From Psychrobacillus glaciei (GTDB lineage Bacteria > Bacillota > Bacilli > Bacillales_A > Planococcaceae), in assembly GCF_008973485.1 (NCBI RefSeq), contig NZ_CP031223.1, positions 930,001 through 994,000 of the forward strand: a stretch of 64,000 bases of DNA, read 5' to 3'. Under the pieces are notes generated by a model. The model made no database searches, was not told where the DNA came from, and worked only from the letters and a program-made list of their open reading frames with translations. Within the stretch, counting starts at the first letter, position 1. Each line of letters starts with the position of its first letter. The translations under genes and the position numbers were made by a program. Shown piece after piece: positions 1-64,000 of this stretch.

Positions 1-3000
1 TTAACACATATACCAATGAAAGAAGCTTACAGTGATACAAGTATTTCTTTTGAGGCATTTGCAGACGGGGCACAATCCGTTACGCTTTATTACCGAAATG
101 CTGGCGATAGCTCTTTCCTATCAATATCAATGAGCGATGATACACAAGGAAGATATACTGCTACACTTGCTTCAACTAATTTCACAAAAGATTCATTTGA
201 GTATTATATCGAAGCTTCTGCAGGAGATAAAGTTAGATCTGCTGGTACGAAAGAAGATCCTTATGTAGTTACTCTAGTTGCAGATAAAATTGGACCTACA
301 TTTGCGGCAGAAATCCCTGTAGATACAGGAAAAGTGGAAAGCCCACGCCCTGAAATTTCTGTTGTCATGGAAGATCCAAGTGGTGTAGATAGTGAATCTA
401 TTAAAATCTTAGTAGATAATCAAGACGTAACTAGTGATGCAACTGTCTCAAAGACACAAGTGAAATACTTACCAACTGCAGATTTAGCTTTAGGTAAACA
501 CACGGTGAAAGTTACAGCTGCTGATACAAAGGGCAACAAGAGCACAAAAGAATGGACGTTTGAAGTTGTACCTCGCTTCACTGGTGGAAATCATTACAGA
601 GGTACGACGCATAATCATACGAATATTTCACATGATGCTGCTGGCGGACCAGAAGATGCACTAAAAGCAGCGAAAAAATATAAATATGATTACTTTGCTT
701 TCTCTGATCATTCCCATGATATCGACCCAGAATTATTAGGGCAAGATACAGTGGATCATAAAGGCCAACCAGAGCGTACTGGTGGGGCTGATTGGAAACA
801 AACGAAAGATCTTGCAAAAAAATATACAAAAGACGGTGAATATGTCGTATTCCCTGCATTTGAAATGACTTCCACTACATGGGGACATTCAAACGTATTC
901 GGAACAGATAATTTTATAGACAGAAATATTAACGGTAAACAGTACCAAGATTTAAGCAAATACTATGCTTGGGTATTAACATATGACGATGTCGTTGCAC
1001 AATTTAATCACCCAGACATGTCAAAAGATTCGTTTAATAACTTCAAACCATATGATAAAAACTTAGACAAATTATTTACAATGATTGAAGTAGGAAACGG
1101 TTCTGGACATTATGGTTATGCAAATGCGGAAGGAAAATTCTTCTCTGCCCTTGACTTAGGTTGGCATGTGGCTCCAACTTATGGGGAAGATAACCATGAT
1201 GGTACTTGGGGGCAAACGAATGCACGTACAGTTATCGTTGCAGACGATTTATCTCAAGAATCATTGTTACATTCCATGGCGAATATGCGAGTGTATATGT
1301 CAGAGGATCCAAACTTTCAGTTAGATGTTTTAGCGAACGGCTATTACATGGGTTCAACTGTCGACAGTAAAAAGTTGAAATTCGACATAAAAGGTTCTGA
1401 TCCAGTAGCAGAATCTAAAGCAACTGGTTACGATTATTTATCGAATACGTACAAATCAGATGATAAAGTAGCAAAAGTAGAACTTCTAACAAATGGTGGA
1501 AAAGTTATTGATTCTTATGTACCAAATACAAAAGACTTCACTTGGACTCCAGAATACACAGTAGCAAGTGGACAACAATGGTTTGTTGTACGAGTTACAC
1601 AAGCTGATGGTGAGCGTGCTTACTCTGCACCAATTTGGTCAAAAGAAGAAACAGTTGATGTAAAAGTTAATGGCATAGATATTGTTGGGGACGTCGTGAT
1701 TGAAGGAAATCCAGCTACTGCTAAAGTAACAGTTGGAAACTTCGGTACACAGACAGTTAGCAATTTAAAAGTTGACCTTTATGTAGACGCAAAAGACGAT
1801 GCTCATAAATTAGGAACTGCAGTGATTAATTCGATTCTTGCAAAAGGAACAGGTGTCGCATCTATTAACTGGACAAAACCAGTTGAAGGGGACCATAACT
1901 TAATTGCAGTCGTTACTTCAAATGACGGAGCGAATCTGGGTGATGTTTCATTTACACTACCTATTAAAGTGAAAAAACCACTAGGTATTAAAGTGTTAAT
2001 TGATGCGAAACATGGAAACGAAAACTCCGGTGGCGACACAGGAACGTATAAAGATAACTTAAAAGCTTTCACACTTCTTCTACAAAAAGATGGGTATACA
2101 GTTGCTGAAAATAATGCAATTATCACAACTGACGTATTAAAAGATGTGAAAATTCTAGTAATGACACATCCTAGAACTGCTTTGACTGCTGACGAACAAA
2201 AAGCAGTTGGTGATTTTGTTAAAGCAGGCGGATCTGTATTATTTGCAGGAAAAAGTAATAACGGTTCCACAGACTCAACTCTGCATAATGCTACGTTGGA
2301 AGCAATTGGAACTACAATAAGAATGAGTCATGACGGCGTATTCGATGATAGTAAGACTGGTAACTTCTGGGGAGATCCTGCAGTAAGTCCATATGCAGTT
2401 CGTGCTCATCCAGGACTTGTAGATAACTATGTAACGGACCGCGTTCCTTTTATTGATTACTACAGTGGGTCAAGCTTACAAGCGGTCAATAACAGTGCAC
2501 TTACTGAAAGTGGAAAAGTGAAGATACTTGTACGAGGAAATGAAACAACGTACCAAGGAAATGTGAAAAATGGTAGCTACATTTACGATAACGTTTCTGA
2601 CAATAAAGGTGGTTCAGCAATTCCTTTAATGGCGTCTGATGAAATCGGTACTGGGCGTATTCTCGTTTCAGGAATGAATACATTTAATGACAAACAAATG
2701 GATGAATCCTTTGAGCCAAAAGGAAACCCGCAGTTCATTTTAAACGCAGTGAATTGGCTAGCTCATCGTGAAACGCAAGTAATAAATATTGCAGATGCAC
2801 GCAAACTTGCAGATGATACTCCAGTCGTAATCACAGGAAAAGTAACAACAGCAGCAGGAGTATTCTTCGATGCGTTCTATGTTCAAGATGAAACTGGTGG
2901 TATTATGGCCTTCAATGAAGTTCCTGAAGGATCATTGAAATTAGGCGATACAGTCCGTATTTATGGACATATTAAGACATTTGAAAATAACAAAGAAATT

Positions 3001-4878
3001 GAGTTCGGTAAATTTGATATCGATGTTATTAAGACAGGCAAAGGTGCTGGAGTTGCCCCGAAAGAGGTAACGACTGGAACAGCGACGTCAGCTGTGAATC
3101 AAGGTTTCCTTGTTAAAGTAAAAGGAAAAGTGACTTCGAAATATGATGACACTTCTTACGTTATCAATGATGGATCTGGCGATTTATTAGTCTTCACAGA
3201 TGGATACATTGAGAAACAAGGAATTCCTGTACCACAGTTAAAAGTGGGAGATACACTTGAAGCAGTAGGTCTAGCGGGTGAATTTACTGGCGGCTCACGT
3301 ATTCGTGTACGTGATACGAAAGAGTTGAAAGGGACGCCTGGCACGAATGTAGGCGAGCCAGTTGTTGTATTAGAAGTTGATAAAAAATCAATTGAAATGA
3401 CAAAAGGTGACACAGTTCAACTTCATGTTAAACAAATCACTACAACAAATGATGGAAAATCAACTGAAAAAGACGTATCAAATGAAGCAATATATACAGT
3501 AGAAAAAGTAAATGTCGCATCTGTTACAAAGGGATTAGTGACGGCAAAAGTAGAAGGAACAACTAACATTACCATTGCATTTGAACAAAAAGAGGTAGTT
3601 GTGAGTGTTACAGTGAAAAATCCTGGTGGTGGAAACCAAGGTGGTGGAAATCAGGGGAATGAAAATCAAGGTAATGGTTCAACACCACCATCAAAAGTAG
3701 AAGATATCAAAGTCGATAAAGACAGTGGAACATCTTTCCCACAAACGCCGATTAAGCGTACTACAGAACCTAATGGAACTGTAAAAGATGAAATTACTTT
3801 AACATCAGATAATGTTAAAGAAACAATTGAAAAGTTAAAAGAACAACATCAAGATACTGCAAGAATTGTCATTCCAGATAAGGAAGACAAAGTAAACGAG
3901 GTAAGTGTATCTGTTCCGAAAGAAGCAGTGGGTACACTAGCTAACGGAAAAGCAAATCTAGAAATCTTTACGGATAATGTGCATCTGTTTATTCCACAAA
4001 CTTCGATGCAAGATTTCGGAGCAGATCTATTATTCCGTGTAGTTGCTCTAAAAGAACAAGCACAGAAAAATGAGATTGAAGCACGAGCTAAAAAAGAAAC
4101 ATTAGTAAATCAAATAGTTGGGAATAAAAAGGTAAACGTGATAGGGCGTCCGATGGAAATCGAAACAAATATGCAAAATCGTTCGGTCGACTTAACATTA
4201 CCTCTTCCAACAAATGCAACGAAAGAACAAATAGATAACTTGGTTATTTTCATCGAGCATAGCGATGGGAAGAAAGAAGTTAAACAAGGAAAGTTAATAG
4301 CGTTTGACAAAGGGACACAAGGTATCCAATTTACTGTTAACAAATTCTCTACATTTACAGTCTTGTACATGGAGGGTGCAGCGAAGTATTTTGCACAAAA
4401 TTCATGCGGAGAGATTGCTAAAACTAGCTGTCTTCAAGTGAACAAAACAACTCCTGTGTATGTGCTGGAAAATAACCGCTTGAAAAAAGTTGGAGAAGCA
4501 GTAAAAGGACAAAATTTACCTGTTAAACAAACTATTTCTCCAATGCTTGGACTTGGTGGAGACATCTGGTTAGAACGAACAGCAGCAATTTCTTACGAAA
4601 CACCATCTAAAGAAATGATTGCTAAAAACCAATTACCAGCCAATAAACGTCCAAAGCAAATTTGGAAAGGCTTAGAGTTAACTCCAGGTCAAATTGGAAA
4701 AGTGACTATTCTACAAGACACAGTTATTTGGCAATCGATTGATAAAACAACGAAACTACCAAGAGTCTTGAAAAAAGGTGAGCAATATAGAGTGTATCGC
4801 TATGTTCCAGGTATGTACCAAGTTAGCGACAAACAATATATCGTACAAGATTCAAACGTAGTTCTCATCAAAAAATAA
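1..4878 (+). CDS. Secreted multidomain CehA/PHP-type metallohydrolase, N-terminus outside window
   Basis: The frame is open from base 1, so the start and any signal peptide lie upstream; the Met at 16 is internal. Numbering from that Met: Ig-like domains (about 1-185), then a PHP/CehA-type phosphoesterase domain with HNH near 199, FSDHSHD near 229, NHPD near 331 and GEDNHDGTW near 390, which supply the expected metal ligands. A CARDB-like domain follows (about 545-655), then a Rossmann or glutamine-amidotransferase-like domain (656-760), two OB folds (924-1105), a BIG2-like Ig domain (1116-1202), a Gly/Asn-rich linker, a roughly 220-residue domain shared with the protein at 17430, and the C-terminal domain shared with both other secreted proteins. 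Such proteins act at the cell surface or outside the cell, probably on phosphoesters or nucleotides; the substrate is unknown. Domain names rest on sequence recognition. Confidence 0.85.
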   Translation, partial: LTHIPMKEAYSDTSISFEAFADGAQSVTLYYRNAGDSSFLSISMSDDTQGRYTATLASTNFTKDSFEYYIEASAGDKVRSAGTKEDPYVVTLVADKIGPTFAAEIPVDTGKVESPRPEISVVMEDPSGVDSESIKILVDNQDVTSDATVSKTQVKYLPTADLALGKHTVKVTAADTKGNKSTKEWTFEVVPRFTGGNHYRGTTHNHTNISHDAAGGPEDALKAAKKYKYDYFAFSDHSHDIDPELLGQDTVDHKGQPERTGGADWKQTKDLAKKYTKDGEYVVFPAFEMTSTTWGHSNVFGTDNFIDRNINGKQYQDLSKYYAWVLTYDDVVAQFNHPDMSKDSFNNFKPYDKNLDKLFTMIEVGNGSGHYGYANAEGKFFSALDLGWHVAPTYGEDNHDGTWGQTNARTVIVADDLSQESLLHSMANMRVYMSEDPNFQLDVLANGYYMGSTVDSKKLKFDIKGSDPVAESKATGYDYLSNTYKSDDKVAKVELLTNGGKVIDSYVPNTKDFTWTPEYTVASGQQWFVVRVTQADGERAYSAPIWSKEETVDVKVNGIDIVGDVVIEGNPATAKVTVGNFGTQTVSNLKVDLYVDAKDDAHKLGTAVINSILAKGTGVASINWTKPVEGDHNLIAVVTSNDGANLGDVSFTLPIKVKKPLGIKVLIDAKHGNENSGGDTGTYKDNLKAFTLLLQKDGYTVAENNAIITTDVLKDVKILVMTHPRTALTADEQKAVGDFVKAGGSVLFAGKSNNGSTDSTLHNATLEAIGTTIRMSHDGVFDDSKTGNFWGDPAVSPYAVRAHPGLVDNYVTDRVPFIDYYSGSSLQAVNNSALTESGKVKILVRGNETTYQGNVKNGSYIYDNVSDNKGGSAIPLMASDEIGTGRILVSGMNTFNDKQMDESFEPKGNPQFILNAVNWLAHRETQVINIADARKLADDTPVVITGKVTTAAGVFFDAFYVQDETGGIMAFNEVPEGSLKLGDTVRIYGHIKTFENNKEIEFGKFDIDVIKTGKGAGVAPKEVTTGTATSAVNQGFLVKVKGKVTSKYDDTSYVINDGSGDLLVFTDGYIEKQGIPVPQLKVGDTLEAVGLAGEFTGGSRIRVRDTKELKGTPGTNVGEPVVVLEVDKKSIEMTKGDTVQLHVKQITTTNDGKSTEKDVSNEAIYTVEKVNVASVTKGLVTAKVEGTTNITIAFEQKEVVVSVTVKNPGGGNQGGGNQGNENQGNGSTPPSKVEDIKVDKDSGTSFPQTPIKRTTEPNGTVKDEITLTSDNVKETIEKLKEQHQDTARIVIPDKEDKVNEVSVSVPKEAVGTLANGKANLEIFTDNVHLFIPQTSMQDFGADLLFRVVALKEQAQKNEIEARAKKETLVNQIVGNKKVNVIGRPMEIETNMQNRSVDLTLPLPTNATKEQIDNLVIFIEHSDGKKEVKQGKLIAFDKGTQGIQFTVNKFSTFTVLYMEGAAKYFAQNSCGEIAKTSCLQVNKTTPVYVLENNRLKKVGEAVKGQNLPVKQTISPMLGLGGDIWLERTAAISYETPSKEMIAKNQLPANKRPKQIWKGLELTPGQIGKVTILQDTVIWQSIDKTTKLPRVLKKGEQYRVYRYVPGMYQVSDKQYIVQDSNVVLIKK
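3330..3345. repeat. Palindrome core inside coding sequence
   Basis: GGGACGCCTGGCACG lies inside the large secreted protein gene, exactly in the linker between the second OB fold and the BIG2-like domain, where it encodes KGTPGT. It resembles the GGTGCCTGGCACC intergenic repeats, and a close relative sits inside the S8 protease gene at 9411. It may be a decayed repeat absorbed into a tolerant linker, or chance. Confidence 0.4.
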
Positions 4879-4880
4879 TA

Positions 4881-4896
4881 ATGGTGCCAGACACCC
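4881..4896. repeat. Partial copy of the GGTGCC palindrome
   Basis: ATGGTGCCAGACACCC lies 3 bases after the stop codon of the preceding gene. It keeps the core of the repeat family but lacks the long outer arms, so it looks like a decayed copy. Confidence 0.5.
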
Positions 4897-4924
4897 ACAC
4901 AATTCTGATAATTGTATAGCAAGA

Positions 4925-4964
4925 AAAATACCTCTTAAATCTTTCGAGATTTAAGAGGTATTTT
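4925..4964. terminator. Bidirectional terminator between convergent genes
   Basis: Two 18-base arms (4925-4942 and 4947-4964) pair perfectly around a TTCG loop, with an A-run on one side and a T-run on the other. It separates the secreted hydrolase (+) from the HTH-TPR regulator (-) and can serve both. Confidence 0.9.
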
Positions 4965-5001
4965 ATAATTTCGTGTAAATTGAGTGAATGACTTTCGGCA
5001 T

Positions 5002-6249
5002 TTAAACAAGTTCGTTGTTTTTTCGGTACTTTTCCAGAATAGGTAATGCATATTTATTTGCTAATTCCATTTCTCCTTTTTCCGTATAATAATCAAATAA
5101 TTTTATCTCATAAGCCTCCGCGGCAGTTCCATAACCCATATTTTTGAAAAGGGGGTAAACTATTGTTTCTAAATAGTTGAAATATTGATCTCTATAATTT
5201 TGAATCTTCAATATATGCAAATGAAAAAAGTGTTTTAGCATTGGCTCGTTTAATTTATTCGCTAGAGAAAAACCTTTTTTGGCTAAACGTAGCAGTTCCT
5301 TGTCAGATGCCACCCCTAGTTTTGTGGAGGCATTTAAATACCCCTCCAGAGACATTAAATATAGCGAATTAGTTGGCTTTCGTATTTCCAAGGATTGTCT
5401 ATAATACTCTAAAGCTCTGTCATAGGAGCCAGTGCGAAATTGATGGTAGGCATAATTATAAAGTAGCTTGGCTTTTTGCTCGGTTAACCCATAATTGTCC
5501 GCCATCTCAATTAATCTAGGGTAACCTGAATCTTTTGGGTCAAAATGTTCCTCTTGTTCAACTTGAATCAGCATTAACATCTCTGTTTCAATTATTCGAG
5601 TAAAACTGTGTGTTTTTGAAAAAAAAGTAAGTGCTTTATTAGCGTAATAATAGGTTAAAACACGAGAATCCATGCAATGATAGGCAACAGCTAAATGGTA
5701 ATAATATTCAGGATTGTTGTAATAGGTAATATCTATTAATTTTAAATATGAAATTGCTTTATAATGTTCCTGGTGATAATTGATGAAAAATTCTCCTTTA
5801 ATATGTAATAGCATGTTTTTATCGTACGGCGTAAGGTCTTGCCAACTATCCATTTCTTTGATGAGTGTCTCAGCAAGTGTACCTTCCTCAATTAATAAAT
5901 AATACCTGGTAAGTATTAATGTTTTAGATCGATAGAAATCAGGTATTTGCAAAAGAACAATACCCTCCAATTCCTCCTTTATTCTTTCAGCTTTTGAGTT
6001 TAGTTTTAGGATTATAGAATCATGCCATTCTTTTAATAGACATTCTATGCTCAAGTAGGTTTCAATCTCTGCCTGCATGTCTATACAAAGTCTCTTAGCT
6101 AATACCTTTATTGTATCCTTGGATACTTCTGTAATACCTCGCTCAATTTTACTTATATGCGTTTTAGAACAAATGCCTTTTCCTAAATCTGATTGGCTTA
6201 AGTGTTGTAGTTCTCGGTGAAATTTAATGATTTTTCCTTGAATAATAAT
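5002..6249 (-). CDS. HTH-TPR regulator, NprR-like (RRNPP-type), probable ATT start
   Basis: From an ATG at 6078 the frame gives only a 358-residue TPR-like helical protein. The same frame stays open upstream to a TAG at 6325-6327 and there encodes a clear XRE helix-turn-helix (GKIIKFHREL, LSQSDLGKG, KTHISKIERGI). The region from that stop to 6078 has no ATG, GTG or TTG. Three successive ATT codons at 6241-6249 stand 6-12 bases after AAGGAG (6256-6261), so an ATT start giving about 415 residues is the best model, close to the length of NprR. Family members bind DNA and are controlled by a secreted peptide bound in the TPR domain. No propeptide gene is visible downstream: a terminator lies 37 bases beyond the stop. 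The gene diverges from the S8 protease, its likely target. A disrupted start is the alternative. Confidence 0.75.
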   Translation of the reverse strand: MIIQGKIIKFHRELQHLSQSDLGKGICSKTHISKIERGITEVSKDTIKVLAKRLCIDMQAEIETYLSIECLLKEWHDSIILKLNSKAERIKEELEGIVLLQIPDFYRSKTLILTRYYLLIEEGTLAETLIKEMDSWQDLTPYDKNMLLHIKGEFFINYHQEHYKAISYLKLIDITYYNNPEYYYHLAVAYHCMDSRVLTYYYANKALTFFSKTHSFTRIIETEMLMLIQVEQEEHFDPKDSGYPRLIEMADNYGLTEQKAKLLYNYAYHQFRTGSYDRALEYYRQSLEIRKPTNSLYLMSLEGYLNASTKLGVASDKELLRLAKKGFSLANKLNEPMLKHFFHLHILKIQNYRDQYFNYLETIVYPLFKNMGYGTAAEAYEIKLFDYYTEKGEMELANKYALPILEKYRKNNELV

Positions 6250-6255
6250 AACCAG

Positions 6256-6261
6256 CTCCTT
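6256..6261 (-). promoter_or_regulatory. Ribosome binding site that points to an ATT start
   Basis: AAGGAG on the minus strand is followed by CTGGTT and then ATT ATT ATT. Spacing to the first ATT is 6 bases and to the second 9. It is the only good Shine-Dalgarno site ahead of the HTH-encoding part of the regulator gene. Confidence 0.6.
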
Positions 6262-6468
6262 GGCATTTTCCGCAATAGTATTCTCGTATTCTACATGACA
6301 AACGGTGACCCCAACTCTAAGCTTCTATTTGATTAACCGTTTAATAATTTCAACAAAAACCGTTTTTTTATTCATTTCTTTTCCAAATTTCTACTAGAGT
6401 GATTGGACATGTAATCTTGATAAAACCCCAATTGCCAGTGAAGAGTGAAAAAGCTACTCTAAGATTAT

Positions 6469-6493
6469 CATAAATAATAGATTATTATTTATG
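6469..6493. promoter_or_regulatory. AT-rich palindrome, candidate operator for the regulator/protease pair
   Basis: CATAAATAAT (6469-6478) and ATTATTTATG (6484-6493) form perfect 10-base arms around a 5-base centre. It lies in the roughly 450-base divergent space between the HTH-TPR regulator and the S8 protease, about 210 bases before the protease start. Dyads of this size are typical targets of XRE/PlcR-type regulators. No T-run follows, so it is unlikely to be a terminator. The rest of the intergenic space holds no gene I can support. Confidence 0.45.
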
Positions 6494-6699
6494 AATATTC
6501 GTTTTATTTATCTTTTATTTAAAAAGTAGTTAAACCAAATTTCAAGGAGGTGAAGTAAATTAAGTCAGTTCTATTTTTATATAAGTATCCTTAATAAAAT
6601 CGAAGTTTTTTACAACAAGGCTATCACTCAAAGACTGTGCCCAAATTAGCAATAATCATGTACTTATATTCATATTAAAATTGAATAGGAGAATAATTG

Positions 6700-9600
6700 A
6701 TGGGAAATTATAAATTTAAGAAGTTAATAGCCACATTGATGGCAACTGCAATGTTAACCTTTCCTACGCTTCAAGCTTTTGCAAACGATCCATTTTCGGA
6801 CAATCAAAAAGCATTCGATGTAATAGATACAAAATATATTAGCGAAAGTTCGAAGAATAGTTCAGGAAAACATGTTATTACGCTGATTACAGGCGATGTT
6901 GTAACCGTGACATATATTGAAGGTGGTAAGAGCGTTATTAGTGTCGAAGCTGCGGATTATGGTAGTGGTGGAACAAGTATTATGACGCTTGGCAAGGATA
7001 CGTATGTTATTCCTGATGAAGCGATGTCCTATATAGCTTCAGATTTTTTGGATAAAAATTTGTTTAATATCACAGCTCTCATTGCTGACGGTTACGATGA
7101 TGAGAACCAATCCACCTTACCGGTGATCGTACAGTATGCCCCAACAAATGCTCGTTTTGAGAAAGCTCTGCCTACTACTCTTGCAGGATCTGAACGGACA
7201 CATATTTTGGAAAGTATAGACGGAGTTGCAGTGTCTACAGATAAGGAACAGACTAGAGCATTCTGGGAAGATATTACGGAGAATGCAGCTGCAGATTCTC
7301 GAATGACTGGCGGTATTAAAAAAGTTTGGCTGGATGGTCGTGTCGAGGTAAACCTCGCAGAAAGTGTACCACAGGTTGGTGCACCAGAGGCATGGGAATC
7401 AGGTTTTGATGGAAAGGGAATAACGGTAGCTGTTCTTGATACCGGCATCGATCCAGAGCATCCCGATCTAGTTAATCAAATTGACGAAATCGAGAGTTTC
7501 GTTCCAGAAGAAGATGCACTCGACTATCATGGACATGGTACACATGTGGCATCCACAGTACTTGGAACAGGGGATGCTTTGGAAGGTCAATATAAAGGTG
7601 TGGCTCCAGGGGCACGCCTAATTGTAGGGAAAGTTCTTAGTTCGTCAGGATATGGTCAAGATTCCTGGGTAATCGATGGGATGGAGTGGGCTGCTCATAA
7701 TGCGAAGGTGGTTAATATGAGTTTAGGCGATCCACAGCCAAGTGATGGAACAGACCCTATGTCTCAGGCTGTAAATAATCTGAGTGAAGAGACCGGTGCT
7801 TTGTTTGTTATTGCTTCTGGCAACGCCGGTACTGAAGGCATAGGTTCACCAGGGGCTGCAGACGCGGCACTAACAGTAGGTTCTGTTGATAAGTCTGATA
7901 TGCTTTCTTGGTTTTCTACTAAGGGACCTCGTTTTATGGATGCAGGATTAAAGCCTGATCTTGTCGCTCCCGGCTCAGATATTATAGCTGCCCGTTCTCA
8001 ATATGCAAGTCAAGGCGATGGTTTATATCTTGGTCTTAGCGGTACTTCTATGGCTACTCCCCATGTAACAGGAGCAGCGGCTATTCTTTCACAACGCTAT
8101 CCAGATTGGACGGGAGATCAACTGAAAAGTGCCCTAATGAGTACGACGAAGATGCTTGATGATATTAAACCGTATGAGGGTGGGGCGGGTCGTCTGGATG
8201 TTGCAACTGCCGCATCCAGTACTATATATGCGAAAGGTTCCTTGGACTTCGGTTTTTTCAAATGGCCGCATGATGAGGAAGCTCTTGTTGAGAAGACGGT
8301 TTCATATACCAATGTAAGTGATCAACCTGTTACATTGGATCTCACAGCAACCTTTACAGATAAAACTGGTAACATGGTAGATGAAGACCTTTTACAGCTT
8401 TCTACTGATCAAGTTATCATACCTGCTAATGAAAGTGCTGAAGTTACAGTAACGGTTGACCCGAGCAAAGCTACTGAAGGAAGTCGTTATCAAGGACAAC
8501 TCACTGCCAAGGTGGAAGGTCAAATAGTTGCTCATACAGCAATGGTTATGGGCAAGGAAGAGGAGAGATTTTCTCTAACAATTAATGCAACCAATCGTGA
8601 AGGAGCTCCCGCATCAACTATGGTTTCTATAGTTGGCCCGAATAAAAACCCAGGATTCTTGAATGTGCAAGGGACAACGGAATTACGACTTCCAAAGGGA
8701 ACGTATTCAGTCATGACAATGATGGATGTTGATACAAACACGGATCACGCAGGAGTTGCCCTCCTAGGTGATCCTGAAGTTATTCTTGATGGTCCAAAAA
8801 TTGTCGAACTGGATGCACGGAATGCAAGAGAATTTACAGCGAACGTTCCAGAAAAGACTGAAGCGAAGTTCAGGAAACTGGAGTATTATCGCAGTTTTAG
8901 TGAAATAGATACTATAACCGCAACGTACTTACTACCAGAAACAATCGATAAAATGTATGCGGAGCCAACAGCAACCGTTAGTACTGGTGAATTTCAACTG
9001 AACACACGCTGGCGCCTGATCAAGCCGGTATTGTCCATTAACGTCAATGAACTGGAGCTAGATAGTCTAACTCTGCCAGGAAGTCAGCCGTTAGAAGGAA
9101 AACATCAGTTGGATGTCGTTTTTGCAAAACAAGGGACTCAAGAAGATTATAAAGGCCTTGATGTGAAAGATAAGGCAGTGATTGTGCAACGTAGTAATAT
9201 GATCAATGGCTCTGAACGCGCTGCGGCAGCGCATGCAGCAGGTGCAAAACTATTAGTTATAGTGAACGATAGACCAACAGAGTTTTTAGAATGGGTTGGA
9301 AAAGAGGACTCTTTGGATAGTATTCCTATTGCCGTGGCTTCTGTTAGCGAAACAGAAGGGATAGATCTTATCAAACTTGCAAAAGAAGGGCATTTAAAGA
9401 TAAACGTTGAGGGGACGCCTGACACCCCATACGTATATGATCTAATGGATAACCATCAAAATGCCATTCCGGAGGATTTGACTTATTCTCCTACAGCGAA
9501 TGAGCTAGTGAAAATCAATGCGCAATATTACTCGGATCGCTCGGCGCCAGGAGCAGAATTCCGCTGGGATATTCCATCGTACAGCGAAAATGGAGTGGGT

Positions 9601-11250
9601 TACCCTAATAAACTGTCACTCCCTTCTGTTCGCACCGAGTGGGTATCAGCTTCAGAAGTCACTATGTGGTACCATCAGGCGAGAGTGGATGACGAATGGG
9701 AAGTGCGGCAACCATTGATGTCTTATCAGCAGGGTCAACGTTTGGATGAGAAATGGTTTGCGCCAGTTGTACGCCCTCGCTTTGGTGAAGGTTTCTGGGT
9801 GCCTGTACGTTTCGAAAATGACCTAATTTTCAATGTTCCTTCCTTGGCCGATTCAGGTGATGGAAACACAGGGTGGGATATCTCCAGTACTGGAGAGCAA
9901 AAACTGAAACTTTATCAAGGGGCTAACTTAGTTGAAACGTCAAGTGATCAGATTATAATCTTGTGGGAAGCTCCGGAGGAAAAAACTGAATTTCGCTTGG
10001 TGAATGATGTAACTCGTGATCCGAACCGATGGAACACATCAGTTAGCACGCATACAGAATGGACGATTTGGACTGAAATGCAAGAAGAATTCGAATCATT
10101 TCTTCCGATGATTTCACTTGATTATAAAGTGGATACGGACATGAAGGGGAATGCAATCGCAGGCGATACGATTAAGCTAGGATTGAGTGCGTCACAGATA
10201 GACTATGCATCTGGAAATGGAAACATTGAAGGTGCTTCACTTGAAGTTTCGTTTGACGAAGGCAAGACGTGGGAAGAGGTACAGTTGATCCGAGAAGGGG
10301 ACGGTTGGACAGCCAACATTAGCAACGCTAGTAAGAGAGGGACCTTTGTCTCTCTTCGTGCGAGCGCATGGGATGATTTAGGGAATCGCATAGATCAAAC
10401 TGTTATAAAAGCTTTTGGTGTCTCGGAATCAGAAGTTACACTTTCTACAGACAAACTGGACTATTCTCTAACAAAAGGAACGACAAGCCAAATGAAAGTT
10501 AAAGCAGTAACAACTCCAAAACAAAGTAAAATGACAGAAGAAGATGTAACAAATAAAGCTACGTATGTAGTGGAAGATGATACCGTTGCATCTGTTACGA
10601 ACGGCTTAATAACAGCTAAAGCAAAAGGCTCAACGAAAGTTACAATTTCTTACGGTGGAAATGAAGTGACGGTAAATATAACAGTGACAGAACCTGCAGT
10701 AGATCCAGGTCCTGGTGGCGGTGGAGGATATACACCACCAACATCAACGCCAACACCACCAGTTCAACCGAATTTATGCGACGAGAATGCTAAATCTGGC
10801 TGTCTTCAAGTGAACAAAGCAACACCTATGTATATTTTAGAAAATAATCGCTTGAAAAAAGTCGGAGAAGCAGTAAAAGGAAAAAGTTTACCTGTTAAAC
10901 AAACCATTTCTCCAATGCTTGGACTTGGTGGAGACATCTGGTTAGAAAGAACAGAAGCAATTTCTTACGAAACACCATCTAAAGAAATGATTGCTAAAAA
11001 CCAATTACCGGCGAACAAACGTCCAAAACAAATGTGGAAAGGCCTAGAGCTAAATCCAGGTCAAATCGGTAAAGTTACTATCATAAAAGACACAGTCATT
11101 TGGCAATCGATTGATAAAACAACGAAACTACCAAGAGTCTTGAAAAAAGGTGAACAATATAGAGTGTATCGCTATGTTCCGGGCATGTATCAAATTAGTG
11201 ATCTAGAATATATCGTACAAGATTCAAACGTAGTACTCATCAAAAAATAA
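6700..11250 (+). CDS. Secreted S8 (subtilisin-like) serine protease with Ig and SH3-like C-terminal domains
   Basis: ATG 6700 is chosen over the TTG at 6697 because AGGAG (6687-6691) is 8 bases away. A signal peptide ends near AFA at residue 28, followed by a propeptide. The S8 catalytic triad is visible: Asp247 in VLDTGID, His277 in HGHGTH and Ser450 in GTSMATPH, with the oxyanion region SGNAG near 374. Then come an Fn3-like region, a PA-like domain (about 814-900), a BIG2-like domain (about 1244-1331), a Gly/Pro/Thr linker, and the Cys-containing C-terminal domain shared with the proteins at 1 and 17430. About 1516 residues is far longer than plain subtilisins and fits large cell-wall-associated proteases. 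It probably degrades protein outside the cell, with the C-terminal domain holding it at the wall (inference). It is divergent from the NprR-like regulator, a natural candidate to control it. Confidence 0.9.
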   Translation: MGNYKFKKLIATLMATAMLTFPTLQAFANDPFSDNQKAFDVIDTKYISESSKNSSGKHVITLITGDVVTVTYIEGGKSVISVEAADYGSGGTSIMTLGKDTYVIPDEAMSYIASDFLDKNLFNITALIADGYDDENQSTLPVIVQYAPTNARFEKALPTTLAGSERTHILESIDGVAVSTDKEQTRAFWEDITENAAADSRMTGGIKKVWLDGRVEVNLAESVPQVGAPEAWESGFDGKGITVAVLDTGIDPEHPDLVNQIDEIESFVPEEDALDYHGHGTHVASTVLGTGDALEGQYKGVAPGARLIVGKVLSSSGYGQDSWVIDGMEWAAHNAKVVNMSLGDPQPSDGTDPMSQAVNNLSEETGALFVIASGNAGTEGIGSPGAADAALTVGSVDKSDMLSWFSTKGPRFMDAGLKPDLVAPGSDIIAARSQYASQGDGLYLGLSGTSMATPHVTGAAAILSQRYPDWTGDQLKSALMSTTKMLDDIKPYEGGAGRLDVATAASSTIYAKGSLDFGFFKWPHDEEALVEKTVSYTNVSDQPVTLDLTATFTDKTGNMVDEDLLQLSTDQVIIPANESAEVTVTVDPSKATEGSRYQGQLTAKVEGQIVAHTAMVMGKEEERFSLTINATNREGAPASTMVSIVGPNKNPGFLNVQGTTELRLPKGTYSVMTMMDVDTNTDHAGVALLGDPEVILDGPKIVELDARNAREFTANVPEKTEAKFRKLEYYRSFSEIDTITATYLLPETIDKMYAEPTATVSTGEFQLNTRWRLIKPVLSINVNELELDSLTLPGSQPLEGKHQLDVVFAKQGTQEDYKGLDVKDKAVIVQRSNMINGSERAAAAHAAGAKLLVIVNDRPTEFLEWVGKEDSLDSIPIAVASVSETEGIDLIKLAKEGHLKINVEGTPDTPYVYDLMDNHQNAIPEDLTYSPTANELVKINAQYYSDRSAPGAEFRWDIPSYSENGVGYPNKLSLPSVRTEWVSASEVTMWYHQARVDDEWEVRQPLMSYQQGQRLDEKWFAPVVRPRFGEGFWVPVRFENDLIFNVPSLADSGDGNTGWDISSTGEQKLKLYQGANLVETSSDQIIILWEAPEEKTEFRLVNDVTRDPNRWNTSVSTHTEWTIWTEMQEEFESFLPMISLDYKVDTDMKGNAIAGDTIKLGLSASQIDYASGNGNIEGASLEVSFDEGKTWEEVQLIREGDGWTANISNASKRGTFVSLRASAWDDLGNRIDQTVIKAFGVSESEVTLSTDKLDYSLTKGTTSQMKVKAVTTPKQSKMTEEDVTNKATYVVEDDTVASVTNGLITAKAKGSTKVTISYGGNEVTVNITVTEPAVDPGPGGGGGYTPPTSTPTPPVQPNLCDENAKSGCLQVNKATPMYILENNRLKKVGEAVKGKSLPVKQTISPMLGLGGDIWLERTEAISYETPSKEMIAKNQLPANKRPKQMWKGLELNPGQIGKVTIIKDTVIWQSIDKTTKLPRVLKKGEQYRVYRYVPGMYQISDLEYIVQDSNVVLIKK
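9411..9428. repeat. Palindrome core inside the S8 protease gene
   Basis: GGGGACGCCTGACACCCC lies at the end of the PA-like domain, encoding GTPDTP. It matches the variant found at 3330 (GGGACGCCTG plus GCAC or ACAC) and resembles the intergenic repeat core. It occupies a domain boundary. Confidence 0.4.
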
Positions 11251-11270
11251 TTACATTGTTCATGTTTAAC

Positions 11271-11313
11271 AAAACGCTCCTAGTCATATTAATTATGATT
11301 AGGAGCGTTTTTT
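11271..11313 (+). terminator. Terminator of the S8 protease gene
   Basis: The arms AACGCTCCTAGTCAT and ATGATTAGGAGCGTT flank an ATTAATT loop and end in a T-run. The same hairpin is nearly identical at 19902 and related ones lie at 12158 and 17279. Confidence 0.9.
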
Positions 11314-11338
11314 AGTGCATAATTACAAGTTTGTTACA

Positions 11339-11373
11339 GCTATATGACGGGTGCCTGGCACTCGTCATATAGC
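11339..11373. repeat. GGTGCC palindrome, 17-base arms
   Basis: An inverted repeat centred on GGTGCCTGGCACT with outer arms GCTATATGACG and CGTCATATAGC. One mismatch. The outer arms differ from those of other copies but pair with each other. Confidence 0.85.
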
Positions 11374-11580
11374 AGTAGAAAACCTAGTATTTGCTGCATG
11401 GTTACTTCTTTCTGTTTATTTTTGGAATTAGATCCACTACCCAAACAGGAAAAGATAGCTATTTCTGAACTTGAAAAATAATTCTATCGAACCATCGAAC
11501 CGAATGTTTTCTTTCGTTGACCTTTGGATGCCTAAATATAAAGGGATAGCAAACTAGCGATGATAAAAGTAGATTCTTAA

Positions 11581-11727
11581 AGTCACTATATTGGTAATGC
11601 TGGTTCAGACAATAATATAGAAGCAATTCAAGAGCTTAGTAAATATCCTGCTGAAGAAGAATACTCTGAAACTGCTACAGAGTTTGAATATCAAGCGTTA
11701 GAAGACGCGAAAAAACAAGAAGAGTAA
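11581..11727 (+). pseudogene. Short coding remnant of unknown origin
   Basis: A 48-codon open stretch between two in-frame stops reads as plausible protein (IEAIQELSKYPAEEEYSE and an acidic, Lys-rich tail) but has no start codon or ribosome site. It lies directly upstream of a frameshifted XRE gene and is probably the tail of a lost gene. I do not recognise the family. The surrounding 11374-11580 holds nothing I can support. Confidence 0.35.
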
Positions 11728-11758
11728 TGGTTAGTATAATTAGAAAAGAGGGGAGAAA

Positions 11759-12099
11759 TTGTTTGTTGGGGGAAAATTAACGGACATTCGATTACTCCAC
11801 GGTTACTCAAGAAAATGAATTAGCAAATCTATTAGAAGTTAGTGAGCAATCTATTTGGCAGTATGAAAACAATAATGATGGTCCAAAAATAGAAAAGTAA
11901 ACAATCTTAAAAGTATTTTTATCGTAAAAAAATTATTACACCGGCTGATCTTATTCAAACAACTAATTATAACGTACAACTAAATGCAAAGATTCTTGGG
12001 CTAGAAGAGAGTTTTATTACTAGTTATTTAGAGCAACTGGCTTATTTTGAGGTCAGTTATATCAGCGAGAGAAAAAGTGATGGGTATCAGTCAAGTTAG
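11759..12099 (+). pseudogene. Frameshifted XRE-family (HTH/ImmA-type) gene
   Basis: A TTG start (11759) with GAGGGGAG upstream opens a frame that breaks at 11816. Removing one T there joins RLLHGYSRK to ELANLLEVSEQSIWQYEN, a textbook XRE helix-turn-helix. A second shift near the GAAAAG run would join PKIEK to VNNLKSIF, and a third leads into TPADLIQTTNYNVQ. At least three lesions mark it as dead. The HTH form is like that found fused to ImmA/IrrE metallopeptidases in mobile-element and toxin-antitoxin loci; the rest is too damaged to confirm. Confidence 0.6.
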
Positions 12100-12157
12100 C
12101 ATATATAAGTCAAATCAAGCTTGGTATTGAAAATAGCTTATTCCCTACCATAATATT

Positions 12158-12196
12158 AAAACGCTCCAGTCATAAGCGATATGATTGGAGCGTTTT
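12158..12196. terminator. Terminator hairpin
   Basis: The arms AAAACGCTCCAGTCAT and ATGATTGGAGCGTTTT flank a 7-base loop. It belongs to the same hairpin family as those at 11271, 17279 and 19902, and serves the decayed gene on + or the response regulator on -. Confidence 0.8.
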
Positions 12197-12294
12197 ATTA
12201 TTATGACTATTTGTCACTAGAGTTCATATTAAAGTAGCATTATAATGAAAAAAACGAATAGGAATTGGATATATAATTCCAAGAGAATTCTTAT

Positions 12295-12957
12295 TTATTT
12301 TCCACTAATTACGTTAATTGCTTCATAACGATTAGAAACATTGAGTTTTCCGTAGACAGTAGTTAAATAGTTTTTGACGGTTCCTTCACTAATATATAGC
12401 TCGTTGGCAATCTCGCGAACGGATAATCGGTTTCCTAATAAGAGGAGAATATCTTGTTCCCGTTTGGTTAAAGCATAAAGTTCTATCAGAGAGAGTGGAA
12501 GTTTATGAAGGTTTCGAGCAGCGGCAGTCTTCGTATTCAACAAAAATTGAGAGAGCTTGATTGCGACTTCTGCTGGTAATATATATTTTCCGTTCAAAGT
12601 ACTACGAATGGTTTCGATTAGTTGTGAAAAGTTTGTACCTTTGAGCAAGTAACCATTCGCTCCATGCGCTAAACCATCAATAATAAAAGACTCTTCGTTA
12701 TAGGTAGTTAAAATAAGGATAAGCATCTCGGGATATCGTTCTTTTATTTTTTTTGTACATTCTATACCGTTCATTTTCGGCATACGCACATCCATAAGGA
12801 TAAGGTCAGGTAGTACTGTTTCTAATAACTTTAGGGCATCAACGCCGTTGTTCCCAATACCTACAACTTCCATGTCTGATTCTTCTTGTATGACTAGTTG
12901 CAATGCATTGCAAATCAATTCCTCGTCGTCAATGATTAATATTTTGAAAACTGTCAA
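12295..12957 (-). CDS. NarL/LuxR-family response regulator
   Basis: 220 residues. The N-terminal receiver domain has the acidic pair at 10-11 and the phospho-acceptor Asp56 (LMDVRMP). The C-terminal LuxR-type HTH carries LTKREQDILLLL and ISEGTVKNYL. It starts at TTG 12957; no ATG lies near the receiver start, and GAGAGAAGG stands about 10 bases upstream. It is divergent from a histidine kinase at 13058 and could pair with it, but that kinase is of the ordinary HisKA type, whereas NarL regulators usually pair with HisKA_3 kinases, so partnership is uncertain. Confidence 0.9.
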   Translation of the reverse strand: MTVFKILIIDDEELICNALQLVIQEESDMEVVGIGNNGVDALKLLETVLPDLILMDVRMPKMNGIECTKKIKERYPEMLILILTTYNEESFIIDGLAHGANGYLLKGTNFSQLIETIRSTLNGKYILPAEVAIKLSQFLLNTKTAAARNLHKLPLSLIELYALTKREQDILLLLGNRLSVREIANELYISEGTVKNYLTTVYGKLNVSNRYEAINVISGK

Positions 12958-13057
12958 TTATGTTTAACCTTCTCTCTTATCAAGTAGTATCTATATTAAT
13001 AGTAATATATCATAACAATTAGGGATAATGACCATTAATTAGTTCAAAGGATTGTAG

Positions 13058-15136
13058 GTGAATGATATATTTTGTTTTAGAATATTACTTTCTATATGCA
13101 GTTTTATATTTTTATTTGGGAGTATAGATGTATACGCAAAGACAGAAAGTATTCCTGAGGCTCTAAATGGAAAAATAGATTTATCCTCCATACATCATTT
13201 TGGGGACAAGATTTCACTTGAAGGACAATGGGAGCTATACAAAAATAAATTATTAACACCTGAACAAATTATGAAAACTATGGACGTATCTGAATATGTA
13301 TTTATGCCTGAAGTTTGGAGAACAGAACATAAAGAAGCCCAGTTAAATCCAAAAATGGAATATGGAACTTATCGGTTGAATCTTAAACTATCAAGCGATG
13401 AGGTGGATCAGCATCGAGCAATCTATATAAGCGATTTTGCGAGCGCCTATATGGTTTGGATAGATGGGAAGATGCTTGGTGGGAGCGGTACGGTAGGTCA
13501 GACAATTACAGAAGAAGTACCTGAGTCTAAAGTGAAATTATTTTATTTTGTACCGGAGCGTCAGGATGTAGAAATTGTCATTCAAGCTTCTAACTTTAGT
13601 TCTCGAAACGAGGGTACCTTCAAATCAGTTATGTATGGTGATGAGGACTCGCTTCTTGCGTATACGATCAAAAGCCAACTTTTGAAAGTACTGACGATGG
13701 GTGGTCTACTTGTCATTGGATTGTACCACCTCATTATCTTTATGATAAAAAAGAGAGATGGCGCGACCTTTTACATTGCTTTATTAGCACTAGATATAGG
13801 GATACGATGTTGGATTAAAAATACATATTTAGTTGATATTATTGCCCCTTCTTTAAGTTGGGAAATGGTCGTGAAATTAGATTATTTAACGGGTTACTTG
13901 GCTTATTTGTTTTTAGTGATGTTGATGAAAAACATGTTCCCAATGGAGATGAATCGGTATGCTTTATTTACATCCAATGTAATGACACTCCTTTTTTGTC
14001 TGTATATCGTCGTATCGCCGGCAGATGTTTATACACAAACATTGACCTTTCAATTTGCGATTATGTTAATGTTTTCGATCTATACGATTGGTTATGTCTG
14101 TATACTTGCTGTAAAACGCAAAAGGGAAGGTTCTTTAATTAATCTGATTGGTTATGCAATTATTGCAGTGGTATGTGTGAATGATGTGTTGCTTTATCAA
14201 AGAGTGATAGAAACAGTTGAACTTCTGTATGAAGCAATTTTTATTTTTGTTTTATTACAAGCAATTATTGTATCTTATCGGTATTCGAAGTTATTTGAAC
14301 ATAATGTTTCATTATCTTCGGATTTGCTTCAATTAAATGAAACATTAGAGCATAAAATCGCAGAGAGAACGGCTGATATTCATCGGAAAAATGAAGAATT
14401 GGCAACTATGCATCAAAGTAGAACAGAAATGCTGGCGAATATTTCCCACGATATGGGGTCTCCCCTTACTGGGATTCAAATGAACATACAATTAATGAAA
14501 GATGGAATTGTAAATCCACAACAGCACCCAGAGTTTGTTCAATCGTTATTTGATAAAGCAAATTACGTCAAGCGTTTAAATGATGATTTGTTTGAATTGT
14601 CCACATTAGAGTCTGGTCATTTCAGCTTCCAGTTTAGGCTGGTTCAACTGAAAACTTTCATGGAAGAGGTATGTCGAAAGTATCAAGTGGATCTTGCAAG
14701 TCAGCATATCCAATTTCAAGTGGATAAAATGGAAACCTTGCTGGACGGTCAAGAGGCTTGGTTGGATATTGAACCAATGCGCATTAAACAGGTGCTTGAA
14801 AACTATATCGGGAATGCGGTTAAGTTTAGTCGCGATATTAGTTCTACGATTGTTCTTGCTTGTTATATAGAGCGTAACAGCGATTCTGATGCGGTGACTC
14901 CTTATGAAGTTGTCATTGAAGTGAAGGACCGGGGACCTGGAGTAGCAGAGGAAGATTTACCTTATGTGTTTGACCGTTTTTACCGTAAAACAGAAGAAGT
15001 TGTAAGTGGTAGTGGGTTAGGACTTGCGATTGTAAAGGAAATAATCGAGCAGCATGAAGGGCATGTAAATGTAACAAGCAAAATCGGTGAAGGAAGTATT
15101 TTTTCCTTTTCATTGCCTGTTTATTTGAAAGAATAG
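13058..15136 (+). CDS. Membrane histidine kinase with 7TM-DISM sensor
   Basis: 692 residues from a GTG start with AAAGGA 6 bases upstream. A signal-type segment leads to an extracytoplasmic beta-rich domain (about 40-200, GQWELYKNK and following), then seven membrane segments (about 208-410), a coiled linker, and the kinase core. The H box reads ANISHDMGSPLTG with His464, where HDLRTPL is usual. The N, G1, F and G2 boxes (IGNAVKFS, VKDRGPGV, DRFYR, GSGLGLAIVKE) are intact, so the enzyme should be active. 7TMR-DISM sensors are thought to bind carbohydrate or other small ligands outside the membrane. It diverges from the NarL-type regulator at 12295. Confidence 0.88.
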   Translation: MNDIFCFRILLSICSFIFLFGSIDVYAKTESIPEALNGKIDLSSIHHFGDKISLEGQWELYKNKLLTPEQIMKTMDVSEYVFMPEVWRTEHKEAQLNPKMEYGTYRLNLKLSSDEVDQHRAIYISDFASAYMVWIDGKMLGGSGTVGQTITEEVPESKVKLFYFVPERQDVEIVIQASNFSSRNEGTFKSVMYGDEDSLLAYTIKSQLLKVLTMGGLLVIGLYHLIIFMIKKRDGATFYIALLALDIGIRCWIKNTYLVDIIAPSLSWEMVVKLDYLTGYLAYLFLVMLMKNMFPMEMNRYALFTSNVMTLLFCLYIVVSPADVYTQTLTFQFAIMLMFSIYTIGYVCILAVKRKREGSLINLIGYAIIAVVCVNDVLLYQRVIETVELLYEAIFIFVLLQAIIVSYRYSKLFEHNVSLSSDLLQLNETLEHKIAERTADIHRKNEELATMHQSRTEMLANISHDMGSPLTGIQMNIQLMKDGIVNPQQHPEFVQSLFDKANYVKRLNDDLFELSTLESGHFSFQFRLVQLKTFMEEVCRKYQVDLASQHIQFQVDKMETLLDGQEAWLDIEPMRIKQVLENYIGNAVKFSRDISSTIVLACYIERNSDSDAVTPYEVVIEVKDRGPGVAEEDLPYVFDRFYRKTEEVVSGSGLGLAIVKEIIEQHEGHVNVTSKIGEGSIFSFSLPVYLKE

Positions 15137-15202
15137 CTTGCAAGTAGGGCCTGTATTTCTCTAGATGAGGTATACGGGTTTTATTTTGTGAAAATATCTT
15201 CT

Positions 15203-15250
15203 GAATATGACTTTTCGTCACTAAAATGCGGTGTTTCTTTTCTATATAAT
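15203..15250 (+). promoter_or_regulatory. Promoter/leader element, copy A
   Basis: The 26 bases at 15203-15228 are identical to 17342-17367, and in both copies TATAAT follows 42 bases after the block starts (here 15245-15250). The block includes GACTTTTCGTC and CTAAAATG. It precedes an 18-codon ORF and the CheY-like gene. A SigA -10 is clear but no good -35 is present; TAAA-N14-TTCTATAT could also be a poor SigD-type match. Confidence 0.55.
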
Positions 15251-15293
15251 TATTTTAGATCTAATAGTATTTTCTAGGAGAGTTTTTTGAGAG

Positions 15294-15350
15294 ATGAGAA
15301 TGATACCTTCATATAAAAATGCAGTAAATAATTTTTTGGAAATAAAGTAA
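15294..15350 (+). CDS. Possible 18-residue peptide or leader ORF
   Basis: The ATG at 15294 follows a GAG-rich ribosome site at the same position relative to promoter copy A as the start of the secreted protein relative to copy B (44 versus 41 bases after TATAAT). It encodes MRMIPSYKNAV and then NNFLEIK. It may be a remnant left by duplication of the promoter and gene start, or a leader ahead of the CheY-like gene. No conservation can be judged here. Confidence 0.3.
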   Translation: MRMIPSYKNAVNNFLEIK

Positions 15351-15405
15351 ATGTAGAATAATGAGTAAAACCAAAGAAACCTAATTATTGCAGGAGAGAT
15401 TACAA

Positions 15406-15762
15406 ATGGCGACGATATTAGTAACGGATGACACGGCATTTATGCGCATACGATTGAAAGACCTATTAACTGAACTTGGTCATGAAGTGATAGGGGAAGC
15501 AGAAAATGGAAAAACTTCTGTCGAAAAATATGAAAAATTGCAACCAGATTTAGTGATGATGGATATAACTATGCCAGAAATGGATGGGATAGAAGCCTTA
15601 ATAGCAATAAAAAAGAATTTTCCTGACGCAAAGATCATTATGTGCTCAGCAATGGGACAAAAGCGAATGGTTTTGGAAGCAATTCAAGCAGGAGCAAAGG
15701 ACTTTCTTATAAAACCTTTTACAAAAGCCCGTATCGAGGAAGCGGTGGCTAAATTAATCTGA
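15406..15762 (+). CDS. CheY-like single-domain response regulator
   Basis: 118 residues, a receiver domain only. Asp8 and Asp9 (VTDDTAF), phospho-acceptor Asp53 (MMDITMP), Ser83 in CSAMGQ and Lys105 in IKPF match CheY. The start at ATG 15406 is preceded by AGGAGAG. No flagellar or other chemotaxis genes are nearby, so it may serve the flagellar motor or another phosphorelay; which one cannot be told from context. An AGDEF-type diguanylate cyclase follows 560 bases downstream. Confidence 0.9.
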   Translation: MATILVTDDTAFMRIRLKDLLTELGHEVIGEAENGKTSVEKYEKLQPDLVMMDITMPEMDGIEALIAIKKNFPDAKIIMCSAMGQKRMVLEAIQAGAKDFLIKPFTKARIEEAVAKLI

Positions 15763-16320
15763 CCTTTATGTTGGATATTTCAGGACTTCTTATTTTACGG
15801 TTAAAGTTCAAGAAACAAATGAAACTGGCGATCAAATTAGCATGCTATTCAAGGTGTACTAATAATCACGCAATCAAATGGTGAAAACACATTGATCTTA
15901 TTGTCCATATGTTCATAAGTTAAAGTGCGGGGAATAGATACACAATCTAAAGAAATTACAAATCAGTCGAATTTATTTACTAGCAAAATTTTTGGAAAAA
16001 CAAGTCCATCAATTTAAACTGAGATGCCCACCCAATCTGACAAGTAGAATAGAAAATCACTGTATATTTATATGTACGGTGATTTGGTTCAATGAAATAA
16101 AATATTGATATTGTTGCAAAGACTTGCTTAGTTACATGACAAACTAAGTTTTTGTTTTATAGAAATAGAATTCAAATCATGCAAAAAATGTTGAGAAAAT
16201 AATATGTTTGACTTCCATAAGCTGAATAAATGCGATTATATATATCTAATTGAATGTTGGTGATTGGTTATAAAAGATTACTAATTAAGTGAAAAGCATA
16301 AATGAAAGGAAGTATGTTTC
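15763..16320. other. Intergenic region with one hairpin and possible decayed sequence
   Basis: About 560 bases without a supportable gene. A terminator-like hairpin at 16054-16085 has AAATCACTGTA-type arms pairing with GTACGGTGATTT. Short open stretches around 15800-15970 read like coding remnant but have no start, recognisable motif or ribosome site. Confidence 0.5.
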
Positions 16321-17253
16321 GTGGAAGAGTTTAGAAAATTAGGTACTCGGAATATTCCTAAACTACTATGGGTTATAATAGTGGTATGTTATGCTTTTCC
16401 TTTTTGTTTGGAGTTTTATATATCTGATGATAGTTTAATTGAATCTCAAGTGTCATTCGTATGGTTTATCTGTTTAATACCATCTCTAATTTTTTCATAC
16501 TATAAAGGGTTCAAGGCGGGAATATTTTCGATCTTTTTTGCTACATTACTTCATGTTTTCACAAGAGTTGTTATTGAAAATGAAATGATATATACTAATT
16601 TCGAATTTTCTATTCAAGTGGAAGTAATGATTGCAAATATTCTTGTAGCTCTCCCCGTTTGTTTTTTTGTGAATCATTTACAAATAGAAAATGCTAAGCT
16701 AGAAATTGCTTATAAAGATTTAGTTCGTAAAAAAAACGAAATAAAACGATTGGCTTATATTGATCCATTAACACAATTGCCGAATAGACGTTTTTTTAAC
16801 GAAAATCTGCTTAAAAACTTAAATAGTGTATCGAAAAGCGACGAAACTTTAAGTATTCTCTTTATCGATTTAGACAGTTTTAAAGAAATTAATGATACGT
16901 TCGGACACGATGTTGGAGACCTTTTACTTCAACAAGTGGCGTTCATTTTAACAAGCTGTGTTCCTGAAAATGATTGCGTAGTAAGATTAGCGGGTGATGA
17001 GTTTATCATCATGCTTCCTCTATTAAATAAAGAAAGTGCAATAGAAATTGCTAGCACAATATTACATAAATTAAAGGAACCATTTGATATAAAGGATAAT
17101 CAAGTATTTGTTACACCTAGCATCGGAATTGCAGCCTATCCAGAACATGGACAAGACTCTGAAACATTGATAAAGCATGCGGATAAAGCCATGTATCAAG
17201 CTAAAAAAGCTGGAAAAAACAATTATGCTGTATATGAAACAGTTTCTCCGTGA
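16321..17253 (+). CDS. Membrane-bound diguanylate cyclase (AGDEF variant)
   Basis: 310 residues from a GTG start. Four or five membrane segments (about 14-125), a short coiled linker, then a GGDEF domain (about 140-308). The signature reads RLAGDEF at 222-228, with Ala replacing the first Gly; FIDLDSFKEIND carries the metal-binding Asp. AGDEF is tolerated by some active cyclases. The RxxD inhibitory site is absent (PEND occupies that position), so product feedback of the usual type is not expected. It probably makes c-di-GMP in response to a membrane signal. A terminator follows at 17279. Confidence 0.88.
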   Translation: MEEFRKLGTRNIPKLLWVIIVVCYAFPFCLEFYISDDSLIESQVSFVWFICLIPSLIFSYYKGFKAGIFSIFFATLLHVFTRVVIENEMIYTNFEFSIQVEVMIANILVALPVCFFVNHLQIENAKLEIAYKDLVRKKNEIKRLAYIDPLTQLPNRRFFNENLLKNLNSVSKSDETLSILFIDLDSFKEINDTFGHDVGDLLLQQVAFILTSCVPENDCVVRLAGDEFIIMLPLLNKESAIEIASTILHKLKEPFDIKDNQVFVTPSIGIAAYPEHGQDSETLIKHADKAMYQAKKAGKNNYAVYETVSP

Positions 17254-17278
17254 TGGGAAATTACAAATAAAACAAGCT

Positions 17279-17315
17279 GCTCCTAGTCATGTTCATCATG
17301 ATTGGGAGCGGTTTT
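17279..17315 (+). terminator. Terminator of the diguanylate cyclase gene
   Basis: GCTCCTAGTCATG pairs with CATGATTGGGAGC (two wobbles), followed by GGTTTTTT. It belongs to the hairpin family also seen at 11271, 12158 and 19902. Confidence 0.85.
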
Positions 17316-17341
17316 TTGTTTCAATGTTTGAACTTTCGACA

Positions 17342-17389
17342 GAATATGACTTTTCGTCACTAAAATGTGAAGGAACATTTCTATATAAT
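17342..17389 (+). promoter_or_regulatory. Promoter/leader element, copy B
   Basis: Identical for 26 bases (17342-17367) to copy A at 15203, with TATAAT at 17384-17389 at the same distance. It drives the Ig-repeat secreted protein at 17430. The shared block upstream of TATAAT may be an activator site linking this gene with the CheY-like gene. Confidence 0.6.
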
Positions 17390-17429
17390 CATTTAAGGAC
17401 GAATAATAATTTTTTGAGGAGAGAGACGA

Positions 17430-19877
17430 ATGAAAAATATAAAATGGACGAGAGTGATATCTTTATTTTTAGCGGTATTGTTAATTTTAAACATTTTACC
17501 TTTTGGATTGGTAGGGAAGGGATATGCAATTTCGGCGGAGACTTCTACAACAACACTAACTGCGGACAAAACGGAAGCAGTAGAAGGGGAAATGATAAAT
17601 TTTAGTGCAAGTGTTAGTGGGGCGGCATCCTTTTATCAGTGTTTACCAACTCCACCAAATGGATGTATGCTTATTAAACCCCTAGTTTTCGGAGGGAATG
17701 TCGAATTCTTTGAGGGTGAGGAAGAGGAAAGTTTAGGGAAACAATATCTTGGACCGAATCCTACAGCAAATTTTTCAACTAATAAATTATCAGTAGGTAC
17801 ACATTCGATAAAAGCAGTGTACAGCGGATATGACGGTGTTGATCCAAGAGACAATAATCTCGATCCTAAAAGTCACTCTGTTGCACGCAGTGAGGCTACT
17901 ATAACTGTAACAATCACGCCAAGTAATACTACCGCTGTTACAGGTGTGAGTTTAGATAATGGAACGTTATCTCTTACAGTAGGAGGCGTAACAGGAATAT
18001 TGATTGCAACTGTTGCACCAGAAGAAGCTACGAATAAAAACGTGACGTGGATTTCTAGTAACCCAAGCGTGGCAACAGTGGCGAATGGGGTTGTAACGCC
18101 GGTAAGCATGGGTATTGCAACAATTACGGCAACCACTGTTGATGGTGGGTCTATAGCTACAAGTGTGGTAACGGTAATAAACGAGTCTCTTTCGAAACCA
18201 CCTGCACCAAATGTAACGGCGGATGATATAAATGACATTATCATCGGCATTGATGAAATGATGGAATATAAAGTAAGTGGTAATTGGATTCAATATAACC
18301 CAGCTAGCCCACCAGACCTAAGTGGATTTCATTCGGTGCAAGTCAGAGTTTCAGCTAATGCAAATACAAGTGTACCGGCCGGAGATATAACAATTTTACT
18401 TTTTTCTGATAATCCACCCGCACCAATTGTAAGTGCTGATGATGTAAACAACAAAATTATAGGTGCAGACAATACGATGGAATACTCGATAGATAATGGG
18501 TACACTTGGATACCTTACAATTTAAGTAATGAACCAACTTTCCCGGGGACGATCGCGATTTTGATTAGAATTATACCTCAGGGAGAAAGTGGGTATGGGT
18601 TATCGGTGAGCTTAAGTTTTACAAATAATCCACCACCTAGTAATACGGGAAACAGTGAAAATAGTAGTTCAACACCAACACCCGCACAACCAAAAGTAGA
18701 AGAAATCAATGTAGATGTAGAAAGTGGGACATCCATCACAAAAACGCCAGTAAAGCGTATTACAGAACTAGATGGAAAGATAAAAGATGAAGTAACTTTT
18801 ACACTGGATAAAGTAAAAGAAACAATAGAAAAGTTAAAAGAACAAAAACAAGATACCGCAAGAATCGTAATTCCTGATAAAGAAGACAAGGTAAATGAAG
18901 TTAGTATAACCGTTCCAAACGAATCGGTAAGTACTTTAGCAAATGGCAAAGCGAATTTAGAAATATATACAGAAAATGCGCACATATATATTCCGCAAAC
19001 TTCCATGCAAAACTTTGGAGATGATCTTTATTTCCGTGTTGTTCCGATAAAAGAAGAAGTCAAGAAAATTGAAGTAGAGGAACGAGCGAAAAAAGAAACA
19101 ATGGTTCAACAAGTAGTTGGCAATAAAAAAGTAAACGTATTAGGACGACCGTTGGAAATCGAAACAAATATGCAAAATCGTTCGGTCGACTTAACATTAC
19201 CTCTTCCAACAAATGCAACAAAAGAACAAATGGATAACTTAGCTATTTTCATCGAACATAGCGATGGAACAAAAGAAGTTGTACAAGGAAAGTTAGTAGA
19301 GTTTAGTAAAAATACACAAGGTATACAATTTAACGTTACCAAATTCTCTACATTCACAGTCTTGTACATGGAGGGTGCAGCGAAGTATTTTGCACAAAAT
19401 TCATGTGGAGAGATTGCTAAAACGAGCTGTCTTCAAGTGAACAAAACAACTCCTGTGTATGTGCTGGAAAATAACCGCTTGAAAAAAGTAGGAGAAGCTG
19501 TAAAAGGACCAAATTTACCTGTCAAACAAGCGATTTCTCCTATGCTTGGACTTGGTGGAGACATCTGGCTAGAAAGAACAGCAGTCATTTCTTACGAAAC
19601 ACCATCCAAAGAAATGATTGCTAAAAATCAATTACCGGCGAACAAACGTCCAAAACAAATTTGGAAAGGCCAAGAGCTAAATCCAGGTCAAATCGGTAAA
19701 GTTACTATCTTAAAAGAAACTGTCATTTGGCAATCAATTGATAAAACAACGAAACTACCAAGAGTCTTGAAAAAAGGTGAACAATACAGAGTGTATCGCT
19801 ATGTTCCGGCTATGTACCAAATTAGTGATCAACAATATATCGTACAAGATTCAAACGTAGTACTCATCAAAAAATAA
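17430..19877 (+). CDS. Secreted Ig-repeat protein with shared SH3-like C-terminal domain
   Basis: 815 residues. ATG 17430 is preceded by GAGGAGAG. A long signal peptide ends near residue 34 (GYAIS). An Ig-like Big_3-type domain (about 38-155), a BIG2 domain (about 168-250) and two repeats with the pattern PPAP-V-ADD-N-I-G...MEY (about 252-400) follow. Next come a Pro/Thr linker, a domain of about 230 residues that matches the protein at 1-4878 (IVIPDKEDKVNEVS, NRSVDLTLPLPTNATKEQ), and the C-terminal domain common to all three large proteins. No enzymatic domain is seen, so it is more likely a surface adhesin or structural protein. Its last 1.2 kb and terminator are close DNA copies of the other genes. 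Confidence 0.85.
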   Translation: MKNIKWTRVISLFLAVLLILNILPFGLVGKGYAISAETSTTTLTADKTEAVEGEMINFSASVSGAASFYQCLPTPPNGCMLIKPLVFGGNVEFFEGEEEESLGKQYLGPNPTANFSTNKLSVGTHSIKAVYSGYDGVDPRDNNLDPKSHSVARSEATITVTITPSNTTAVTGVSLDNGTLSLTVGGVTGILIATVAPEEATNKNVTWISSNPSVATVANGVVTPVSMGIATITATTVDGGSIATSVVTVINESLSKPPAPNVTADDINDIIIGIDEMMEYKVSGNWIQYNPASPPDLSGFHSVQVRVSANANTSVPAGDITILLFSDNPPAPIVSADDVNNKIIGADNTMEYSIDNGYTWIPYNLSNEPTFPGTIAILIRIIPQGESGYGLSVSLSFTNNPPPSNTGNSENSSSTPTPAQPKVEEINVDVESGTSITKTPVKRITELDGKIKDEVTFTLDKVKETIEKLKEQKQDTARIVIPDKEDKVNEVSITVPNESVSTLANGKANLEIYTENAHIYIPQTSMQNFGDDLYFRVVPIKEEVKKIEVEERAKKETMVQQVVGNKKVNVLGRPLEIETNMQNRSVDLTLPLPTNATKEQMDNLAIFIEHSDGTKEVVQGKLVEFSKNTQGIQFNVTKFSTFTVLYMEGAAKYFAQNSCGEIAKTSCLQVNKTTPVYVLENNRLKKVGEAVKGPNLPVKQAISPMLGLGGDIWLERTAVISYETPSKEMIAKNQLPANKRPKQIWKGQELNPGQIGKVTILKETVIWQSIDKTTKLPRVLKKGEQYRVYRYVPAMYQISDQQYIVQDSNVVLIKK

Positions 19878-19901
19878 TTACGGTGTTCATGATTAGCAAA
19901 T

Positions 19902-19940
19902 CGCTCCTAGTCATATTAATTATGATTAGGAGTGTTTTTT
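19902..19940 (+). terminator. Terminator of the Ig-repeat protein gene
   Basis: CGCTCCTAGTCAT and ATGATTAGGAGTG flank ATTAATT, followed by T6. It is almost identical to 11271-11313, including flanking bases on both sides. Confidence 0.9.
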
Positions 19941-19984
19941 ATTGCAGAATTACAAGTTTGTTACAAGTATAAGATGGGTGTTTG

Positions 19985-20019
19985 GGATTGTTACGGGTGC
20001 CTGGCACCCGTAACAATCC
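19985..20019. repeat. GGTGCC palindrome, perfect 17-base arms
   Basis: GGATTGTTACGGGTGCC and its exact complement flank a central T. It follows the terminator of the secreted protein gene and precedes the epimerase gene. Confidence 0.9.
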
Positions 20020-20081
20020 AATAACAAAAATTAGCAAATTATGTTGGTATCTTTTATGATTAGGAAAAGGGGGATGAAAAA

Positions 20082-20969
20082 ATGAGAAAAGCGTTAGTTT
20101 TAGGGGGAACTAAATTTTTTGGTGTTCATCTAGTGGAAGCTTTATTGGAAAAAGGATTTGAAGTAACGATTGCAACACGAGGAAAAACTGTGGATCCGTT
20201 TTCAACAAGAGTGAAAAGAATTGCATGCGATCGATTGAATTTGGTAGACAATAAGGAACGTTTTGAAAATGAAAAATGGGATATTATTTTTGACCAAATT
20301 TGTTATTCTTCCCAGGAAGCAATGGATGCAATTGAAGTGTTTAAGGATAAGACGGATAAATATGTTTTTACTTCTTCTAAGTCCGTGTACGATGAAGGAA
20401 ATGGAGAAGTAGGATATGTGGAAGATGATTTTATTCCAAAAGAGTATAAAATTATTCAAGGACCAAAAGAGGACTTCTCATACAATGAAGGAAAACGGCT
20501 TGCAGAAGCTGTATTTTTTCAAAACGCTCCATTTCCAGTTGTGGCTGTAAGATTCCCAATCGTAATAGGTTTGAATGATTATACAGAGCGACTTAATTTC
20601 TATATTGAGAAAATAGCAAGTCAAGGGGAAATACATCTTATAAACCCGGATGCTTGTATGGATTTCATTTCAGAGGAAGAAGCGGGGCAGTTTCTCGCGT
20701 GGATTGGTCTTTCAGATTTCACAGGACCTGTAAATGCTACTTCTGAAGGCAAGGTGAAATTAAGTGAGTTGATTAGCATCATTGAAGACAAAACGAAAGC
20801 TACTGCAATTATCTCTTCGGCACCGAGTGATAATAATGTTTCTCCATATAATATTGCCAAGACCTGGCTTATTAGTAATGAGCGGGCAAAAAGTTTAGGT
20901 TATAAATTTAGGGATTTGAATGAATATATGCCCTTATTAATTGAAGATACTTTAAAGAAGATAAGATAA
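20082..20969 (+). CDS. NAD-dependent epimerase/dehydratase family protein
   Basis: 295 residues. The N-terminal Rossmann motif LGGTKFFG is the GGTxFxG form of NAD-dependent epimerase/reductase-like proteins. Helical and strand pattern and a C-terminal substrate region fit an extended short-chain dehydrogenase. The usual YxxxK is represented by YNEGKRLAEA near 145. The substrate is unknown. Monocistronic, with a ribosome site AAAGGGGGATG and a strong terminator at 20985. Confidence 0.8.
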   Translation: MRKALVLGGTKFFGVHLVEALLEKGFEVTIATRGKTVDPFSTRVKRIACDRLNLVDNKERFENEKWDIIFDQICYSSQEAMDAIEVFKDKTDKYVFTSSKSVYDEGNGEVGYVEDDFIPKEYKIIQGPKEDFSYNEGKRLAEAVFFQNAPFPVVAVRFPIVIGLNDYTERLNFYIEKIASQGEIHLINPDACMDFISEEEAGQFLAWIGLSDFTGPVNATSEGKVKLSELISIIEDKTKATAIISSAPSDNNVSPYNIAKTWLISNERAKSLGYKFRDLNEYMPLLIEDTLKKIR

Positions 20970-20984
20970 CATATTAAATATAGA

Positions 20985-21020
20985 AATAGCCGCCCTATCG
21001 ATGTACGATGGGCGGCTATT
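20985..21020. terminator. Terminator after the epimerase gene
   Basis: AATAGCCGCCCTATCG pairs with CGATGGGCGGCTATT around ATGTA. The GC-rich stem can act in both directions between the convergent epimerase and hydrolase genes, though the flanking T-run is short. Confidence 0.8.
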
Positions 21021-21037
21021 ATTATGTTACAAGTTTC

Positions 21038-21060
21038 TTACGGGTGCCTGGCACCAGTAA
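21038..21060. repeat. GGTGCC palindrome, short form
   Basis: TTACGGGTGCCTGGCACCAGTAA core. The flanks GTTACAAGTTTC and CACTGCTGTAATAA pair only partly, so the outer arms have decayed. Confidence 0.8.
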
Positions 21061-21077
21061 CACTGCTGTAATAATTT

Positions 21078-21887
21078 TCATCCAATAAACCTCGCAAGTT
21101 CTTGGTTGAACTTGTCTTTTTCACAATAGAATAATCCGTGGCCGCTGTATTCAAAAGGTATCAAAATGGAGTTTTGTATACTTTGATGCATTAATTCGCC
21201 TAAAACGAAGGGGCATACTTTATCTTGTTTTCCATGCATTATTGCTGTCGGTACTTGAATGTGTGGTAAATCATTTCGGAGATCCTCGTCGCGAAGGGAG
21301 ACTAAACATTTCGCAGTTGCGTTACCAGATGCGATTAATCCGAGACCATGGAACCATTCTATAAAGCTCTTTGTTAAATATCGAGCAAAGAAGATATCTC
21401 CAAAATCACTTAGCATTTTAGGTCGATCTGCGTAGGTTGATTCTATAAGATTATTGACTTCTTCGATTGTTTTTCCATATGGGAAATCCGGTCGTTGTGT
21501 GAAAATAGGTGCTGCTGCCCCGATCAGTGCAAGTTTAGCAACTTGATGTCCGCTGTGACGGGCCATGTATCGGATCGAAATGGCTCCACCCATGGAATGT
21601 CCTGCAAGTGTAATATTCTCCAATCCTAATGTATCAATAATGATGCGGATATCATCAGCCAACCGGTCATATGAATATCCATCCCAAGGTCGATTCGATT
21701 TCCCAAACCCTCGAATATCAATCCCGATGCAGCGATAGCCCATTGCAGGGAGATGGTTGAACTGGTACTCGAACATCTGATGGTTCGCCGGCCATCCGTG
21801 TACGAATAATATCGTTTTAGTGGAGGCTGGGTTAATATCCTCGACATAAATATTCACACCTTTTTCTACTTTTACGTAATACCCCAT
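21078..21887 (-). CDS. Alpha/beta hydrolase
   Basis: 269 residues. The start is placed at the second ATG (21887), 7 bases after GGGAGG. The nucleophile elbow is GHSMGG (Ser near 97), the acid is in HGKQDKVCP, and the His is in SGHGLFY near the end. HGWPANHQMF forms the oxyanion region. Most like the haloperoxidase/epoxide-hydrolase-type group of esterases; the natural substrate is unknown. Convergent with the epimerase gene. Confidence 0.85.
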   Translation of the reverse strand: MGYYVKVEKGVNIYVEDINPASTKTILFVHGWPANHQMFEYQFNHLPAMGYRCIGIDIRGFGKSNRPWDGYSYDRLADDIRIIIDTLGLENITLAGHSMGGAISIRYMARHSGHQVAKLALIGAAAPIFTQRPDFPYGKTIEEVNNLIESTYADRPKMLSDFGDIFFARYLTKSFIEWFHGLGLIASGNATAKCLVSLRDEDLRNDLPHIQVPTAIMHGKQDKVCPFVLGELMHQSIQNSILIPFEYSGHGLFYCEKDKFNQELARFIG

Positions 21888-22113
21888 CATAATCCCTCCC
21901 AATTTTATGCCGATTTACTAGTGTATGAATTTATAGGAGGCATTATTCGATATAGAAGGATGTGAGGCTGAAATTGTAACTTCAGCCGTTATTTTCTGTT
22001 GAAGGAGTATGTCTTATTTTATTCGCAAAAAGCTCTTCTGTTGTTTCTATAAATAAAGGGAGGTATGATATTTTTAATGAAATTAGCATTTCTTAAAAAG
22101 GTGTTTTTTATTA

Positions 22114-22812
22114 ATGTTTAAAAAAATATGGATAGTAATCGAGTGTTTTCTCTTTCTTCAAGGATGTGAAGGTGATGAGAAAATAGGACTTATTACTAAT
22201 AGAAAGGAATACGAGCTGATGAATGAGCAATTATTAATAGGGGTGCAACAAAGGGATATACATATTTTACGGCAGTTAATTAAGGAAGGGGTTCCAATCG
22301 ATGGGCAGGATACACAAGGAAGAACTGCTTTGATGATCGCTACTTATGCGAACGATGTTGAAATTGCAAAGGTACTAATTGACGCTGGTGCGGATGTGAA
22401 TGTTAGAGATCAAATGAAAAATAGTCCATTTCTTTATGCAGGTGCGGAAGGTTACTTGGAGATTTTACAGCTAACAATCGCAGCAGGAGCAGACCCAACA
22501 ATTACGAATCGCTACGGAGGGGTTGCGTTGATTCCCGCTTCGGAACACGGTTATGTTGAGGTGGTTAATGAACTCCTTACAAATACTACAATTAATGTGA
22601 ATCATGTGAATAATCTAGGGTGGACTGCTTTATTGGAAGCAATTATCTTGAATGATGGGAACGAAAAGCAACAACAAATTTTACAGTTGTTAATAAACCA
22701 CGGAGCAGATGTAAATCTTCCTGATCAAGCTAAAGTCACTCCTTTACAACATGCAAGGAAAAGAGGTTTTAAGGAGATAGAAAAGATTTTATTGAAAGCT
22801 GGAGCAAATTAG
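22114..22812 (+). CDS. Ankyrin-repeat lipoprotein
   Basis: 232 residues. A short hydrophobic N-terminus ends in the lipobox LQGC (Cys18), so the protein is probably membrane-anchored outside the cell. Five ankyrin repeats follow (for example GRTALMIATYANDVEIAKVL and LIDAGADVNVRD), ending in KAGAN. Ankyrin lipoproteins usually bind other proteins. No partner is apparent from the neighbours. Confidence 0.85.
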   Translation: MFKKIWIVIECFLFLQGCEGDEKIGLITNRKEYELMNEQLLIGVQQRDIHILRQLIKEGVPIDGQDTQGRTALMIATYANDVEIAKVLIDAGADVNVRDQMKNSPFLYAGAEGYLEILQLTIAAGADPTITNRYGGVALIPASEHGYVEVVNELLTNTTINVNHVNNLGWTALLEAIILNDGNEKQQQILQLLINHGADVNLPDQAKVTPLQHARKRGFKEIEKILLKAGAN

Positions 22813-23014
22813 ATTTTGCGATAGAAGCATTTTCTTTTACAAACGTATGTGCATCTAATGTCATGTTTTTCTACTGCTTAGCAAGTCAACATACTGACAA
22901 ATAATCGCTTTATCCGACAAAATTCGAGGAGGATAAATTGATTTGTAAGGGAGATTTTGCTATCCTTTAAATTGTGAGTAAATAATATTAATTATCACCT
23001 TGGAGGGTTTATAC

Positions 23015-23557
23015 ATGGCAGAACGTATGGTAGGAAAACAAGCACCACGATTTACAATGGACGCAGTATTAGCGGACAAGTCTTTTGGTAAAGTAAATTT
23101 AGAAGAAATTATGAAAGAAGATAAATGGACAGTATTATTCTTTTATCCAATGGATTTTACATTTGTTTGTCCAACTGAAATCACAGCAATGTCTGATCGT
23201 TATGATGAATTTCAAGATTTAGATGCGGAAGTTATTGGGGTATCTACAGATACGATTCATACGCATTTAGCTTGGATTAACACAGCTCGTCAAGACAATG
23301 GTTTGGGTGAATTAAAATATCCATTAGCTGCAGATACAAATCATGCAGTTGCACGCGAATATGGTGTGTTAATCGAGGAAGAAGGAATTGCACTTCGCGG
23401 TCTATTCATCATCAATCCTGAAGGTGAAATGCAATACCAAACAGTATTCCACAATAACATCGGTCGTGATGTTGATGAAACACTTCGCGTACTTCAAGCG
23501 CTTCAAACTGGTGGTCTTTGTCCAGCAAACTGGCGCCCAGGTCAAAAAACGCTTTAA
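23015..23557 (+). CDS. 2-Cys peroxiredoxin (AhpC/Prx family)
   Basis: 180 residues from ATG 23015, after TTGGAGG. The peroxidatic Cys lies in FTFVCPTE and the resolving Cys in GGLCPANW near the C-terminus. Cytosolic reduction of peroxides is expected. No ahpF reductase is adjacent; instead a thioredoxin-fold protein gene follows after an attenuating hairpin and could supply electrons (inference). Confidence 0.93.
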   Translation: MAERMVGKQAPRFTMDAVLADKSFGKVNLEEIMKEDKWTVLFFYPMDFTFVCPTEITAMSDRYDEFQDLDAEVIGVSTDTIHTHLAWINTARQDNGLGELKYPLAADTNHAVAREYGVLIEEEGIALRGLFIINPEGEMQYQTVFHNNIGRDVDETLRVLQALQTGGLCPANWRPGQKTL

Positions 23558-23588
23558 TTTACAAGAGCATCTAAGTGAATTTAAAATA

Positions 23589-23625
23589 GTTCTCCATGGA
23601 TTAACTAGCTCATGGGGAACTTTTT
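23589..23625 (+). terminator. Hairpin between the peroxiredoxin and thioredoxin-like genes
   Basis: GTTCTCCATG pairs with CATGGGGAAC (one wobble), followed by TTTTT. It lies 26 bases before the next start, so it probably sets the expression ratio of the two genes. Confidence 0.75.
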
Positions 23626-23650
23626 ACATAGAGAAAAGGAGGATTTTCAA

Positions 23651-24106
23651 ATGAAATTACGTACACCAATGCCAGAATTGACTGGTTCTACAGCATGGTT
23701 GAATGGTGAAGTTACAACTAGTGAATTAGTGGGTGAAAAGCCAACGCTGATTCACTTTTGGTCAATCAGTTGTGGACTTTGTAAAGAAGCGATGCCCAAT
23801 GTGAATGATTTCCGTGATCAATATAAAGACGAATTAAATGTCGTCGCTGTGCATATGCCACGTTCCGAAAAAGACGTAGATCTTGAGGAAATTAAAAAGG
23901 TTGCAGCAGAACATGATATTACACAGCCAATTTTTGTTGATAGCGAATTGAAGCTAACGGATGTATTCGAAAATCAATATGTCCCGGCTTATTACGTTTT
24001 CGACAAAGACGGTCAACTTCGCCATTTTCAAGCAGGCGGAAGCGGTATGAAAATGTTAGAAAAACGTGTCAACCGTGTATTAGATGAAATGCGCAATGCA
24101 GAATAA
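23651..24106 (+). CDS. Thioredoxin-fold redoxin (TlpA/ResA-like), cytosolic
   Basis: 151 residues from ATG 23651, with GGAGG upstream. The active site is SCGLC (CxxC near 36-39), with the cis-Pro in QYVPAYY. No signal peptide or anchor is present, unlike ResA or StoA, so it should act in the cytosol. It follows a 2-Cys peroxiredoxin and is a plausible reductant or peroxidase partner. Confidence 0.85.
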   Translation: MKLRTPMPELTGSTAWLNGEVTTSELVGEKPTLIHFWSISCGLCKEAMPNVNDFRDQYKDELNVVAVHMPRSEKDVDLEEIKKVAAEHDITQPIFVDSELKLTDVFENQYVPAYYVFDKDGQLRHFQAGGSGMKMLEKRVNRVLDEMRNAE

Positions 24107-24118
24107 GTAAGAGTAGAT

Positions 24119-24169
24119 AGCTAAGAACCACTTGGATTATACAGAATCCAGGAGGATCTTAGCTTTTTT
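24119..24169 (+). terminator. Terminator after the redoxin gene
   Basis: AGCTAAGA and TCTTAGCT form the base of the stem, an inner TTGGATT/AATCCAG stem extends it, and TTTTTT follows. Confidence 0.85.
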
Positions 24170-24480
24170 GATTGCTACTGGAATAGGTTTTAGCATTTGG
24201 TCTTGGGTTTAGTAGAAATGGTTGCTGTTCTGGTTGATTTAGTCTCGGGTTCAAGGAAATTGGTTGCGGGTTTATCCGAAGGTCTCGAACTGCTACTTTA
24301 TGGATAAAATTTTTGCACCAAGACAAGTGGTAGTTACCGTTTTTCCTTTGTTGGAAGTAACAGGTTTAGGGTTAATACGGTCTAATTATTCTTGGTAGTC
24401 CATATTTTAATAATGGTCTACTCATTTTATTAGATAACGATCATTTACTCCAATATGCTAAACTATTTTCAAAGAGGGGG
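24170..24480. repeat. Non-coding region with degenerate GTCTCG-type repeats
   Basis: About 310 bases without a gene. It contains a loose series of 21-23 base units with words such as GGTCTTGGGTTTA, GGTTGCTGTTCTGG, AGTCTCGGGTTCAAGG and GGTCTCGAACTGC. The same style occurs at 25798 and, with exact 21-base period, at 57239. Confidence 0.4.
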
Positions 24481-24489
24481 AATTTGATT

Positions 24490-24945
24490 TTGGATAAGTT
24501 TATGAAAAGAGCGGTTGAATTGGCGTTTGAAAATGTGCAAAATGGAGGACAGCCATTTGGAGCCGTGCTTGTGAAAGATGGTGAAGTGGTTTCGGAGGGC
24601 GTGAACGAGTTGCATATTAAGCATGATATAAGTGGTCACGCCGAATTGCTTGCGATACGCCGAGCGCAGGAACAGTTTCAAACGAATGATTTATCTGGAT
24701 TTACGATGTATGCGAGCGGTGCACCTTGTGCAATGTGTTACAGTGCAATGATGTTTGCCGGAATTGAAAAAGCATATTATTGCGCAACTTTGGATGATGC
24801 TAAAGCTGTAGGTCTTGGAAAGTCTGCCGTGATTTACGACGAATTGCAAAAAACAGCAGACGCGCGCAAATTTGACATGTGCCATATGGAGATTGAAGAA
24901 AATATGCCAAACCCAATGGAATTATGGAAAGAACGAAACGTCTAA
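24490..24945 (+). CDS. Cytidine-deaminase-fold nucleobase deaminase (GuaD-like)
   Basis: 151 residues. TTG 24490 is preferred over TTG 24484 because it stands 9 bases after AAAGAGGGGG. Zinc ligands are in GHAELLAIR (HAE) and APCAMC (PCxxC). Length and layout match guanine deaminase and related purine deaminases; exact substrate is not assured. Confidence 0.8.
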   Translation: MDKFMKRAVELAFENVQNGGQPFGAVLVKDGEVVSEGVNELHIKHDISGHAELLAIRRAQEQFQTNDLSGFTMYASGAPCAMCYSAMMFAGIEKAYYCATLDDAKAVGLGKSAVIYDELQKTADARKFDMCHMEIEENMPNPMELWKERNV

Positions 24946-24992
24946 ATGTTACGGGTGCCAGGAATGTTACAGGTGCCTGGCACCTGTAACAT
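24946..24992. repeat. GGTGCC palindrome preceded by a half copy
   Basis: A left half (ATGTTACGGGTGCCAGG, 24946-24962) is followed directly by a complete perfect palindrome with 14-base arms (24964-24992, ATGTTACAGGTGCC). This looks like a tandem duplication in which one right arm was lost. Confidence 0.85.
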
Positions 24993-25038
24993 GTTTGAAA
25001 TATAACTGTAATAATTGAGGTGGGATAGGGGGATTTGT

Positions 25039-25740
25039 TTGCTACCGATTATTGGTGTTTCTTCGAGTTTGAAAGAGGATGTTCTGACGGTTCCAACGGA
25101 GAATATGCATGCAATTGGGAAGTTTGGTGGCGTTCCGCTTGTGCTTCCTAATATGGTGTATGCTGGAATTGATACAATTGCTGAGATGATTGATGGATTA
25201 CTTTTAACGGGTGGTGGGGATATTGATCCTACTTTATTTGGAGAAGAGCCGTTGCAAGGTCTAGGGGATATTACCCCTGAACGAGATGCGTTTGAGATTG
25301 CGATGATTCAAAAGATGTTGGAGCTGAATAAACCAATTTTAGGATTATGTCGGGGAGCTCAAATTCTTAATACTGCGGTTGGCGGAGATATGTATCAAGA
25401 TATTAATTCGCAAATTGAGTCTACGCTTTTGCAACATAACCAACATGCTCCGCGTTGGCATGGTTCCCATTTTGTGCAAGTAATGAAGGGTTCTCTTTTA
25501 CATGGGATTGCGCAAACGGAACAGTTCAAGGTAAATAGCTATCATCATCAGGCTAATCGAGGAGTACCAACTGGCTTTGCAGTGAGTGCTGTATCCAGTG
25601 ATGGAATAGTGGAGGCAATTGAGAGTAAGAATCATCGGTTTGTTATGGGTTTGCAATGGCATCCTGAATATTTAGTTTTAAAAAATGATTCGATATCTGT
25701 CGCTATTTTCAAGGCATTTATAGATGCTTGCTCAAAATAA
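25039..25740 (+). CDS. Class I glutamine amidotransferase-like hydrolase (PuuD/GGH type)
   Basis: 233 residues from TTG 25039, which stands 6 bases after AGGGGG; an earlier TTG at 25015 lacks a good site. The nucleophile Cys is in GLCRGAQ, the His-x-Glu in QWHPEY. LTGGGDIDP is typical of gamma-glutamyl-gamma-aminobutyrate hydrolases. It probably cleaves a gamma-glutamyl amide bond in the cytosol; no polyamine genes are nearby to fix the substrate. Confidence 0.85.
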   Translation: MLPIIGVSSSLKEDVLTVPTENMHAIGKFGGVPLVLPNMVYAGIDTIAEMIDGLLLTGGGDIDPTLFGEEPLQGLGDITPERDAFEIAMIQKMLELNKPILGLCRGAQILNTAVGGDMYQDINSQIESTLLQHNQHAPRWHGSHFVQVMKGSLLHGIAQTEQFKVNSYHHQANRGVPTGFAVSAVSSDGIVEAIESKNHRFVMGLQWHPEYLVLKNDSISVAIFKAFIDACSK

Positions 25741-25762
25741 TTAAAATTTAGTGTTTTTCAGT

Positions 25763-25800
25763 AAAAACGACTGTTTAGTAGCAGTCGTTTTTTTTTTTTG
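25763..25800 (+). terminator. Terminator after the amidotransferase gene
   Basis: AAAACGACTG and CAGTCGTTTT flank TTTAGTAG, followed by a long T-run. Confidence 0.93.
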
Positions 25801-25841
25801 TCTCGTTTTGTACTTAGTTGGTCTCGGATAGCTATTTTCTG
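25798..25841. repeat. Two degenerate GTCTCG units
   Basis: TGTCTCGTTTTGTACTTAG and GGTCTCGGATAGCTATTT form two adjacent units of about 21 bases, of the same style as those at 24170 and 57239. They lie in the gap before lytH. Confidence 0.35.
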
Positions 25842-25936
25842 TAAAAAAATAATCAAATGAATATGATAGTTTTTTATTCATGAAACAAATTTAAATGGGA
25901 AAGCTATTTTAAGTATGAAAAAAGGAGGCATTTTGA

Positions 25937-26923
25937 ATGCGGCGTTTGATTACACTCATCTGCTCCATAAGTGCATTTTTCTTTCTTGTTTGCTCCAATG
26001 CTTCCGCCGCGGAGGAACCTTCGAGAGAACAGGTTTTAGAAAAGCGAATGGATTATTATATAAAATACTCAAGTATCACACTCCCTTGGTATTACCTGGC
26101 TGCAATCGACCAATATGAACGTAATATTCAACAAGTTCGAAATGACATTCCAACGAGGGAGGGTGCGGTTGCCATCCAATTTTCAGATGATTATTGGACG
26201 GGTTTACTCAATCCTATAAAAGACGATACTAACTTAATTTCCATCACCTTTTTTGAAGGAAATGGAGCTGATGGAAATAAAGATGGATTTGCTAATCGCA
26301 ATAATGATGATGATGTCATGTTGACGATGTCTGCGTATTTAAGTGAATTTGGCTCCTCTGAAAAAGATTTCAAAAAGGCATTAAAGGAGTACTACCAGCG
26401 CGATCAAGCAGTTGATCAGATTATCATAATTGCTAAAATCTACAAGAAATTTGAAACGACCAATTTAGATAAGCACGCTTTTCCTTTAGATATTCACCAT
26501 AATTATAGTTATAAGAGCACATGGGGTGACAGTCGAGGCTGGGGAGGGCGTAGGATACACGAAGGGACAGATTTGTTTGCCTCGTATGGTGTCCCAGTGA
26601 AGTCAACCGCTTATGGCATTGTTGAAACGATGGGTTGGAACGACTTTGGTGGTTGGAGAATTGGTATACGGGACATTCATAACACCTATCATTATTTTGC
26701 CCACTTATCTAGTTATCAAAAAGGTATTAAAGTAGGCGATATTTTGGAACCGGGAGCTATTATTGGATATGTTGGTAGTTCAGGATATGGAAAAGAAGGT
26801 ACCGCTGGAAAGTTTCCTCCTCACTTACACTATGGTATGTACAAATTTAACGGACGAATCGAGTGGGCTTACGATCCTTTTCCTTCCTTGAAACGGTGGG
26901 AGCAAGAAGAACGAAAATCGTAA
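25937..26923 (+). CDS. lytH: LytH-like M23 peptidase (L-Ala-D-Glu endopeptidase)
   Basis: 328 residues from ATG 25937, 8 bases after AAAGGAGG. The signal peptide ends near SNASA (about residue 24). The C-terminal LytM/M23 domain shows the zinc motif in RRIHEGTDLFA (H-x3-D) and PPHLHYG (HxH), with YHYFAHLSSY between. Length and architecture match B. subtilis LytH (YunA), which trims spore cortex peptide side chains. Likely made in the mother cell during sporulation; no promoter was assigned. Confidence 0.85.
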   Translation: MRRLITLICSISAFFFLVCSNASAAEEPSREQVLEKRMDYYIKYSSITLPWYYLAAIDQYERNIQQVRNDIPTREGAVAIQFSDDYWTGLLNPIKDDTNLISITFFEGNGADGNKDGFANRNNDDDVMLTMSAYLSEFGSSEKDFKKALKEYYQRDQAVDQIIIIAKIYKKFETTNLDKHAFPLDIHHNYSYKSTWGDSRGWGGRRIHEGTDLFASYGVPVKSTAYGIVETMGWNDFGGWRIGIRDIHNTYHYFAHLSSYQKGIKVGDILEPGAIIGYVGSSGYGKEGTAGKFPPHLHYGMYKFNGRIEWAYDPFPSLKRWEQEERKS

Positions 26924-26945
26924 AAATACATCCAATGCTTGTTTA

Positions 26946-26990
26946 TGACAAAACTATTACGGGTGCCAGGCACCCGTAATAGTTTTGTCA
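26946..26990. repeat. GGTGCC palindrome, perfect 22-base arms
   Basis: The left arm starts TGACAAAACTATTACGGG and the right arm is its exact complement around a single A. It lies between the convergent lytH and DUF5658 genes. Confidence 0.95.
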
Positions 26991-26993
26991 TAT

Positions 26994-27320
26994 TTAGGTT
27001 AGTAGGGTGACCCAAAAGAGGTGCTGGAAGAGGACGAATGTATATAGGATAATGGCGAAAGCGAGTAATATTGGTATGTACTTGTTGGGTTTCAGTTTTG
27101 TCAAAAGAAATAGTAAGAGTAAGGGTAGACAGATTTTTAAAGCATAAAAACTAGGGATGCTTGTTTCGTATACGAAATGCATAAGTGGGTTTGCTTCTGT
27201 GATGTGGTCGTTTCGGATGCCATAATCAGTAAAGAAAGTGTCAAGAATGGCTAATACTAATAGAAACGTAGCCGCTTTGAATAGTGTTTTATTAGAATTA
27301 AATACAAGTTTAGTATGCAT
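26994..27320 (-). CDS. DUF5658-type small membrane protein
   Basis: 108 residues with four hydrophobic segments. The N-terminal pattern LAILDTFFTDYGI and EANPLM matches the DUF5658 family (integral membrane, function unknown). The start has AAAGAGG 9 bases upstream. It diverges from the Dph6-like gene. Confidence 0.75.
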   Translation of the reverse strand: MHTKLVFNSNKTLFKAATFLLVLAILDTFFTDYGIRNDHITEANPLMHFVYETSIPSFYALKICLPLLLLFLLTKLKPNKYIPILLAFAIILYTFVLFQHLFWVTLLT

Positions 27321-27453
27321 AGATTTGTGCCTCTTTCCATTGTCAATAGATATATTTCAACTATGTTATTATGTTGAAATAAGTAATAAATTATACGTTG
27401 TCGGTGAGGGGTTTATTCAAGGACAGCAAAAAGATAAAAGGAGTGGGGAATAG

Positions 27454-28122
27454 TTGGATAGAAATAATTCTTTCGTTTCTTCCTGGAGTGGTGGAAAAGA
27501 TTCTGCGATGGCTTATTATCGTGCATTAAAAATGGGGATGGTACCCAAAAAGTTGTTGACGATGTTTGAAGAAGATGGAGAGGTTTCAAAATCGCATGCA
27601 CTTCCATTAGAGGTTGTGAAAGCACAAGCGGAGCGTCTTGGTGTGCCATTATTAATAAAAGAGGCAAGTTGGAATACATATGAGAGTCGATTTATAGAAG
27701 CAATGAACGAATGTCGAGCAAAAGGAATTTCGCATGGGGTATTTGGGGATATTGATATAGAGGATCATTTGGAATGGGTCAAGACCACTTGCGCAAAATC
27801 GGATATTGTCTCAGTTCATCCTCTGTGGCAGAAGCCTCGACGTGCAATTGTAGAAGAGTTATTGGATGTTGGATTTGAAGCATGGATAGTTGTCGTGAAT
27901 ACGAAGATGATGCCTGCAAAGTACGTGGGTGCACGTTTTACAAGAGAGTTGATAGAGGAGCTTGAAGCGGCAGGAATTGATTCATGTGGGGAAAGTGGGG
28001 AGTTTCATACGGTCGTTGTGGATGGTCCTATTTTTACAGAGAGAGTTCCAGTTGAAATTGGAAATACAGTCTTAAGAGGTGATTATATTTTTGCTCCGGT
28101 TTTATTGAAAGAGAGTAATTAA
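27454..28122 (+). CDS. Dph6-like ATP-pyrophosphatase
   Basis: 222 residues from a TTG start following AAAAGGAG. The PP-loop motif is SWSGGKDSAMA near residue 10. VFGDIDIEDHLEW and GESGEFHTVV are typical of the diphthine-ammonia ligase (Dph6/MJ0570) family. Bacteria lack diphthamide, so the bacterial enzyme probably makes some other ATP-dependent amide; the substrate is unknown. Confidence 0.85.
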   Translation: MDRNNSFVSSWSGGKDSAMAYYRALKMGMVPKKLLTMFEEDGEVSKSHALPLEVVKAQAERLGVPLLIKEASWNTYESRFIEAMNECRAKGISHGVFGDIDIEDHLEWVKTTCAKSDIVSVHPLWQKPRRAIVEELLDVGFEAWIVVVNTKMMPAKYVGARFTRELIEELEAAGIDSCGESGEFHTVVVDGPIFTERVPVEIGNTVLRGDYIFAPVLLKESN

Positions 28123-28212
28123 ATTCTTTCCAACTTTTTCGATTAATTATTCCTCCAAAAGGGCATCGTATAGGAGAAAATACATAATTTTTTGTGTACT
28201 GGAGGATGGCAA

Positions 28213-28713
28213 ATGAAGAGGATGAACAGAGGTGTTGTAACCGCCTTATCTGCAATCGGGATCGCTCAAGGCTTAAAAATACTAACGCATAAAAAGTTAA
28301 CCGGGAAATGGGATGTAAAACAAGCACTCTCTACAGGTGGGATGCCTAGCTCGCATTCAGCAGGAGTTGCGGCACTTGCCTCTTATGTAGCTGCAAATAG
28401 AGGAGCAGGCCACACAGAAACGGCACTTGCGGTTGTATTCGGTGCAATCGTAATGTACGATGCGCAAGGGATTAGAAGGCATACAGGTGAAATTGCTCAT
28501 CTTGTAAATGATATAGAAGACAAGATAACTAAATTGTCCGGAAAATTTCCAAGTTTTGAATACGTTAAGCGTGAAGAGGAATTGGATGAACTACTTGGCC
28601 ATCAACCGGTCGAAGTAGGAGCAGGTGCCCTTCTAGGTATAGCGATTGGGGTAGTCTCTGCTAAAATAGAAAATGACGAAAGAAAAGCAAAAAAAAGAGC
28701 TCAACCCTCCTAA
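28213..28713 (+). CDS. yuiD: Divergent PAP2 family (DUF212) membrane protein
   Basis: 166 residues from ATG 28213, with GGAGG 7 bases upstream. GGMPSSHSAGVAALA and IRRHTGE carry the Ser-His and Arg-His motifs of the acid phosphatase/haloperoxidase-related DUF212 family, of which B. subtilis YuiD is a member. Three or four membrane segments. The function is not established. Confidence 0.85.
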   Translation: MKRMNRGVVTALSAIGIAQGLKILTHKKLTGKWDVKQALSTGGMPSSHSAGVAALASYVAANRGAGHTETALAVVFGAIVMYDAQGIRRHTGEIAHLVNDIEDKITKLSGKFPSFEYVKREEELDELLGHQPVEVGAGALLGIAIGVVSAKIENDERKAKKRAQPS

Positions 28714-28735
28714 GTCACCTGGCTAGTGAGGTTTT

Positions 28736-28786
28736 TTATTACAAATATATTACGGGTGCCAGGCACCCGTAATATATTTGTAATAA
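28736..28786. repeat. GGTGCC palindrome, 25-base arms
   Basis: Perfect inverted repeat around a central A; the middle of the left arm reads TTACAAATATATTACGGG. It lies between yuiD and ytxJ, and may also act as a terminator for yuiD. Confidence 0.95.
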
Positions 28787-28858
28787 TTAAAAGATGGATA
28801 TAAATACGGTATAATGGGTATATAGATTTAACTTATTAAAATTTGAGGGGTGTTTGAG

Positions 28859-29191
28859 ATGAAGGGGTATGAAGAAGTTACATCTGTTAATCAATGGAAA
28901 GATATTTTGGAAGAGTCGAAGAAACAGCAAGTTTTGTTGTTAAAGCATAGTACGACTTGTCCGGTGAGTGCGCATGCATATAGGGAGTTCACTTCTTTTG
29001 ATTCACCTATCAAAACTTATTTAGTGAAAGTTATAGAAAGCCGAGCTGTGTCCAATGAAATTGGAAATGATTTAGCTATACGACATGAATCACCTCAAGT
29101 ATTTTTAATAACAAATGGGAACGCAATTTGGAGTGCCTCTCATTGGAAAATTACTAAGAAAGAGATGGAGAAAGCAGTGGAATCTATCTAA
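28859..29191 (+). CDS. ytxJ: Bacilliredoxin-like protein YtxJ
   Basis: 110 residues from ATG 28859, 8 bases after GAGGGG. A thioredoxin-fold protein with a single active-site Cys in TTCPVSAHA, the monothiol bacilliredoxin motif, and cis-Pro in ESPQVF. Expected to remove bacillithiol from protein thiols. A TATAAT at 28810 is a likely -10. The RsbR-type gene follows by 16 bases and is probably co-transcribed. Confidence 0.88.
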   Translation: MKGYEEVTSVNQWKDILEESKKQQVLLLKHSTTCPVSAHAYREFTSFDSPIKTYLVKVIESRAVSNEIGNDLAIRHESPQVFLITNGNAIWSASHWKITKKEMEKAVESI

Positions 29192-29207
29192 GGAGAAGTG
29201 TAGAAAA

Positions 29208-30041
29208 ATGGATGGGATACTTAAAGTGGGGCATTATTTAGTCGAACATGCAGAGAAGATTGTCCAGGAAATGATGGATTTGGCACTTGTTCATGTCAAT
29301 TATCAAGTCACGGATAAAATGCTTGAACAATCTCTGAAAAATAATGTAGAATTTTTGGAGCTTCTCGCAAATTCTTTCAATGAAACAAATGATACAGCTG
29401 CAGAGGAATTAATTAAATGGAGTAAAAAAAACGGGGAACAGCAAGCAGCTGTTTTTACACAGTTTTCTAAAATAATTCAACCTTATGCAAAGAATCGTTT
29501 AATGTATTTGGAATATATAACGAACATATCTATCCAACTTGGACTCTCGACTGAAGAGGTAGCTAAAATAAATAATCGAATTTGTTATTTAATGGATATA
29601 AGTCTGACGGAAACGATGATTGCTTACGAGACTTATAGAGATGAGTTAATGATTGAAAGGCAGAAAGAAATTAACAAATTATCTGCGCCTATTGTTCCCA
29701 TACAAAAGGGAATTGCAATACTACCATTAGTTGGGGATATAAATTATGAACGTGTACAGCATTTATTGGATTATGTCATCCCCACAATACCAGATATGGA
29801 AATTGATCATTTAATAATAGACTTTTCTGGAATACTTATGATTGATACAGAAATTGCGCAACATATTTTTGCAATTCATAATGTACTTGAATTACTTGGA
29901 ATTCATGTGATGTTTACTGGTATTCGTCCAAATCTTTCGATGGTCATTGTTCGGGCGGGCATAGATTTTACTTCATTTCATACATTTGGTAGCGTTAAAT
30001 ATGCGATTGATAGTATAGAAAAGAATCTTATAGGAAGATAA
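29208..30041 (+). CDS. RsbR-type STAS stressosome protein
   Basis: 277 residues from ATG 29208, after AAGGAGAAG. An N-terminal four-helix, globin-like sensor domain (about 1-150) and a C-terminal STAS domain (about 160-275). The STAS has LIIDFSGILMIDTE and MFTGIRPNLS, keeping both Thr positions that RsbT phosphorylates in RsbR proteins. It probably joins the stressosome that controls SigB. No rsbS or rsbT is nearby, so it is a stand-alone paralogue. Confidence 0.85.
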   Translation: MDGILKVGHYLVEHAEKIVQEMMDLALVHVNYQVTDKMLEQSLKNNVEFLELLANSFNETNDTAAEELIKWSKKNGEQQAAVFTQFSKIIQPYAKNRLMYLEYITNISIQLGLSTEEVAKINNRICYLMDISLTETMIAYETYRDELMIERQKEINKLSAPIVPIQKGIAILPLVGDINYERVQHLLDYVIPTIPDMEIDHLIIDFSGILMIDTEIAQHIFAIHNVLELLGIHVMFTGIRPNLSMVIVRAGIDFTSFHTFGSVKYAIDSIEKNLIGR

Positions 30042-30046
30042 CTTCC

Positions 30047-30090
30047 AAAAATAGAACCGCTCCTTTTACTGAGGGAGCGGTTCTTATTTT
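30047..30090. terminator. Bidirectional terminator
   Basis: GAACCGCTCC pairs with GGAGCGGTTC, flanked by A and T runs. It lies between the convergent RsbR-type gene and the DUF3243 pseudogene. Confidence 0.93.
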
Positions 30091-30107
30091 TATATGAATG
30101 GGCTTGT

Positions 30108-30421
30108 TTATTCACTAACCATATTTATTAACATATGTGCTAGTGCATGTTGTTGCTCTTTGTTTCCTGATTTCCATAATGCTAGTAATAGGTTTTCTTC
30201 TCTGTTTCGGGGTTCTTCATTTTTTGCCAAATAATTAGCTACCATTTCAGCAGTTTTGGCTAATTGCTCTTCACTAAGTCCAAGCTTTTTTCCTCTAGCT
30301 ACCTTTTTTCCTAAATATAATTTAAAGGTAGAAAAGTTTGATAAGATTTCCTCTTTCTTTTCGGGGTTAACCTTATTTAAGTCTTCTTCTATTTTCCCTT
30401 AAATGTTGCCCATTTCTTCAA
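30108..30421 (-). pseudogene. DUF3243 (YmfJ-like) gene with a one-base frameshift
   Basis: The minus strand encodes YLGKKVARGKKLGL, LSEEQLAKTAEMVANYLA, EEPRNREENLLLALW and EQQHALAHMLINMV, a clear DUF3243 protein ending at 30108. The only well-placed start is TTG 30421 after AAAAGGAG, which reads LKKWATFKGK and then hits TAG. Adding one A in the run at 30392-30395 would join both frames into about 104 residues. In the downstream frame the ATG at 30411-30413 meets TAA after four codons. A homopolymer deletion or a sequencing error explains this. Confidence 0.8.
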
Positions 30422-30540
30422 CACTCCTTTTTCTGTAGTTACTATTTATTTATCGTAGTTAGCTAAGTTTAAACACTAATTTACAAGGGTAACTGAATAA
30501 TAGAATCAATTTTGTATTTGAATAAAAAGGAGATGACTAG

Positions 30541-32277
30541 ATGCTAGACTATTTTTACTGGAGAGAGACTTTGTCATTTTTACCCGAATTTTTATTAGCT
30601 TTATTAGTTTTATTAATTGGGTTTTTTGTTGCAAAATTTCTGGAGAATGTGACGCATAGATTGTTGCGGAAATTCCAAGTCAATGAACGATTAGGAAATA
30701 CGAAGTCTAAATGGACAGTCGAGAAAATTATTAGCAAAGTAGTTTTTATCATCGTACTCTTACTTGTGTTTGTTTTATTTTTTAATATTCTAAACTTGAA
30801 TACGATGGCAACACCTTTTGTTTCGATGTACTCTGGTTTAACTGCAGCTTTCTTAAATATTTTAAAAGCAGGATTAATTTTATTATTTGCTTGGATCTTA
30901 GCGACATTAGTGAAGAAAGTAATTATTATGTCTGGAAACAAGTTGAAATTACATAAGTATGTAGGAAAAGTTGGTGTTAATGCTACAACAGTAAATCAAG
31001 TTAAATGGACGGATACGGCTGCAAATGTGGCTTATTATCTCATTTTTTTGTTATTCATTCCTGCAGTATTAAATGCACTTGGAATTAATGGATTGAGTGG
31101 ACCATTTGAAGGAATGATTGTTAGTTTCTTTAACTTTGTTCCAAAGTTAATCTCCGCAGCACTTGTTTTTGTAATTGGTTGGTTTGTTGCTAAACTTGTT
31201 CGAAATTTAATAGAGAAATTTTTGGAATCTGCTGGAGCCGATCGATTAGCAGAAAGGTTGAAAATTTCAACACTTTTTGAAGGTACTAGTATTTCGAAAG
31301 TTGTGGGAATCATCGCTTTTGTGTTAATTATGATTCCAGTTTCAATTACCGCACTTGAACTTTTAGATTTACAGGGTATTTCGGGCCCGGCTATTGCAAT
31401 GTTACGTGATATTTTAGAGATGTTGCCTAAAATTGCTGTTGCAATTGTGCTTGTTCTAGTGGGAATAGTTGCTGCTAGATGGGTGAAGCATCTCGTTGTT
31501 TCATTACTTGAAAAAATGGGAGTAGACTCGATATTCGGGAAAATGGGCTTCAACACTAATTTAGGAAGTGCTCCATCTTTTGCGAAATTAATAGGTACAG
31601 TGGTGCAAATTGTCATTATTTTATTGTTTGTGGTTGAAGCTCTTCAATTATTGGAGCTAGAATTTATGGTTGTTTTGGCAACGGCTATTTTTGCATACCT
31701 ACCTTCTGTTATTGCAGCAATAATTATTTTAGCTGTCGGTTTTTGGTTAGCGAATATGGTAGAGAAATTAGTCGGAAGCTTAATGAGTCATGCTTCAGGG
31801 ACTCCTCATTTTTTACGTTATGTAGCTAAATATGCAATTATAGCATTTGCATTCTTTATGGCTTTGGATCAACTAGGAATTGCTGCATCCATTATTAACT
31901 CCGCATTCATCTTAATACTAGGCGGAGCGGCTCTGGCATTTGGACTAGCATTTGGGCTTGGTGGAAGAGAGCATGCCTCACGGTACTTAAGTAAGATGGA
32001 AAAAAGCTTGGAAGAAGTAGAAGTGACAAAAGGAAAGTTTGAGAAGCAAAAAGAGAAGATGAAAGAGTCAGTAAAGGAAGATTACAAAAAAACTAAAGAT
32101 GTGGAACGAAGCTTGAGAGGCAATACTCCTCATGTGGATGAAGTGAAGCCTACGAACGAAATGGTGGATACGAATCTAGGAGATGACGAAGCTTTGGATA
32201 CAGGCTATAATATTCCATCGACAGATGATTTGTATCCTTTTGACGATATTTCACCAAATGATGAAAGAAAAGATTAA
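30541..32277 (+). CDS. Conserved-TM-helix (CmpX/MscS-related) membrane protein
   Basis: 578 residues, with about ten membrane segments up to residue 480 and a charged, coiled C-terminal tail. Four internal repeats of the 'conserved TM helix' type are visible: LLIGFFVAKFLENV, VIGWFVAKLVRNL, VLVGIVAARWVKHLV, LAVGFWLANMVEKLV. FGLGGREHA near 480 marks the end of the last repeat. Related proteins act in osmotic or envelope stress as small mechanosensitive-type channels. Monocistronic, with a strong terminator at 32290. Confidence 0.85.
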   Translation: MLDYFYWRETLSFLPEFLLALLVLLIGFFVAKFLENVTHRLLRKFQVNERLGNTKSKWTVEKIISKVVFIIVLLLVFVLFFNILNLNTMATPFVSMYSGLTAAFLNILKAGLILLFAWILATLVKKVIIMSGNKLKLHKYVGKVGVNATTVNQVKWTDTAANVAYYLIFLLFIPAVLNALGINGLSGPFEGMIVSFFNFVPKLISAALVFVIGWFVAKLVRNLIEKFLESAGADRLAERLKISTLFEGTSISKVVGIIAFVLIMIPVSITALELLDLQGISGPAIAMLRDILEMLPKIAVAIVLVLVGIVAARWVKHLVVSLLEKMGVDSIFGKMGFNTNLGSAPSFAKLIGTVVQIVIILLFVVEALQLLELEFMVVLATAIFAYLPSVIAAIIILAVGFWLANMVEKLVGSLMSHASGTPHFLRYVAKYAIIAFAFFMALDQLGIAASIINSAFILILGGAALAFGLAFGLGGREHASRYLSKMEKSLEEVEVTKGKFEKQKEKMKESVKEDYKKTKDVERSLRGNTPHVDEVKPTNEMVDTNLGDDEALDTGYNIPSTDDLYPFDDISPNDERKD

Positions 32278-32289
32278 TAGGGTGAAATG

Positions 32290-32328
32290 AAAATGCTCTG
32301 GCACTTACGAGTGCCGGAGCATTTTTTG
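32290..32328 (+). terminator. Terminator after the channel gene
   Basis: AAAATGCTCTGGCAC and GTGCCGGAGCATTTT flank TTACGA, followed by TTT. Confidence 0.93.
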
Positions 32329-32370
32329 TGGGAGTCATAAATGGAAATAGGAGGGAGATTGTTGCGGTAT

Positions 32371-32397
32371 TGTTACGGGTGCCAGGCACCAGTAACA
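32371..32397. repeat. GGTGCC palindrome, 13-base arms
   Basis: TGTTACGGGTGCC and GGCACCAGTAACA around a central A, one mismatch. A second TTGTAAC follows at 32401, suggesting decayed outer arms. Confidence 0.85.
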
Positions 32398-32506
32398 AAC
32401 TTGTAACAAACACATGATTGGTTTTGTGAAGGAATATACATAACTCTTCCCATATTTTATAATAGGGCTATCTGTGAAATTGATGGTTAAGCTGAGGTGA
32501 TGATAA

Positions 32507-33097
32507 ATGCCAAGAGGAAGAAAAGTGGACTCAGATGGAGAAGTGACGAGGCAGTTGCTATTAGAAAAAGCGATTGAGCAGTTTGCCGAGTATGGATTCC
32601 ATTCTACAAAGATTAGCGATATCGTAAATAAAGCAAAGGTAACGCAGCCTACTTTTTATTTGTATTTTGAAAGTAAGGAGGCTATTTTTCTAAGAATAAC
32701 GGGTTCTTTTCAAATGCAGTTAATAGATATAATAACGGCTTGCTTTTTAGAGGAAAACTTAGAAGAGCATTCGTTGAAACTTCAAATAAATTCTAACTTA
32801 AAAAGTATTTTTACTTTTTTCGAAAAGAATCCATTGTTGACAAAGATAGGATTTGTTGAGACAGATTCGGCTAGAGAATTGAAAAATAGTATGGTGAAAC
32901 AAATTACGGAAAACTTAAAATCGGGGCAAAGATTAGGTTATTATTCTGACTTATATCCTATGAATTTAGTAGCAGAGAGTCTAGTAGGATCCATTGAAAG
33001 ATTAACGTTGAATGAGATTTTAACGAACAAAAGTAGACCTATCGAATTAGCAAAAGTTCTTGTAGATATATACTTTACTGGAATTCAAAAAAAATAA
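32507..33097 (+). CDS. TetR-family transcriptional regulator
   Basis: 196 residues. The N-terminal TetR HTH has FAEYGFHSTKISDIVNKAKV and FYLYFESKEAIF. The C-terminal ligand domain is not assignable. The start follows GAGGTGATG. A TATAAT lies near 32457. Neighbours give no clear target: the channel gene ends upstream and a catabolic cluster begins 500 bases downstream. Confidence 0.88.
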   Translation: MPRGRKVDSDGEVTRQLLLEKAIEQFAEYGFHSTKISDIVNKAKVTQPTFYLYFESKEAIFLRITGSFQMQLIDIITACFLEENLEEHSLKLQINSNLKSIFTFFEKNPLLTKIGFVETDSARELKNSMVKQITENLKSGQRLGYYSDLYPMNLVAESLVGSIERLTLNEILTNKSRPIELAKVLVDIYFTGIQKK

Positions 33098-33107
33098 TAA
33101 TGGACTC

Positions 33108-33150
33108 ATACCTTTCTATAGAGAAATCTATGGGGAGGTATTTTTATTTT
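33108..33150 (+). terminator. Terminator of the TetR gene
   Basis: A 14-base stem (ATACCTTTCTATAG with CTATGGGGAGGTAT, three wobbles) around AGAAAT, followed by TTTTTATTTTT. Confidence 0.9.
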
Positions 33151-33541
33151 TGAGCGACGTAATAACACCGGGAGGATTCTTATGGTAAAAAAGTAAATAT
33201 TAGGATTTTCACCTAAAGGAGTCAAATTCATAATTCAAAGTTAGAACATAAAACACGATCAGTATCAAAGTGAAATGTAAAAATACGTATAATATACTTT
33301 TCATAAATTAGCATGAAATCCGCTATCGGTGGATGAATTCCGCAGGGTGAGCATTGAATCATCACCTACACATTCGAGTCATTTGCGCTATCTCATCTGT
33401 CTCACTCATCCCGCTCAATAATTAATCATGGTTCGTGTTTTAATAATTAAATGCTATTTTTGAAATTAACTCAAAGTGCATACCGATTTTCAAATTAATT
33501 ACCCACAAAACCTAAAGAAATAGAATTTTTAAAATATTCTG
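33151..33541. other. Intergenic region before the catabolic cluster
   Basis: About 390 bases without a supportable gene. GGGAGGATTCTTATGG opens a four-codon frame only (33184), perhaps a gene-start remnant. Around 33320-33420 a GC-richer stretch with CCGCTATC, CCGCAG and CATCCCGCTC looks repeat-derived. Confidence 0.4.
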
Positions 33542-33572
33542 TTGACATATGACCTATAGCAAAGCATATAAT
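33542..33572 (+). promoter_or_regulatory. Candidate promoter of the catabolic cluster
   Basis: TTGACA (33542-33547) and TATAAT (33567-33572) are perfect boxes but 19 bases apart rather than 17. The first gene starts 30 bases downstream. The long spacer suggests help from an activator or a distorted-spacer regulator; the GntR protein encoded in the cluster is a candidate. Confidence 0.55.
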
Positions 33573-33601
33573 GTATTTAATTATAAAATTGGTGGTGAAG
33601 T

Positions 33602-34423
33602 ATGTTGTTTGAAAGTGTTAACAGTTTACAGTCAACATTATTTGAGGATAAATTAGCAATTGTGACAGGTGCAGCAAATGGTATCGGAAATGCGATTTGT
33701 GAAGCCTTTATCAAGCACGGCTGCAATGTAGTAGCATTAGATCTTTTAGAGGAAAAATTAAAGGAAAATAAAAGAAAGATAGATACTTTTATTGCAAATA
33801 ATAATTTGAAAAATAAATTCACCATACTATCGGCGGATTTAACCGATGAAGATGCAGTAAAAAGTGCTGTGTTTGAAGTTATAAAAGAATATGAAACTAT
33901 TAATATTTTAGTCAACACGGCGGGTGGCGTTGCAAGACAGATACACAAACCAATCGAAGAAATTCATAAAGATGAATGGGTAAAAGTTATTGATATAAAT
34001 TTAACCTCTACATTTTTAATGACTAAAGCAGTAGCTTCCAATATGAAAAATAATAAAAGTGGTCGAATTATCAATATTTCAAGCGGGGCTGGAAGAAGCA
34101 CTAGTTTAACAGGCATACAAGCTTATGCAAGTGCCAAAGCAGCGCAAATTGGATTTACTCGACAGATGGCACAAGAGCTTGGTCAATTTGGAATTACTGT
34201 TAATAATGTTGCACCTGGTTTTGTCTTATCTAACCCGTCTACACAAAAGCAATGGGATGCCATGAGTGAGATAGAACAGAATGCATTAATACAAAAAATT
34301 TCATTAAAAAGATTAGGCAAAGCAGAGGATATTGCATATCCAGTTTTGTTTTTTGCATCGGAATATGCGGGCTATATTAGCGGACAAACAATTTCTGCTG
34401 ATGGAGGCTTGCAATTATTTTAG
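33602..34423 (+). CDS. Short-chain dehydrogenase/reductase
   Basis: 273 residues. The cofactor motif is TGAANGIG near residue 22 and the catalytic Tyr-Lys pair is in YASAKAA, with Ser in INISSGAG; NTAGG stands for NNAG. A classical SDR acting on a hydroxy or keto group. First gene of the long cluster; the next gene starts 11 bases downstream with its own GGAGGG. Substrate unknown. Confidence 0.88.
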   Translation: MLFESVNSLQSTLFEDKLAIVTGAANGIGNAICEAFIKHGCNVVALDLLEEKLKENKRKIDTFIANNNLKNKFTILSADLTDEDAVKSAVFEVIKEYETINILVNTAGGVARQIHKPIEEIHKDEWVKVIDINLTSTFLMTKAVASNMKNNKSGRIINISSGAGRSTSLTGIQAYASAKAAQIGFTRQMAQELGQFGITVNNVAPGFVLSNPSTQKQWDAMSEIEQNALIQKISLKRLGKAEDIAYPVLFFASEYAGYISGQTISADGGLQLF

Positions 34424-34433
34424 GAGGGTAACG

Positions 34434-35471
34434 ATGAATATTACGATTATTGGAGCTGGGGCAATTGGTGGAGTCATTGGAGCTTATCTAATTAAAGAAG
34501 GTAGAGAAGCTACTTTTTGTGATATCAATGAAGATCATGTAAAACAAATAAATAACAATGGATTGCAAATTGACGGACCATTGGGAAGCTTCCTAGTAAA
34601 TGCGAAAGCTTTCACGCCTACTGAACTATTGCATGAAAATAGTCAGATAGATATTTTGTTTTTATGTGTGAAAGCTCAACATACAGAGGAAGCTCTTAAA
34701 CCATTAGTTCCTTTATTAAAGAAAGATTCTATCGTGGTATCACTTCAAAATGGATTGAATGAGCTGAAAATTGCAGATCTCGTTGGAGAAGAACGGACAA
34801 TGGGGTGTTTTGTTAATTTTTCTGCAGACTACTTAGAACCTGGGAAAATTTTATACGGAGGAGTCGCCTCTCTTTATTTAGGAGAGCTTGATGGAACTTT
34901 TTCACCACGATTAAGCAAGCTTCAGGAAATATTACAAGCATGGGGGCCAGTAGAAATAACAGATAATATTTGGGGATATTTGTGGGGGAAATTGTCCTAC
35001 GCTGGATTACTATTCGCAACTGCATTAGTAGATGAAACGATGGCTTCAGTCGTTAGAAATGAACAATATAGGGAAACTTTACTAGAATTATGTACAGAAA
35101 TTATCGAGCTAGCCCATAAAGAAAATATTACCCCATTAGGTTTTGATGGTTGGACACCAGAACTTATTTTTCCTAGAGAAAATAGAAATGATGTCATTTT
35201 AAAGGAAGCATTAGAAAAACTTGCGAAAAGCATGGCATCAAACAAAAAAACGAAAAGTGGTATATGGCGAGATTTAGCAATCCGGAAAAGAAAAACGGAA
35301 ATAGATGCGCAGCTTGTACCACTTATTGATATTGCCAAAAAACATGGGTTGGCAATGCCTCTAACGACGGAATTAATAAAGCAAATAAAAGAAATCGAAA
35401 ATGGAACAAGAAAAATGTCCGAAAAGAATCTTCAAGAGCTTCAGGACAAATATAAATTAGGTGTGATATAA
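34434..35471 (+). CDS. Ketopantoate reductase-like (ApbA/PanE family) dehydrogenase
   Basis: 345 residues from ATG 34434, with GGAGGG upstream. The N-terminal NADP motif is IGAGAIGG; CVKAQHTEEAL and SLQNGLNE are hallmarks of the family, as is the C-terminal helical domain. The length is about 40 residues above PanE, so it may use another 2-keto acid. With the SDR upstream, two oxidoreductases open a cluster otherwise devoted to uptake and hydrolysis. Confidence 0.85.
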   Translation: MNITIIGAGAIGGVIGAYLIKEGREATFCDINEDHVKQINNNGLQIDGPLGSFLVNAKAFTPTELLHENSQIDILFLCVKAQHTEEALKPLVPLLKKDSIVVSLQNGLNELKIADLVGEERTMGCFVNFSADYLEPGKILYGGVASLYLGELDGTFSPRLSKLQEILQAWGPVEITDNIWGYLWGKLSYAGLLFATALVDETMASVVRNEQYRETLLELCTEIIELAHKENITPLGFDGWTPELIFPRENRNDVILKEALEKLAKSMASNKKTKSGIWRDLAIRKRKTEIDAQLVPLIDIAKKHGLAMPLTTELIKQIKEIENGTRKMSEKNLQELQDKYKLGVI

Positions 35472-35473
35472 AA

Positions 35474-36115
35474 ATGTTTGATAATCAAAACTTATCGGAT
35501 CATGTCGTAACGTTAATTAGAAAAATGATTTTAAACGGAACTTTAAAACCAGGAGAAAGAATTAATCAAGCACAATTAGCGGAAAAGCTCCAAATATCGA
35601 GAGGACCAATTCGAGAAGCGCTAAGATTATTGCAAAATGAAGGACTTATTAAATATGAATTAAATAAAGGCACTTATATTACGACCCTTTCAAACGAAGA
35701 TGCGTATGAGATTTATACATTAAGAGGATTGTTGGAAGGTAAAGCTGCCCAATTGGCACTAAAAAACATTCAGGTACAAGACTTTGATAGATTACAAGAG
35801 CTAATGGAAGGCTTTGAAAAATCCTTTATAGAAAATGACTTAGAATCACAAGCGCAATATGATATTTTATTTCATCAAACGGTCGTTAGAGCTTCTAAGC
35901 ATAATAGACTTATTCATATGCATCAACAATTAGATACGCAGGTTGGGGCTATGTTTTTTACAGTTGCAAGTATTGCACCAGTAAGAGCTAAGAAAGTAGT
36001 GGAAAACCATCAAAAATTAATTGATGCACTTAAATCTGGAAACGAAGAATACGTACAAAAAGAATTTTCTGAACATTATAATAATGCTTTATTGGATTTA
36101 CTTAAGAATAATTGA
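35474..36115 (+). CDS. GntR-family regulator with FCD domain
   Basis: 213 residues. The winged helix shows LAEKLQISRGPIREALRLL and NEGLI. The C-terminal all-helical FCD ligand domain carries YDILFHQTVV with acidic/His metal-type ligands. It starts 2 bases after the previous stop, so it is part of the operon and probably controls it in response to the pathway's substrate. Confidence 0.9.
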   Translation: MFDNQNLSDHVVTLIRKMILNGTLKPGERINQAQLAEKLQISRGPIREALRLLQNEGLIKYELNKGTYITTLSNEDAYEIYTLRGLLEGKAAQLALKNIQVQDFDRLQELMEGFEKSFIENDLESQAQYDILFHQTVVRASKHNRLIHMHQQLDTQVGAMFFTVASIAPVRAKKVVENHQKLIDALKSGNEEYVQKEFSEHYNNALLDLLKNN

Positions 36116-36130
36116 AAGGGGGGAAATGCC

Positions 36131-37117
36131 ATGTTGTTAGAGGTAAAAGATCTTACGTTATCACTTATGAGACAGGGGAGTTATACAAAGATATTAGAGG
36201 ATGTTAGCTTCACTGTCCAAAAGGGTGAAACGCTTGGGATAGTAGGAGAATCCGGTTGTGGGAAAAGCATGACGGCTTTATCTCTGATGAAGCTCCTACC
36301 AGATAAAGCAAAATTGTTTGGAGAGGTTCTATTAGATTCGGAAGATATTGTGAAGCTTCCAAGAAAGAATTTGGAAAAAATTCGTGGTGATCAAATGTCT
36401 ATGATTTTTCAAGACCCTCTTACTTCTTTAAACCCTCTTCATACTGTAGGAAAGCAAATTGAGGAAACATTAGTTTTGCATACTAATTTGAATAAAAGTC
36501 AAAGAAGAAATCGTGTCATTAGCTTATTGAAAGAAGTAGGACTTCCACGTGCAGAAGATTTATACAACGAGTACCCCCATCAATTATCTGGTGGGATGAG
36601 GCAGCGAATTATGATTGCTATTGCAATGGCTTGTAACCCTAAATTACTCATTTGTGACGAACCGACTACAGCATTGGATGTAACAGTTCAAGCACAAATT
36701 TTAGAACTAATGAATCATCTAAAAGAAACGAATGACATGGGTATTATCATGATTACACATGATTTAGGAGTAGTTGCGGAAGTATGTGACAATGTCATGG
36801 TAATGTATGCCGGACAAGTTGTAGAAAAAGCCAATGTAATTGAGCTATTTCAAAACCCTAAGCATCCATATACAAAGGGGCTTCTATACTCTATACCACA
36901 ACTAGAAGGGAAAATAGAAAAGCTAGGGTCAATACCAGGTACTGTACCATCTCCTGAGAATATGCCTGTAGGTTGTAGATTCTATGATCGATGCAAGTAT
37001 GCAATGGAAAAATGCAAATTGGAGACTCCTCCTACTGTTGAAATAAAAGACAATCACTCTACAGCTTGTTGGTTATATGAAGAGGAGGTACGTGAAAATG
37101 AACTTATTGGAAGTTAA
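36131..37117 (+). CDS. Peptide ABC transporter ATPase (DppD-like)
   Basis: 328 residues. Walker A GESGCGKS, signature LSGGMRQR, Walker B LLICDEPTTALD, and the oligopeptide C-terminal motif CRFYDRCKYAMEKC. Start after AAGGGGGG. It overlaps the next gene by 20 bases. One of two ATPases of the importer. Confidence 0.93.
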   Translation: MLLEVKDLTLSLMRQGSYTKILEDVSFTVQKGETLGIVGESGCGKSMTALSLMKLLPDKAKLFGEVLLDSEDIVKLPRKNLEKIRGDQMSMIFQDPLTSLNPLHTVGKQIEETLVLHTNLNKSQRRNRVISLLKEVGLPRAEDLYNEYPHQLSGGMRQRIMIAIAMACNPKLLICDEPTTALDVTVQAQILELMNHLKETNDMGIIMITHDLGVVAEVCDNVMVMYAGQVVEKANVIELFQNPKHPYTKGLLYSIPQLEGKIEKLGSIPGTVPSPENMPVGCRFYDRCKYAMEKCKLETPPTVEIKDNHSTACWLYEEEVRENELIGS

Positions 37118-38054
37118 AGAATTAAAACAATACTATACGTCCAATAAAGGTATCTTTGGTGAAAAAAGTGTAGTTAAAGCGGTAGATGGTGTATCCTTTC
37201 ATATTCGTCAAGGAGAGACCCTTGGGATAGTTGGAGAATCGGGGTGTGGAAAATCTAGTTTAGGACGATCGGTAATTAGACTATTACAGCCTACCTCTGG
37301 AGAAGTATTTTTTGAAGGAAAAGATATTTGTAAAATGTCTAGACGAGAAATGAAAAAGACACGAAAAGAAATTCAAATGGTATTTCAAGATCCTTATGCC
37401 TCACTTAATCCACGCAGCACTATTCGAACTATTTTAGAAACACCTCTTCTTACACATGGGAACAAAAATAAAGAAAGTAGAACAAAAATAATAGAAAATT
37501 TAATCGATAAAATTGGCATTCGAAAAGATCAGTTAGATCGTTATCCACATGAATTTTCTGGAGGTCAACGTCAAAGAATTGGAATTGCGCGAGCTTTAAC
37601 ATTAAATCCTAAGTTAATCGTAGCAGATGAACCTGTTTCTGCTTTAGATGTATCTGTACAATCTCAAGTATTGAATCTGATGGTCGAACTTCAAAAGGAA
37701 TTTAACTTAAGCTATATGTTTATTTCCCATGATTTATCTGTAGTTAAACATATTTCAGATCGTGTAGCAGTTATGTATTTAGGAAGAATAGTTGAAATTG
37801 CCGAAGTGGATTCCATGTATGAAACACCTTTACATCCTTATACGAAAGCTCTACTTTCTGCGGTTCCATTGCCAGATCCTACTAAAAAAAGAGAGAGAAT
37901 CATACTTCAAGGAGATTTGCCGAGTCCAGTAAATCCTCCAAGTGGTTGTACATTTCATACGAGATGTCCTATTGCAACAGAAGAATGCAAAAATTCAGTT
38001 CCGGCATTACGTGAAATTAAAGAGGGGCATTTCGCTTCTTGTCTGAAACTATGA
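37098..38054 (+). CDS. Peptide ABC transporter ATPase (DppF-like)
   Basis: 318 residues from ATG 37098, just after GAGGAGG inside the preceding gene; the ATG at 37077 lacks a site. Walker [10 protein letters not shown], signature FSGGQRQR, Walker [13 protein letters not shown], and [14 protein letters not shown] at the end. Confidence 0.93.
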
Positions 38055-38074
38055 AGAAGAAAGGAGAATAATAG

Positions 38075-39088
38075 ATGGATGCTATAAGGTATATTGTTAA
38101 ACGTTTGCTACTGATTATCCCTATTCTAATTGGAATTACAATTCTTACTTTCTTTATTTCCAATACGATACCAGGAGACCCTGCAAGGCTAGTCGCTGGT
38201 CCTTATGCAGATGCAAAAGTAATTGAAGAACTTAGGGAATCAATGGGATTAAATGACCCTATTTATGTGCAATATTTTCGATATGTATCAAATGTAGTAA
38301 AAGGCGATTTTGGTACAAGTAACTTTACACATCAAGCAGTATCAAAAGACTTAAAAGAGTTTTTCCCTGCCACCTTAGAATTGACCTTAGTTGCTATGAT
38401 TATTACCGTTTTGATAGGAATTCCATTTGGAATAGTAAGTGCCAGTAAAAAGGATAAATTCGCCGATCAATTTACGAGGGTATTTGCACTTATTGGAGTA
38501 GCGATGCCAGCATTCTGGCTTGGCATTATTTTATTATTACTTTTTTATTTAAAACTAGATTTACTTCCAGGTGCAGGTCGAATTGACACTAATTTATCCC
38601 CACCTCAAAAAATTAGCGGTTTATATACAATTGATGCGCTTTTAACAGGAAATTGGGCTGTTCTAAAATCAACAGTGGAGCATCTGATACTCCCAGCCTT
38701 TACTCAGGCAGCAGTAACAATTGGAATGATCACAAGAATGACACGATCTAGTATGTTAGAAGTATTAGGCAGTGATTATATTCGAACAGCCTATGCAAAA
38801 GGTGGAACAGAGAATCGAGTATTATATGGCCACGCTCTTAGAAATGGTATGATGCCTGTTTTAACTTTGCTTGGTATGACTTTTGGCCATTCATTAGGAG
38901 GTAGTGTACTAGTAGAGTCCGTATTTTCTTGGCCAGGAGTAGGTAAGTATGCGGTAAATGCAATTACATACTTAGATTTTCCTGCAGTTATGGGTGTTAC
39001 AACGTTAATCGCGGTATTATTTATTACTATAAATCTAGTAATTGATGTTTTATATGTAGTAATAGATCCGAGATTAAAGTACGAATAG
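38075..39088 (+). CDS. Peptide ABC transporter permease (DppB-like)
   Basis: 337 residues with six membrane segments and the EAA-type loop YIRTAYAKGGTENRVLYGHA. NTIPGDPARLVAG near the N-terminus is typical of DppB/OppB. AAGGAGAA precedes the start. Confidence 0.93.
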   Translation: MDAIRYIVKRLLLIIPILIGITILTFFISNTIPGDPARLVAGPYADAKVIEELRESMGLNDPIYVQYFRYVSNVVKGDFGTSNFTHQAVSKDLKEFFPATLELTLVAMIITVLIGIPFGIVSASKKDKFADQFTRVFALIGVAMPAFWLGIILLLLFYLKLDLLPGAGRIDTNLSPPQKISGLYTIDALLTGNWAVLKSTVEHLILPAFTQAAVTIGMITRMTRSSMLEVLGSDYIRTAYAKGGTENRVLYGHALRNGMMPVLTLLGMTFGHSLGGSVLVESVFSWPGVGKYAVNAITYLDFPAVMGVTTLIAVLFITINLVIDVLYVVIDPRLKYE

Positions 39089-39098
39089 GGGGTGTCGT

Positions 39099-39917
39099 AT
39101 GTTAAAAAGAATAGGTTCCAGTCCACTTACAATGTTGGGAATTTTTTTAGTTGGAATGCTACTAATTATGGCATTATTTGCACCAATTATAGCTCCACAA
39201 GATCCATTAGAAATTAATATTAGTCAAAAGCTTTTATCCCCAAGTGTAGATCATTGGTTCGGCACAGATGAAGTTGGGCGAGATATTTTTAGTAGAATTG
39301 TATACGGTTCCAGAATTTCATTGAAGATTGGTTTACTAGTTGTTTTAATCGCATTTCCAGTAGGTACAGTTTTAGGGGCTATTGCTGGTTTTGTTGGAGG
39401 CATAGTCGATCAAATAATAATGCGAACAACGGATATCTTCATTTCATTTCCTGGAATAATATTGGCAATGTCTATCGCAGCTGCACTTGGTCCTTCCATT
39501 GAAAACGTACTACTCGCACTCGCTATCACTTGGTGGCCATGGTATACGAGAATCGTTCGATCATCCGTTCTCCAAATAAAAAATGCAGAATTTGTAGAAT
39601 CTGCTAGGGCAGTTGGTATTAACCCTGTGAAAATACTCTTTAGAGAAGTTCTTCCAAACGCCATTGCACCGGCAAGTATTCAGGCCTCTTTAGATCTAGG
39701 CTTTGTCATATTATCAGCTGCTGGTTTAAGTTTTATCGGATTGGGTGCTCAACCACCTTCACCAGAATGGGGTGCAATGCTTGCATCTAGTAGAGAAGTT
39801 TTAAGGGATGCTTGGTGGGCAGCTACTTTTCCAGGTTTAGCAATACTTTGGACGGTTTTAGGATTCAATTTACTTGGCGATGGTTTACGAGATATTTTGG
39901 ATCCGAAAAACCGTTAA
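39099..39917 (+). CDS. Peptide ABC transporter permease (DppC-like)
   Basis: 272 residues. WFGTDEVGRDIFSRIVYG is the classic N-terminal motif of DppC/OppC; the EAA loop is FVESARAVGINPVKILFREV. Six membrane segments. It starts 10 bases after the partner permease. Confidence 0.93.
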   Translation: MLKRIGSSPLTMLGIFLVGMLLIMALFAPIIAPQDPLEINISQKLLSPSVDHWFGTDEVGRDIFSRIVYGSRISLKIGLLVVLIAFPVGTVLGAIAGFVGGIVDQIIMRTTDIFISFPGIILAMSIAAALGPSIENVLLALAITWWPWYTRIVRSSVLQIKNAEFVESARAVGINPVKILFREVLPNAIAPASIQASLDLGFVILSAAGLSFIGLGAQPPSPEWGAMLASSREVLRDAWWAATFPGLAILWTVLGFNLLGDGLRDILDPKNR

Positions 39918-39994
39918 TAGAATGAAATGAAAGGGGTGATTTCAAAATTTTCGTTAGCTATACAAAAATCTAATTAGAAAAAGAGGGGAAACAT

Positions 39995-41644
39995 TTGAAG
40001 AGAAACAGAAGATGGTTATTTATGTTTGCACTAATGTTTGCATTACTTTTAGTATTAGGGGCATGTAGTGATAGCGGTAAGAAAGAAAGTGAGACAGATT
40101 CGAAAGAGGATTCAACAGAAAAAGAGCCTAAAACGGAAGAAAAAGCAGAGGAAAAAGGTTCAGGATCAACAGAAGTATTTAATTTTGCAACAAATCAGGA
40201 CATACCACATATAGACCCTCATGGTACGTCTGCGAACACGTCATTCCGAGTAACCTATATGTTATATGATCGCCTAGTTACTTATGATGGGACAACGACA
40301 GATGTTATTCCACAACTTGCAGAGAAATGGGATATCTCACCGGATGGGTTAACTTACACATTCCATCTGAATAAAGAAGCAAAATTCCATGATGGAACAC
40401 CAGTTACAGCTGAAGCAGTACAATATTCTTACACTCGTGCAATGGACGTAGGGAAATCCGCAGCTGGTCAATTTAAAGATGTTATTAATAAAGATAGCTT
40501 TGAAATTGTAGATGAACACACGATAAATATAACGCTCGAAAGACCTTTTGCTCCATTCTTAAAAACATTAGGAACTGTTTTTGGAAACATTGTGAACCCA
40601 AAACTTGCAGAGCATCATGGCAGTGATTTAGGGGAAACTTACTTGGCAGATAAAGAAATGGGTTCTGGACCTTATATTTTGGAAAGTTGGGATAGAGGAC
40701 AGAAACTAGTAATGAAAGCTAACGAGGATTATTGGGGTACAGTACCGACGTTAAAAACAGTAAATATTTTAATCGTAAATGAACCTTCTACTGCTCGATT
40801 AATGATGGAAAAAGGGGAAGTTGATTTAATTGACTACTCCATGATCTCCCCAGATGTTTTAAAACAAATGGATGGAAATAACGACATTACTGTCCTTAAA
40901 TCCCCTGGATACGCTATTGATGACATTGCGATTAACACAGAAAAAGAATATTTAAAAGATCCAAAAGTTAGGCAGGCTCTTGCACACGCAGTAAATTATG
41001 ATTCGATAATAAATGATGTTTTACTTGGTGGAGCAGAACGTATTGGTGGAATAATCCCGAAAGGAATGTTTGGATATAACCCTAATATTGAGTTATATGA
41101 CTTTGATTTAGAAAAAGCTAAGGCTTTACTGAAAGAGGCAGGTTATGAAAAAGGTTTCCCATTAGAAATTGCAATATCAGAAAATAATGAAGTGAGAAAA
41201 AATATTGCGGTAATGATGCAATCCGATTTTAAAAAGATAGGAATTGACTTACAAATTAGAGCGTTAGCATGGCCAACATTTTTGGATTTAGTTACAAGCG
41301 GTCAGCATCAATTAGCATTAGCGGCATGGACTCCTGATTATCCAGATCCAGATTATAATTTATGGTATTTTGCACACTCTTCTAGTAAAGGACCTGGATT
41401 CAACTTAGCATTCTATGATAATCCAGAAGTAGATAAATTATTAGAAGAAGGCCGTTCCACAGTGGATGAGTCTGTTCGCGAAAAGAATTATCAGAAGATT
41501 CAAGAAATAATGAGCGCAGATGTTCCTTATATTTTCCCGGCTCAACGCTCGGTTGAAGCACCTATGAAGAATTGGGTGAAGGGATATGAAATTAACCCAA
41601 TGAACACTTGGTATGTTCCGTTCCAAAAAATGACGAAAGAATAA
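39995..41644 (+). CDS. Peptide-binding lipoprotein (family 5 solute-binding protein)
   Basis: 549 residues from a TTG start preceded by AGAGGGG. Lipobox VLGAC with the lipidated Cys at 24, an acidic linker, and a complete SBP family 5 fold (WDISPDGLTYTFHL, AKFHDGTPVTAEAV). It delivers the substrate to the importer encoded just upstream. Binding specificity cannot be read from sequence. A terminator follows immediately, so the later hydrolase genes are expressed by read-through or from another promoter. Confidence 0.92.
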   Translation: MKRNRRWLFMFALMFALLLVLGACSDSGKKESETDSKEDSTEKEPKTEEKAEEKGSGSTEVFNFATNQDIPHIDPHGTSANTSFRVTYMLYDRLVTYDGTTTDVIPQLAEKWDISPDGLTYTFHLNKEAKFHDGTPVTAEAVQYSYTRAMDVGKSAAGQFKDVINKDSFEIVDEHTINITLERPFAPFLKTLGTVFGNIVNPKLAEHHGSDLGETYLADKEMGSGPYILESWDRGQKLVMKANEDYWGTVPTLKTVNILIVNEPSTARLMMEKGEVDLIDYSMISPDVLKQMDGNNDITVLKSPGYAIDDIAINTEKEYLKDPKVRQALAHAVNYDSIINDVLLGGAERIGGIIPKGMFGYNPNIELYDFDLEKAKALLKEAGYEKGFPLEIAISENNEVRKNIAVMMQSDFKKIGIDLQIRALAWPTFLDLVTSGQHQLALAAWTPDYPDPDYNLWYFAHSSSKGPGFNLAFYDNPEVDKLLEEGRSTVDESVREKNYQKIQEIMSADVPYIFPAQRSVEAPMKNWVKGYEINPMNTWYVPFQKMTKE

Positions 41645-41649
41645 CATGT

Positions 41650-41690
41650 GAAAGCGGTCGTAAAGAAGTAGTTTTACGATCGCTTTTTCT
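41650..41690 (+). terminator. Terminator after the binding-protein gene
   Basis: AAAGCGGTCGTAAA pairs with TTTACGATCGCTTT (one wobble), followed by T-rich sequence. Confidence 0.85.
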
Positions 41691-41715
41691 AACTATTATA
41701 TAGGAGTGGATTTGG

Positions 41716-42657
41716 TTGTGGACGATTAATAACTTAGTCGTAAATAGAGATGATAAAATAAGTGGTTTTTTACATTTTCCAACTTTGGAACATAGCATTC
41801 CCGCGTTTATGATAAATGGAAAAGAAGAAGGCCCTTCCGTTTTGATTATGGCTGGAGTGCATGGATGTGAATACACTTCCATTGATGCAGCCTTAAAGCT
41901 AGCGAAAGAATTAACTTCAAATGATATTGTAGGAAAATTAATCATTTTACCTATTGTCAATATAGCCTCCTTTTATAAACGATCCATTTACGTTCACCCA
42001 AAAGATGAAAAAAATTTAAATCGAGTATTTCCCGGGAAAGAACATGGAACAGAAAGTGAAAAAATAGCTTTTTGGTTACACAAGGAAATATTCTCTCATG
42101 TAGATATTGTATTAGATTTACATGGTGGCGATATGATAGAAGCTTTAGTGCCTTTTACCATTTATCAAATGTCAGAAAATCTACAGCTTATGGATGAAGC
42201 CCAAAAAATTGCATCGTTATTTGGTATCCCATATGTTGTAAAATCGGAGTCTCAAGTGATGGGATCAACTTATTCCGCAGTTAATTCGTTAGGAAAGATA
42301 GGGGTAATTGCCGAAGCGGGCCAACAAGGAATATTAGATGAATATTCTTCTAAACTATTACAAGATGGCACGAAAAATGTTTTGAAGTATATTGGTGTGC
42401 TTAATGGGGATTTCAAAGAAGAACCTGTAAAAAACTTAAAAACATTTGAATGGTATCGAGCAAGTATTCAAGGACTTTGGTATCCAGCAGTGGAAATTGG
42501 TTCAGAAGTGAAAAAGGGAGAGATACTTGGTCAAATAAAAAATGTATTTGGTGAAACAGAAACTGAAATCTATGCAGAAGTTGATGGGGTAGTTTTATTT
42601 TTAGTAACTTCATTAGCTATTAATGTAGAAGATCCATTATTAGCGCTAGGAGATTAA
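41716..42657 (+). CDS. Aspartoacylase/succinylglutamate desuccinylase-like hydrolase
   Basis: 313 residues from a TTG start 9 bases after TAGGAG. The zinc motif GVHGCEY (HxxE) and a third ligand in LDLHGGD, with Glu in IAEAGQQG, fit the M14-related AstE/AspA family. Such enzymes remove an N-acyl group from an amino acid. The C-terminal domain is the beta-barrel type of the family. The next gene begins 3 bases later. Confidence 0.88.
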   Translation: MWTINNLVVNRDDKISGFLHFPTLEHSIPAFMINGKEEGPSVLIMAGVHGCEYTSIDAALKLAKELTSNDIVGKLIILPIVNIASFYKRSIYVHPKDEKNLNRVFPGKEHGTESEKIAFWLHKEIFSHVDIVLDLHGGDMIEALVPFTIYQMSENLQLMDEAQKIASLFGIPYVVKSESQVMGSTYSAVNSLGKIGVIAEAGQQGILDEYSSKLLQDGTKNVLKYIGVLNGDFKEEPVKNLKTFEWYRASIQGLWYPAVEIGSEVKKGEILGQIKNVFGETETEIYAEVDGVVLFLVTSLAINVEDPLLALGD

Positions 42658-42660
42658 TAT

Positions 42661-43797
42661 ATGACAAGAATGCTTGATTATCTAAGAGAAAACCAAAAAA
42701 GTATAGAAAAAACATTAATTCGTCTTGTGAAAGCTGAGTCTCCTTCACAGGATAAGAAACTCGTTGATCTATGTGGAGAAGTATTAATGGAGGAGTTTAC
42801 AAAACTTATTGATGGAGATATACAAATTTTGAAGAAGTCGATTGTGGGAAATCAGTATTTATTAACTTACGGTCCGAAAGATTGGAAAGACCAAATTCTT
42901 ATCATTGGTCATCTAGATACCGTTTGGGATAAAGATGCTTTGCCTTTAAAAATAGAAGGAGATACTCTTTATGGACCTGGAGTATTTGACATGAAAGCTG
43001 GCTTAACGATTTCTCTTTGGGCTATGAAAGCATTAAAAGCATTTAATATATTCGGCGAAAAGAAAGTTGTACTGCTTGTTACATCTGATGAAGAAATTGG
43101 AAGTATCCATTCAAAGGAAATTATTATTCAAGAAGCTCGAAAAAGTTCTTTGGTATTAATTCCTGAATCTAGTATTGAGCCTAATGGAGCAGTCAAAACA
43201 GAAAGAAAAGGAGCGGGTAACTTCTATTTGGAAGTAAAAGGAGTTGCAGCACATGCTGGAATTAACGCATGGGATGGAGCGAGTGCTATCGAGGAACTAG
43301 CTTATCAAATTATCGACTTGAAGAAGTTAGCAAATCGTGAAGAAGGCATATCCATTAATGTAGGGATAATATCTGGAGGTTCCAGATCCAATGTTATAGC
43401 AAAAGATGCATATGCAGAAATAGATGTTCGGATTACGAAAAGAGAACAAGCGGAGCTAATTACTCAACAAATTATGAATCGTCCTGTTTTTGTTGAAGGT
43501 ACGAGTACTGTAGTAACAGGAGAAATCGAGCGCTTTCCACTAGAAAGAAACGAAAAAGTAGTCTCTCTCTATCATGATTTAAAAGAAATAGCTTTACTGC
43601 ATGGATATGAATTAGAGGAAGGATCTTCAGGTGGAGCAAGCGATGGAAATTTCACTGCAGGTGAAGGTATACCTACAATTGACGGTTTAGGTCCAATTGG
43701 TGGTGGTGCACATTCGGACAATGAACATATTATTTTGTCTAATTTACCAGAAAGATCGGCTTTATTGGCTGAAATGATCGCAAAACATTTGCAATGA
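42661..43797 (+). CDS. M20 metallopeptidase (carboxypeptidase G2-like)
   Basis: 378 residues. Zinc ligands lie in GHLDTVW and GVFDMKAG, the general base in TSDEEIGS, and further ligands in IPESS and GAHSDNEH. The dimerisation domain (about 185-290) is present. Related enzymes release C-terminal glutamate or deacylate amino acids. No signal peptide, so it acts in the cytosol after import. Confidence 0.9.
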   Translation: MTRMLDYLRENQKSIEKTLIRLVKAESPSQDKKLVDLCGEVLMEEFTKLIDGDIQILKKSIVGNQYLLTYGPKDWKDQILIIGHLDTVWDKDALPLKIEGDTLYGPGVFDMKAGLTISLWAMKALKAFNIFGEKKVVLLVTSDEEIGSIHSKEIIIQEARKSSLVLIPESSIEPNGAVKTERKGAGNFYLEVKGVAAHAGINAWDGASAIEELAYQIIDLKKLANREEGISINVGIISGGSRSNVIAKDAYAEIDVRITKREQAELITQQIMNRPVFVEGTSTVVTGEIERFPLERNEKVVSLYHDLKEIALLHGYELEEGSSGGASDGNFTAGEGIPTIDGLGPIGGGAHSDNEHIILSNLPERSALLAEMIAKHLQ

Positions 43798-43810
43798 AGG
43801 AGGATTTTTC

Positions 43811-44551
43811 ATGTATTTAATGGACTTAAATGCAAGCAAATTTAATGAAGTGAAACAAAAAGTAAATACTATTCTATTACCAATTGGAATGATGGAGACC
43901 CATGGACCCCATGCAACTTTAGGTACAGATGTATGGATTCCAAGAGAATTTGTAAAAAGACTTGATAAAATAATTGGTGAAAAAGTGATCATGGCGCCTG
44001 AAGTTGCATATGGTCATTCTTGGGCACTTGCGCCTCATTCTGGAACATTTGATATTTCAAGTGAGGCTTTCTCGAATTATGTGTACGAAATAGGCAAGGA
44101 GTTTTATCGAAATGGGTTTAACAATTTAATATTATTTAACGGTCATGGAGGCAATATTCCAAGCTTAGCAATTGTTACTGAAAAATTAGCAGATATAGGA
44201 GTTAACACGCTAACAATAAATTGGTGGATGGATTACCGAGAGGATATTCTGACAATTACATCTAAACCTGGTCATGGTGGAGAAGATGAGACTTCATTAG
44301 TTCTAGCGATTGATGAAAAACTAGCTGACTTGTCTCTAGCAGGCGATTTTTCTATTGAATATAATCGAAAGTTAAAATATAAGGATATGGGAAAAGTGCT
44401 GTATAAAGATGGATATATGGGTGATGCAGCGAGCGCAACAGCGGAAAAAGGAGAAGCATTATATGAACTTTTGACAAATCTTATTTTAGAAGATGTGAAA
44501 GATTTATGGGACTTGTCTGCTAGTAAATTATTGAGCAAGGGGGAATCTTAA
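43811..44551 (+). CDS. Creatininase-family amidohydrolase
   Basis: 246 residues. Metal ligands are visible in PIGMMETHGPH (Glu, His), LGTDVW (Asp) and FNGHGGN (His), with GGEDETS near 157 supplying the last Glu. The family opens cyclic amides or cleaves special amide bonds (creatinine, F420 or mycofactocin precursors). Its last base overlaps the start of the next gene (TAATG). Confidence 0.88.
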   Translation: MYLMDLNASKFNEVKQKVNTILLPIGMMETHGPHATLGTDVWIPREFVKRLDKIIGEKVIMAPEVAYGHSWALAPHSGTFDISSEAFSNYVYEIGKEFYRNGFNNLILFNGHGGNIPSLAIVTEKLADIGVNTLTINWWMDYREDILTITSKPGHGGEDETSLVLAIDEKLADLSLAGDFSIEYNRKLKYKDMGKVLYKDGYMGDAASATAEKGEALYELLTNLILEDVKDLWDLSASKLLSKGES

Positions 44552-45798
44552 TGAAGCTTTGGACTGAACAGGAAACAGGAGAAAAGATTGTTGATATTAC
44601 ATTAAGTTTAAATGAGCAAGCTATGCATCTGTTTGAAACCGAAGTAACAACAGCAAGTTATAGTGACGTGAAAGCTACTTTGAAAACCTTTGATGAAATT
44701 GGTTCTGCCATAGAAGAGGTTGAAAAGGCAGTACGGACTTTGGAAGGTCATCCTGGAGAATATCTTCGGGGCATGATGAATGGATTTAACTATTTTGCAA
44801 GAAGTATGCAAGGTGACAAAATTCCATATGATGAGCTTATTTTAAATATTCAACAGTTACCTTCGACGTTAATTTCAGATGAGCAGCTCGAACATGCGAA
44901 AGAGTTGGTGGAGGAAAGCTTAACGAATATTGGGTATTCGGGATCATTAGCTGAAAAAGTTTCAGCTTGGAAAAGTGACACGATAATTGCACCGGAAGAA
45001 GTGGTGAATGTTGCGGAGAATTTTAGAGAACTTAGTAAAAAAGGCACTCTAAATCGAGTCATAGAATTACCTAAAGAAGATGGTGTTGATTGGATCAAAC
45101 CGATTCGTGGTGTTTTTTGGAGTGGTTATTCAAAATATACGGGAGATTATCGTGGTAACTTGACTTTTAATATTGATCGCCCATGGACAGAGCCAATTCT
45201 GGCACAAATAATGACCCATGAAGCATATCCAGGTCATCAAGCTTTCTATTGCCGATGGGATTATGAATTTAAAAATGGAAATTTACCGTTAGAGGCTTCT
45301 TATTATATGATAAATAGCCCTACTAATGCGCTTTTTGAAGGTGGTCCTGAAACAGCGTTATCATTTTTAGGTTGGGATGATGTTGAGGAAGAAACAGAAG
45401 GTATTAGCGATGAGAAAAAAATGCAATACCGAGCTGCACGGCATTTCCTAGATTATCAGCGTATGTATATGACGAATGCTTGCTATCTTTATAATCTACA
45501 TGCTATGACGAAAGAAGAAGTCATTCGTTATATGATAAATGAAGGTGGAATAACCGAAATAGAAGCTAATAATTGTTTTCGTTTTTTCTCCCATCCAGTC
45601 CAAAAAACATATTATCCATCCTATTATTATGGACGCTGGATGATTGGAAACGCTTATGCTCAAACACCGAAAAATTTACGAAATGAATATTTTAAAATTT
45701 TATATGATACACCTCATACGACAGAGACCTTTGTGAAAGCAATCACTCAGTTGCATGATAAAGAATTTGATGCGTTCAACACATTTATCAAAATATAA
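44551..45798 (+). CDS. DUF885-like zinc hydrolase
   Basis: 415 residues, all-helical. MTHEAYPGHQAFY matches the HEAYPGH zinc motif of DUF885 proteins, and FEGGPETALS supplies a third ligand. No signal peptide. Related DUF885 proteins are thought to be peptidases. Translation is coupled to the preceding gene. Confidence 0.8.
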   Translation: MKLWTEQETGEKIVDITLSLNEQAMHLFETEVTTASYSDVKATLKTFDEIGSAIEEVEKAVRTLEGHPGEYLRGMMNGFNYFARSMQGDKIPYDELILNIQQLPSTLISDEQLEHAKELVEESLTNIGYSGSLAEKVSAWKSDTIIAPEEVVNVAENFRELSKKGTLNRVIELPKEDGVDWIKPIRGVFWSGYSKYTGDYRGNLTFNIDRPWTEPILAQIMTHEAYPGHQAFYCRWDYEFKNGNLPLEASYYMINSPTNALFEGGPETALSFLGWDDVEEETEGISDEKKMQYRAARHFLDYQRMYMTNACYLYNLHAMTKEEVIRYMINEGGITEIEANNCFRFFSHPVQKTYYPSYYYGRWMIGNAYAQTPKNLRNEYFKILYDTPHTTETFVKAITQLHDKEFDAFNTFIKI

Positions 45799-45812
45799 AT
45801 GAGGTGATTGAA

Positions 45813-47561
45813 TTGAACCGTAATTTAACTGAGGAAGAGGAGTTATTAGTAAATCAAATATCCAAAGAGGAACTCTTGGCAGATAATATTGAAATTGCTA
45901 GAGAAGTTAGATTATCTGGTTCCATGGAAGAGTTAAGAGCTTTTCAATTCATTCAAAAAAGACTGGAGTCATTTGGTTTAAAAGCAGAAATTGAATTTGA
46001 TGATGCCTATATAAGTATTCCTATTCAATCGAAATTAGAAGTTAACGGGGAGATAATAGATTCTATCACCCATTCTATGTCCAAAGATTTGAATAATGAA
46101 GAGCTAAGTGCAGAGTGTATTTATCTCCAAAATTTAAATGAAAATTCTCTTAGATTTGTTAAAAATAAAATTGCAATTTATGACAGTATCGCAATTCCTG
46201 ACATTGTAAAACAATTCGAAGACTCAGGAGCAGCTGGGATAATTTTCATTAACGGCCCCAATACTCATGAGATGATTGTTTCAAGAATATGGGGAAGTCC
46301 ATCTGTTAGAGACAAAGATTTATTGCCTAAAATACCTGTCATTTCAATCAATAATAAGAATGGTGAAAAATTGCTTGATTTATTGAAAATAGCGAGTTTC
46401 AAAGTAAACATTTCTACTGAAGTTTGTTCTAGATGGATGAAGATACCAAGACTTATTGCAGAAATTCGTGGAGATTATGAGACGGATCATTTTGTTTTAT
46501 TGTGTGGGCATGTAGATTCTTGGCATTATGGCGCGATGGATAACGGATCCGCAAATGCTTTAATGTTACAGGTGGTAAAAGTTCTCGCTCTGAATAAAAC
46601 AAAATGGAAACGTAATGTACGCATTGCTTTTTGGTCAGGACACTCTCATGGTCGATATGCTGGTTCAGCTGCATATTGTGATAAAAATTGGGAGGACTTG
46701 AGCGAAAATGGTGTCATGCATTTTTATGTGGATTCTGTTGGAGGTAAAGGAGCAAACATTTTTGTAGATAGTAATGCAATGGCCGAAACGGAAGATATCG
46801 CAATCGATGTGATTGGTCGCCTTACAAATCAATCATTTGTAGGAAAACGATATTCCCGTTCTGCTGATCAATCATTCTGGGGTACAGGAATTCCTTCCTT
46901 ATATATGGGGATGGCAGAACAAGAACTATCCCATGATCCTGCTTATAAAAATGTCCAAAAACTATTTGCAGGTACTAGGGGTGGGGGATTTGGCTGGTGG
47001 TGGCATACAGTGGAGGATACGATAGATAAGATCGATTCTGATGTCTTAAGAAAAGATTGTGAAATCTACTTATTATCCCTTTATAAAGTGTTAACAGACA
47101 ACATTATTCCAATCAATCCTCTTAAAGCAGTAGAAGAAATTCATAAGCATATACGTGATTATCAACAAAAAGGGAAAGACATTGCTGATTTATCGCTTTC
47201 TTTAAATAGGATAGATGAGATTGAAAAAAAGTTAAGAAGCGTGTTGGAAATAAAAGAATGGCTGGAGTCAGATTCAGAGCATAGTAGATTATTCAATGAT
47301 TTTCTACTTAATATATCTAAACTTCTCGTGCCAATTAATTATGTTGGCGGAAGTAAGTTTGAACATGATTTAGCATCAACAACTGTACCGATTCCATCCT
47401 TAGCAATGATCAATCATTATACAAGTGATCTAAAAGATGAGGATTTTTATTTGTTACAAACTGCGATTCGTCGACAGGTGAATTTTTTGAATTATGAGTT
47501 GAAGAAAGTGATTCGAGAAATTGATATTTTTAAGGAAATTTTAGTTGAAGTCTTGGAATAA
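45813..47561 (+). CDS. M28-family peptidase with PA domain
   Basis: 582 residues. TTG 45813 is preferred to GTG 45804 because GAGGTGA (45801-45807) is then properly spaced. A PA-type domain (about 90-200) sits inside the N-terminal half. Zinc ligands appear in CGHVDSWHYGAMDNGSANA; further candidates are in VDSVG and WWHTVEDTIDKID. An Asp of the second pair seems replaced by the WSGHSHGR segment, where GEExG is usual, so the catalytic base may be altered. PA plus M28 is the layout of glutamate carboxypeptidase II and of aminopeptidases. No signal peptide. Confidence 0.85.
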   Translation: MNRNLTEEEELLVNQISKEELLADNIEIAREVRLSGSMEELRAFQFIQKRLESFGLKAEIEFDDAYISIPIQSKLEVNGEIIDSITHSMSKDLNNEELSAECIYLQNLNENSLRFVKNKIAIYDSIAIPDIVKQFEDSGAAGIIFINGPNTHEMIVSRIWGSPSVRDKDLLPKIPVISINNKNGEKLLDLLKIASFKVNISTEVCSRWMKIPRLIAEIRGDYETDHFVLLCGHVDSWHYGAMDNGSANALMLQVVKVLALNKTKWKRNVRIAFWSGHSHGRYAGSAAYCDKNWEDLSENGVMHFYVDSVGGKGANIFVDSNAMAETEDIAIDVIGRLTNQSFVGKRYSRSADQSFWGTGIPSLYMGMAEQELSHDPAYKNVQKLFAGTRGGGFGWWWHTVEDTIDKIDSDVLRKDCEIYLLSLYKVLTDNIIPINPLKAVEEIHKHIRDYQQKGKDIADLSLSLNRIDEIEKKLRSVLEIKEWLESDSEHSRLFNDFLLNISKLLVPINYVGGSKFEHDLASTTVPIPSLAMINHYTSDLKDEDFYLLQTAIRRQVNFLNYELKKVIREIDIFKEILVEVLE

Positions 47562-47590
47562 ATATTTTCAAACTAGCGTAATTGACTCCA

Positions 47591-47690
47591 GAAAAGTAGT
47601 CTTTACCTCCTTTAGATTACTTTTCAATTATATGGAATCTTTATATATGAAGACCTTTAAAGCAGTCGAAACTTTTAAGGTTTTCTTCAA
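47591..47690 (+). promoter_or_regulatory. Two hairpins between the M28 and asparaginase genes
   Basis: The first pairs GAAAAGTAGTCT (47591-47602) with AGATTACTTTTC (47614-47625) around a loop containing CCTCC. The second pairs ACCTTTAAA with TTTTAAGGT and is followed by a T-rich tail. They could attenuate transcription into the last gene of the cluster. Confidence 0.45.
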
Positions 47691-47712
47691 ATTATTTATA
47701 GGATGTGAAAAG

Positions 47713-48723
47713 ATGAATGCTGCAAACTTAGTTAATGTTATGCGAGGAAATCTTATAGAAAGTAAGCATCTTGGTCATATTGCTATAGTAGACTATACAG
47801 GGAAGTTAATTGCTTCAAATGGAAACATTAATTCCATCGTATTTGCACGTTCCTCCATGAAGCCTTTACAAGCCATTCCTATTATTGAAACAGGAGCATA
47901 TGAATCATACCAATTGGGTCCTGCCGATCTATCCTTATGTTGCGCTTCCCATAACGGGGAGGAACAGCATACTGATCGAGTTATTTCTATATTAGAGAAA
48001 GCGGATCTAGTGGAGAGTAGCCTACAATGTGGTACGCATATTCCTAGATGGGAAGAAGCGTACAAGAAAATAATAATTGAAAATCGAACAGTCACTCCTG
48101 TCTACAATAATTGTTCGGGAAAACATAGTGGGATGTTAATAACGGCAAAACACTTAAATGAACCAATAGATTCCTATTACAATATGGAGCACCCCGTTCA
48201 ACAAAGAATTTTACAAGTTATCAGTGAGTTAGCTGAAACTCCTAAAGAAGATATTCAAATTGGAGTGGACGGATGTGGAGTTCCGGTTCATGGAATAGCA
48301 TTAGAGAAAATTGCTTTAGCCTATGCAAAAATGGCTAAACCAGATAATCTATCGAATAGTAGAAAAAAATCCGTAAGCCAAGTAGTTCATGCAATGATAC
48401 AAGAACCAGAAATGGTAGGAGGTACAAATCGCTTTTGCACTGATTTTATGAACGTAGTAAAAGGAAAAATGTTCGGAAAAGTAGGAGCTGAAGGAGTCTA
48501 CTGTATTGGAGATTTAAGAAGCGGAATAGGAATCGCGATTAAAATAGAAGACGGTAACAGCAGAGCTACTTCCCCCGTTGCAGTTGAGGTGATGAAACAA
48601 TTGGGTATGTTGACGGAAGAAGAATTGAATGAATTAAGAGAGTATCATTTACCATCCATTAAAAATGCAAGAGACGAAAATGTAGGTTCACTTAAAGCAG
48701 ACTTTCTGTTGGATTATGTATAA
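47713..48723 (+). CDS. Asparaginase II family protein
   Basis: 336 residues from ATG 47713. FARSSMKPLQAIP, CCASHNGE and NNCSGKHSGML are hallmarks of the asparaginase_II family (PF06089), distinct from AnsA/AnsB. It should hydrolyse asparagine or a related beta-amide. Last gene of the catabolic cluster, 151 bases after the M28 gene. Confidence 0.88.
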   Translation: MNAANLVNVMRGNLIESKHLGHIAIVDYTGKLIASNGNINSIVFARSSMKPLQAIPIIETGAYESYQLGPADLSLCCASHNGEEQHTDRVISILEKADLVESSLQCGTHIPRWEEAYKKIIIENRTVTPVYNNCSGKHSGMLITAKHLNEPIDSYYNMEHPVQQRILQVISELAETPKEDIQIGVDGCGVPVHGIALEKIALAYAKMAKPDNLSNSRKKSVSQVVHAMIQEPEMVGGTNRFCTDFMNVVKGKMFGKVGAEGVYCIGDLRSGIGIAIKIEDGNSRATSPVAVEVMKQLGMLTEEELNELREYHLPSIKNARDENVGSLKADFLLDYV

Positions 48724-48766
48724 ATTTAACGAAGAATATAAAACTAAAATGAATTAATAAATCACC

Positions 48767-48823
48767 GCAATGTTACAGGAGTGTTACTGGTGCCTGGCAC
48801 CAGTAATACTCCTGTAACATTGC
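48767..48823. repeat. GGTGCC palindrome, 28-base arms (longest copy)
   Basis: Arms at 48767-48794 and 48796-48823 with one G-T wobble. The left arm starts GCAATGTTACAGGAGTG. It lies just downstream of the asparaginase gene. Confidence 0.95.
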
Positions 48824-49152
48824 TATTTTTGGGTTGTTGCCCCAGCCAACCGTGGCAAGTCCTTTTCCTTCGCTGCGCTTCGTGCGAGGACTTGTTTATC
48901 CGTTCTTATGCAGGAAGGAGTCTCGTATTTTTTTCTTTTACTATTAATCAAGTAGTGTTCTGCGATGATGACCAAATTCAAAAGTATTAATTTTTAATAA
49001 AATCAAGAGAATATTGTCCCTTAACAAAATAGGAGATATGCGATTTGTAGTATATAATGTAGAAAGAGAAGAAATGATTTCTACAGATAAACGAGTTAAA
49101 TTGATAAATCGATCATCTCATATAAACAGAATATAGAAGGAGTTTGGAGTAT
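48824..49152. other. Intergenic region with a GC-rich hairpin repeat
   Basis: CAAGTCCT (48856-48863) and AGGACTTG (48887-48894) flank TTCGCTGCGCTTCG-type sequence; this composition stands out from the AT-rich surroundings and looks like a dispersed repeat. The remaining sequence up to the HEAT-like gene is AT-rich and holds its promoter, which I cannot place. Confidence 0.5.
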
Positions 49153-49590
49153 TTGAGTAAAAAAATAATTAAAGATGAGTTGCCAGAGAATTATGAGGAA
49201 CTAAAAAAAGCAGTCAATCGCACCGCTAGCTGGAGAGCACGCTTGGATGCAGTAGAGGAATTAGGGAGATATAATACGAGTCAAGTTATTGATATTATGA
49301 ACACGAGATTAGCAAATGATCCTGTTTATAAAATCCAAGAAGAAGCTTATCGTATACTAATTGATTTTGGAAAAGATGTTCAATTACCCGCTCGTAAAAA
49401 ATTTGAAATTGTCAAAGGGGCAAATAAAGTTTTCTTACGAGTGAAGAAAAGTTTGCCGAAAGACCATACATTTGAAGAATTCGCTACAAAACTAAAGAGA
49501 ATGCGAATCGATGTATACGATGCATATGAAGGCGAAAGAGGCCTTGAATGGTTAGAAAACGAATGGACTAATATAGTAACTAACAAGTAA
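49153..49590 (+). CDS. Small HEAT-repeat-like protein
   Basis: 145 residues. TTG 49153 stands 10 bases after AGAAGGAG; TTG 49144 is too close. Helical pairs such as SWRARLDAVEELGRYN and VYKIQEEAYRILIDFG resemble HEAT/armadillo repeats. No enzyme motif. Function unknown. A perfect 51-base palindrome with a T-run ends the transcript. Confidence 0.7.
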   Translation: MSKKIIKDELPENYEELKKAVNRTASWRARLDAVEELGRYNTSQVIDIMNTRLANDPVYKIQEEAYRILIDFGKDVQLPARKKFEIVKGANKVFLRVKKSLPKDHTFEEFATKLKRMRIDVYDAYEGERGLEWLENEWTNIVTNK

Positions 49591-49610
49591 AATATGGAAT
49601 TCGTGAATCT

Positions 49611-49661
49611 GTGTTACAAGTATGTTACAGGTGCCTGGCACCTGTAACATACTTGTAACAC
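49611..49661. repeat. GGTGCC palindrome, perfect 25-base arms, with T-run
   Basis: The left arm is GTGTTACAAGTATGTTAC plus AGGTGCC, the right arm its exact complement. TTTTTTT follows on the + strand, so here the repeat is a good terminator between two convergent genes. Confidence 0.95.
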
Positions 49662-49666
49662 TTTTT

Positions 49667-50404
49667 TTAATGGCTAGATACTAGTCTTTGAGAGATGCGG
49701 TTTCCTGTTTCGATTGCTTTTTTAGCTAGAAATTCGAGTCGTTCATCTGTGAGGTTGAAGCTGACGACTCCTATGCTAATAGCCCCGATAACTTGGCCGA
49801 AACTGTCTTTTATGGATACTGCAATTGAGGACGTGCCTTCCGTTCTTTCGGAGTGGCTTGTTGCGTATCCTTGTTTTATTATTTGATCGAATGTTTTTTT
49901 CATTTCAGTCATTTGGTCTGCAGATATGAGTTGGGACAATATACTTTCTGCTTTGGCTGATGGCATTGCTGCTAGCATCGATTTATTGGCAGCACCAATA
50001 TTCATTGGTATGCGTAAACCCATTTGATCATAAATTCGAATTGGATTATTTGGGCTATCTATTCTTTCTACAATAATTGCTTCAGTCCCTAGCGGCTTAC
50101 TTAAATAGACGCTTTCCTCTACTTCTTTAGATAATTGTTCAATTTCCGGTCTAATTTTGCTGATGTAATCAATTGAGTCATACACTTGTAGACCGTATTC
50201 CAACCAAATTACACCGAGTTTGTAAGTTTTCAGTTGTTCATCCTGCTCTACCATTCCTTGTTTCATCATTGCTTGAAGTAATCTGTGCATTGTACTGAGA
50301 GGAAGTTCGCATAGTTTGGAAAGATCAGAAATTGTTACACCTTTCTCAGTTGCATGTGCTGCTAACACTTTCGCAACAGTCATCGATCGGATGATAGATT
50401 GCAT
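49667..50404 (-). CDS. IclR-family transcriptional regulator
   Basis: 245 residues from ATG 50404, with TTAGGAGG upstream. The N-terminal winged helix includes VTISDLSKLCELPLSTMHRLL; the C-terminal IclR effector domain has SIAVSIKDSFGQVIGAISI. It diverges from the DDAH/permease/rocB genes and probably represses them through the palindromes at 50522-50559. Confidence 0.92.
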   Translation of the reverse strand: MQSIIRSMTVAKVLAAHATEKGVTISDLSKLCELPLSTMHRLLQAMMKQGMVEQDEQLKTYKLGVIWLEYGLQVYDSIDYISKIRPEIEQLSKEVEESVYLSKPLGTEAIIVERIDSPNNPIRIYDQMGLRIPMNIGAANKSMLAAMPSAKAESILSQLISADQMTEMKKTFDQIIKQGYATSHSERTEGTSSIAVSIKDSFGQVIGAISIGVVSFNLTDERLEFLAKKAIETGNRISQRLVSSH

Positions 50405-50480
50405 CTAATGCACCTCCTAAATATTATGAAAAGCTAACTTACTATTTTGATATAATAAGAAATTAAAATTCTAAATATAT

Positions 50481-50509
50481 TGACATTGTATCATAGAGGA
50501 ATTATATTT
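50481..50509 (+). promoter_or_regulatory. SigA promoter of the arginine-type cluster
   Basis: TTGACA (50481-50486), 17-base spacer, TATATT (50504-50509). Transcription should start near 50516, about 55 bases before the first gene. Confidence 0.8.
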
Positions 50510-50521
50510 TAAATATAAAGC

Positions 50522-50559
50522 TTTCCGTTAATCGGAAACGTTTTCCACTCACCGGAAAA
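50522..50559. promoter_or_regulatory. Double palindrome, probable IclR-type operator
   Basis: TTTCCGTTAATCGGAAA (50522-50538) and TTTTCCACTCACCGGAAAA (50541-50559) give four alternating TTTCC/GGAAA half-sites. They lie just downstream of the expected transcription start and end next to the ribosome site, a position suited to repression. Confidence 0.7.
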
Positions 50560-50570
50560 GGGGAATTGAT

Positions 50571-51443
50571 ATGACATATAATTCATCTATGTATAAGAAG
50601 TTAGAAAGAGTAATTGTCAAACATCCAAATGAAGCTTTCATTAGTCAAGCACATTTGACTGATCAATGGACAGTATTTAATTACTTACAAGAACCAAATT
50701 TTGAAGAAGCGGTTCTTGAGTATAGAGGATTCATTGAGCTATTGGAAAAGCATGTACCTCAAATTGACTTTCTTCCAGCAGCAGACACAGTTGGCTTAGA
50801 TTCTATCTACGCTCATGACCCAGTTAAGTTCACACCAGCCGGAGCCATCATTTTAAAATCTGGCAAAAAATTAAGACAACCGGAAGCTATTGTTTATAAA
50901 GAGTTTTTACAAGAAAAAGAGATTCCTATTATTGGGGAGTTAACAGGCGATGCTGTATCCGACGGTGGAGACATCGTTTGGTTAGATGATAAAACACTTG
51001 TAGTAGGTCGCGGTTACCGTACAAATGACGAAGCAATTCGCCAATTAAAAGAAATGACTGCTCCGTATGTTGATGAATTCATCGTTGTGCAACTTCCACA
51101 TGATCAAGGTGAAGCAGAATGTCTACATCTAATGTCTTTCATTAGCATGGTTGATAAAGATTTAGCAGTAGTACATTCACCATTAATGCCAGTGTTCTTC
51201 CGTCAACTATTAATCGAACGTGGAATTCAATTAGTAGAAGTTCCTAAAGCAGAATACGACACGCTTGGATGTAATGTATTAGCTCTTGCACCACGAGTTT
51301 GTGTGATTGTAGAAGGAAATGATTCCACAAAACAACAACTATTAGATGCTGGTGCAACAGTTTATGAGTACAAAGGGCAAGAAATAAGTGTATTAGGTAC
51401 AGGTGGACCAACATGTTTGACAAGTCCAGTTGTAAGAAACTAA
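50571..51443 (+). CDS. DDAH/amidinotransferase-family hydrolase, copy 1
   Basis: 290 residues, ATG 7 bases after AAAAGGGG. SDGGDIVWL, ECLHLMSFISMV (His) and GGPTCLTSP (Cys near the end) give the guanidino-hydrolase triad of the pentein fold. Likely acts on arginine or an N-substituted arginine to give citrulline. Only 25% or so resemblance to copy 2 by eye, so the two probably differ in substrate or form a heteromer. Confidence 0.85.
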   Translation: MTYNSSMYKKLERVIVKHPNEAFISQAHLTDQWTVFNYLQEPNFEEAVLEYRGFIELLEKHVPQIDFLPAADTVGLDSIYAHDPVKFTPAGAIILKSGKKLRQPEAIVYKEFLQEKEIPIIGELTGDAVSDGGDIVWLDDKTLVVGRGYRTNDEAIRQLKEMTAPYVDEFIVVQLPHDQGEAECLHLMSFISMVDKDLAVVHSPLMPVFFRQLLIERGIQLVEVPKAEYDTLGCNVLALAPRVCVIVEGNDSTKQQLLDAGATVYEYKGQEISVLGTGGPTCLTSPVVRN

Positions 51444-51457
51444 AGGAGGAAAATAAA

Positions 51458-52225
51458 ATGAGTATATTTAAAAATGTAATCGCAAAAACACCAGGAAAGA
51501 GCTATGTAGGAGGATTAACTACATCAGATTTAGGGACACCGGAGTACGATAAATTATTAGTGCAACACGAGGCGTATATTGAAGCTTTGAAAAAGTGTGG
51601 AGTGGAAGTAACACTACTTTCTCCAAGTGAAGAATTTCCAGATTCTACATTTGTAGAGGATGCAGCAGTTCTTACATCTAATTTTGCTGTTGTTACAAAT
51701 CCAGGTGCAGATTCTCGTAACGGTGAAATTGTCGAAATTGAAAGCGCTTTAAAGTCTTTTTATAAGAAATTTCATTATATTAAAGCACCTGGAACACTTG
51801 ATGGAGGAGATATTCTTCAAGCAGAGGATTGTTTCTTTATTGGGATTTCTGAACGCACAAATGAAGAAGGCGCTCGCCAATTAAAAGAAATTCTTGAAGG
51901 GGAAGGTTTCGAAGCGACAATCATTCCACTTGAAAAATTCTTCCATCTGAAAACTGGTATTGCTTATTTAGGTAACAACAAAATGGTCGTAGCAGGTGAA
52001 TTTGTTAATCATCCAGCATTTGATTCATACGAAAAAATCGTAATCGGCCATGAAGATGAGTATTCTGCAAACTGTATTCGTGTGAACGACTATGTCATTA
52101 TTCCACAAGGATATAGCGAAACGAAACGCAAAATCAATGAAGCTGGTTTCGAAACAATTGAATTAGACATGTCCGAAGTTCAAAAACAAGACGGCGGCCT
52201 AAGCTGCTTATCACTAAGATTCTAA
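51458..52225 (+). CDS. Dimethylargininase-like hydrolase (DDAH), copy 2
   Basis: 255 residues from ATG 51458, after AAAGGAGG. PDSTFVEDAAV, TLDGGDIL, FFHLKTGIAYL (His) and GGLSCLSLRF (Cys) match N-omega-dimethylarginine dimethylaminohydrolase. Expected products are citrulline and an amine. Starts 14 bases after copy 1. Confidence 0.9.
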   Translation: MSIFKNVIAKTPGKSYVGGLTTSDLGTPEYDKLLVQHEAYIEALKKCGVEVTLLSPSEEFPDSTFVEDAAVLTSNFAVVTNPGADSRNGEIVEIESALKSFYKKFHYIKAPGTLDGGDILQAEDCFFIGISERTNEEGARQLKEILEGEGFEATIIPLEKFFHLKTGIAYLGNNKMVVAGEFVNHPAFDSYEKIVIGHEDEYSANCIRVNDYVIIPQGYSETKRKINEAGFETIELDMSEVQKQDGGLSCLSLRF

Positions 52226-52238
52226 TATTACAGGTATA

Positions 52239-52261
52239 TTACAGGTGCCAGGCACCCGTAA
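52239..52261. repeat. GGTGCC palindrome, short form
   Basis: TTACAGGTGCCAGGCACCCGTAA core between the DDAH-like gene and the permease gene. A further TTACAGGTATA upstream lacks its partner downstream. Confidence 0.8.
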
Positions 52262-52292
52262 CAATTCCTAGGGGTAAATGGGGGAAAGTGTT

Positions 52293-53690
52293 ATGTCTAA
52301 AGTTGGGGATCAAGCAGTACAAGGTGATTTATTGAACCGTTCGATGAAAAGCCGGCATTTATTTATGCTTTCACTTGGGGGAGTAATTGGGACGGGCCTA
52401 TTTTTAAATGCTGGTTATACTATTAATCAAGCTGGTCCAGGTGGTGCCATCCTTGGATACTTATTAGGCGGTTTGATCTTATATATGGTGATGATCTGTT
52501 TAGGAGAACTTGCGGTTTACATGCCAGTAACTGGTTCTTTTCAAACGTATGCAACTCGTTTTATTAGTCCTTCTGCAGGATTTTCACTTGGATGGATGTA
52601 TTTTGTAGGTTCCGCTGCTACAGCAGGTGTGGAGTTTACCGCCGCAGGAATCCTCATGAAGCATTGGTTTCCTGATGTTCCTGTTTGGATATGGTGTGCT
52701 CTGTTTATGGTTTTATTGTTTTCATTAAATGCTTTATCGACAAAAGCGTTTGCGGAAACAGAGTTTTGGTTAGCAGGTATTAAAGTAGTTGCGGTAATTT
52801 TGTTTATTGTTATTGGGGTTGGAGCAATTTTCGGTCTTATTCCACTGGAAGATAGAGCGACACCAGCGTTTACGAATTTGGCACCTTCCGGATTATTTCC
52901 AGCAGGAATCGCCATTGTTTTTGTGACAATGATGAACGTTATTTTCTCCTACCAAGGTTCAGAGATGGTAGGTATTGCTGCAGGGGAAACGGAAGATCCT
53001 CAGAAAAATATTCCAAAAGCTATACGCACAATTTTGATAAGAATCATTGTGTTTTATATTGCATCCATTATCGTTTTGTCTGCAATATTTCCAGCATCAG
53101 AACTTGGTTTGCTAGAAAGTCCATTTGTTACATTAATGAATTTAGCTGGTATTCCGTATGCAGGAAGCATTATGAACTTTGTAATATTAACGGCAATTTT
53201 GTCCGTTGGGAATTCTTGTTTGTATGCATCTACTCGATTACTATGGTCAATGGCTAAAGAAGGAATGGCACCAAAAATGTTTGGTCGTCTTTCTAAGCGT
53301 AAAGTGCCTTTAAATGCATTAATTTTCACGATGGTTTTCTCTTTATTTTCATTATTAACTAGCGTAATGGAAGCGGATGCAGTGTTCGTGTTATTAATGT
53401 CGATTGCAGGTATTTCTGTTACTATTTCGTGGATGGGTATTGCGACATCACAGTTAATGTTCCGTCGAAAATATTTAAAAAATGGTGGACAATTAGACGA
53501 ATTAAAATATAAAGTTCCTTTTTATCCTTTCATACCACTAGCTTGTATAGGATTTTGTCTGGTAATTCTAGTATTTCTAGCCTTTGATCCAACACAAAGA
53601 ATTGGCCTTTACTACGGGGTAGGTTTTTTCATAGCTTGTGTGCTATTCTATAAATTGAAATTAGAAAAAAAGAATAAAAAGTCAGCATAA
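52293..53690 (+). CDS. APC-family amino acid permease
   Basis: 465 residues. ATG 52293 stands 8 bases after a G-run; ATG 52278 has poorer spacing. Twelve membrane segments; GGVIGTGLFLNAG and QGSEMVGIAAGETEDP are typical of the AAT subfamily (RocE, GabP and relatives). Context suggests import of arginine or a related guanidino amino acid. Confidence 0.9.
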   Translation: MSKVGDQAVQGDLLNRSMKSRHLFMLSLGGVIGTGLFLNAGYTINQAGPGGAILGYLLGGLILYMVMICLGELAVYMPVTGSFQTYATRFISPSAGFSLGWMYFVGSAATAGVEFTAAGILMKHWFPDVPVWIWCALFMVLLFSLNALSTKAFAETEFWLAGIKVVAVILFIVIGVGAIFGLIPLEDRATPAFTNLAPSGLFPAGIAIVFVTMMNVIFSYQGSEMVGIAAGETEDPQKNIPKAIRTILIRIIVFYIASIIVLSAIFPASELGLLESPFVTLMNLAGIPYAGSIMNFVILTAILSVGNSCLYASTRLLWSMAKEGMAPKMFGRLSKRKVPLNALIFTMVFSLFSLLTSVMEADAVFVLLMSIAGISVTISWMGIATSQLMFRRKYLKNGGQLDELKYKVPFYPFIPLACIGFCLVILVFLAFDPTQRIGLYYGVGFFIACVLFYKLKLEKKNKKSA

Positions 53691-53700
53691 TAAATAATTA

Positions 53701-53765
53701 GATGCCAGGCACGACACAATGGGACGCAGCTCCAAGCATTCAGAACAGTGTCAGTGTCTGGCATC
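53701..53765. repeat. Long imperfect hairpin, divergent GGTGCC relative
   Basis: GATGCCAG and CTGGCATC form the base; GACAC and GTGTC extend it around a 30-base loop. The ends resemble the repeat core in its TGCCAG half, but the layout is different. Confidence 0.6.
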
Positions 53766-53789
53766 AAACTATGTAAGGGAGAATTCGAG

Positions 53790-55388
53790 ATGAATCAATT
53801 ATTTTGGGAAACACCAGAAAAACTTCGAGCATTGTTATGTGAACTTGTTAGTTGGGATAGTATTACGCTAACAAAAGGTGAGACTAAGTTTGCTCCGAAA
53901 GTGATAGATAAGTTGAAAGAGTTAAAGTATTTTCAAAAAAATCCTAACCATTTACAAATGCATGATGCAGGTCTTGGAAGACATGCTGTCACTGCTTTAT
54001 ACAAACATCCTAAAGCTACGGAGACCATCGTACTTATTAGTCATTTTGATACAGTTCAAACGGAAGAGTACGGAGTTTTAGAACCACTTGCATATTTTCC
54101 AGAGGAATTAACGAAAAAGCTAATGGAAAATCCGACTGATTTACCAGAATCAGCACGTATCGATTTGGAAACAGGAAAGTATTTGTTTGGCCGAGGTACG
54201 ATGGATATGAAAATGGGATTAGCGCTTCATATGCAGCTTATTGAAAGAGCGAGTGAGGAAGAGTGGCCGATCAACCTTATTCTAACAACTGTTCCAGATG
54301 AGGAAGTGAACTCTGCAGGTATGCGTGCAGCAGTGACACAGCTAGTTCGTATTCGCGAGGAATTCGGTTTAACTTATAAATTATTCTTAAATAGTGAGCC
54401 TTGCTTTTCACAAAGTCCAACCGATATTGATGAATATATTTATTCCGGAACTATTGGGAAGATTATGCCAGCCGCATTATTTTACGGAAAAGAGACGCAT
54501 GTTGGGGAGCCAATGAAAGGGATGACGGCGAACTATATTGCATCTTATTTGACGCAGCGTATGGAATGGAATCCTTTATTCCGCGAGACGGATCTAGGTG
54601 AAAGTACGCCGCTTCCGGTTTCATTGCAGCAAAAAGATTTAAAAATGTCGTATTCAACGCAAACTCCTTATCGAGCAGTGGCGTTGTATAACGTGTTTTT
54701 ATTGAAACGTACAGCAAATGAAGTGATGGATCTTTTCGAACAAGTTGCTACAGAAGCGATGGGCGAGTTGAATAAAAACTATCAAGTGATTTGCGAACGT
54801 GAGCAAGTAAAAGGGATTGGCGAAGTGAAAGTTCTTCGCTATGAAGAACTACTTGCTTATGCCAATAAAAAATTAGGGGTGGAAGAAGTGGAGCGCTTAA
54901 AGAAAGCGTCACTTCAACAGGAAGATTGGGATGATCGTGAAAAATCACTACGCATCGTGGATGATTTAATGATTCAGTGCCAAGAGTTAGCTCCTGCAAC
55001 CGTTATCCTATTCGCACCACCTTATTACCCAGCAGTGAATACTTCTAATCATCCGCTTGTAATAGAAGCGGTAGATTTAATGAAACAATCGGCGCAAACT
55101 TTTAACAATACAGTCAAACAAATTCACTATTTCAATGGTATTTGTGATTTAAGCTATGTCAATTACGAGGACGAGGGCAATGGCTGGACGGCTTTCGAAA
55201 GTAACACACCAGTTTGGGGAGACACATACAGCATACCATTTGAAGATATGGCTCAACTAAAAGGACCAGTATTAAATGTAGGGCCATTCGGAAAAGATGC
55301 ACACCAAAGAACAGAACGTCTCCACGTTGATAGTGCATTCGTCGAATTGCCTGTCATGCTAGAAACCCTCATAAAAAGCTTATACTAA
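53790..55388 (+). CDS. rocB: RocB-like M20-family peptidase/deacylase
   Basis: 532 residues from ATG 53790. Zinc ligands in SHFDTVQ and GRGTMDMKMG, base in VPDEEVNS, further ligands in NSEP and KDAHQRTERLH. The length and wide insertion match RocB of the Bacillus arginine regulon rather than ordinary M20 enzymes. The exact reaction of RocB is not established; lying behind DDAH-type enzymes it may act on citrulline or another arginine product (inference). Confidence 0.88.
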   Translation: MNQLFWETPEKLRALLCELVSWDSITLTKGETKFAPKVIDKLKELKYFQKNPNHLQMHDAGLGRHAVTALYKHPKATETIVLISHFDTVQTEEYGVLEPLAYFPEELTKKLMENPTDLPESARIDLETGKYLFGRGTMDMKMGLALHMQLIERASEEEWPINLILTTVPDEEVNSAGMRAAVTQLVRIREEFGLTYKLFLNSEPCFSQSPTDIDEYIYSGTIGKIMPAALFYGKETHVGEPMKGMTANYIASYLTQRMEWNPLFRETDLGESTPLPVSLQQKDLKMSYSTQTPYRAVALYNVFLLKRTANEVMDLFEQVATEAMGELNKNYQVICEREQVKGIGEVKVLRYEELLAYANKKLGVEEVERLKKASLQQEDWDDREKSLRIVDDLMIQCQELAPATVILFAPPYYPAVNTSNHPLVIEAVDLMKQSAQTFNNTVKQIHYFNGICDLSYVNYEDEGNGWTAFESNTPVWGDTYSIPFEDMAQLKGPVLNVGPFGKDAHQRTERLHVDSAFVELPVMLETLIKSLY

Positions 55389-55391
55389 AAG

Positions 55392-55435
55392 AAAAAGTGA
55401 CTCCGAAGCATAATGCTTGGAGTCACTTTTTTTCG
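55392..55435. terminator. Terminator after rocB
   Basis: AAAAAGTGACTCC pairs with GGAGTCACTTTTT, with an inner AAGCA/TGCTT stem and a T-run. Confidence 0.92.
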
Positions 55436-55459
55436 TTGAAATATGTAGAAGTACATAGA

Positions 55460-55510
55460 TTGTTACAAGATTGTTACTGGTGCCTGGCACCAGTAACAGT
55501 CTTGTAACAA
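55460..55510. repeat. GGTGCC palindrome, 25-base arms
   Basis: Left arm TTGTTACAAGATTGTTAC plus TGGTGCC; the right arm is its complement with one G-T wobble. Between rocB and gdhA. Confidence 0.95.
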
Positions 55511-55666
55511 AGGGAGGTAGTAAGCCACTCTGAGGGTTGCTTGTCGTTAAATGCATATTTATAGTCCTACATGTATATTTATATAAAATATTCAAATATT
55601 GTTGAAAGTTTTTTGAATATTCGAGATAATAAATATAGACATAAGGAAGGTGAGGGGAGAATAACG

Positions 55667-57049
55667 ATGGAAATGCAAAGAAATGTGGATATCGAACAAA
55701 GAAATAGAGCAAATGATTATGTACATGAAGTGTACGAGTTAGTGAAGAAACGCAATCCAGGGGAGAAAGAGTTCTTACAAGCGACTCGTGAAATTTTTGA
55801 TTCCCTTCGCCCAGTATTTTTAAAGCATCCTAAGTTTATTCATAATGGGATTTTAGAACGTATTACGGAACCTGATCGTGTTATTACTTTTCGTGTATCT
55901 TGGGAAGATGATACTGGTAAAGTGCAGGTAAATCGTGGTTTTCGTGTGCAATTTAACAATAGTATGGGGCCATATAAAGGCGGGATTCGTTTTCATCCGA
56001 CTGTGAACAGCAGTATTATGAAGTTTCTTGCTTTTGAACAAACCTTTAAGAATGCACTGACTGGTCAACCGATTGGTGGGGGCAAGGGTGGCTCGGATTT
56101 CGATCCTAAAGGTAAGTCAGAGCGCGAGATTATGCGTTTCACACAAAGTTTTATTACAGAACTGAGTAAATATATAGGCGCTGATATGGATGTTCCAGCG
56201 GGAGATATTGGTGTTGGAAAAAGAGAAATTGGCTATATGTTTGGGCAGTACAATCGTTTAAAAGGCGGTTATGAGGCGGGGGTATTCACAGGAAAAGATC
56301 CCAATCATGGAGGAAGCTTAGGCAGAAAAGAAGCGACTGGTTATGGTTGTGTTTATTTTGTAGAAGAAATGCTGAAGGAAACAGGAGATAGTTTTGCAGG
56401 GAAAAATGTTATTGTCTCCGGTTCAGGAAATGTGGCGACATATGCGATGGAAAAAGCGATTGAGCTTGGAGCGAAAGTGCTTGCTTGTAGTGATTCGAAC
56501 GGCTATATTTTGGATCCAAATGGAATAGATGTCGGGACTGTTATTCAATTGAAAGAATTGGATAACAAAAGAATACAGGAGTACACTAAATTTCATAAAC
56601 AAGCGACATATCATGAAGGCTGCACAGGCATTTGGTCGGTTCCATGTGATATCGCATTGCCTTGTGCCACGCAGAATGAACTAGAAGAGATAGATGCTTC
56701 ATTACTAATCAAAAATGGGGTAAAGGCTGTCGGTGAAGGAGCTAATATGCCTTGTACAGAGAAAGCAATTCTCGCATTTCAAGCAAATGGTGTATTATTT
56801 GGACCAGCAAAGGCAGCAAATGCTGGCGGGGTGGCAGTTTCAGCAATGGAAATGTCGCAGAATAGCATGCGTCTATCTTGGACGGTAGAAGAAGTAGATG
56901 ACAAGTTGAAAATTATTATGAAGAATATTTATACAAGTTGTCATGATGCAGCAACGAGTTTTGGGTATCCAGGAAATCTAGTGGTGGGTGCGAATATAGC
57001 TGGTTTTATAAAAGTGGCAGATGCCATGGTTTCGCACGGAATACATTAA
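55667..57049 (+). CDS. gdhA: Glutamate dehydrogenase, small hexameric type
   Basis: 460 residues from ATG 55667, after GAGGGGAG. NNSMGPYKGGIRFHP and IGGGKGGSDFDPKGKS hold the glutamate site; the nucleotide fold has VSGSGNVATYA, the GSGNVA form of NADP-dependent enzymes. It converts 2-oxoglutarate and glutamate, the end of the arginine route encoded upstream. B. subtilis uses RocG and GudB, which are of a shorter type. Confidence 0.9.
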   Translation: MEMQRNVDIEQRNRANDYVHEVYELVKKRNPGEKEFLQATREIFDSLRPVFLKHPKFIHNGILERITEPDRVITFRVSWEDDTGKVQVNRGFRVQFNNSMGPYKGGIRFHPTVNSSIMKFLAFEQTFKNALTGQPIGGGKGGSDFDPKGKSEREIMRFTQSFITELSKYIGADMDVPAGDIGVGKREIGYMFGQYNRLKGGYEAGVFTGKDPNHGGSLGRKEATGYGCVYFVEEMLKETGDSFAGKNVIVSGSGNVATYAMEKAIELGAKVLACSDSNGYILDPNGIDVGTVIQLKELDNKRIQEYTKFHKQATYHEGCTGIWSVPCDIALPCATQNELEEIDASLLIKNGVKAVGEGANMPCTEKAILAFQANGVLFGPAKAANAGGVAVSAMEMSQNSMRLSWTVEEVDDKLKIIMKNIYTSCHDAATSFGYPGNLVVGANIAGFIKVADAMVSHGIH

Positions 57050-57058
57050 TAAGGTAGG

Positions 57059-57142
57059 ATCGTTCCGACTGTCAATTGTTGAATAGGGACGATTTTTTTT
57101 GAAGAAAGTGTATATCACATCTGTTGATTAACCACTTTCTTC
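57059..57142 (+). terminator. Terminator after gdhA, followed by a second hairpin
   Basis: ATCGTTCC pairs with GGGACGAT (57059-57093), followed by T8. A second stem of GAAGAAAGTG and CACTTTCTTC (57101-57142) follows with a 22-base loop. Confidence 0.85.
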
Positions 57143-57238
57143 AAAAAAATCATTCTTAGAATTTCACACAATATATTGATAGTGTGCAATTAATAAATGT
57201 CACCTCATGCTAAGTTAAAGCTTTGTTATGAGATAATG

Positions 57239-57322
57239 ATCGCGTTCAGAGTGCGGTTTGTCTCATTCCCAATAGCTTTTGTCGCGTTCACCACGTAATT
57301 AGTCTCGTTCAGCCATTTTATG
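57239..57322. repeat. Four exact 21-base tandem units, GTCTCGTTC type
   Basis: Units start at 57239, 57260, 57281 and 57302. Each begins GTCTCGTTC or a variant (ATCGCGTTC, GTCTCATTC, GTCGCGTTC) and then diverges into an AT-rich half. This is degenerate but exactly phased. Confidence 0.6.
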
Positions 57323-57950
57323 GACTTTATCTTTGTAAAAAAAATACATAAAGTAAGATTTAGCGCAGTGGCAAATCGCATTTGGAGTCACCCCCATCCT
57401 CTCCAATCTATGGTCATAATAAGAAAAGAATATACTTCTTCCAATTAATGAATTGGTGTACTTTCTTTTGATTATGAAGGAAAGTGGAAACCAGTAAAAT
57501 AAGTGGAACCTGAAAAAATAGATAGCATCCATTGATAAAGAAGTGCTGAGCGGACGAAATTGCATCTTCGTCCGCTTTTAAAAGAATAAAAAAGCATCTA
57601 ATCTCTCATTAAACAAACCTAATACACCAAGTCTCTACATATTCCAAGAGGGCGAAGGACAAACATCGGTCACAAGATTACCGAAAAAAAATAGATAGTG
57701 AAGTGATGCGGTCACTACACTATCCATTACTCTAACGGTAATAGTGTAGCAATATTTCGTCCAAAGCACTCTAGAACCGGTGATGACAAAATGCACTAAA
57801 AGGACTTTTGCTTTTTTCTCAAAAATATCTGCATTTTAAATAGTAATTATTCAACTTCTACATAAGTATGCATTTTGGATCAAACAAAAATCTCGAATAG
57901 TATTAGACGTTTTATGTAATAGTTTTGTTACACAACTGTAAAGCCACTGT
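57323..57950. other. Long intergenic region with several hairpins
   Basis: About 630 bases without a supportable gene. An 88-codon frame on the minus strand shows no family, no ribosome site and biased composition. AGCGGACGAA and TTCGTCCGCT (57549-57576) form a terminator-like stem. A pair of competing hairpins follows at 57694-57749. Confidence 0.5.
57694..57749 (+). promoter_or_regulatory. Mutually exclusive hairpins
   Basis: TCACTACACTATC (57712-57724) can pair with GATAGTGAAGTGA upstream (57694-57706, one mismatch) or, by its CTACACTAT part, with ATAGTGTAG downstream (57741-57749). Such alternatives are the layout of attenuators, but no T-run follows and the nearest gene is about 300 bases away. 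Confidence 0.35.
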
Positions 57951-57976
57951 GTTTCGGTTCGTGTTAGTATGGGTAT
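57951..57976 (+). promoter_or_regulatory. SigB-type promoter candidate for the NlpC/P60 gene
   Basis: GTTTCG (57951-57956), 14-base spacer, GGGTAT (57971-57976), compared with the SigB consensus GTTTAA-N12-14-GGGTAT. The gene starts about 60 bases after the expected transcription start. Confidence 0.55.
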
Positions 57977-58043
57977 AGAGAAATTTTCAAACACAATTTG
58001 TTGGAACGTTTTTCAAAAAACAGCTTTTGGAGGAACATGAGAT

Positions 58044-58529
58044 TTGACTTCTTTGTTTAAAAAAATCATTACTATCTTTAGTTTAACTGTAATTTTAGCC
58101 GCGGGAACATTTGCAGGAAATACAGAGGCAGCAAGCTCTGTAGCATCGACTCAAATCGTATCAAGTGCGAAAAGTCTAGTAGGAATTAAATATCGTACTG
58201 GTGGAACAACGAAGACAGGATTTGACTGTTCAGGATTCGTCGGGTATGTTTACAAGCAACACGGAGTTTATTTACCAAGAACAGCAGCAGGAATGTACAG
58301 CACTGGAACATCCGTGAAAAAGTCTAATTTAGCCGTGGGAGACTTAGTTTTCTTTAACACTACAGGTAAAGGTGTATCCCATGTTGGTATGTACATAGGT
58401 AGTGGGAAATTTATTCATGCTTCGACATCAAAAGGTGTTCGAGTGGATAAAATAAATGACCCGTATTACTGGGGTTCAAAATACGTTGGAGCTAAAAAAG
58501 TAGCGAAGGTAGCAGTTGCAAGAAAATAA
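58044..58529 (+). CDS. Secreted NlpC/P60 cell-wall hydrolase
   Basis: 161 residues from TTG 58044, 10 bases after GGAGG. Signal peptide to about residue 30 (NTEAA). The NlpC/P60 domain shows FDCSGF (Cys), SHVGMYIG (His) and FIHAST (His). No LysM or SH3 wall-binding domain, so a minimal DL-endopeptidase type. A SigB-like promoter suggests stress-linked remodelling. Confidence 0.9.
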   Translation: MTSLFKKIITIFSLTVILAAGTFAGNTEAASSVASTQIVSSAKSLVGIKYRTGGTTKTGFDCSGFVGYVYKQHGVYLPRTAAGMYSTGTSVKKSNLAVGDLVFFNTTGKGVSHVGMYIGSGKFIHASTSKGVRVDKINDPYYWGSKYVGAKKVAKVAVARK

Positions 58530-58541
58530 TAAAAAAGATAC

Positions 58542-58576
58542 AACCGTTTCGGCTAATATGCTGAAACGGTTTTTAA
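58542..58576. terminator. Bidirectional terminator
   Basis: AACCGTTTCGGC and GCTGAAACGGTT flank TAATAT, with T-rich sequence after. It separates the NlpC/P60 gene from convergent cdaR. Confidence 0.9.
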
Positions 58577-58583
58577 ATTCTTT

Positions 58584-59666
58584 TTATTTTGGAGTATAGC
58601 ACCACAAAGCAATTTGTAAGACGATGGCATCTTGGAAAACAGATGGATTGTAGCCGGTTAACTCACAAATTTTCTTCAGTCGATACGTCAGTGTATGTCG
58701 GTGAATATCCAAGGTCTCCGCACATATTGCAAGTTGTTGGTTACAATTAAAAAATTCTTGTAAAGTTTGAAGTAGTTTCTCGTTTAATTCTTTTAAAACA
58801 CGATTTGCAAAGTGTTGTGCTTCTTTTGAATTGCGGTTTTTAAATAAAGCATACAGTTCAATCTCTTCGAAATAGGTGATGCTTTTATTTGAAGTTCCCT
58901 CTTCTAAAGCAATTTTAGCTGTTTGATAGGCATAATGAACTTCCTCAAGCGAGTGGACGACTTGACCAACTCCAATTGGTAGGGAGCTATATTTCTTTAA
59001 ATTCGAAACCAGCAAGGAAATTTTATGTTTAAATAATTTTTCGTGTAGACCAGCAATTAGAATGAAATGCTCATTTAATTGATAATGTCCTACTAAGATA
59101 GAGTCACCCTGAAAAAAGTATTCAATTCCTTGCAAGATGGACTGATATGATTTAGATTCGGGATTAATTTCTAGCATAATGGCATAAAAAGGCGCTTTAT
59201 TTAAAAATCCTATTTTATTTATTCGCTCATAGATGACTTTTTGAAGTGGTTGACCACTCATTAATTCTTCAAATACCATTTCTTGCATTTTTCTTTTCCA
59301 TTCTCTTTCCGATACGATTAGAGCTTGATGAACCATCATTTCGGTTGTGAGTTGAACCAGTGTAGCTATTTCTTCCATTTCATCCGGATCTCCTGTAATT
59401 CCTATGATACCGACTAATTCGTTTTGAAAAAATATAGGCAAATTAATACCAGGCTTTGTCCTTGGAAATAAGTGTCTATTTTTTTCCGTAATCCATAAAG
59501 GCTTTTTCGTTTCTGCAACGACAACGGCTCCTTCATGTATACTATCTACTCGCAATTCATCTCCGGAGGCAAGTATCATCCCATTTGTTTGAATAACATT
59601 AATATTTCGATGCAGTCGTAGCATTGTTTGGTCGACAATTTGTTTGGCAATCTGTTTTGTAATCAT
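58584..59666 (-). CDS. cdaR: CdaR-type sugar diacid regulator
   Basis: 360 residues from ATG 59666, 4 bases after GGGAGGTTAT; an upstream ATG at 59708 has no site. The N-terminal diacid-recognition domain (about 1-135) is followed by a degenerate GGDEF-like middle and the C-terminal PucR-type HTH (ICAETLDIHRHTLTYRLKKI). CdaR activates glycerate/glucarate genes. Divergent from glxK. Confidence 0.9.
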   Translation of the reverse strand: MITKQIAKQIVDQTMLRLHRNINVIQTNGMILASGDELRVDSIHEGAVVVAETKKPLWITEKNRHLFPRTKPGINLPIFFQNELVGIIGITGDPDEMEEIATLVQLTTEMMVHQALIVSEREWKRKMQEMVFEELMSGQPLQKVIYERINKIGFLNKAPFYAIMLEINPESKSYQSILQGIEYFFQGDSILVGHYQLNEHFILIAGLHEKLFKHKISLLVSNLKKYSSLPIGVGQVVHSLEEVHYAYQTAKIALEEGTSNKSITYFEEIELYALFKNRNSKEAQHFANRVLKELNEKLLQTLQEFFNCNQQLAICAETLDIHRHTLTYRLKKICELTGYNPSVFQDAIVLQIALWCYTPK

Positions 59667-59678
59667 ATAACCTCCCGA

Positions 59679-59759
59679 AAGTATAAAAATAGCGGGATTA
59701 TAATCCAATATTTTTATACTTTAAGTATAATGTAAATCTTCTAAATAGTCACTATACTT
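59679..59759. promoter_or_regulatory. TATACTT half-site array between cdaR and glxK
   Basis: Half-sites AAGTATA (59679-59685), TATACTT-T-AAGTATA (59715-59729) and TATACTT (59753-59759). The central palindrome overlaps a TATAAT (59726-59731) that lacks a good -35, as expected for an activator-dependent promoter. Confidence 0.6.
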
Positions 59760-59762
59760 CAA

Positions 59763-59776
59763 TGTAAGCGCTTAAG
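59763..59776. promoter_or_regulatory. cre-like CcpA site
   Basis: TGTAAGCGCTTAAG matches the cre pattern TGWAANCGNTNWCA at 12 of 14 positions by eye. It lies between the promoter and the glxK start, suited to carbon catabolite repression. Confidence 0.55.
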
Positions 59777-59792
59777 TGAAGGAGGTGTTTAC

Positions 59793-60923
59793 GTGAAAAT
59801 CATTGTTAGTCCTGATTCTTTTAAAGGTTCGTTAACAGCAACAGAAGCTGCTCAAGAAATTTCTGCAGGAATAAAAGAAATTGACCCCATGATTGAAACT
59901 GTCCTATTACCTATAGCTGATGGCGGAGAAGGTACTCTTGAACCACTTATCAATGCTACGAATGGACAAACAGTTTATGTAGCAGTGCATGATCCGATCG
60001 GTCGTCCTATTTATGTCGAATATGGCATCCTAGGAGATGGAGAAACATGTGTTATTGAGATGGCGAAAGCATCTGGCTTAACACTACTAAAGGAGCACGA
60101 AAAAAATCCGCTCATTGCATCTACGTATGGAACAGGTGAATTAATCCGCCATGCATTGGATAACGGCTATCGAAAGTTTGTCGTTGGTATCGGCGGAAGT
60201 GCAACAAATGATGGTGGAACAGGTATGCTTCAAGCTTTGGGAATGAAGTTTCGAAATGGATTAGGTGAGGACATTGCACAAGGAGCAGATGCATTAATTG
60301 ATTTAGTTGAGATTGACGCACTGAATTTTGATCATCGAATACAGGAATCACACTTTATCATTGCTTGTGATGTGGACAATCCATTTATCGGACCAACTGG
60401 AGCTACTGCTATTTTCGGTCCCCAAAAAGGAGTCACTCCAGATTTAGTAGAAAAGTTAGATCGAAATCTATTAAACTTGGCAAATAAAGTGGAAAGCCTA
60501 ACTGGTATCTCACTTCATGGTCAACCTGGAGCAGGCGCAGCAGGGGGGCTTGGCGGTGCTTTTCTAGCATTTTTTCCAGTTGAATTAAAACCAGGCATAG
60601 AAGTAGTCATGAAGGCAATTGACTTTCACCGACAAATAGAAGATGCAGATTTCATATTTACAGGGGAAGGGAAATCAGATCTTCAAACACTTTCTGGTAA
60701 GGCGCCAATTGGAATCGCAAACGCTGCAAAAAAGCAGGGCATACCAGTTGTATTAATATCAGGTTTTATTGAACAAGAAAGTATTTCGCAATTATATCCA
60801 TATTTTTATAGGCTAGCGAGCATTACTGATAGTACTATTTCACAAGAAGTGTCCATGGGGAACGCTGCACATTATTTGCGCTTGAAAACGAAGGAAATGA
60901 TGAAGTCTATTTTAAAAAAATAA
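59793..60923 (+). CDS. glxK: Glycerate kinase
   Basis: 376 residues from a GTG start, 6 bases after GGAGGTG. SPDSFKGSLTA, PIADGGEGT and GIGGSATNDGGTGML are hallmarks of the GarK/GlxK family, which makes 2-phosphoglycerate from glycerate and ATP. The gene for a GntP-type permease follows by 15 bases. Confidence 0.93.
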   Translation: MKIIVSPDSFKGSLTATEAAQEISAGIKEIDPMIETVLLPIADGGEGTLEPLINATNGQTVYVAVHDPIGRPIYVEYGILGDGETCVIEMAKASGLTLLKEHEKNPLIASTYGTGELIRHALDNGYRKFVVGIGGSATNDGGTGMLQALGMKFRNGLGEDIAQGADALIDLVEIDALNFDHRIQESHFIIACDVDNPFIGPTGATAIFGPQKGVTPDLVEKLDRNLLNLANKVESLTGISLHGQPGAGAAGGLGGAFLAFFPVELKPGIEVVMKAIDFHRQIEDADFIFTGEGKSDLQTLSGKAPIGIANAAKKQGIPVVLISGFIEQESISQLYPYFYRLASITDSTISQEVSMGNAAHYLRLKTKEMMKSILKK

Positions 60924-60938
60924 AAAGGGGTGTAACAA

Positions 60939-62282
60939 ATGTTATTTTTTGTGATTTTTCTTGGTGTAGTTTTAGTTGTCGTGGCAACCGCTGTGTTCAA
61001 GCTTCATCCATTTTTAGCTTTACTAATTAGTGCGTTCTTTGTTGGTATTGCTTCTGGAATGCCATTACTAACTGTTGTAGAAAATGTAAATACCGGTTTT
61101 GGCGGACTCATGACGAATATCGGTCTAGTGATTGTTGCAGGTACAATTATTGGGGTTATATTAGAGAAATCAGGTGCTGCTTATCGTATGGCAGAAGTGG
61201 TGCTTCGTGTTCTAGGGGAGAAGCGACCACAGCTTGCGATGTCCATTATCGGATATATCGTTTCCATACCAGTATTTTGTGATTCAGGTTTTATTATTCT
61301 ATCAAGCTTGAAAAAATCTTTAGCAAAACGTGCAAAAGTGAAAGTCGCTTCCATGACGATTGCTTTATCAACAGGTTTATTTGCAACACATACGCTTGTT
61401 CCACCAACTCCAGGTCCGATTGCGGCTGCAGGAAATATTGGAGCATCTGATTATTTAGGAACAATCATCTTAGTAGGATTATTTGTAGCAATTCCAGCAG
61501 TTATTGTAGGATATCTTTGGGCAATAAAAGTTGGCACAAAAATTGATGTGGAAGCAGATCATGAAGAAGCACTGGATTATGATGAAGTAATCAAATCTTT
61601 CGGTAAAATGCCTTCTACTTTTAAATCGTTTCTTCCAATTATTTTGCCAATCTTGTTAATCGGAATTGGATCTGTAGCTGCACTAACTGGCGATGAATCA
61701 GGGTTTACTAATTTTTTGAGATTCCTTGGAGCACCAACTGTAGCCCTGTTATTTGGAGTATTAGCAGCATTTTTATTATTACCTGAAATTAGTGAAAAAA
61801 CATTGTCTGGATGGATTGGGGAAAGTTTGAAAGAAGCAGCTCCTATTCTGTTAATCACAGGTGCTGGTGGATCATTTGGTACTGTAATTAAAAATTCAGG
61901 TGTCGCTGATCAATTGCAACAAATGGACTTAGGAGCACTTGCAAACGGTGCATTATTCTTACTTGTACCATTCCTAATTGCAGCAGCATTAAAAACTGCA
62001 CAAGGTTCTTCCACAGCAGCACTTGTAATTACATCTTCCTTAATTGCACCAATGTTACCTACTTTAGGTATTGACGGCGCGATGCCACTTGCCCTAGTTG
62101 TTATGGCGATTGGAGCAGGTGCGATGACAGTGAGTCACGTAAATGATAGCTATTTCTGGGTCGTTACACAATTCAGCGGAATGAAAGTAACCGATGCATA
62201 CAAAGCACAAACAATGGCAACCTTACTGCAAGGTGTCACAACAATCATAGTTACCATGATCCTTTGGTTAATATTCGTATAA
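60939..62282 (+). CDS. GntP-family permease
   Basis: 447 residues with about twelve membrane segments. PVFCDSGFIIL, THTLVPPTPGPIAAA and VSHVNDSYFWVVTQF are typical of GntP transporters. With glxK and cdaR next to it, glycerate (or a related sugar acid) is the likely substrate. Confidence 0.92.
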   Translation: MLFFVIFLGVVLVVVATAVFKLHPFLALLISAFFVGIASGMPLLTVVENVNTGFGGLMTNIGLVIVAGTIIGVILEKSGAAYRMAEVVLRVLGEKRPQLAMSIIGYIVSIPVFCDSGFIILSSLKKSLAKRAKVKVASMTIALSTGLFATHTLVPPTPGPIAAAGNIGASDYLGTIILVGLFVAIPAVIVGYLWAIKVGTKIDVEADHEEALDYDEVIKSFGKMPSTFKSFLPIILPILLIGIGSVAALTGDESGFTNFLRFLGAPTVALLFGVLAAFLLLPEISEKTLSGWIGESLKEAAPILLITGAGGSFGTVIKNSGVADQLQQMDLGALANGALFLLVPFLIAAALKTAQGSSTAALVITSSLIAPMLPTLGIDGAMPLALVVMAIGAGAMTVSHVNDSYFWVVTQFSGMKVTDAYKAQTMATLLQGVTTIIVTMILWLIFV

Positions 62283-62328
62283 TTACAAATGTGTTACGGG
62301 TGCCAGGCACCTGTAACACATTTGTAAT
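62282..62328. repeat. GGTGCC palindrome, 23-base arms
   Basis: ATTACAAATGTGTTACGGG plus TGCC pairs with its complement with one mismatch, around a central A. It directly overlaps the permease stop codon region. Confidence 0.92.
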
Positions 62329-62331
62329 ATA

Positions 62332-62372
62332 AAAATCACCTCTGATACTTTTAGGGTATCGGAGGTGATTTT
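62332..62372. terminator. Bidirectional terminator
   Basis: AAAATCACCTCTGATAC and GTATCGGAGGTGATTTT (one wobble) between the convergent permease and SLH genes. Confidence 0.93.
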
Positions 62373-62377
62373 GTTTG

Positions 62378-63853
62378 TTAGTTAAAGTATAGCATGTCAT
62401 CACGGTAGTTTTGTTTTAAATCGGATTCAAGGAAGTTTAAGTAACGTACAAGAAGTTGTGATGCTTTTCCTCTAGTTAATACTTCATTTGCGTTAATACG
62501 ATTTTTCTTGTCTGGCTCAATAAGTCCAAGCTGACTTGCAACGTAAATACTGTCTTTTGCTTCTTTTGGAATTTTATTATCATCGATAAAGTGTGTTTTA
62601 TACCCAGGACTTGGGGCACGACCTTCCAGTCCTAAAGAGCGAACGATAATGATTGCTGCCTGCGCTCTTGTGATAGAATCCTTTGCACCAAATTTCTTTG
62701 CATTAACTGGGCTGACAATGCCTTTATTTAATGCACTTTCGATATATCCATAGTTAGGATCTTTTGGATCTAGGTCTTCAAATAACGCTTTTTTCACGGT
62801 ATTCTTCTTTGCTGGTTTTTCCTCTAGAACACGTAAATCAACTGCTTTTGCAACACTTATCGTAAATTGATCTTTTTTCATGGCAGCGTCAGGTGAAAAG
62901 AAGTTGCTAGATTCATCGAAAATACCAATTGAATATAGTTTTTCAATATTAGGTCTTGACCAGTGATTTGCAATGTCGCGGAATTTTGGAACAATAAGAC
63001 GCTCTATTTTTGGTGTTTTTTCTTTATTTAAATAAAAGTTACCAATAGTCGGACCAGAATCATGGAGATTACGGAAAGGAATATTGTATGTATATTCAGA
63101 AACCATATTGGAGGAGCTAATCACGGCATGACCACCAACAAAACTTGAAAGAGTTGGCGTATGCGGTTCATATTCCAACACTCTAGATTTACTATCAGAA
63201 ACTTTGCTTGTTACAAATGCAGTACCTTCAGGAGTTTCTATTTCATAGTCTACAAACTGAGTGTCCGTTGAACCCCAGAAGTTTTTATAACCAACATCTC
63301 GACCGGTCATATAAACAGTAATTTTGTCATTTAATGTTGTCTTACCGACTTTGAAGCTTTTTAGATAAATTTTTCGAGCAATTACATTTCCTGAATAGTA
63401 ATCAGTAGCAGGTCGATTATCAATGACCGAGCTTTGTGAAAATTGATAGTCATCCAGTGTATATGTGCTTTTATCAGCCATTGCTATTTTTTCTGTATAA
63501 CTCTTTACTACTGTATTGGAAGTTGTTTGTCCTTTTGTTTCATAGTTTTTTAAGTCCGAAACGTACACAACGTTGCGTGTTAATTTATCTCCATGTTCAC
63601 TTGTTAATGTAAATTTATAGGTAGATGTCAATTGGTTTTTACTTTCTTTTTCTGTGAGGGTTGCTTTTCCAGTAAATTTAAGTGGGTAGCCAGCTAAGAA
63701 AAATACTTCTTCGTACATATATTCGTCTAGAATTCCCCCGTTAAAATCAGGAACTTTCGCAAATGCGGTTGGAACTGCTAGAGTAATTACTAATAAAATT
63801 GGTGCTATTAAAATAGAAAGTCTCTTCATCTGGTGTTTAAATGGAATATTCAT
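62378..63853 (-). CDS. Surface protein with three SLH domains
   Basis: 491 residues. Signal peptide ending near TAFA (about residue 32). The N-terminal 290 residues are beta-rich with no recognised family. Three S-layer homology domains follow: FRDIANHWSRPNIEKL, LFEDLDPKDPNYGYIESA, and HFIDDNKIPKEAKDS, each with the usual helix pair. SLH domains bind pyruvylated wall polymer, so the protein sits on the cell surface. The start is the first ATG; AAAGAGG lies 14 bases upstream, further than usual. Confidence 0.9.
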   Translation of the reverse strand: MNIPFKHQMKRLSILIAPILLVITLAVPTAFAKVPDFNGGILDEYMYEEVFFLAGYPLKFTGKATLTEKESKNQLTSTYKFTLTSEHGDKLTRNVVYVSDLKNYETKGQTTSNTVVKSYTEKIAMADKSTYTLDDYQFSQSSVIDNRPATDYYSGNVIARKIYLKSFKVGKTTLNDKITVYMTGRDVGYKNFWGSTDTQFVDYEIETPEGTAFVTSKVSDSKSRVLEYEPHTPTLSSFVGGHAVISSSNMVSEYTYNIPFRNLHDSGPTIGNFYLNKEKTPKIERLIVPKFRDIANHWSRPNIEKLYSIGIFDESSNFFSPDAAMKKDQFTISVAKAVDLRVLEEKPAKKNTVKKALFEDLDPKDPNYGYIESALNKGIVSPVNAKKFGAKDSITRAQAAIIIVRSLGLEGRAPSPGYKTHFIDDNKIPKEAKDSIYVASQLGLIEPDKKNRINANEVLTRGKASQLLVRYLNFLESDLKQNYRDDMLYFN

Positions 63854-63898
63854 TTAGATAGTTCATACCTCTTTCCAGTTTTGATTATCATAATGAAA

Positions 63899-63925
63899 GG
63901 CATGTAAACAAACGATTCACATGCC
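63899..63925. promoter_or_regulatory. Inverted repeat upstream of the SLH gene
   Basis: GGCATGT and ACATGCC, 13 bases apart, about 50-70 bases upstream of the SLH start. It could be a leader hairpin or operator. The rest of the sequence to the window end is AT-rich upstream DNA. Confidence 0.4.
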
Positions 63926-64000
63926 CACATTTTAACATTAATCGACTAATATAATACGAGCTTTTGAATAGGTTTCATGAATGATAAATAATCGATCATT

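Follow-up and report, generated by a model that had tools for sequence, protein, structure and literature searches.

NprR of the Bacillus cereus group combines a helix-turn-helix (HTH) domain with TPR repeats, and its gene is accompanied by those of NprX and of an extracellular protease, the neutral metalloprotease NprA. Rap proteins are derived from NprR-like ancestors (PMC9765709). Receptors of the RRNPPA type without a pheromone gene, known as "eavesdroppers," have also been described, and a pheromone gene is thus not strictly defining for these regulators (PMC9765709). Some regulators have rare start codons that limit their dose: the GTC start of Streptomyces sigR does so through IF3 (PMC5472188), and in S. 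aureus the AUU and AUA starts of cvfC1 and ccpN give approximately 10% of the AUG level, helped by extended Shine-Dalgarno (SD) sequences such as the known conserved non-AUG starts carry (PMC13009471).

Here we analyzed an NprR-like regulator gene of Psychrobacillus glaciei in a 64,000-nt stretch of DNA, hereafter the window. Its HTH domain may be translated from an ATT codon that no relative shares, and it lies beside a gene for a secreted subtilisin-like (S8) protease that it probably controls. The features are collected in Table 1.

Table 1. Features of the regulator-protease locus (positions within the window).
Feature	Position	Strand	Basis or remark
NprR-like RRNPP regulator gene, 414 codons + stop	5002..6246	-	HTH_3 and TPR, orthologues, predicted fold
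Putative start codon ATT	6244..6246	-	Aligned to relatives' ATG/GTG/TTG; 9 nt after AAGGAG
Neighboring alternative start, ATT	6247..6249	-	Also possible
Shine-Dalgarno sequence AAGGAG	6256..6261	-	Sequence; AAGGAGG counterpart in nearest orthologue
HTH domain and first linker segment	6076..6246	-	Made only with a start upstream of ATG 6078
Candidate operator box 1, GTGACCCCAACTC, regulator 5′ leader region	6306..6318	+	Paired boxes, 117 bp from box 2
Candidate operator box 2, AAAACCCCAATT, protease-proximal	6422..6433	+	Conserved paired arrangement upstream of the clade's S8 genes
Gene of secreted S8 (subtilisin-like) protease with PA domain, likely target	6697..11250	+	Peptidase_S8 2.3e-62, PA

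Results

The Regulator Is NprR-Like and Its HTH Lies Upstream of the First Conventional Start Codon

The open frame of the regulator gene comprises 440 codons on the minus strand, between a TAG at 6327-6325 and a stop ending at 5002. Scanning its codons, we found no in-frame ATG, GTG, or TTG before the ATG at 6078-6076, and the N-terminal part of the product nevertheless contains a complete XRE HTH (Pfam HTH_3, 1.6e-8, above the curated cut-off), confirming what an earlier note on this DNA had claimed. HTH_3 was present in 10/10 family members scanned, while the TPR matches of the product were weak. NprR (4gpk) was matched with an E-value of 2.6e-13 by phmmer and of 7.8e-25 by a profile of ten orthologues. 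An AlphaFold model built on a 42-sequence alignment (mean pLDDT 91.6, pTM 0.83) shows, in its C-terminal part, a TPR superhelix like those of NprR and Rap. Its best PDB fold match was NprR of B. thuringiensis (5dbk, E 3e-9, TM 0.76 by target), followed by Rap proteins, with Rap-Phi3T the second-best PDB match and PlcR far lower. Profile and predicted fold thus support the assignment, made in the earlier note, of the product as an NprR-like RRNPP transcription regulator with HTH and TPR parts; judged from sequence, a 440-codon frame encoding a recognizable member of this family is far beyond chance. A phage or viral origin was considered and rejected, since neither the phage collection nor the viral contigs gave a match.

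Three ATT codons, beginning at 6249, 6246, and 6243, do follow the AAGGAG at a suitable distance, as had been noted, with gaps of 6, 9, and 12 nt; a distance of 6 or 9 nt is a proper one for an ATT start. The N-termini of the orthologues read M-x-(E/Q)-G-K-I-I-K-F and that of the window frame I-I-Q-G-K-I-I-K-F, and the alignment therefore places the homologous start at ATT 6246-6244. The resulting length of 414 aa is exactly that of the two nearest orthologues (L088 and L090) and agrees with the figure of about 415, as in NprR, given in the earlier note. Its argument that the HTH-containing form needs a start other than ATG, GTG, or TTG is likewise supported, the most likely codon being ATT 6246. 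The SD sequence of the nearest orthologue is AAGGAGG, 5 nt ahead of the ATG, and the distance from SD to start is one codon longer in the window than in L088. With -10.2 kcal/mol, the predicted SD duplex is weaker here than those of five relatives, which range from -11.4 to -14.9 kcal/mol. An upstream start in another frame combined with a frameshift was also considered. The out-of-frame ATG concerned (ATG CCA AGG AGC) overlaps the SD region, opens only a short frame, and is absent at that place in the nearest orthologue, and this reading was rejected.

The ATT Is Confined to the Window Lineage

Loci of relatives were found by a profile search of genome contigs; a contig scan with the single protein gave none. 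Orthologues were identified in Paenisporosarcina sp. OV554 (L088, 76% identity over the whole length), Peribacillus alkalitolerans (L089, 71%), and Sporosarcina highlanderae (L090, 68%), and further ones in Gottfriedia, Fictibacillus, Rossellomorea, and others. The codon homologous to ATT 6246 is ATG in 73 of the 80 relatives, TTG in three, and GTG in one, the other three having an ATG at most two codons from that position; none of the 80 has ATT. The same picture emerged from approximately 40 loci, overlapping in part, that whole-genome searches had yielded. The window gene groups with L088 and L090 in a 28-protein tree and is nested among genes that start with ATG, and the ATT is therefore most simply explained by a single change from ATG on the window lineage, or by an error at that base. 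The earlier note had taken the ATT for a device for low, regulated translation and had proposed comparing the start region in relatives; the ATG and TTG codons found there are the outcome that it had itself named as speaking against this reading, and together with GTG they do not bear it out as an established or conserved device, and, with ATT in no relative, nothing shows selection keeping it. The other 18 genomes of the genus gave no orthologue at the threshold searched, and for this reason we regard the gene as accessory.

The infC gene of this genome starts with ATT (ATT AGC AAA GAC) behind GGAGGTG, and this start is kept in 19/19 genomes of the genus, which indicates that ribosomes of the genus presumably use ATT. 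infC, which the earlier note had named, is a true ATT-start gene; the regulator's ATT, by contrast, recurs in none of the 80 relatives. A CcpN-like gene was considered as a second non-AUG case in this genome and rejected, as it has an in-frame GTG.

The Regulator Gene Has Been Under Constraint

Comparison of the window gene with L088 gave a dN of 0.136 and a dS of 0.793, with the HTH and TPR parts constrained alike; over region 2-62, which carries the HTH, the gene product shares 80% identity with the nearest orthologue (dN 0.11, dS 0.56). The changes polarized to the window branch comprise 61 nonsynonymous and 46 synonymous ones (61/107, against a neutral expectation of 76% nonsynonymous; p = 1e-5), which indicates constraint along most of the branch. 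Compared with its sister L088, the window gene has evolved slightly faster (Tajima test with four outgroups, p 0.03-0.06), and conserved sites changed at 13/190 in the window and 5/182 in L088 (p 0.09). In the sequence data, this acceleration fits mild relaxation and leaves room for a recent one. Two of the 80 relatives (L116 and L159) have nonsense codons in the regulator gene, and the regulator can therefore be lost. The in-frame stops of these two copies, from Ornithinibacillus gellani and a Sporosarcina MAG, occur approximately 65-75 codons in, between HTH and TPR. In Sutcliffiella and a related Bacillus (L118, L122, L124, and L125), a second regulator gene, about 32% identical, lies directly upstream in tandem.

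An S8 Protease Gene Accompanies the Regulator

The S8 protease gene is divergent from the regulator gene and encodes 1517 aa from a TTG at 6697, with an ATG next at 6700; the orthologous pair in Paenisporosarcina sp. OV554 (L088/L031) is divergent as well. In 64 of the relatives' 80 regulator loci, which are not independent of one another, an S8 gene lies within 6 kb of the regulator in divergent, convergent, or in-line orientation, whereas the chance expectation is about 2%, calculated from six S8 genes in 4.35 Mb with this genome only as the yardstick. The regulator probably controls the neighboring secreted S8 protease.

All six S8 genes of the genome are located in two clusters (G000:C1 911008-938160 and 793223-800728), each near an RRNPP-like regulator, either the one described here or a paralogue at 801252-802490. 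The secreted proteins encoded at 16-4878 and 6697-11250 of the window are nearly identical over their C-terminal 155 residues (139 identical; 422/465 at the DNA level), an unnamed domain for which the sequences suggest that a duplication or a gene conversion took place recently. The S8 orthologue of Paenisporosarcina sp. OV554 (L031 5892-9684) is split into two overlapping frames and looks frameshifted, while the regulator is intact.

We found no conserved small ORF resembling an nprX-like pro-peptide gene within 900 bp of the regulator in the window and 45 relatives. None of the small ORFs on either side of the regulator in the 46 loci had the form of a conserved pro-peptide, and those that recurred were rejected as pheromone genes, being antisense to the HTH start or to neighboring coding sequence, or limited to close relatives.

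Paired CCCC Boxes Are Associated With the Protease Genes

Two CCCC boxes are common to five divergent intergenic regions, and where the protease gene is elsewhere (L090, L036, L119, and L126) it is this gene, rather than the regulator, that has the boxes upstream. Boxes of the form AAAACCCC (AAACCCC-like) were present in sense orientation within 450 bp upstream of 57 of the 68 S8 genes near these regulators, compared with 9 for the reverse orientation and an average of 3.8 for mononucleotide shuffles. The motif was derived by inspecting these sequences, the data on which it was then tested overlap with them, and the counts are weighted by related genera. Spacing between the boxes is 105-121 bp in 31 pairings, 110 bp being the commonest, and the consensus of the paired boxes is AACCCCAAnT for the upstream and AAAACCCCnATnGC for the downstream one. 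Genome-wide, the box AAAACCCCNATT occurs seven times (control pattern, 3) and the pair three times (control, 1), one of which is the window site. No such box was present in the stretches covering the regions upstream of three other S8 genes of the genome and of the S8 gene beside the paralogue.

The regular spacing, close to ten helical turns, suggests from sequence that two oligomers may be bound at the paired boxes, perhaps with looping, and we infer that the regulator would be the protein linked to them. We found no description of an NprR box or of RRNPP-S8 linkage in the open-access literature, and the paired AAAACCCC boxes may be considered a candidate operator for which that literature gave no description.

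Discussion

We consider low-level initiation at ATT 6246 or 6249, resulting from a lineage-specific change, to be the most likely present state of this gene, with a probability of about 0.55. According to this interpretation, the ATG start of an NprR-like regulator dedicated to the divergent S8 gene would have changed to ATT on this lineage. The AAGGAG would still place the ribosome, the initiator tRNA would start inefficiently at ATT 6246 (or 6249), and the full 414-aa regulator would be made in small amounts. It would then bind the paired AAAACCCC boxes in the region separating the regulator gene from that of the protease and may switch the protease, in one direction or the other, in response to a presumed imported peptide. 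In favor of use of the ATT are its alignment with the orthologues' ATG, the retained SD sequence, the intact frame, operator pair, and protease gene, the constraint seen on the coding sequence, the ATT start of infC in this genus, and the expression measured from AUU and AUA starts in S. aureus. Against it stand the lack of ATT among the relatives, the faster branch, the weaker SD, and the nonsense codons in two relatives. In this genome the switch protein would either be produced at a low level or be losing its function.

The second of these states leads to the strongest alternative, a recent loss-of-function allele in which initiation at the ATT is too weak to be of consequence and the gene, though outwardly intact, has recently become a pseudogene. 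The uniqueness of the ATT to this genome, the slight acceleration of the window branch, the broken copies in two relatives, and the accessory nature of the gene in the genus are all in line with such a loss, which we regard as a real but lesser possibility. It is opposed by 414 codons without a stop or frameshift, by an HTH no more eroded than the rest, by the retained SD and operator boxes, and by the intact protease gene, although a sufficiently recent loss would leave no such traces. Alternatively, the real codon may be ATG and the ATT a sequencing or assembly error, which would require one base within a run of ATT triplets, every relative having a normal start. Single-base substitution errors should be rare in an assembly of this kind, which has 2 contigs and is 100% complete, and neither the regulator gene nor either of the two large ORFs beside it (1620 and 1517 aa) is interrupted; we therefore deem an error unlikely.

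Considerably less probable still is an AUU start that has evolved to be sensitive to IF3 and fixes the regulator's dose in the manner of infC or of the sigR GTC. One might expect such a start from the ATT of infC in the same genome and from the dose-limiting rare starts of sigR (PMC5472188) and of S. aureus cvfC1 and ccpN (PMC13009471); however, the ATT is conserved in no relative, the SD is weaker than theirs, and the CcpN-like gene, the candidate second case, has GTG. For the same composite of ideas in its fullest form, in which a pheromone-less NprR-like branch would be a dedicated S8 switch acting through a paired AAAACCCC looping operator and would in addition have adopted an IF3-sensitive, dose-setting AUU start, we see very little chance. 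Production of the short form from ATG 6078 alone, which would give a TPR protein with the HTH-less architecture of Rap proteins, is hardly credible, since no good SD was found ahead of this ATG, its Met belongs to an IDM linker motif common to the nearest relatives, and HTH and TPR parts are equally constrained; as read from the sequence, this ATG is without support as a start.

Regarded as a start codon, the ATT is a natural ATG-to-ATT change in a single genome, which makes it useful for testing what a regulator can tolerate. It is also a reminder that gene callers will annotate a protein lacking the HTH at this locus. On its own the ATT is a modest curiosity, and the arrangement of regulator, protease, and paired boxes may matter more. 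NprR-like receptors of this clade occur beside S8 proteases across numerous genera of the families Bacillaceae, Caryophanaceae, and Fictibacillaceae, and the clade, with no visible pheromone gene and with paired CCCC boxes ahead of the protease gene, provides a testable set of receptor, operator, and target in RRNPP regulation.

Among known non-ATG starts, that of infC (IF3) is similar in being an ATT behind an SD sequence, present in the same genome, but it is invariant in the genus and autoregulatory, whereas that of the regulator occurs in a single genome. Streptomyces sigR (GTC) and the S. aureus genes cvfC1 (AUU) and ccpN (AUA) encode regulators or putative regulators and have non-canonical starts at which initiation is reduced (PMC13009471; PMC5472188); those starts are conserved and tested, while the window ATT is known from sequence and is not conserved. 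Rap phosphatases share the TPR fold (Rap-Phi3T) and lack an HTH, which the window gene encodes and conserves. The closest described system is NprR, which resembles the window regulator in its HTH and TPR parts and similar length, and is its best PDB match in both sequence and fold, although identity in the fold alignment is about 20%. The window regulator differs in its ATT start and in having no adjacent nprX-like gene. Both regulator genes adjoin that of an extracellular protease, a neutral metalloprotease in the case of NprR and an S8 subtilase here.
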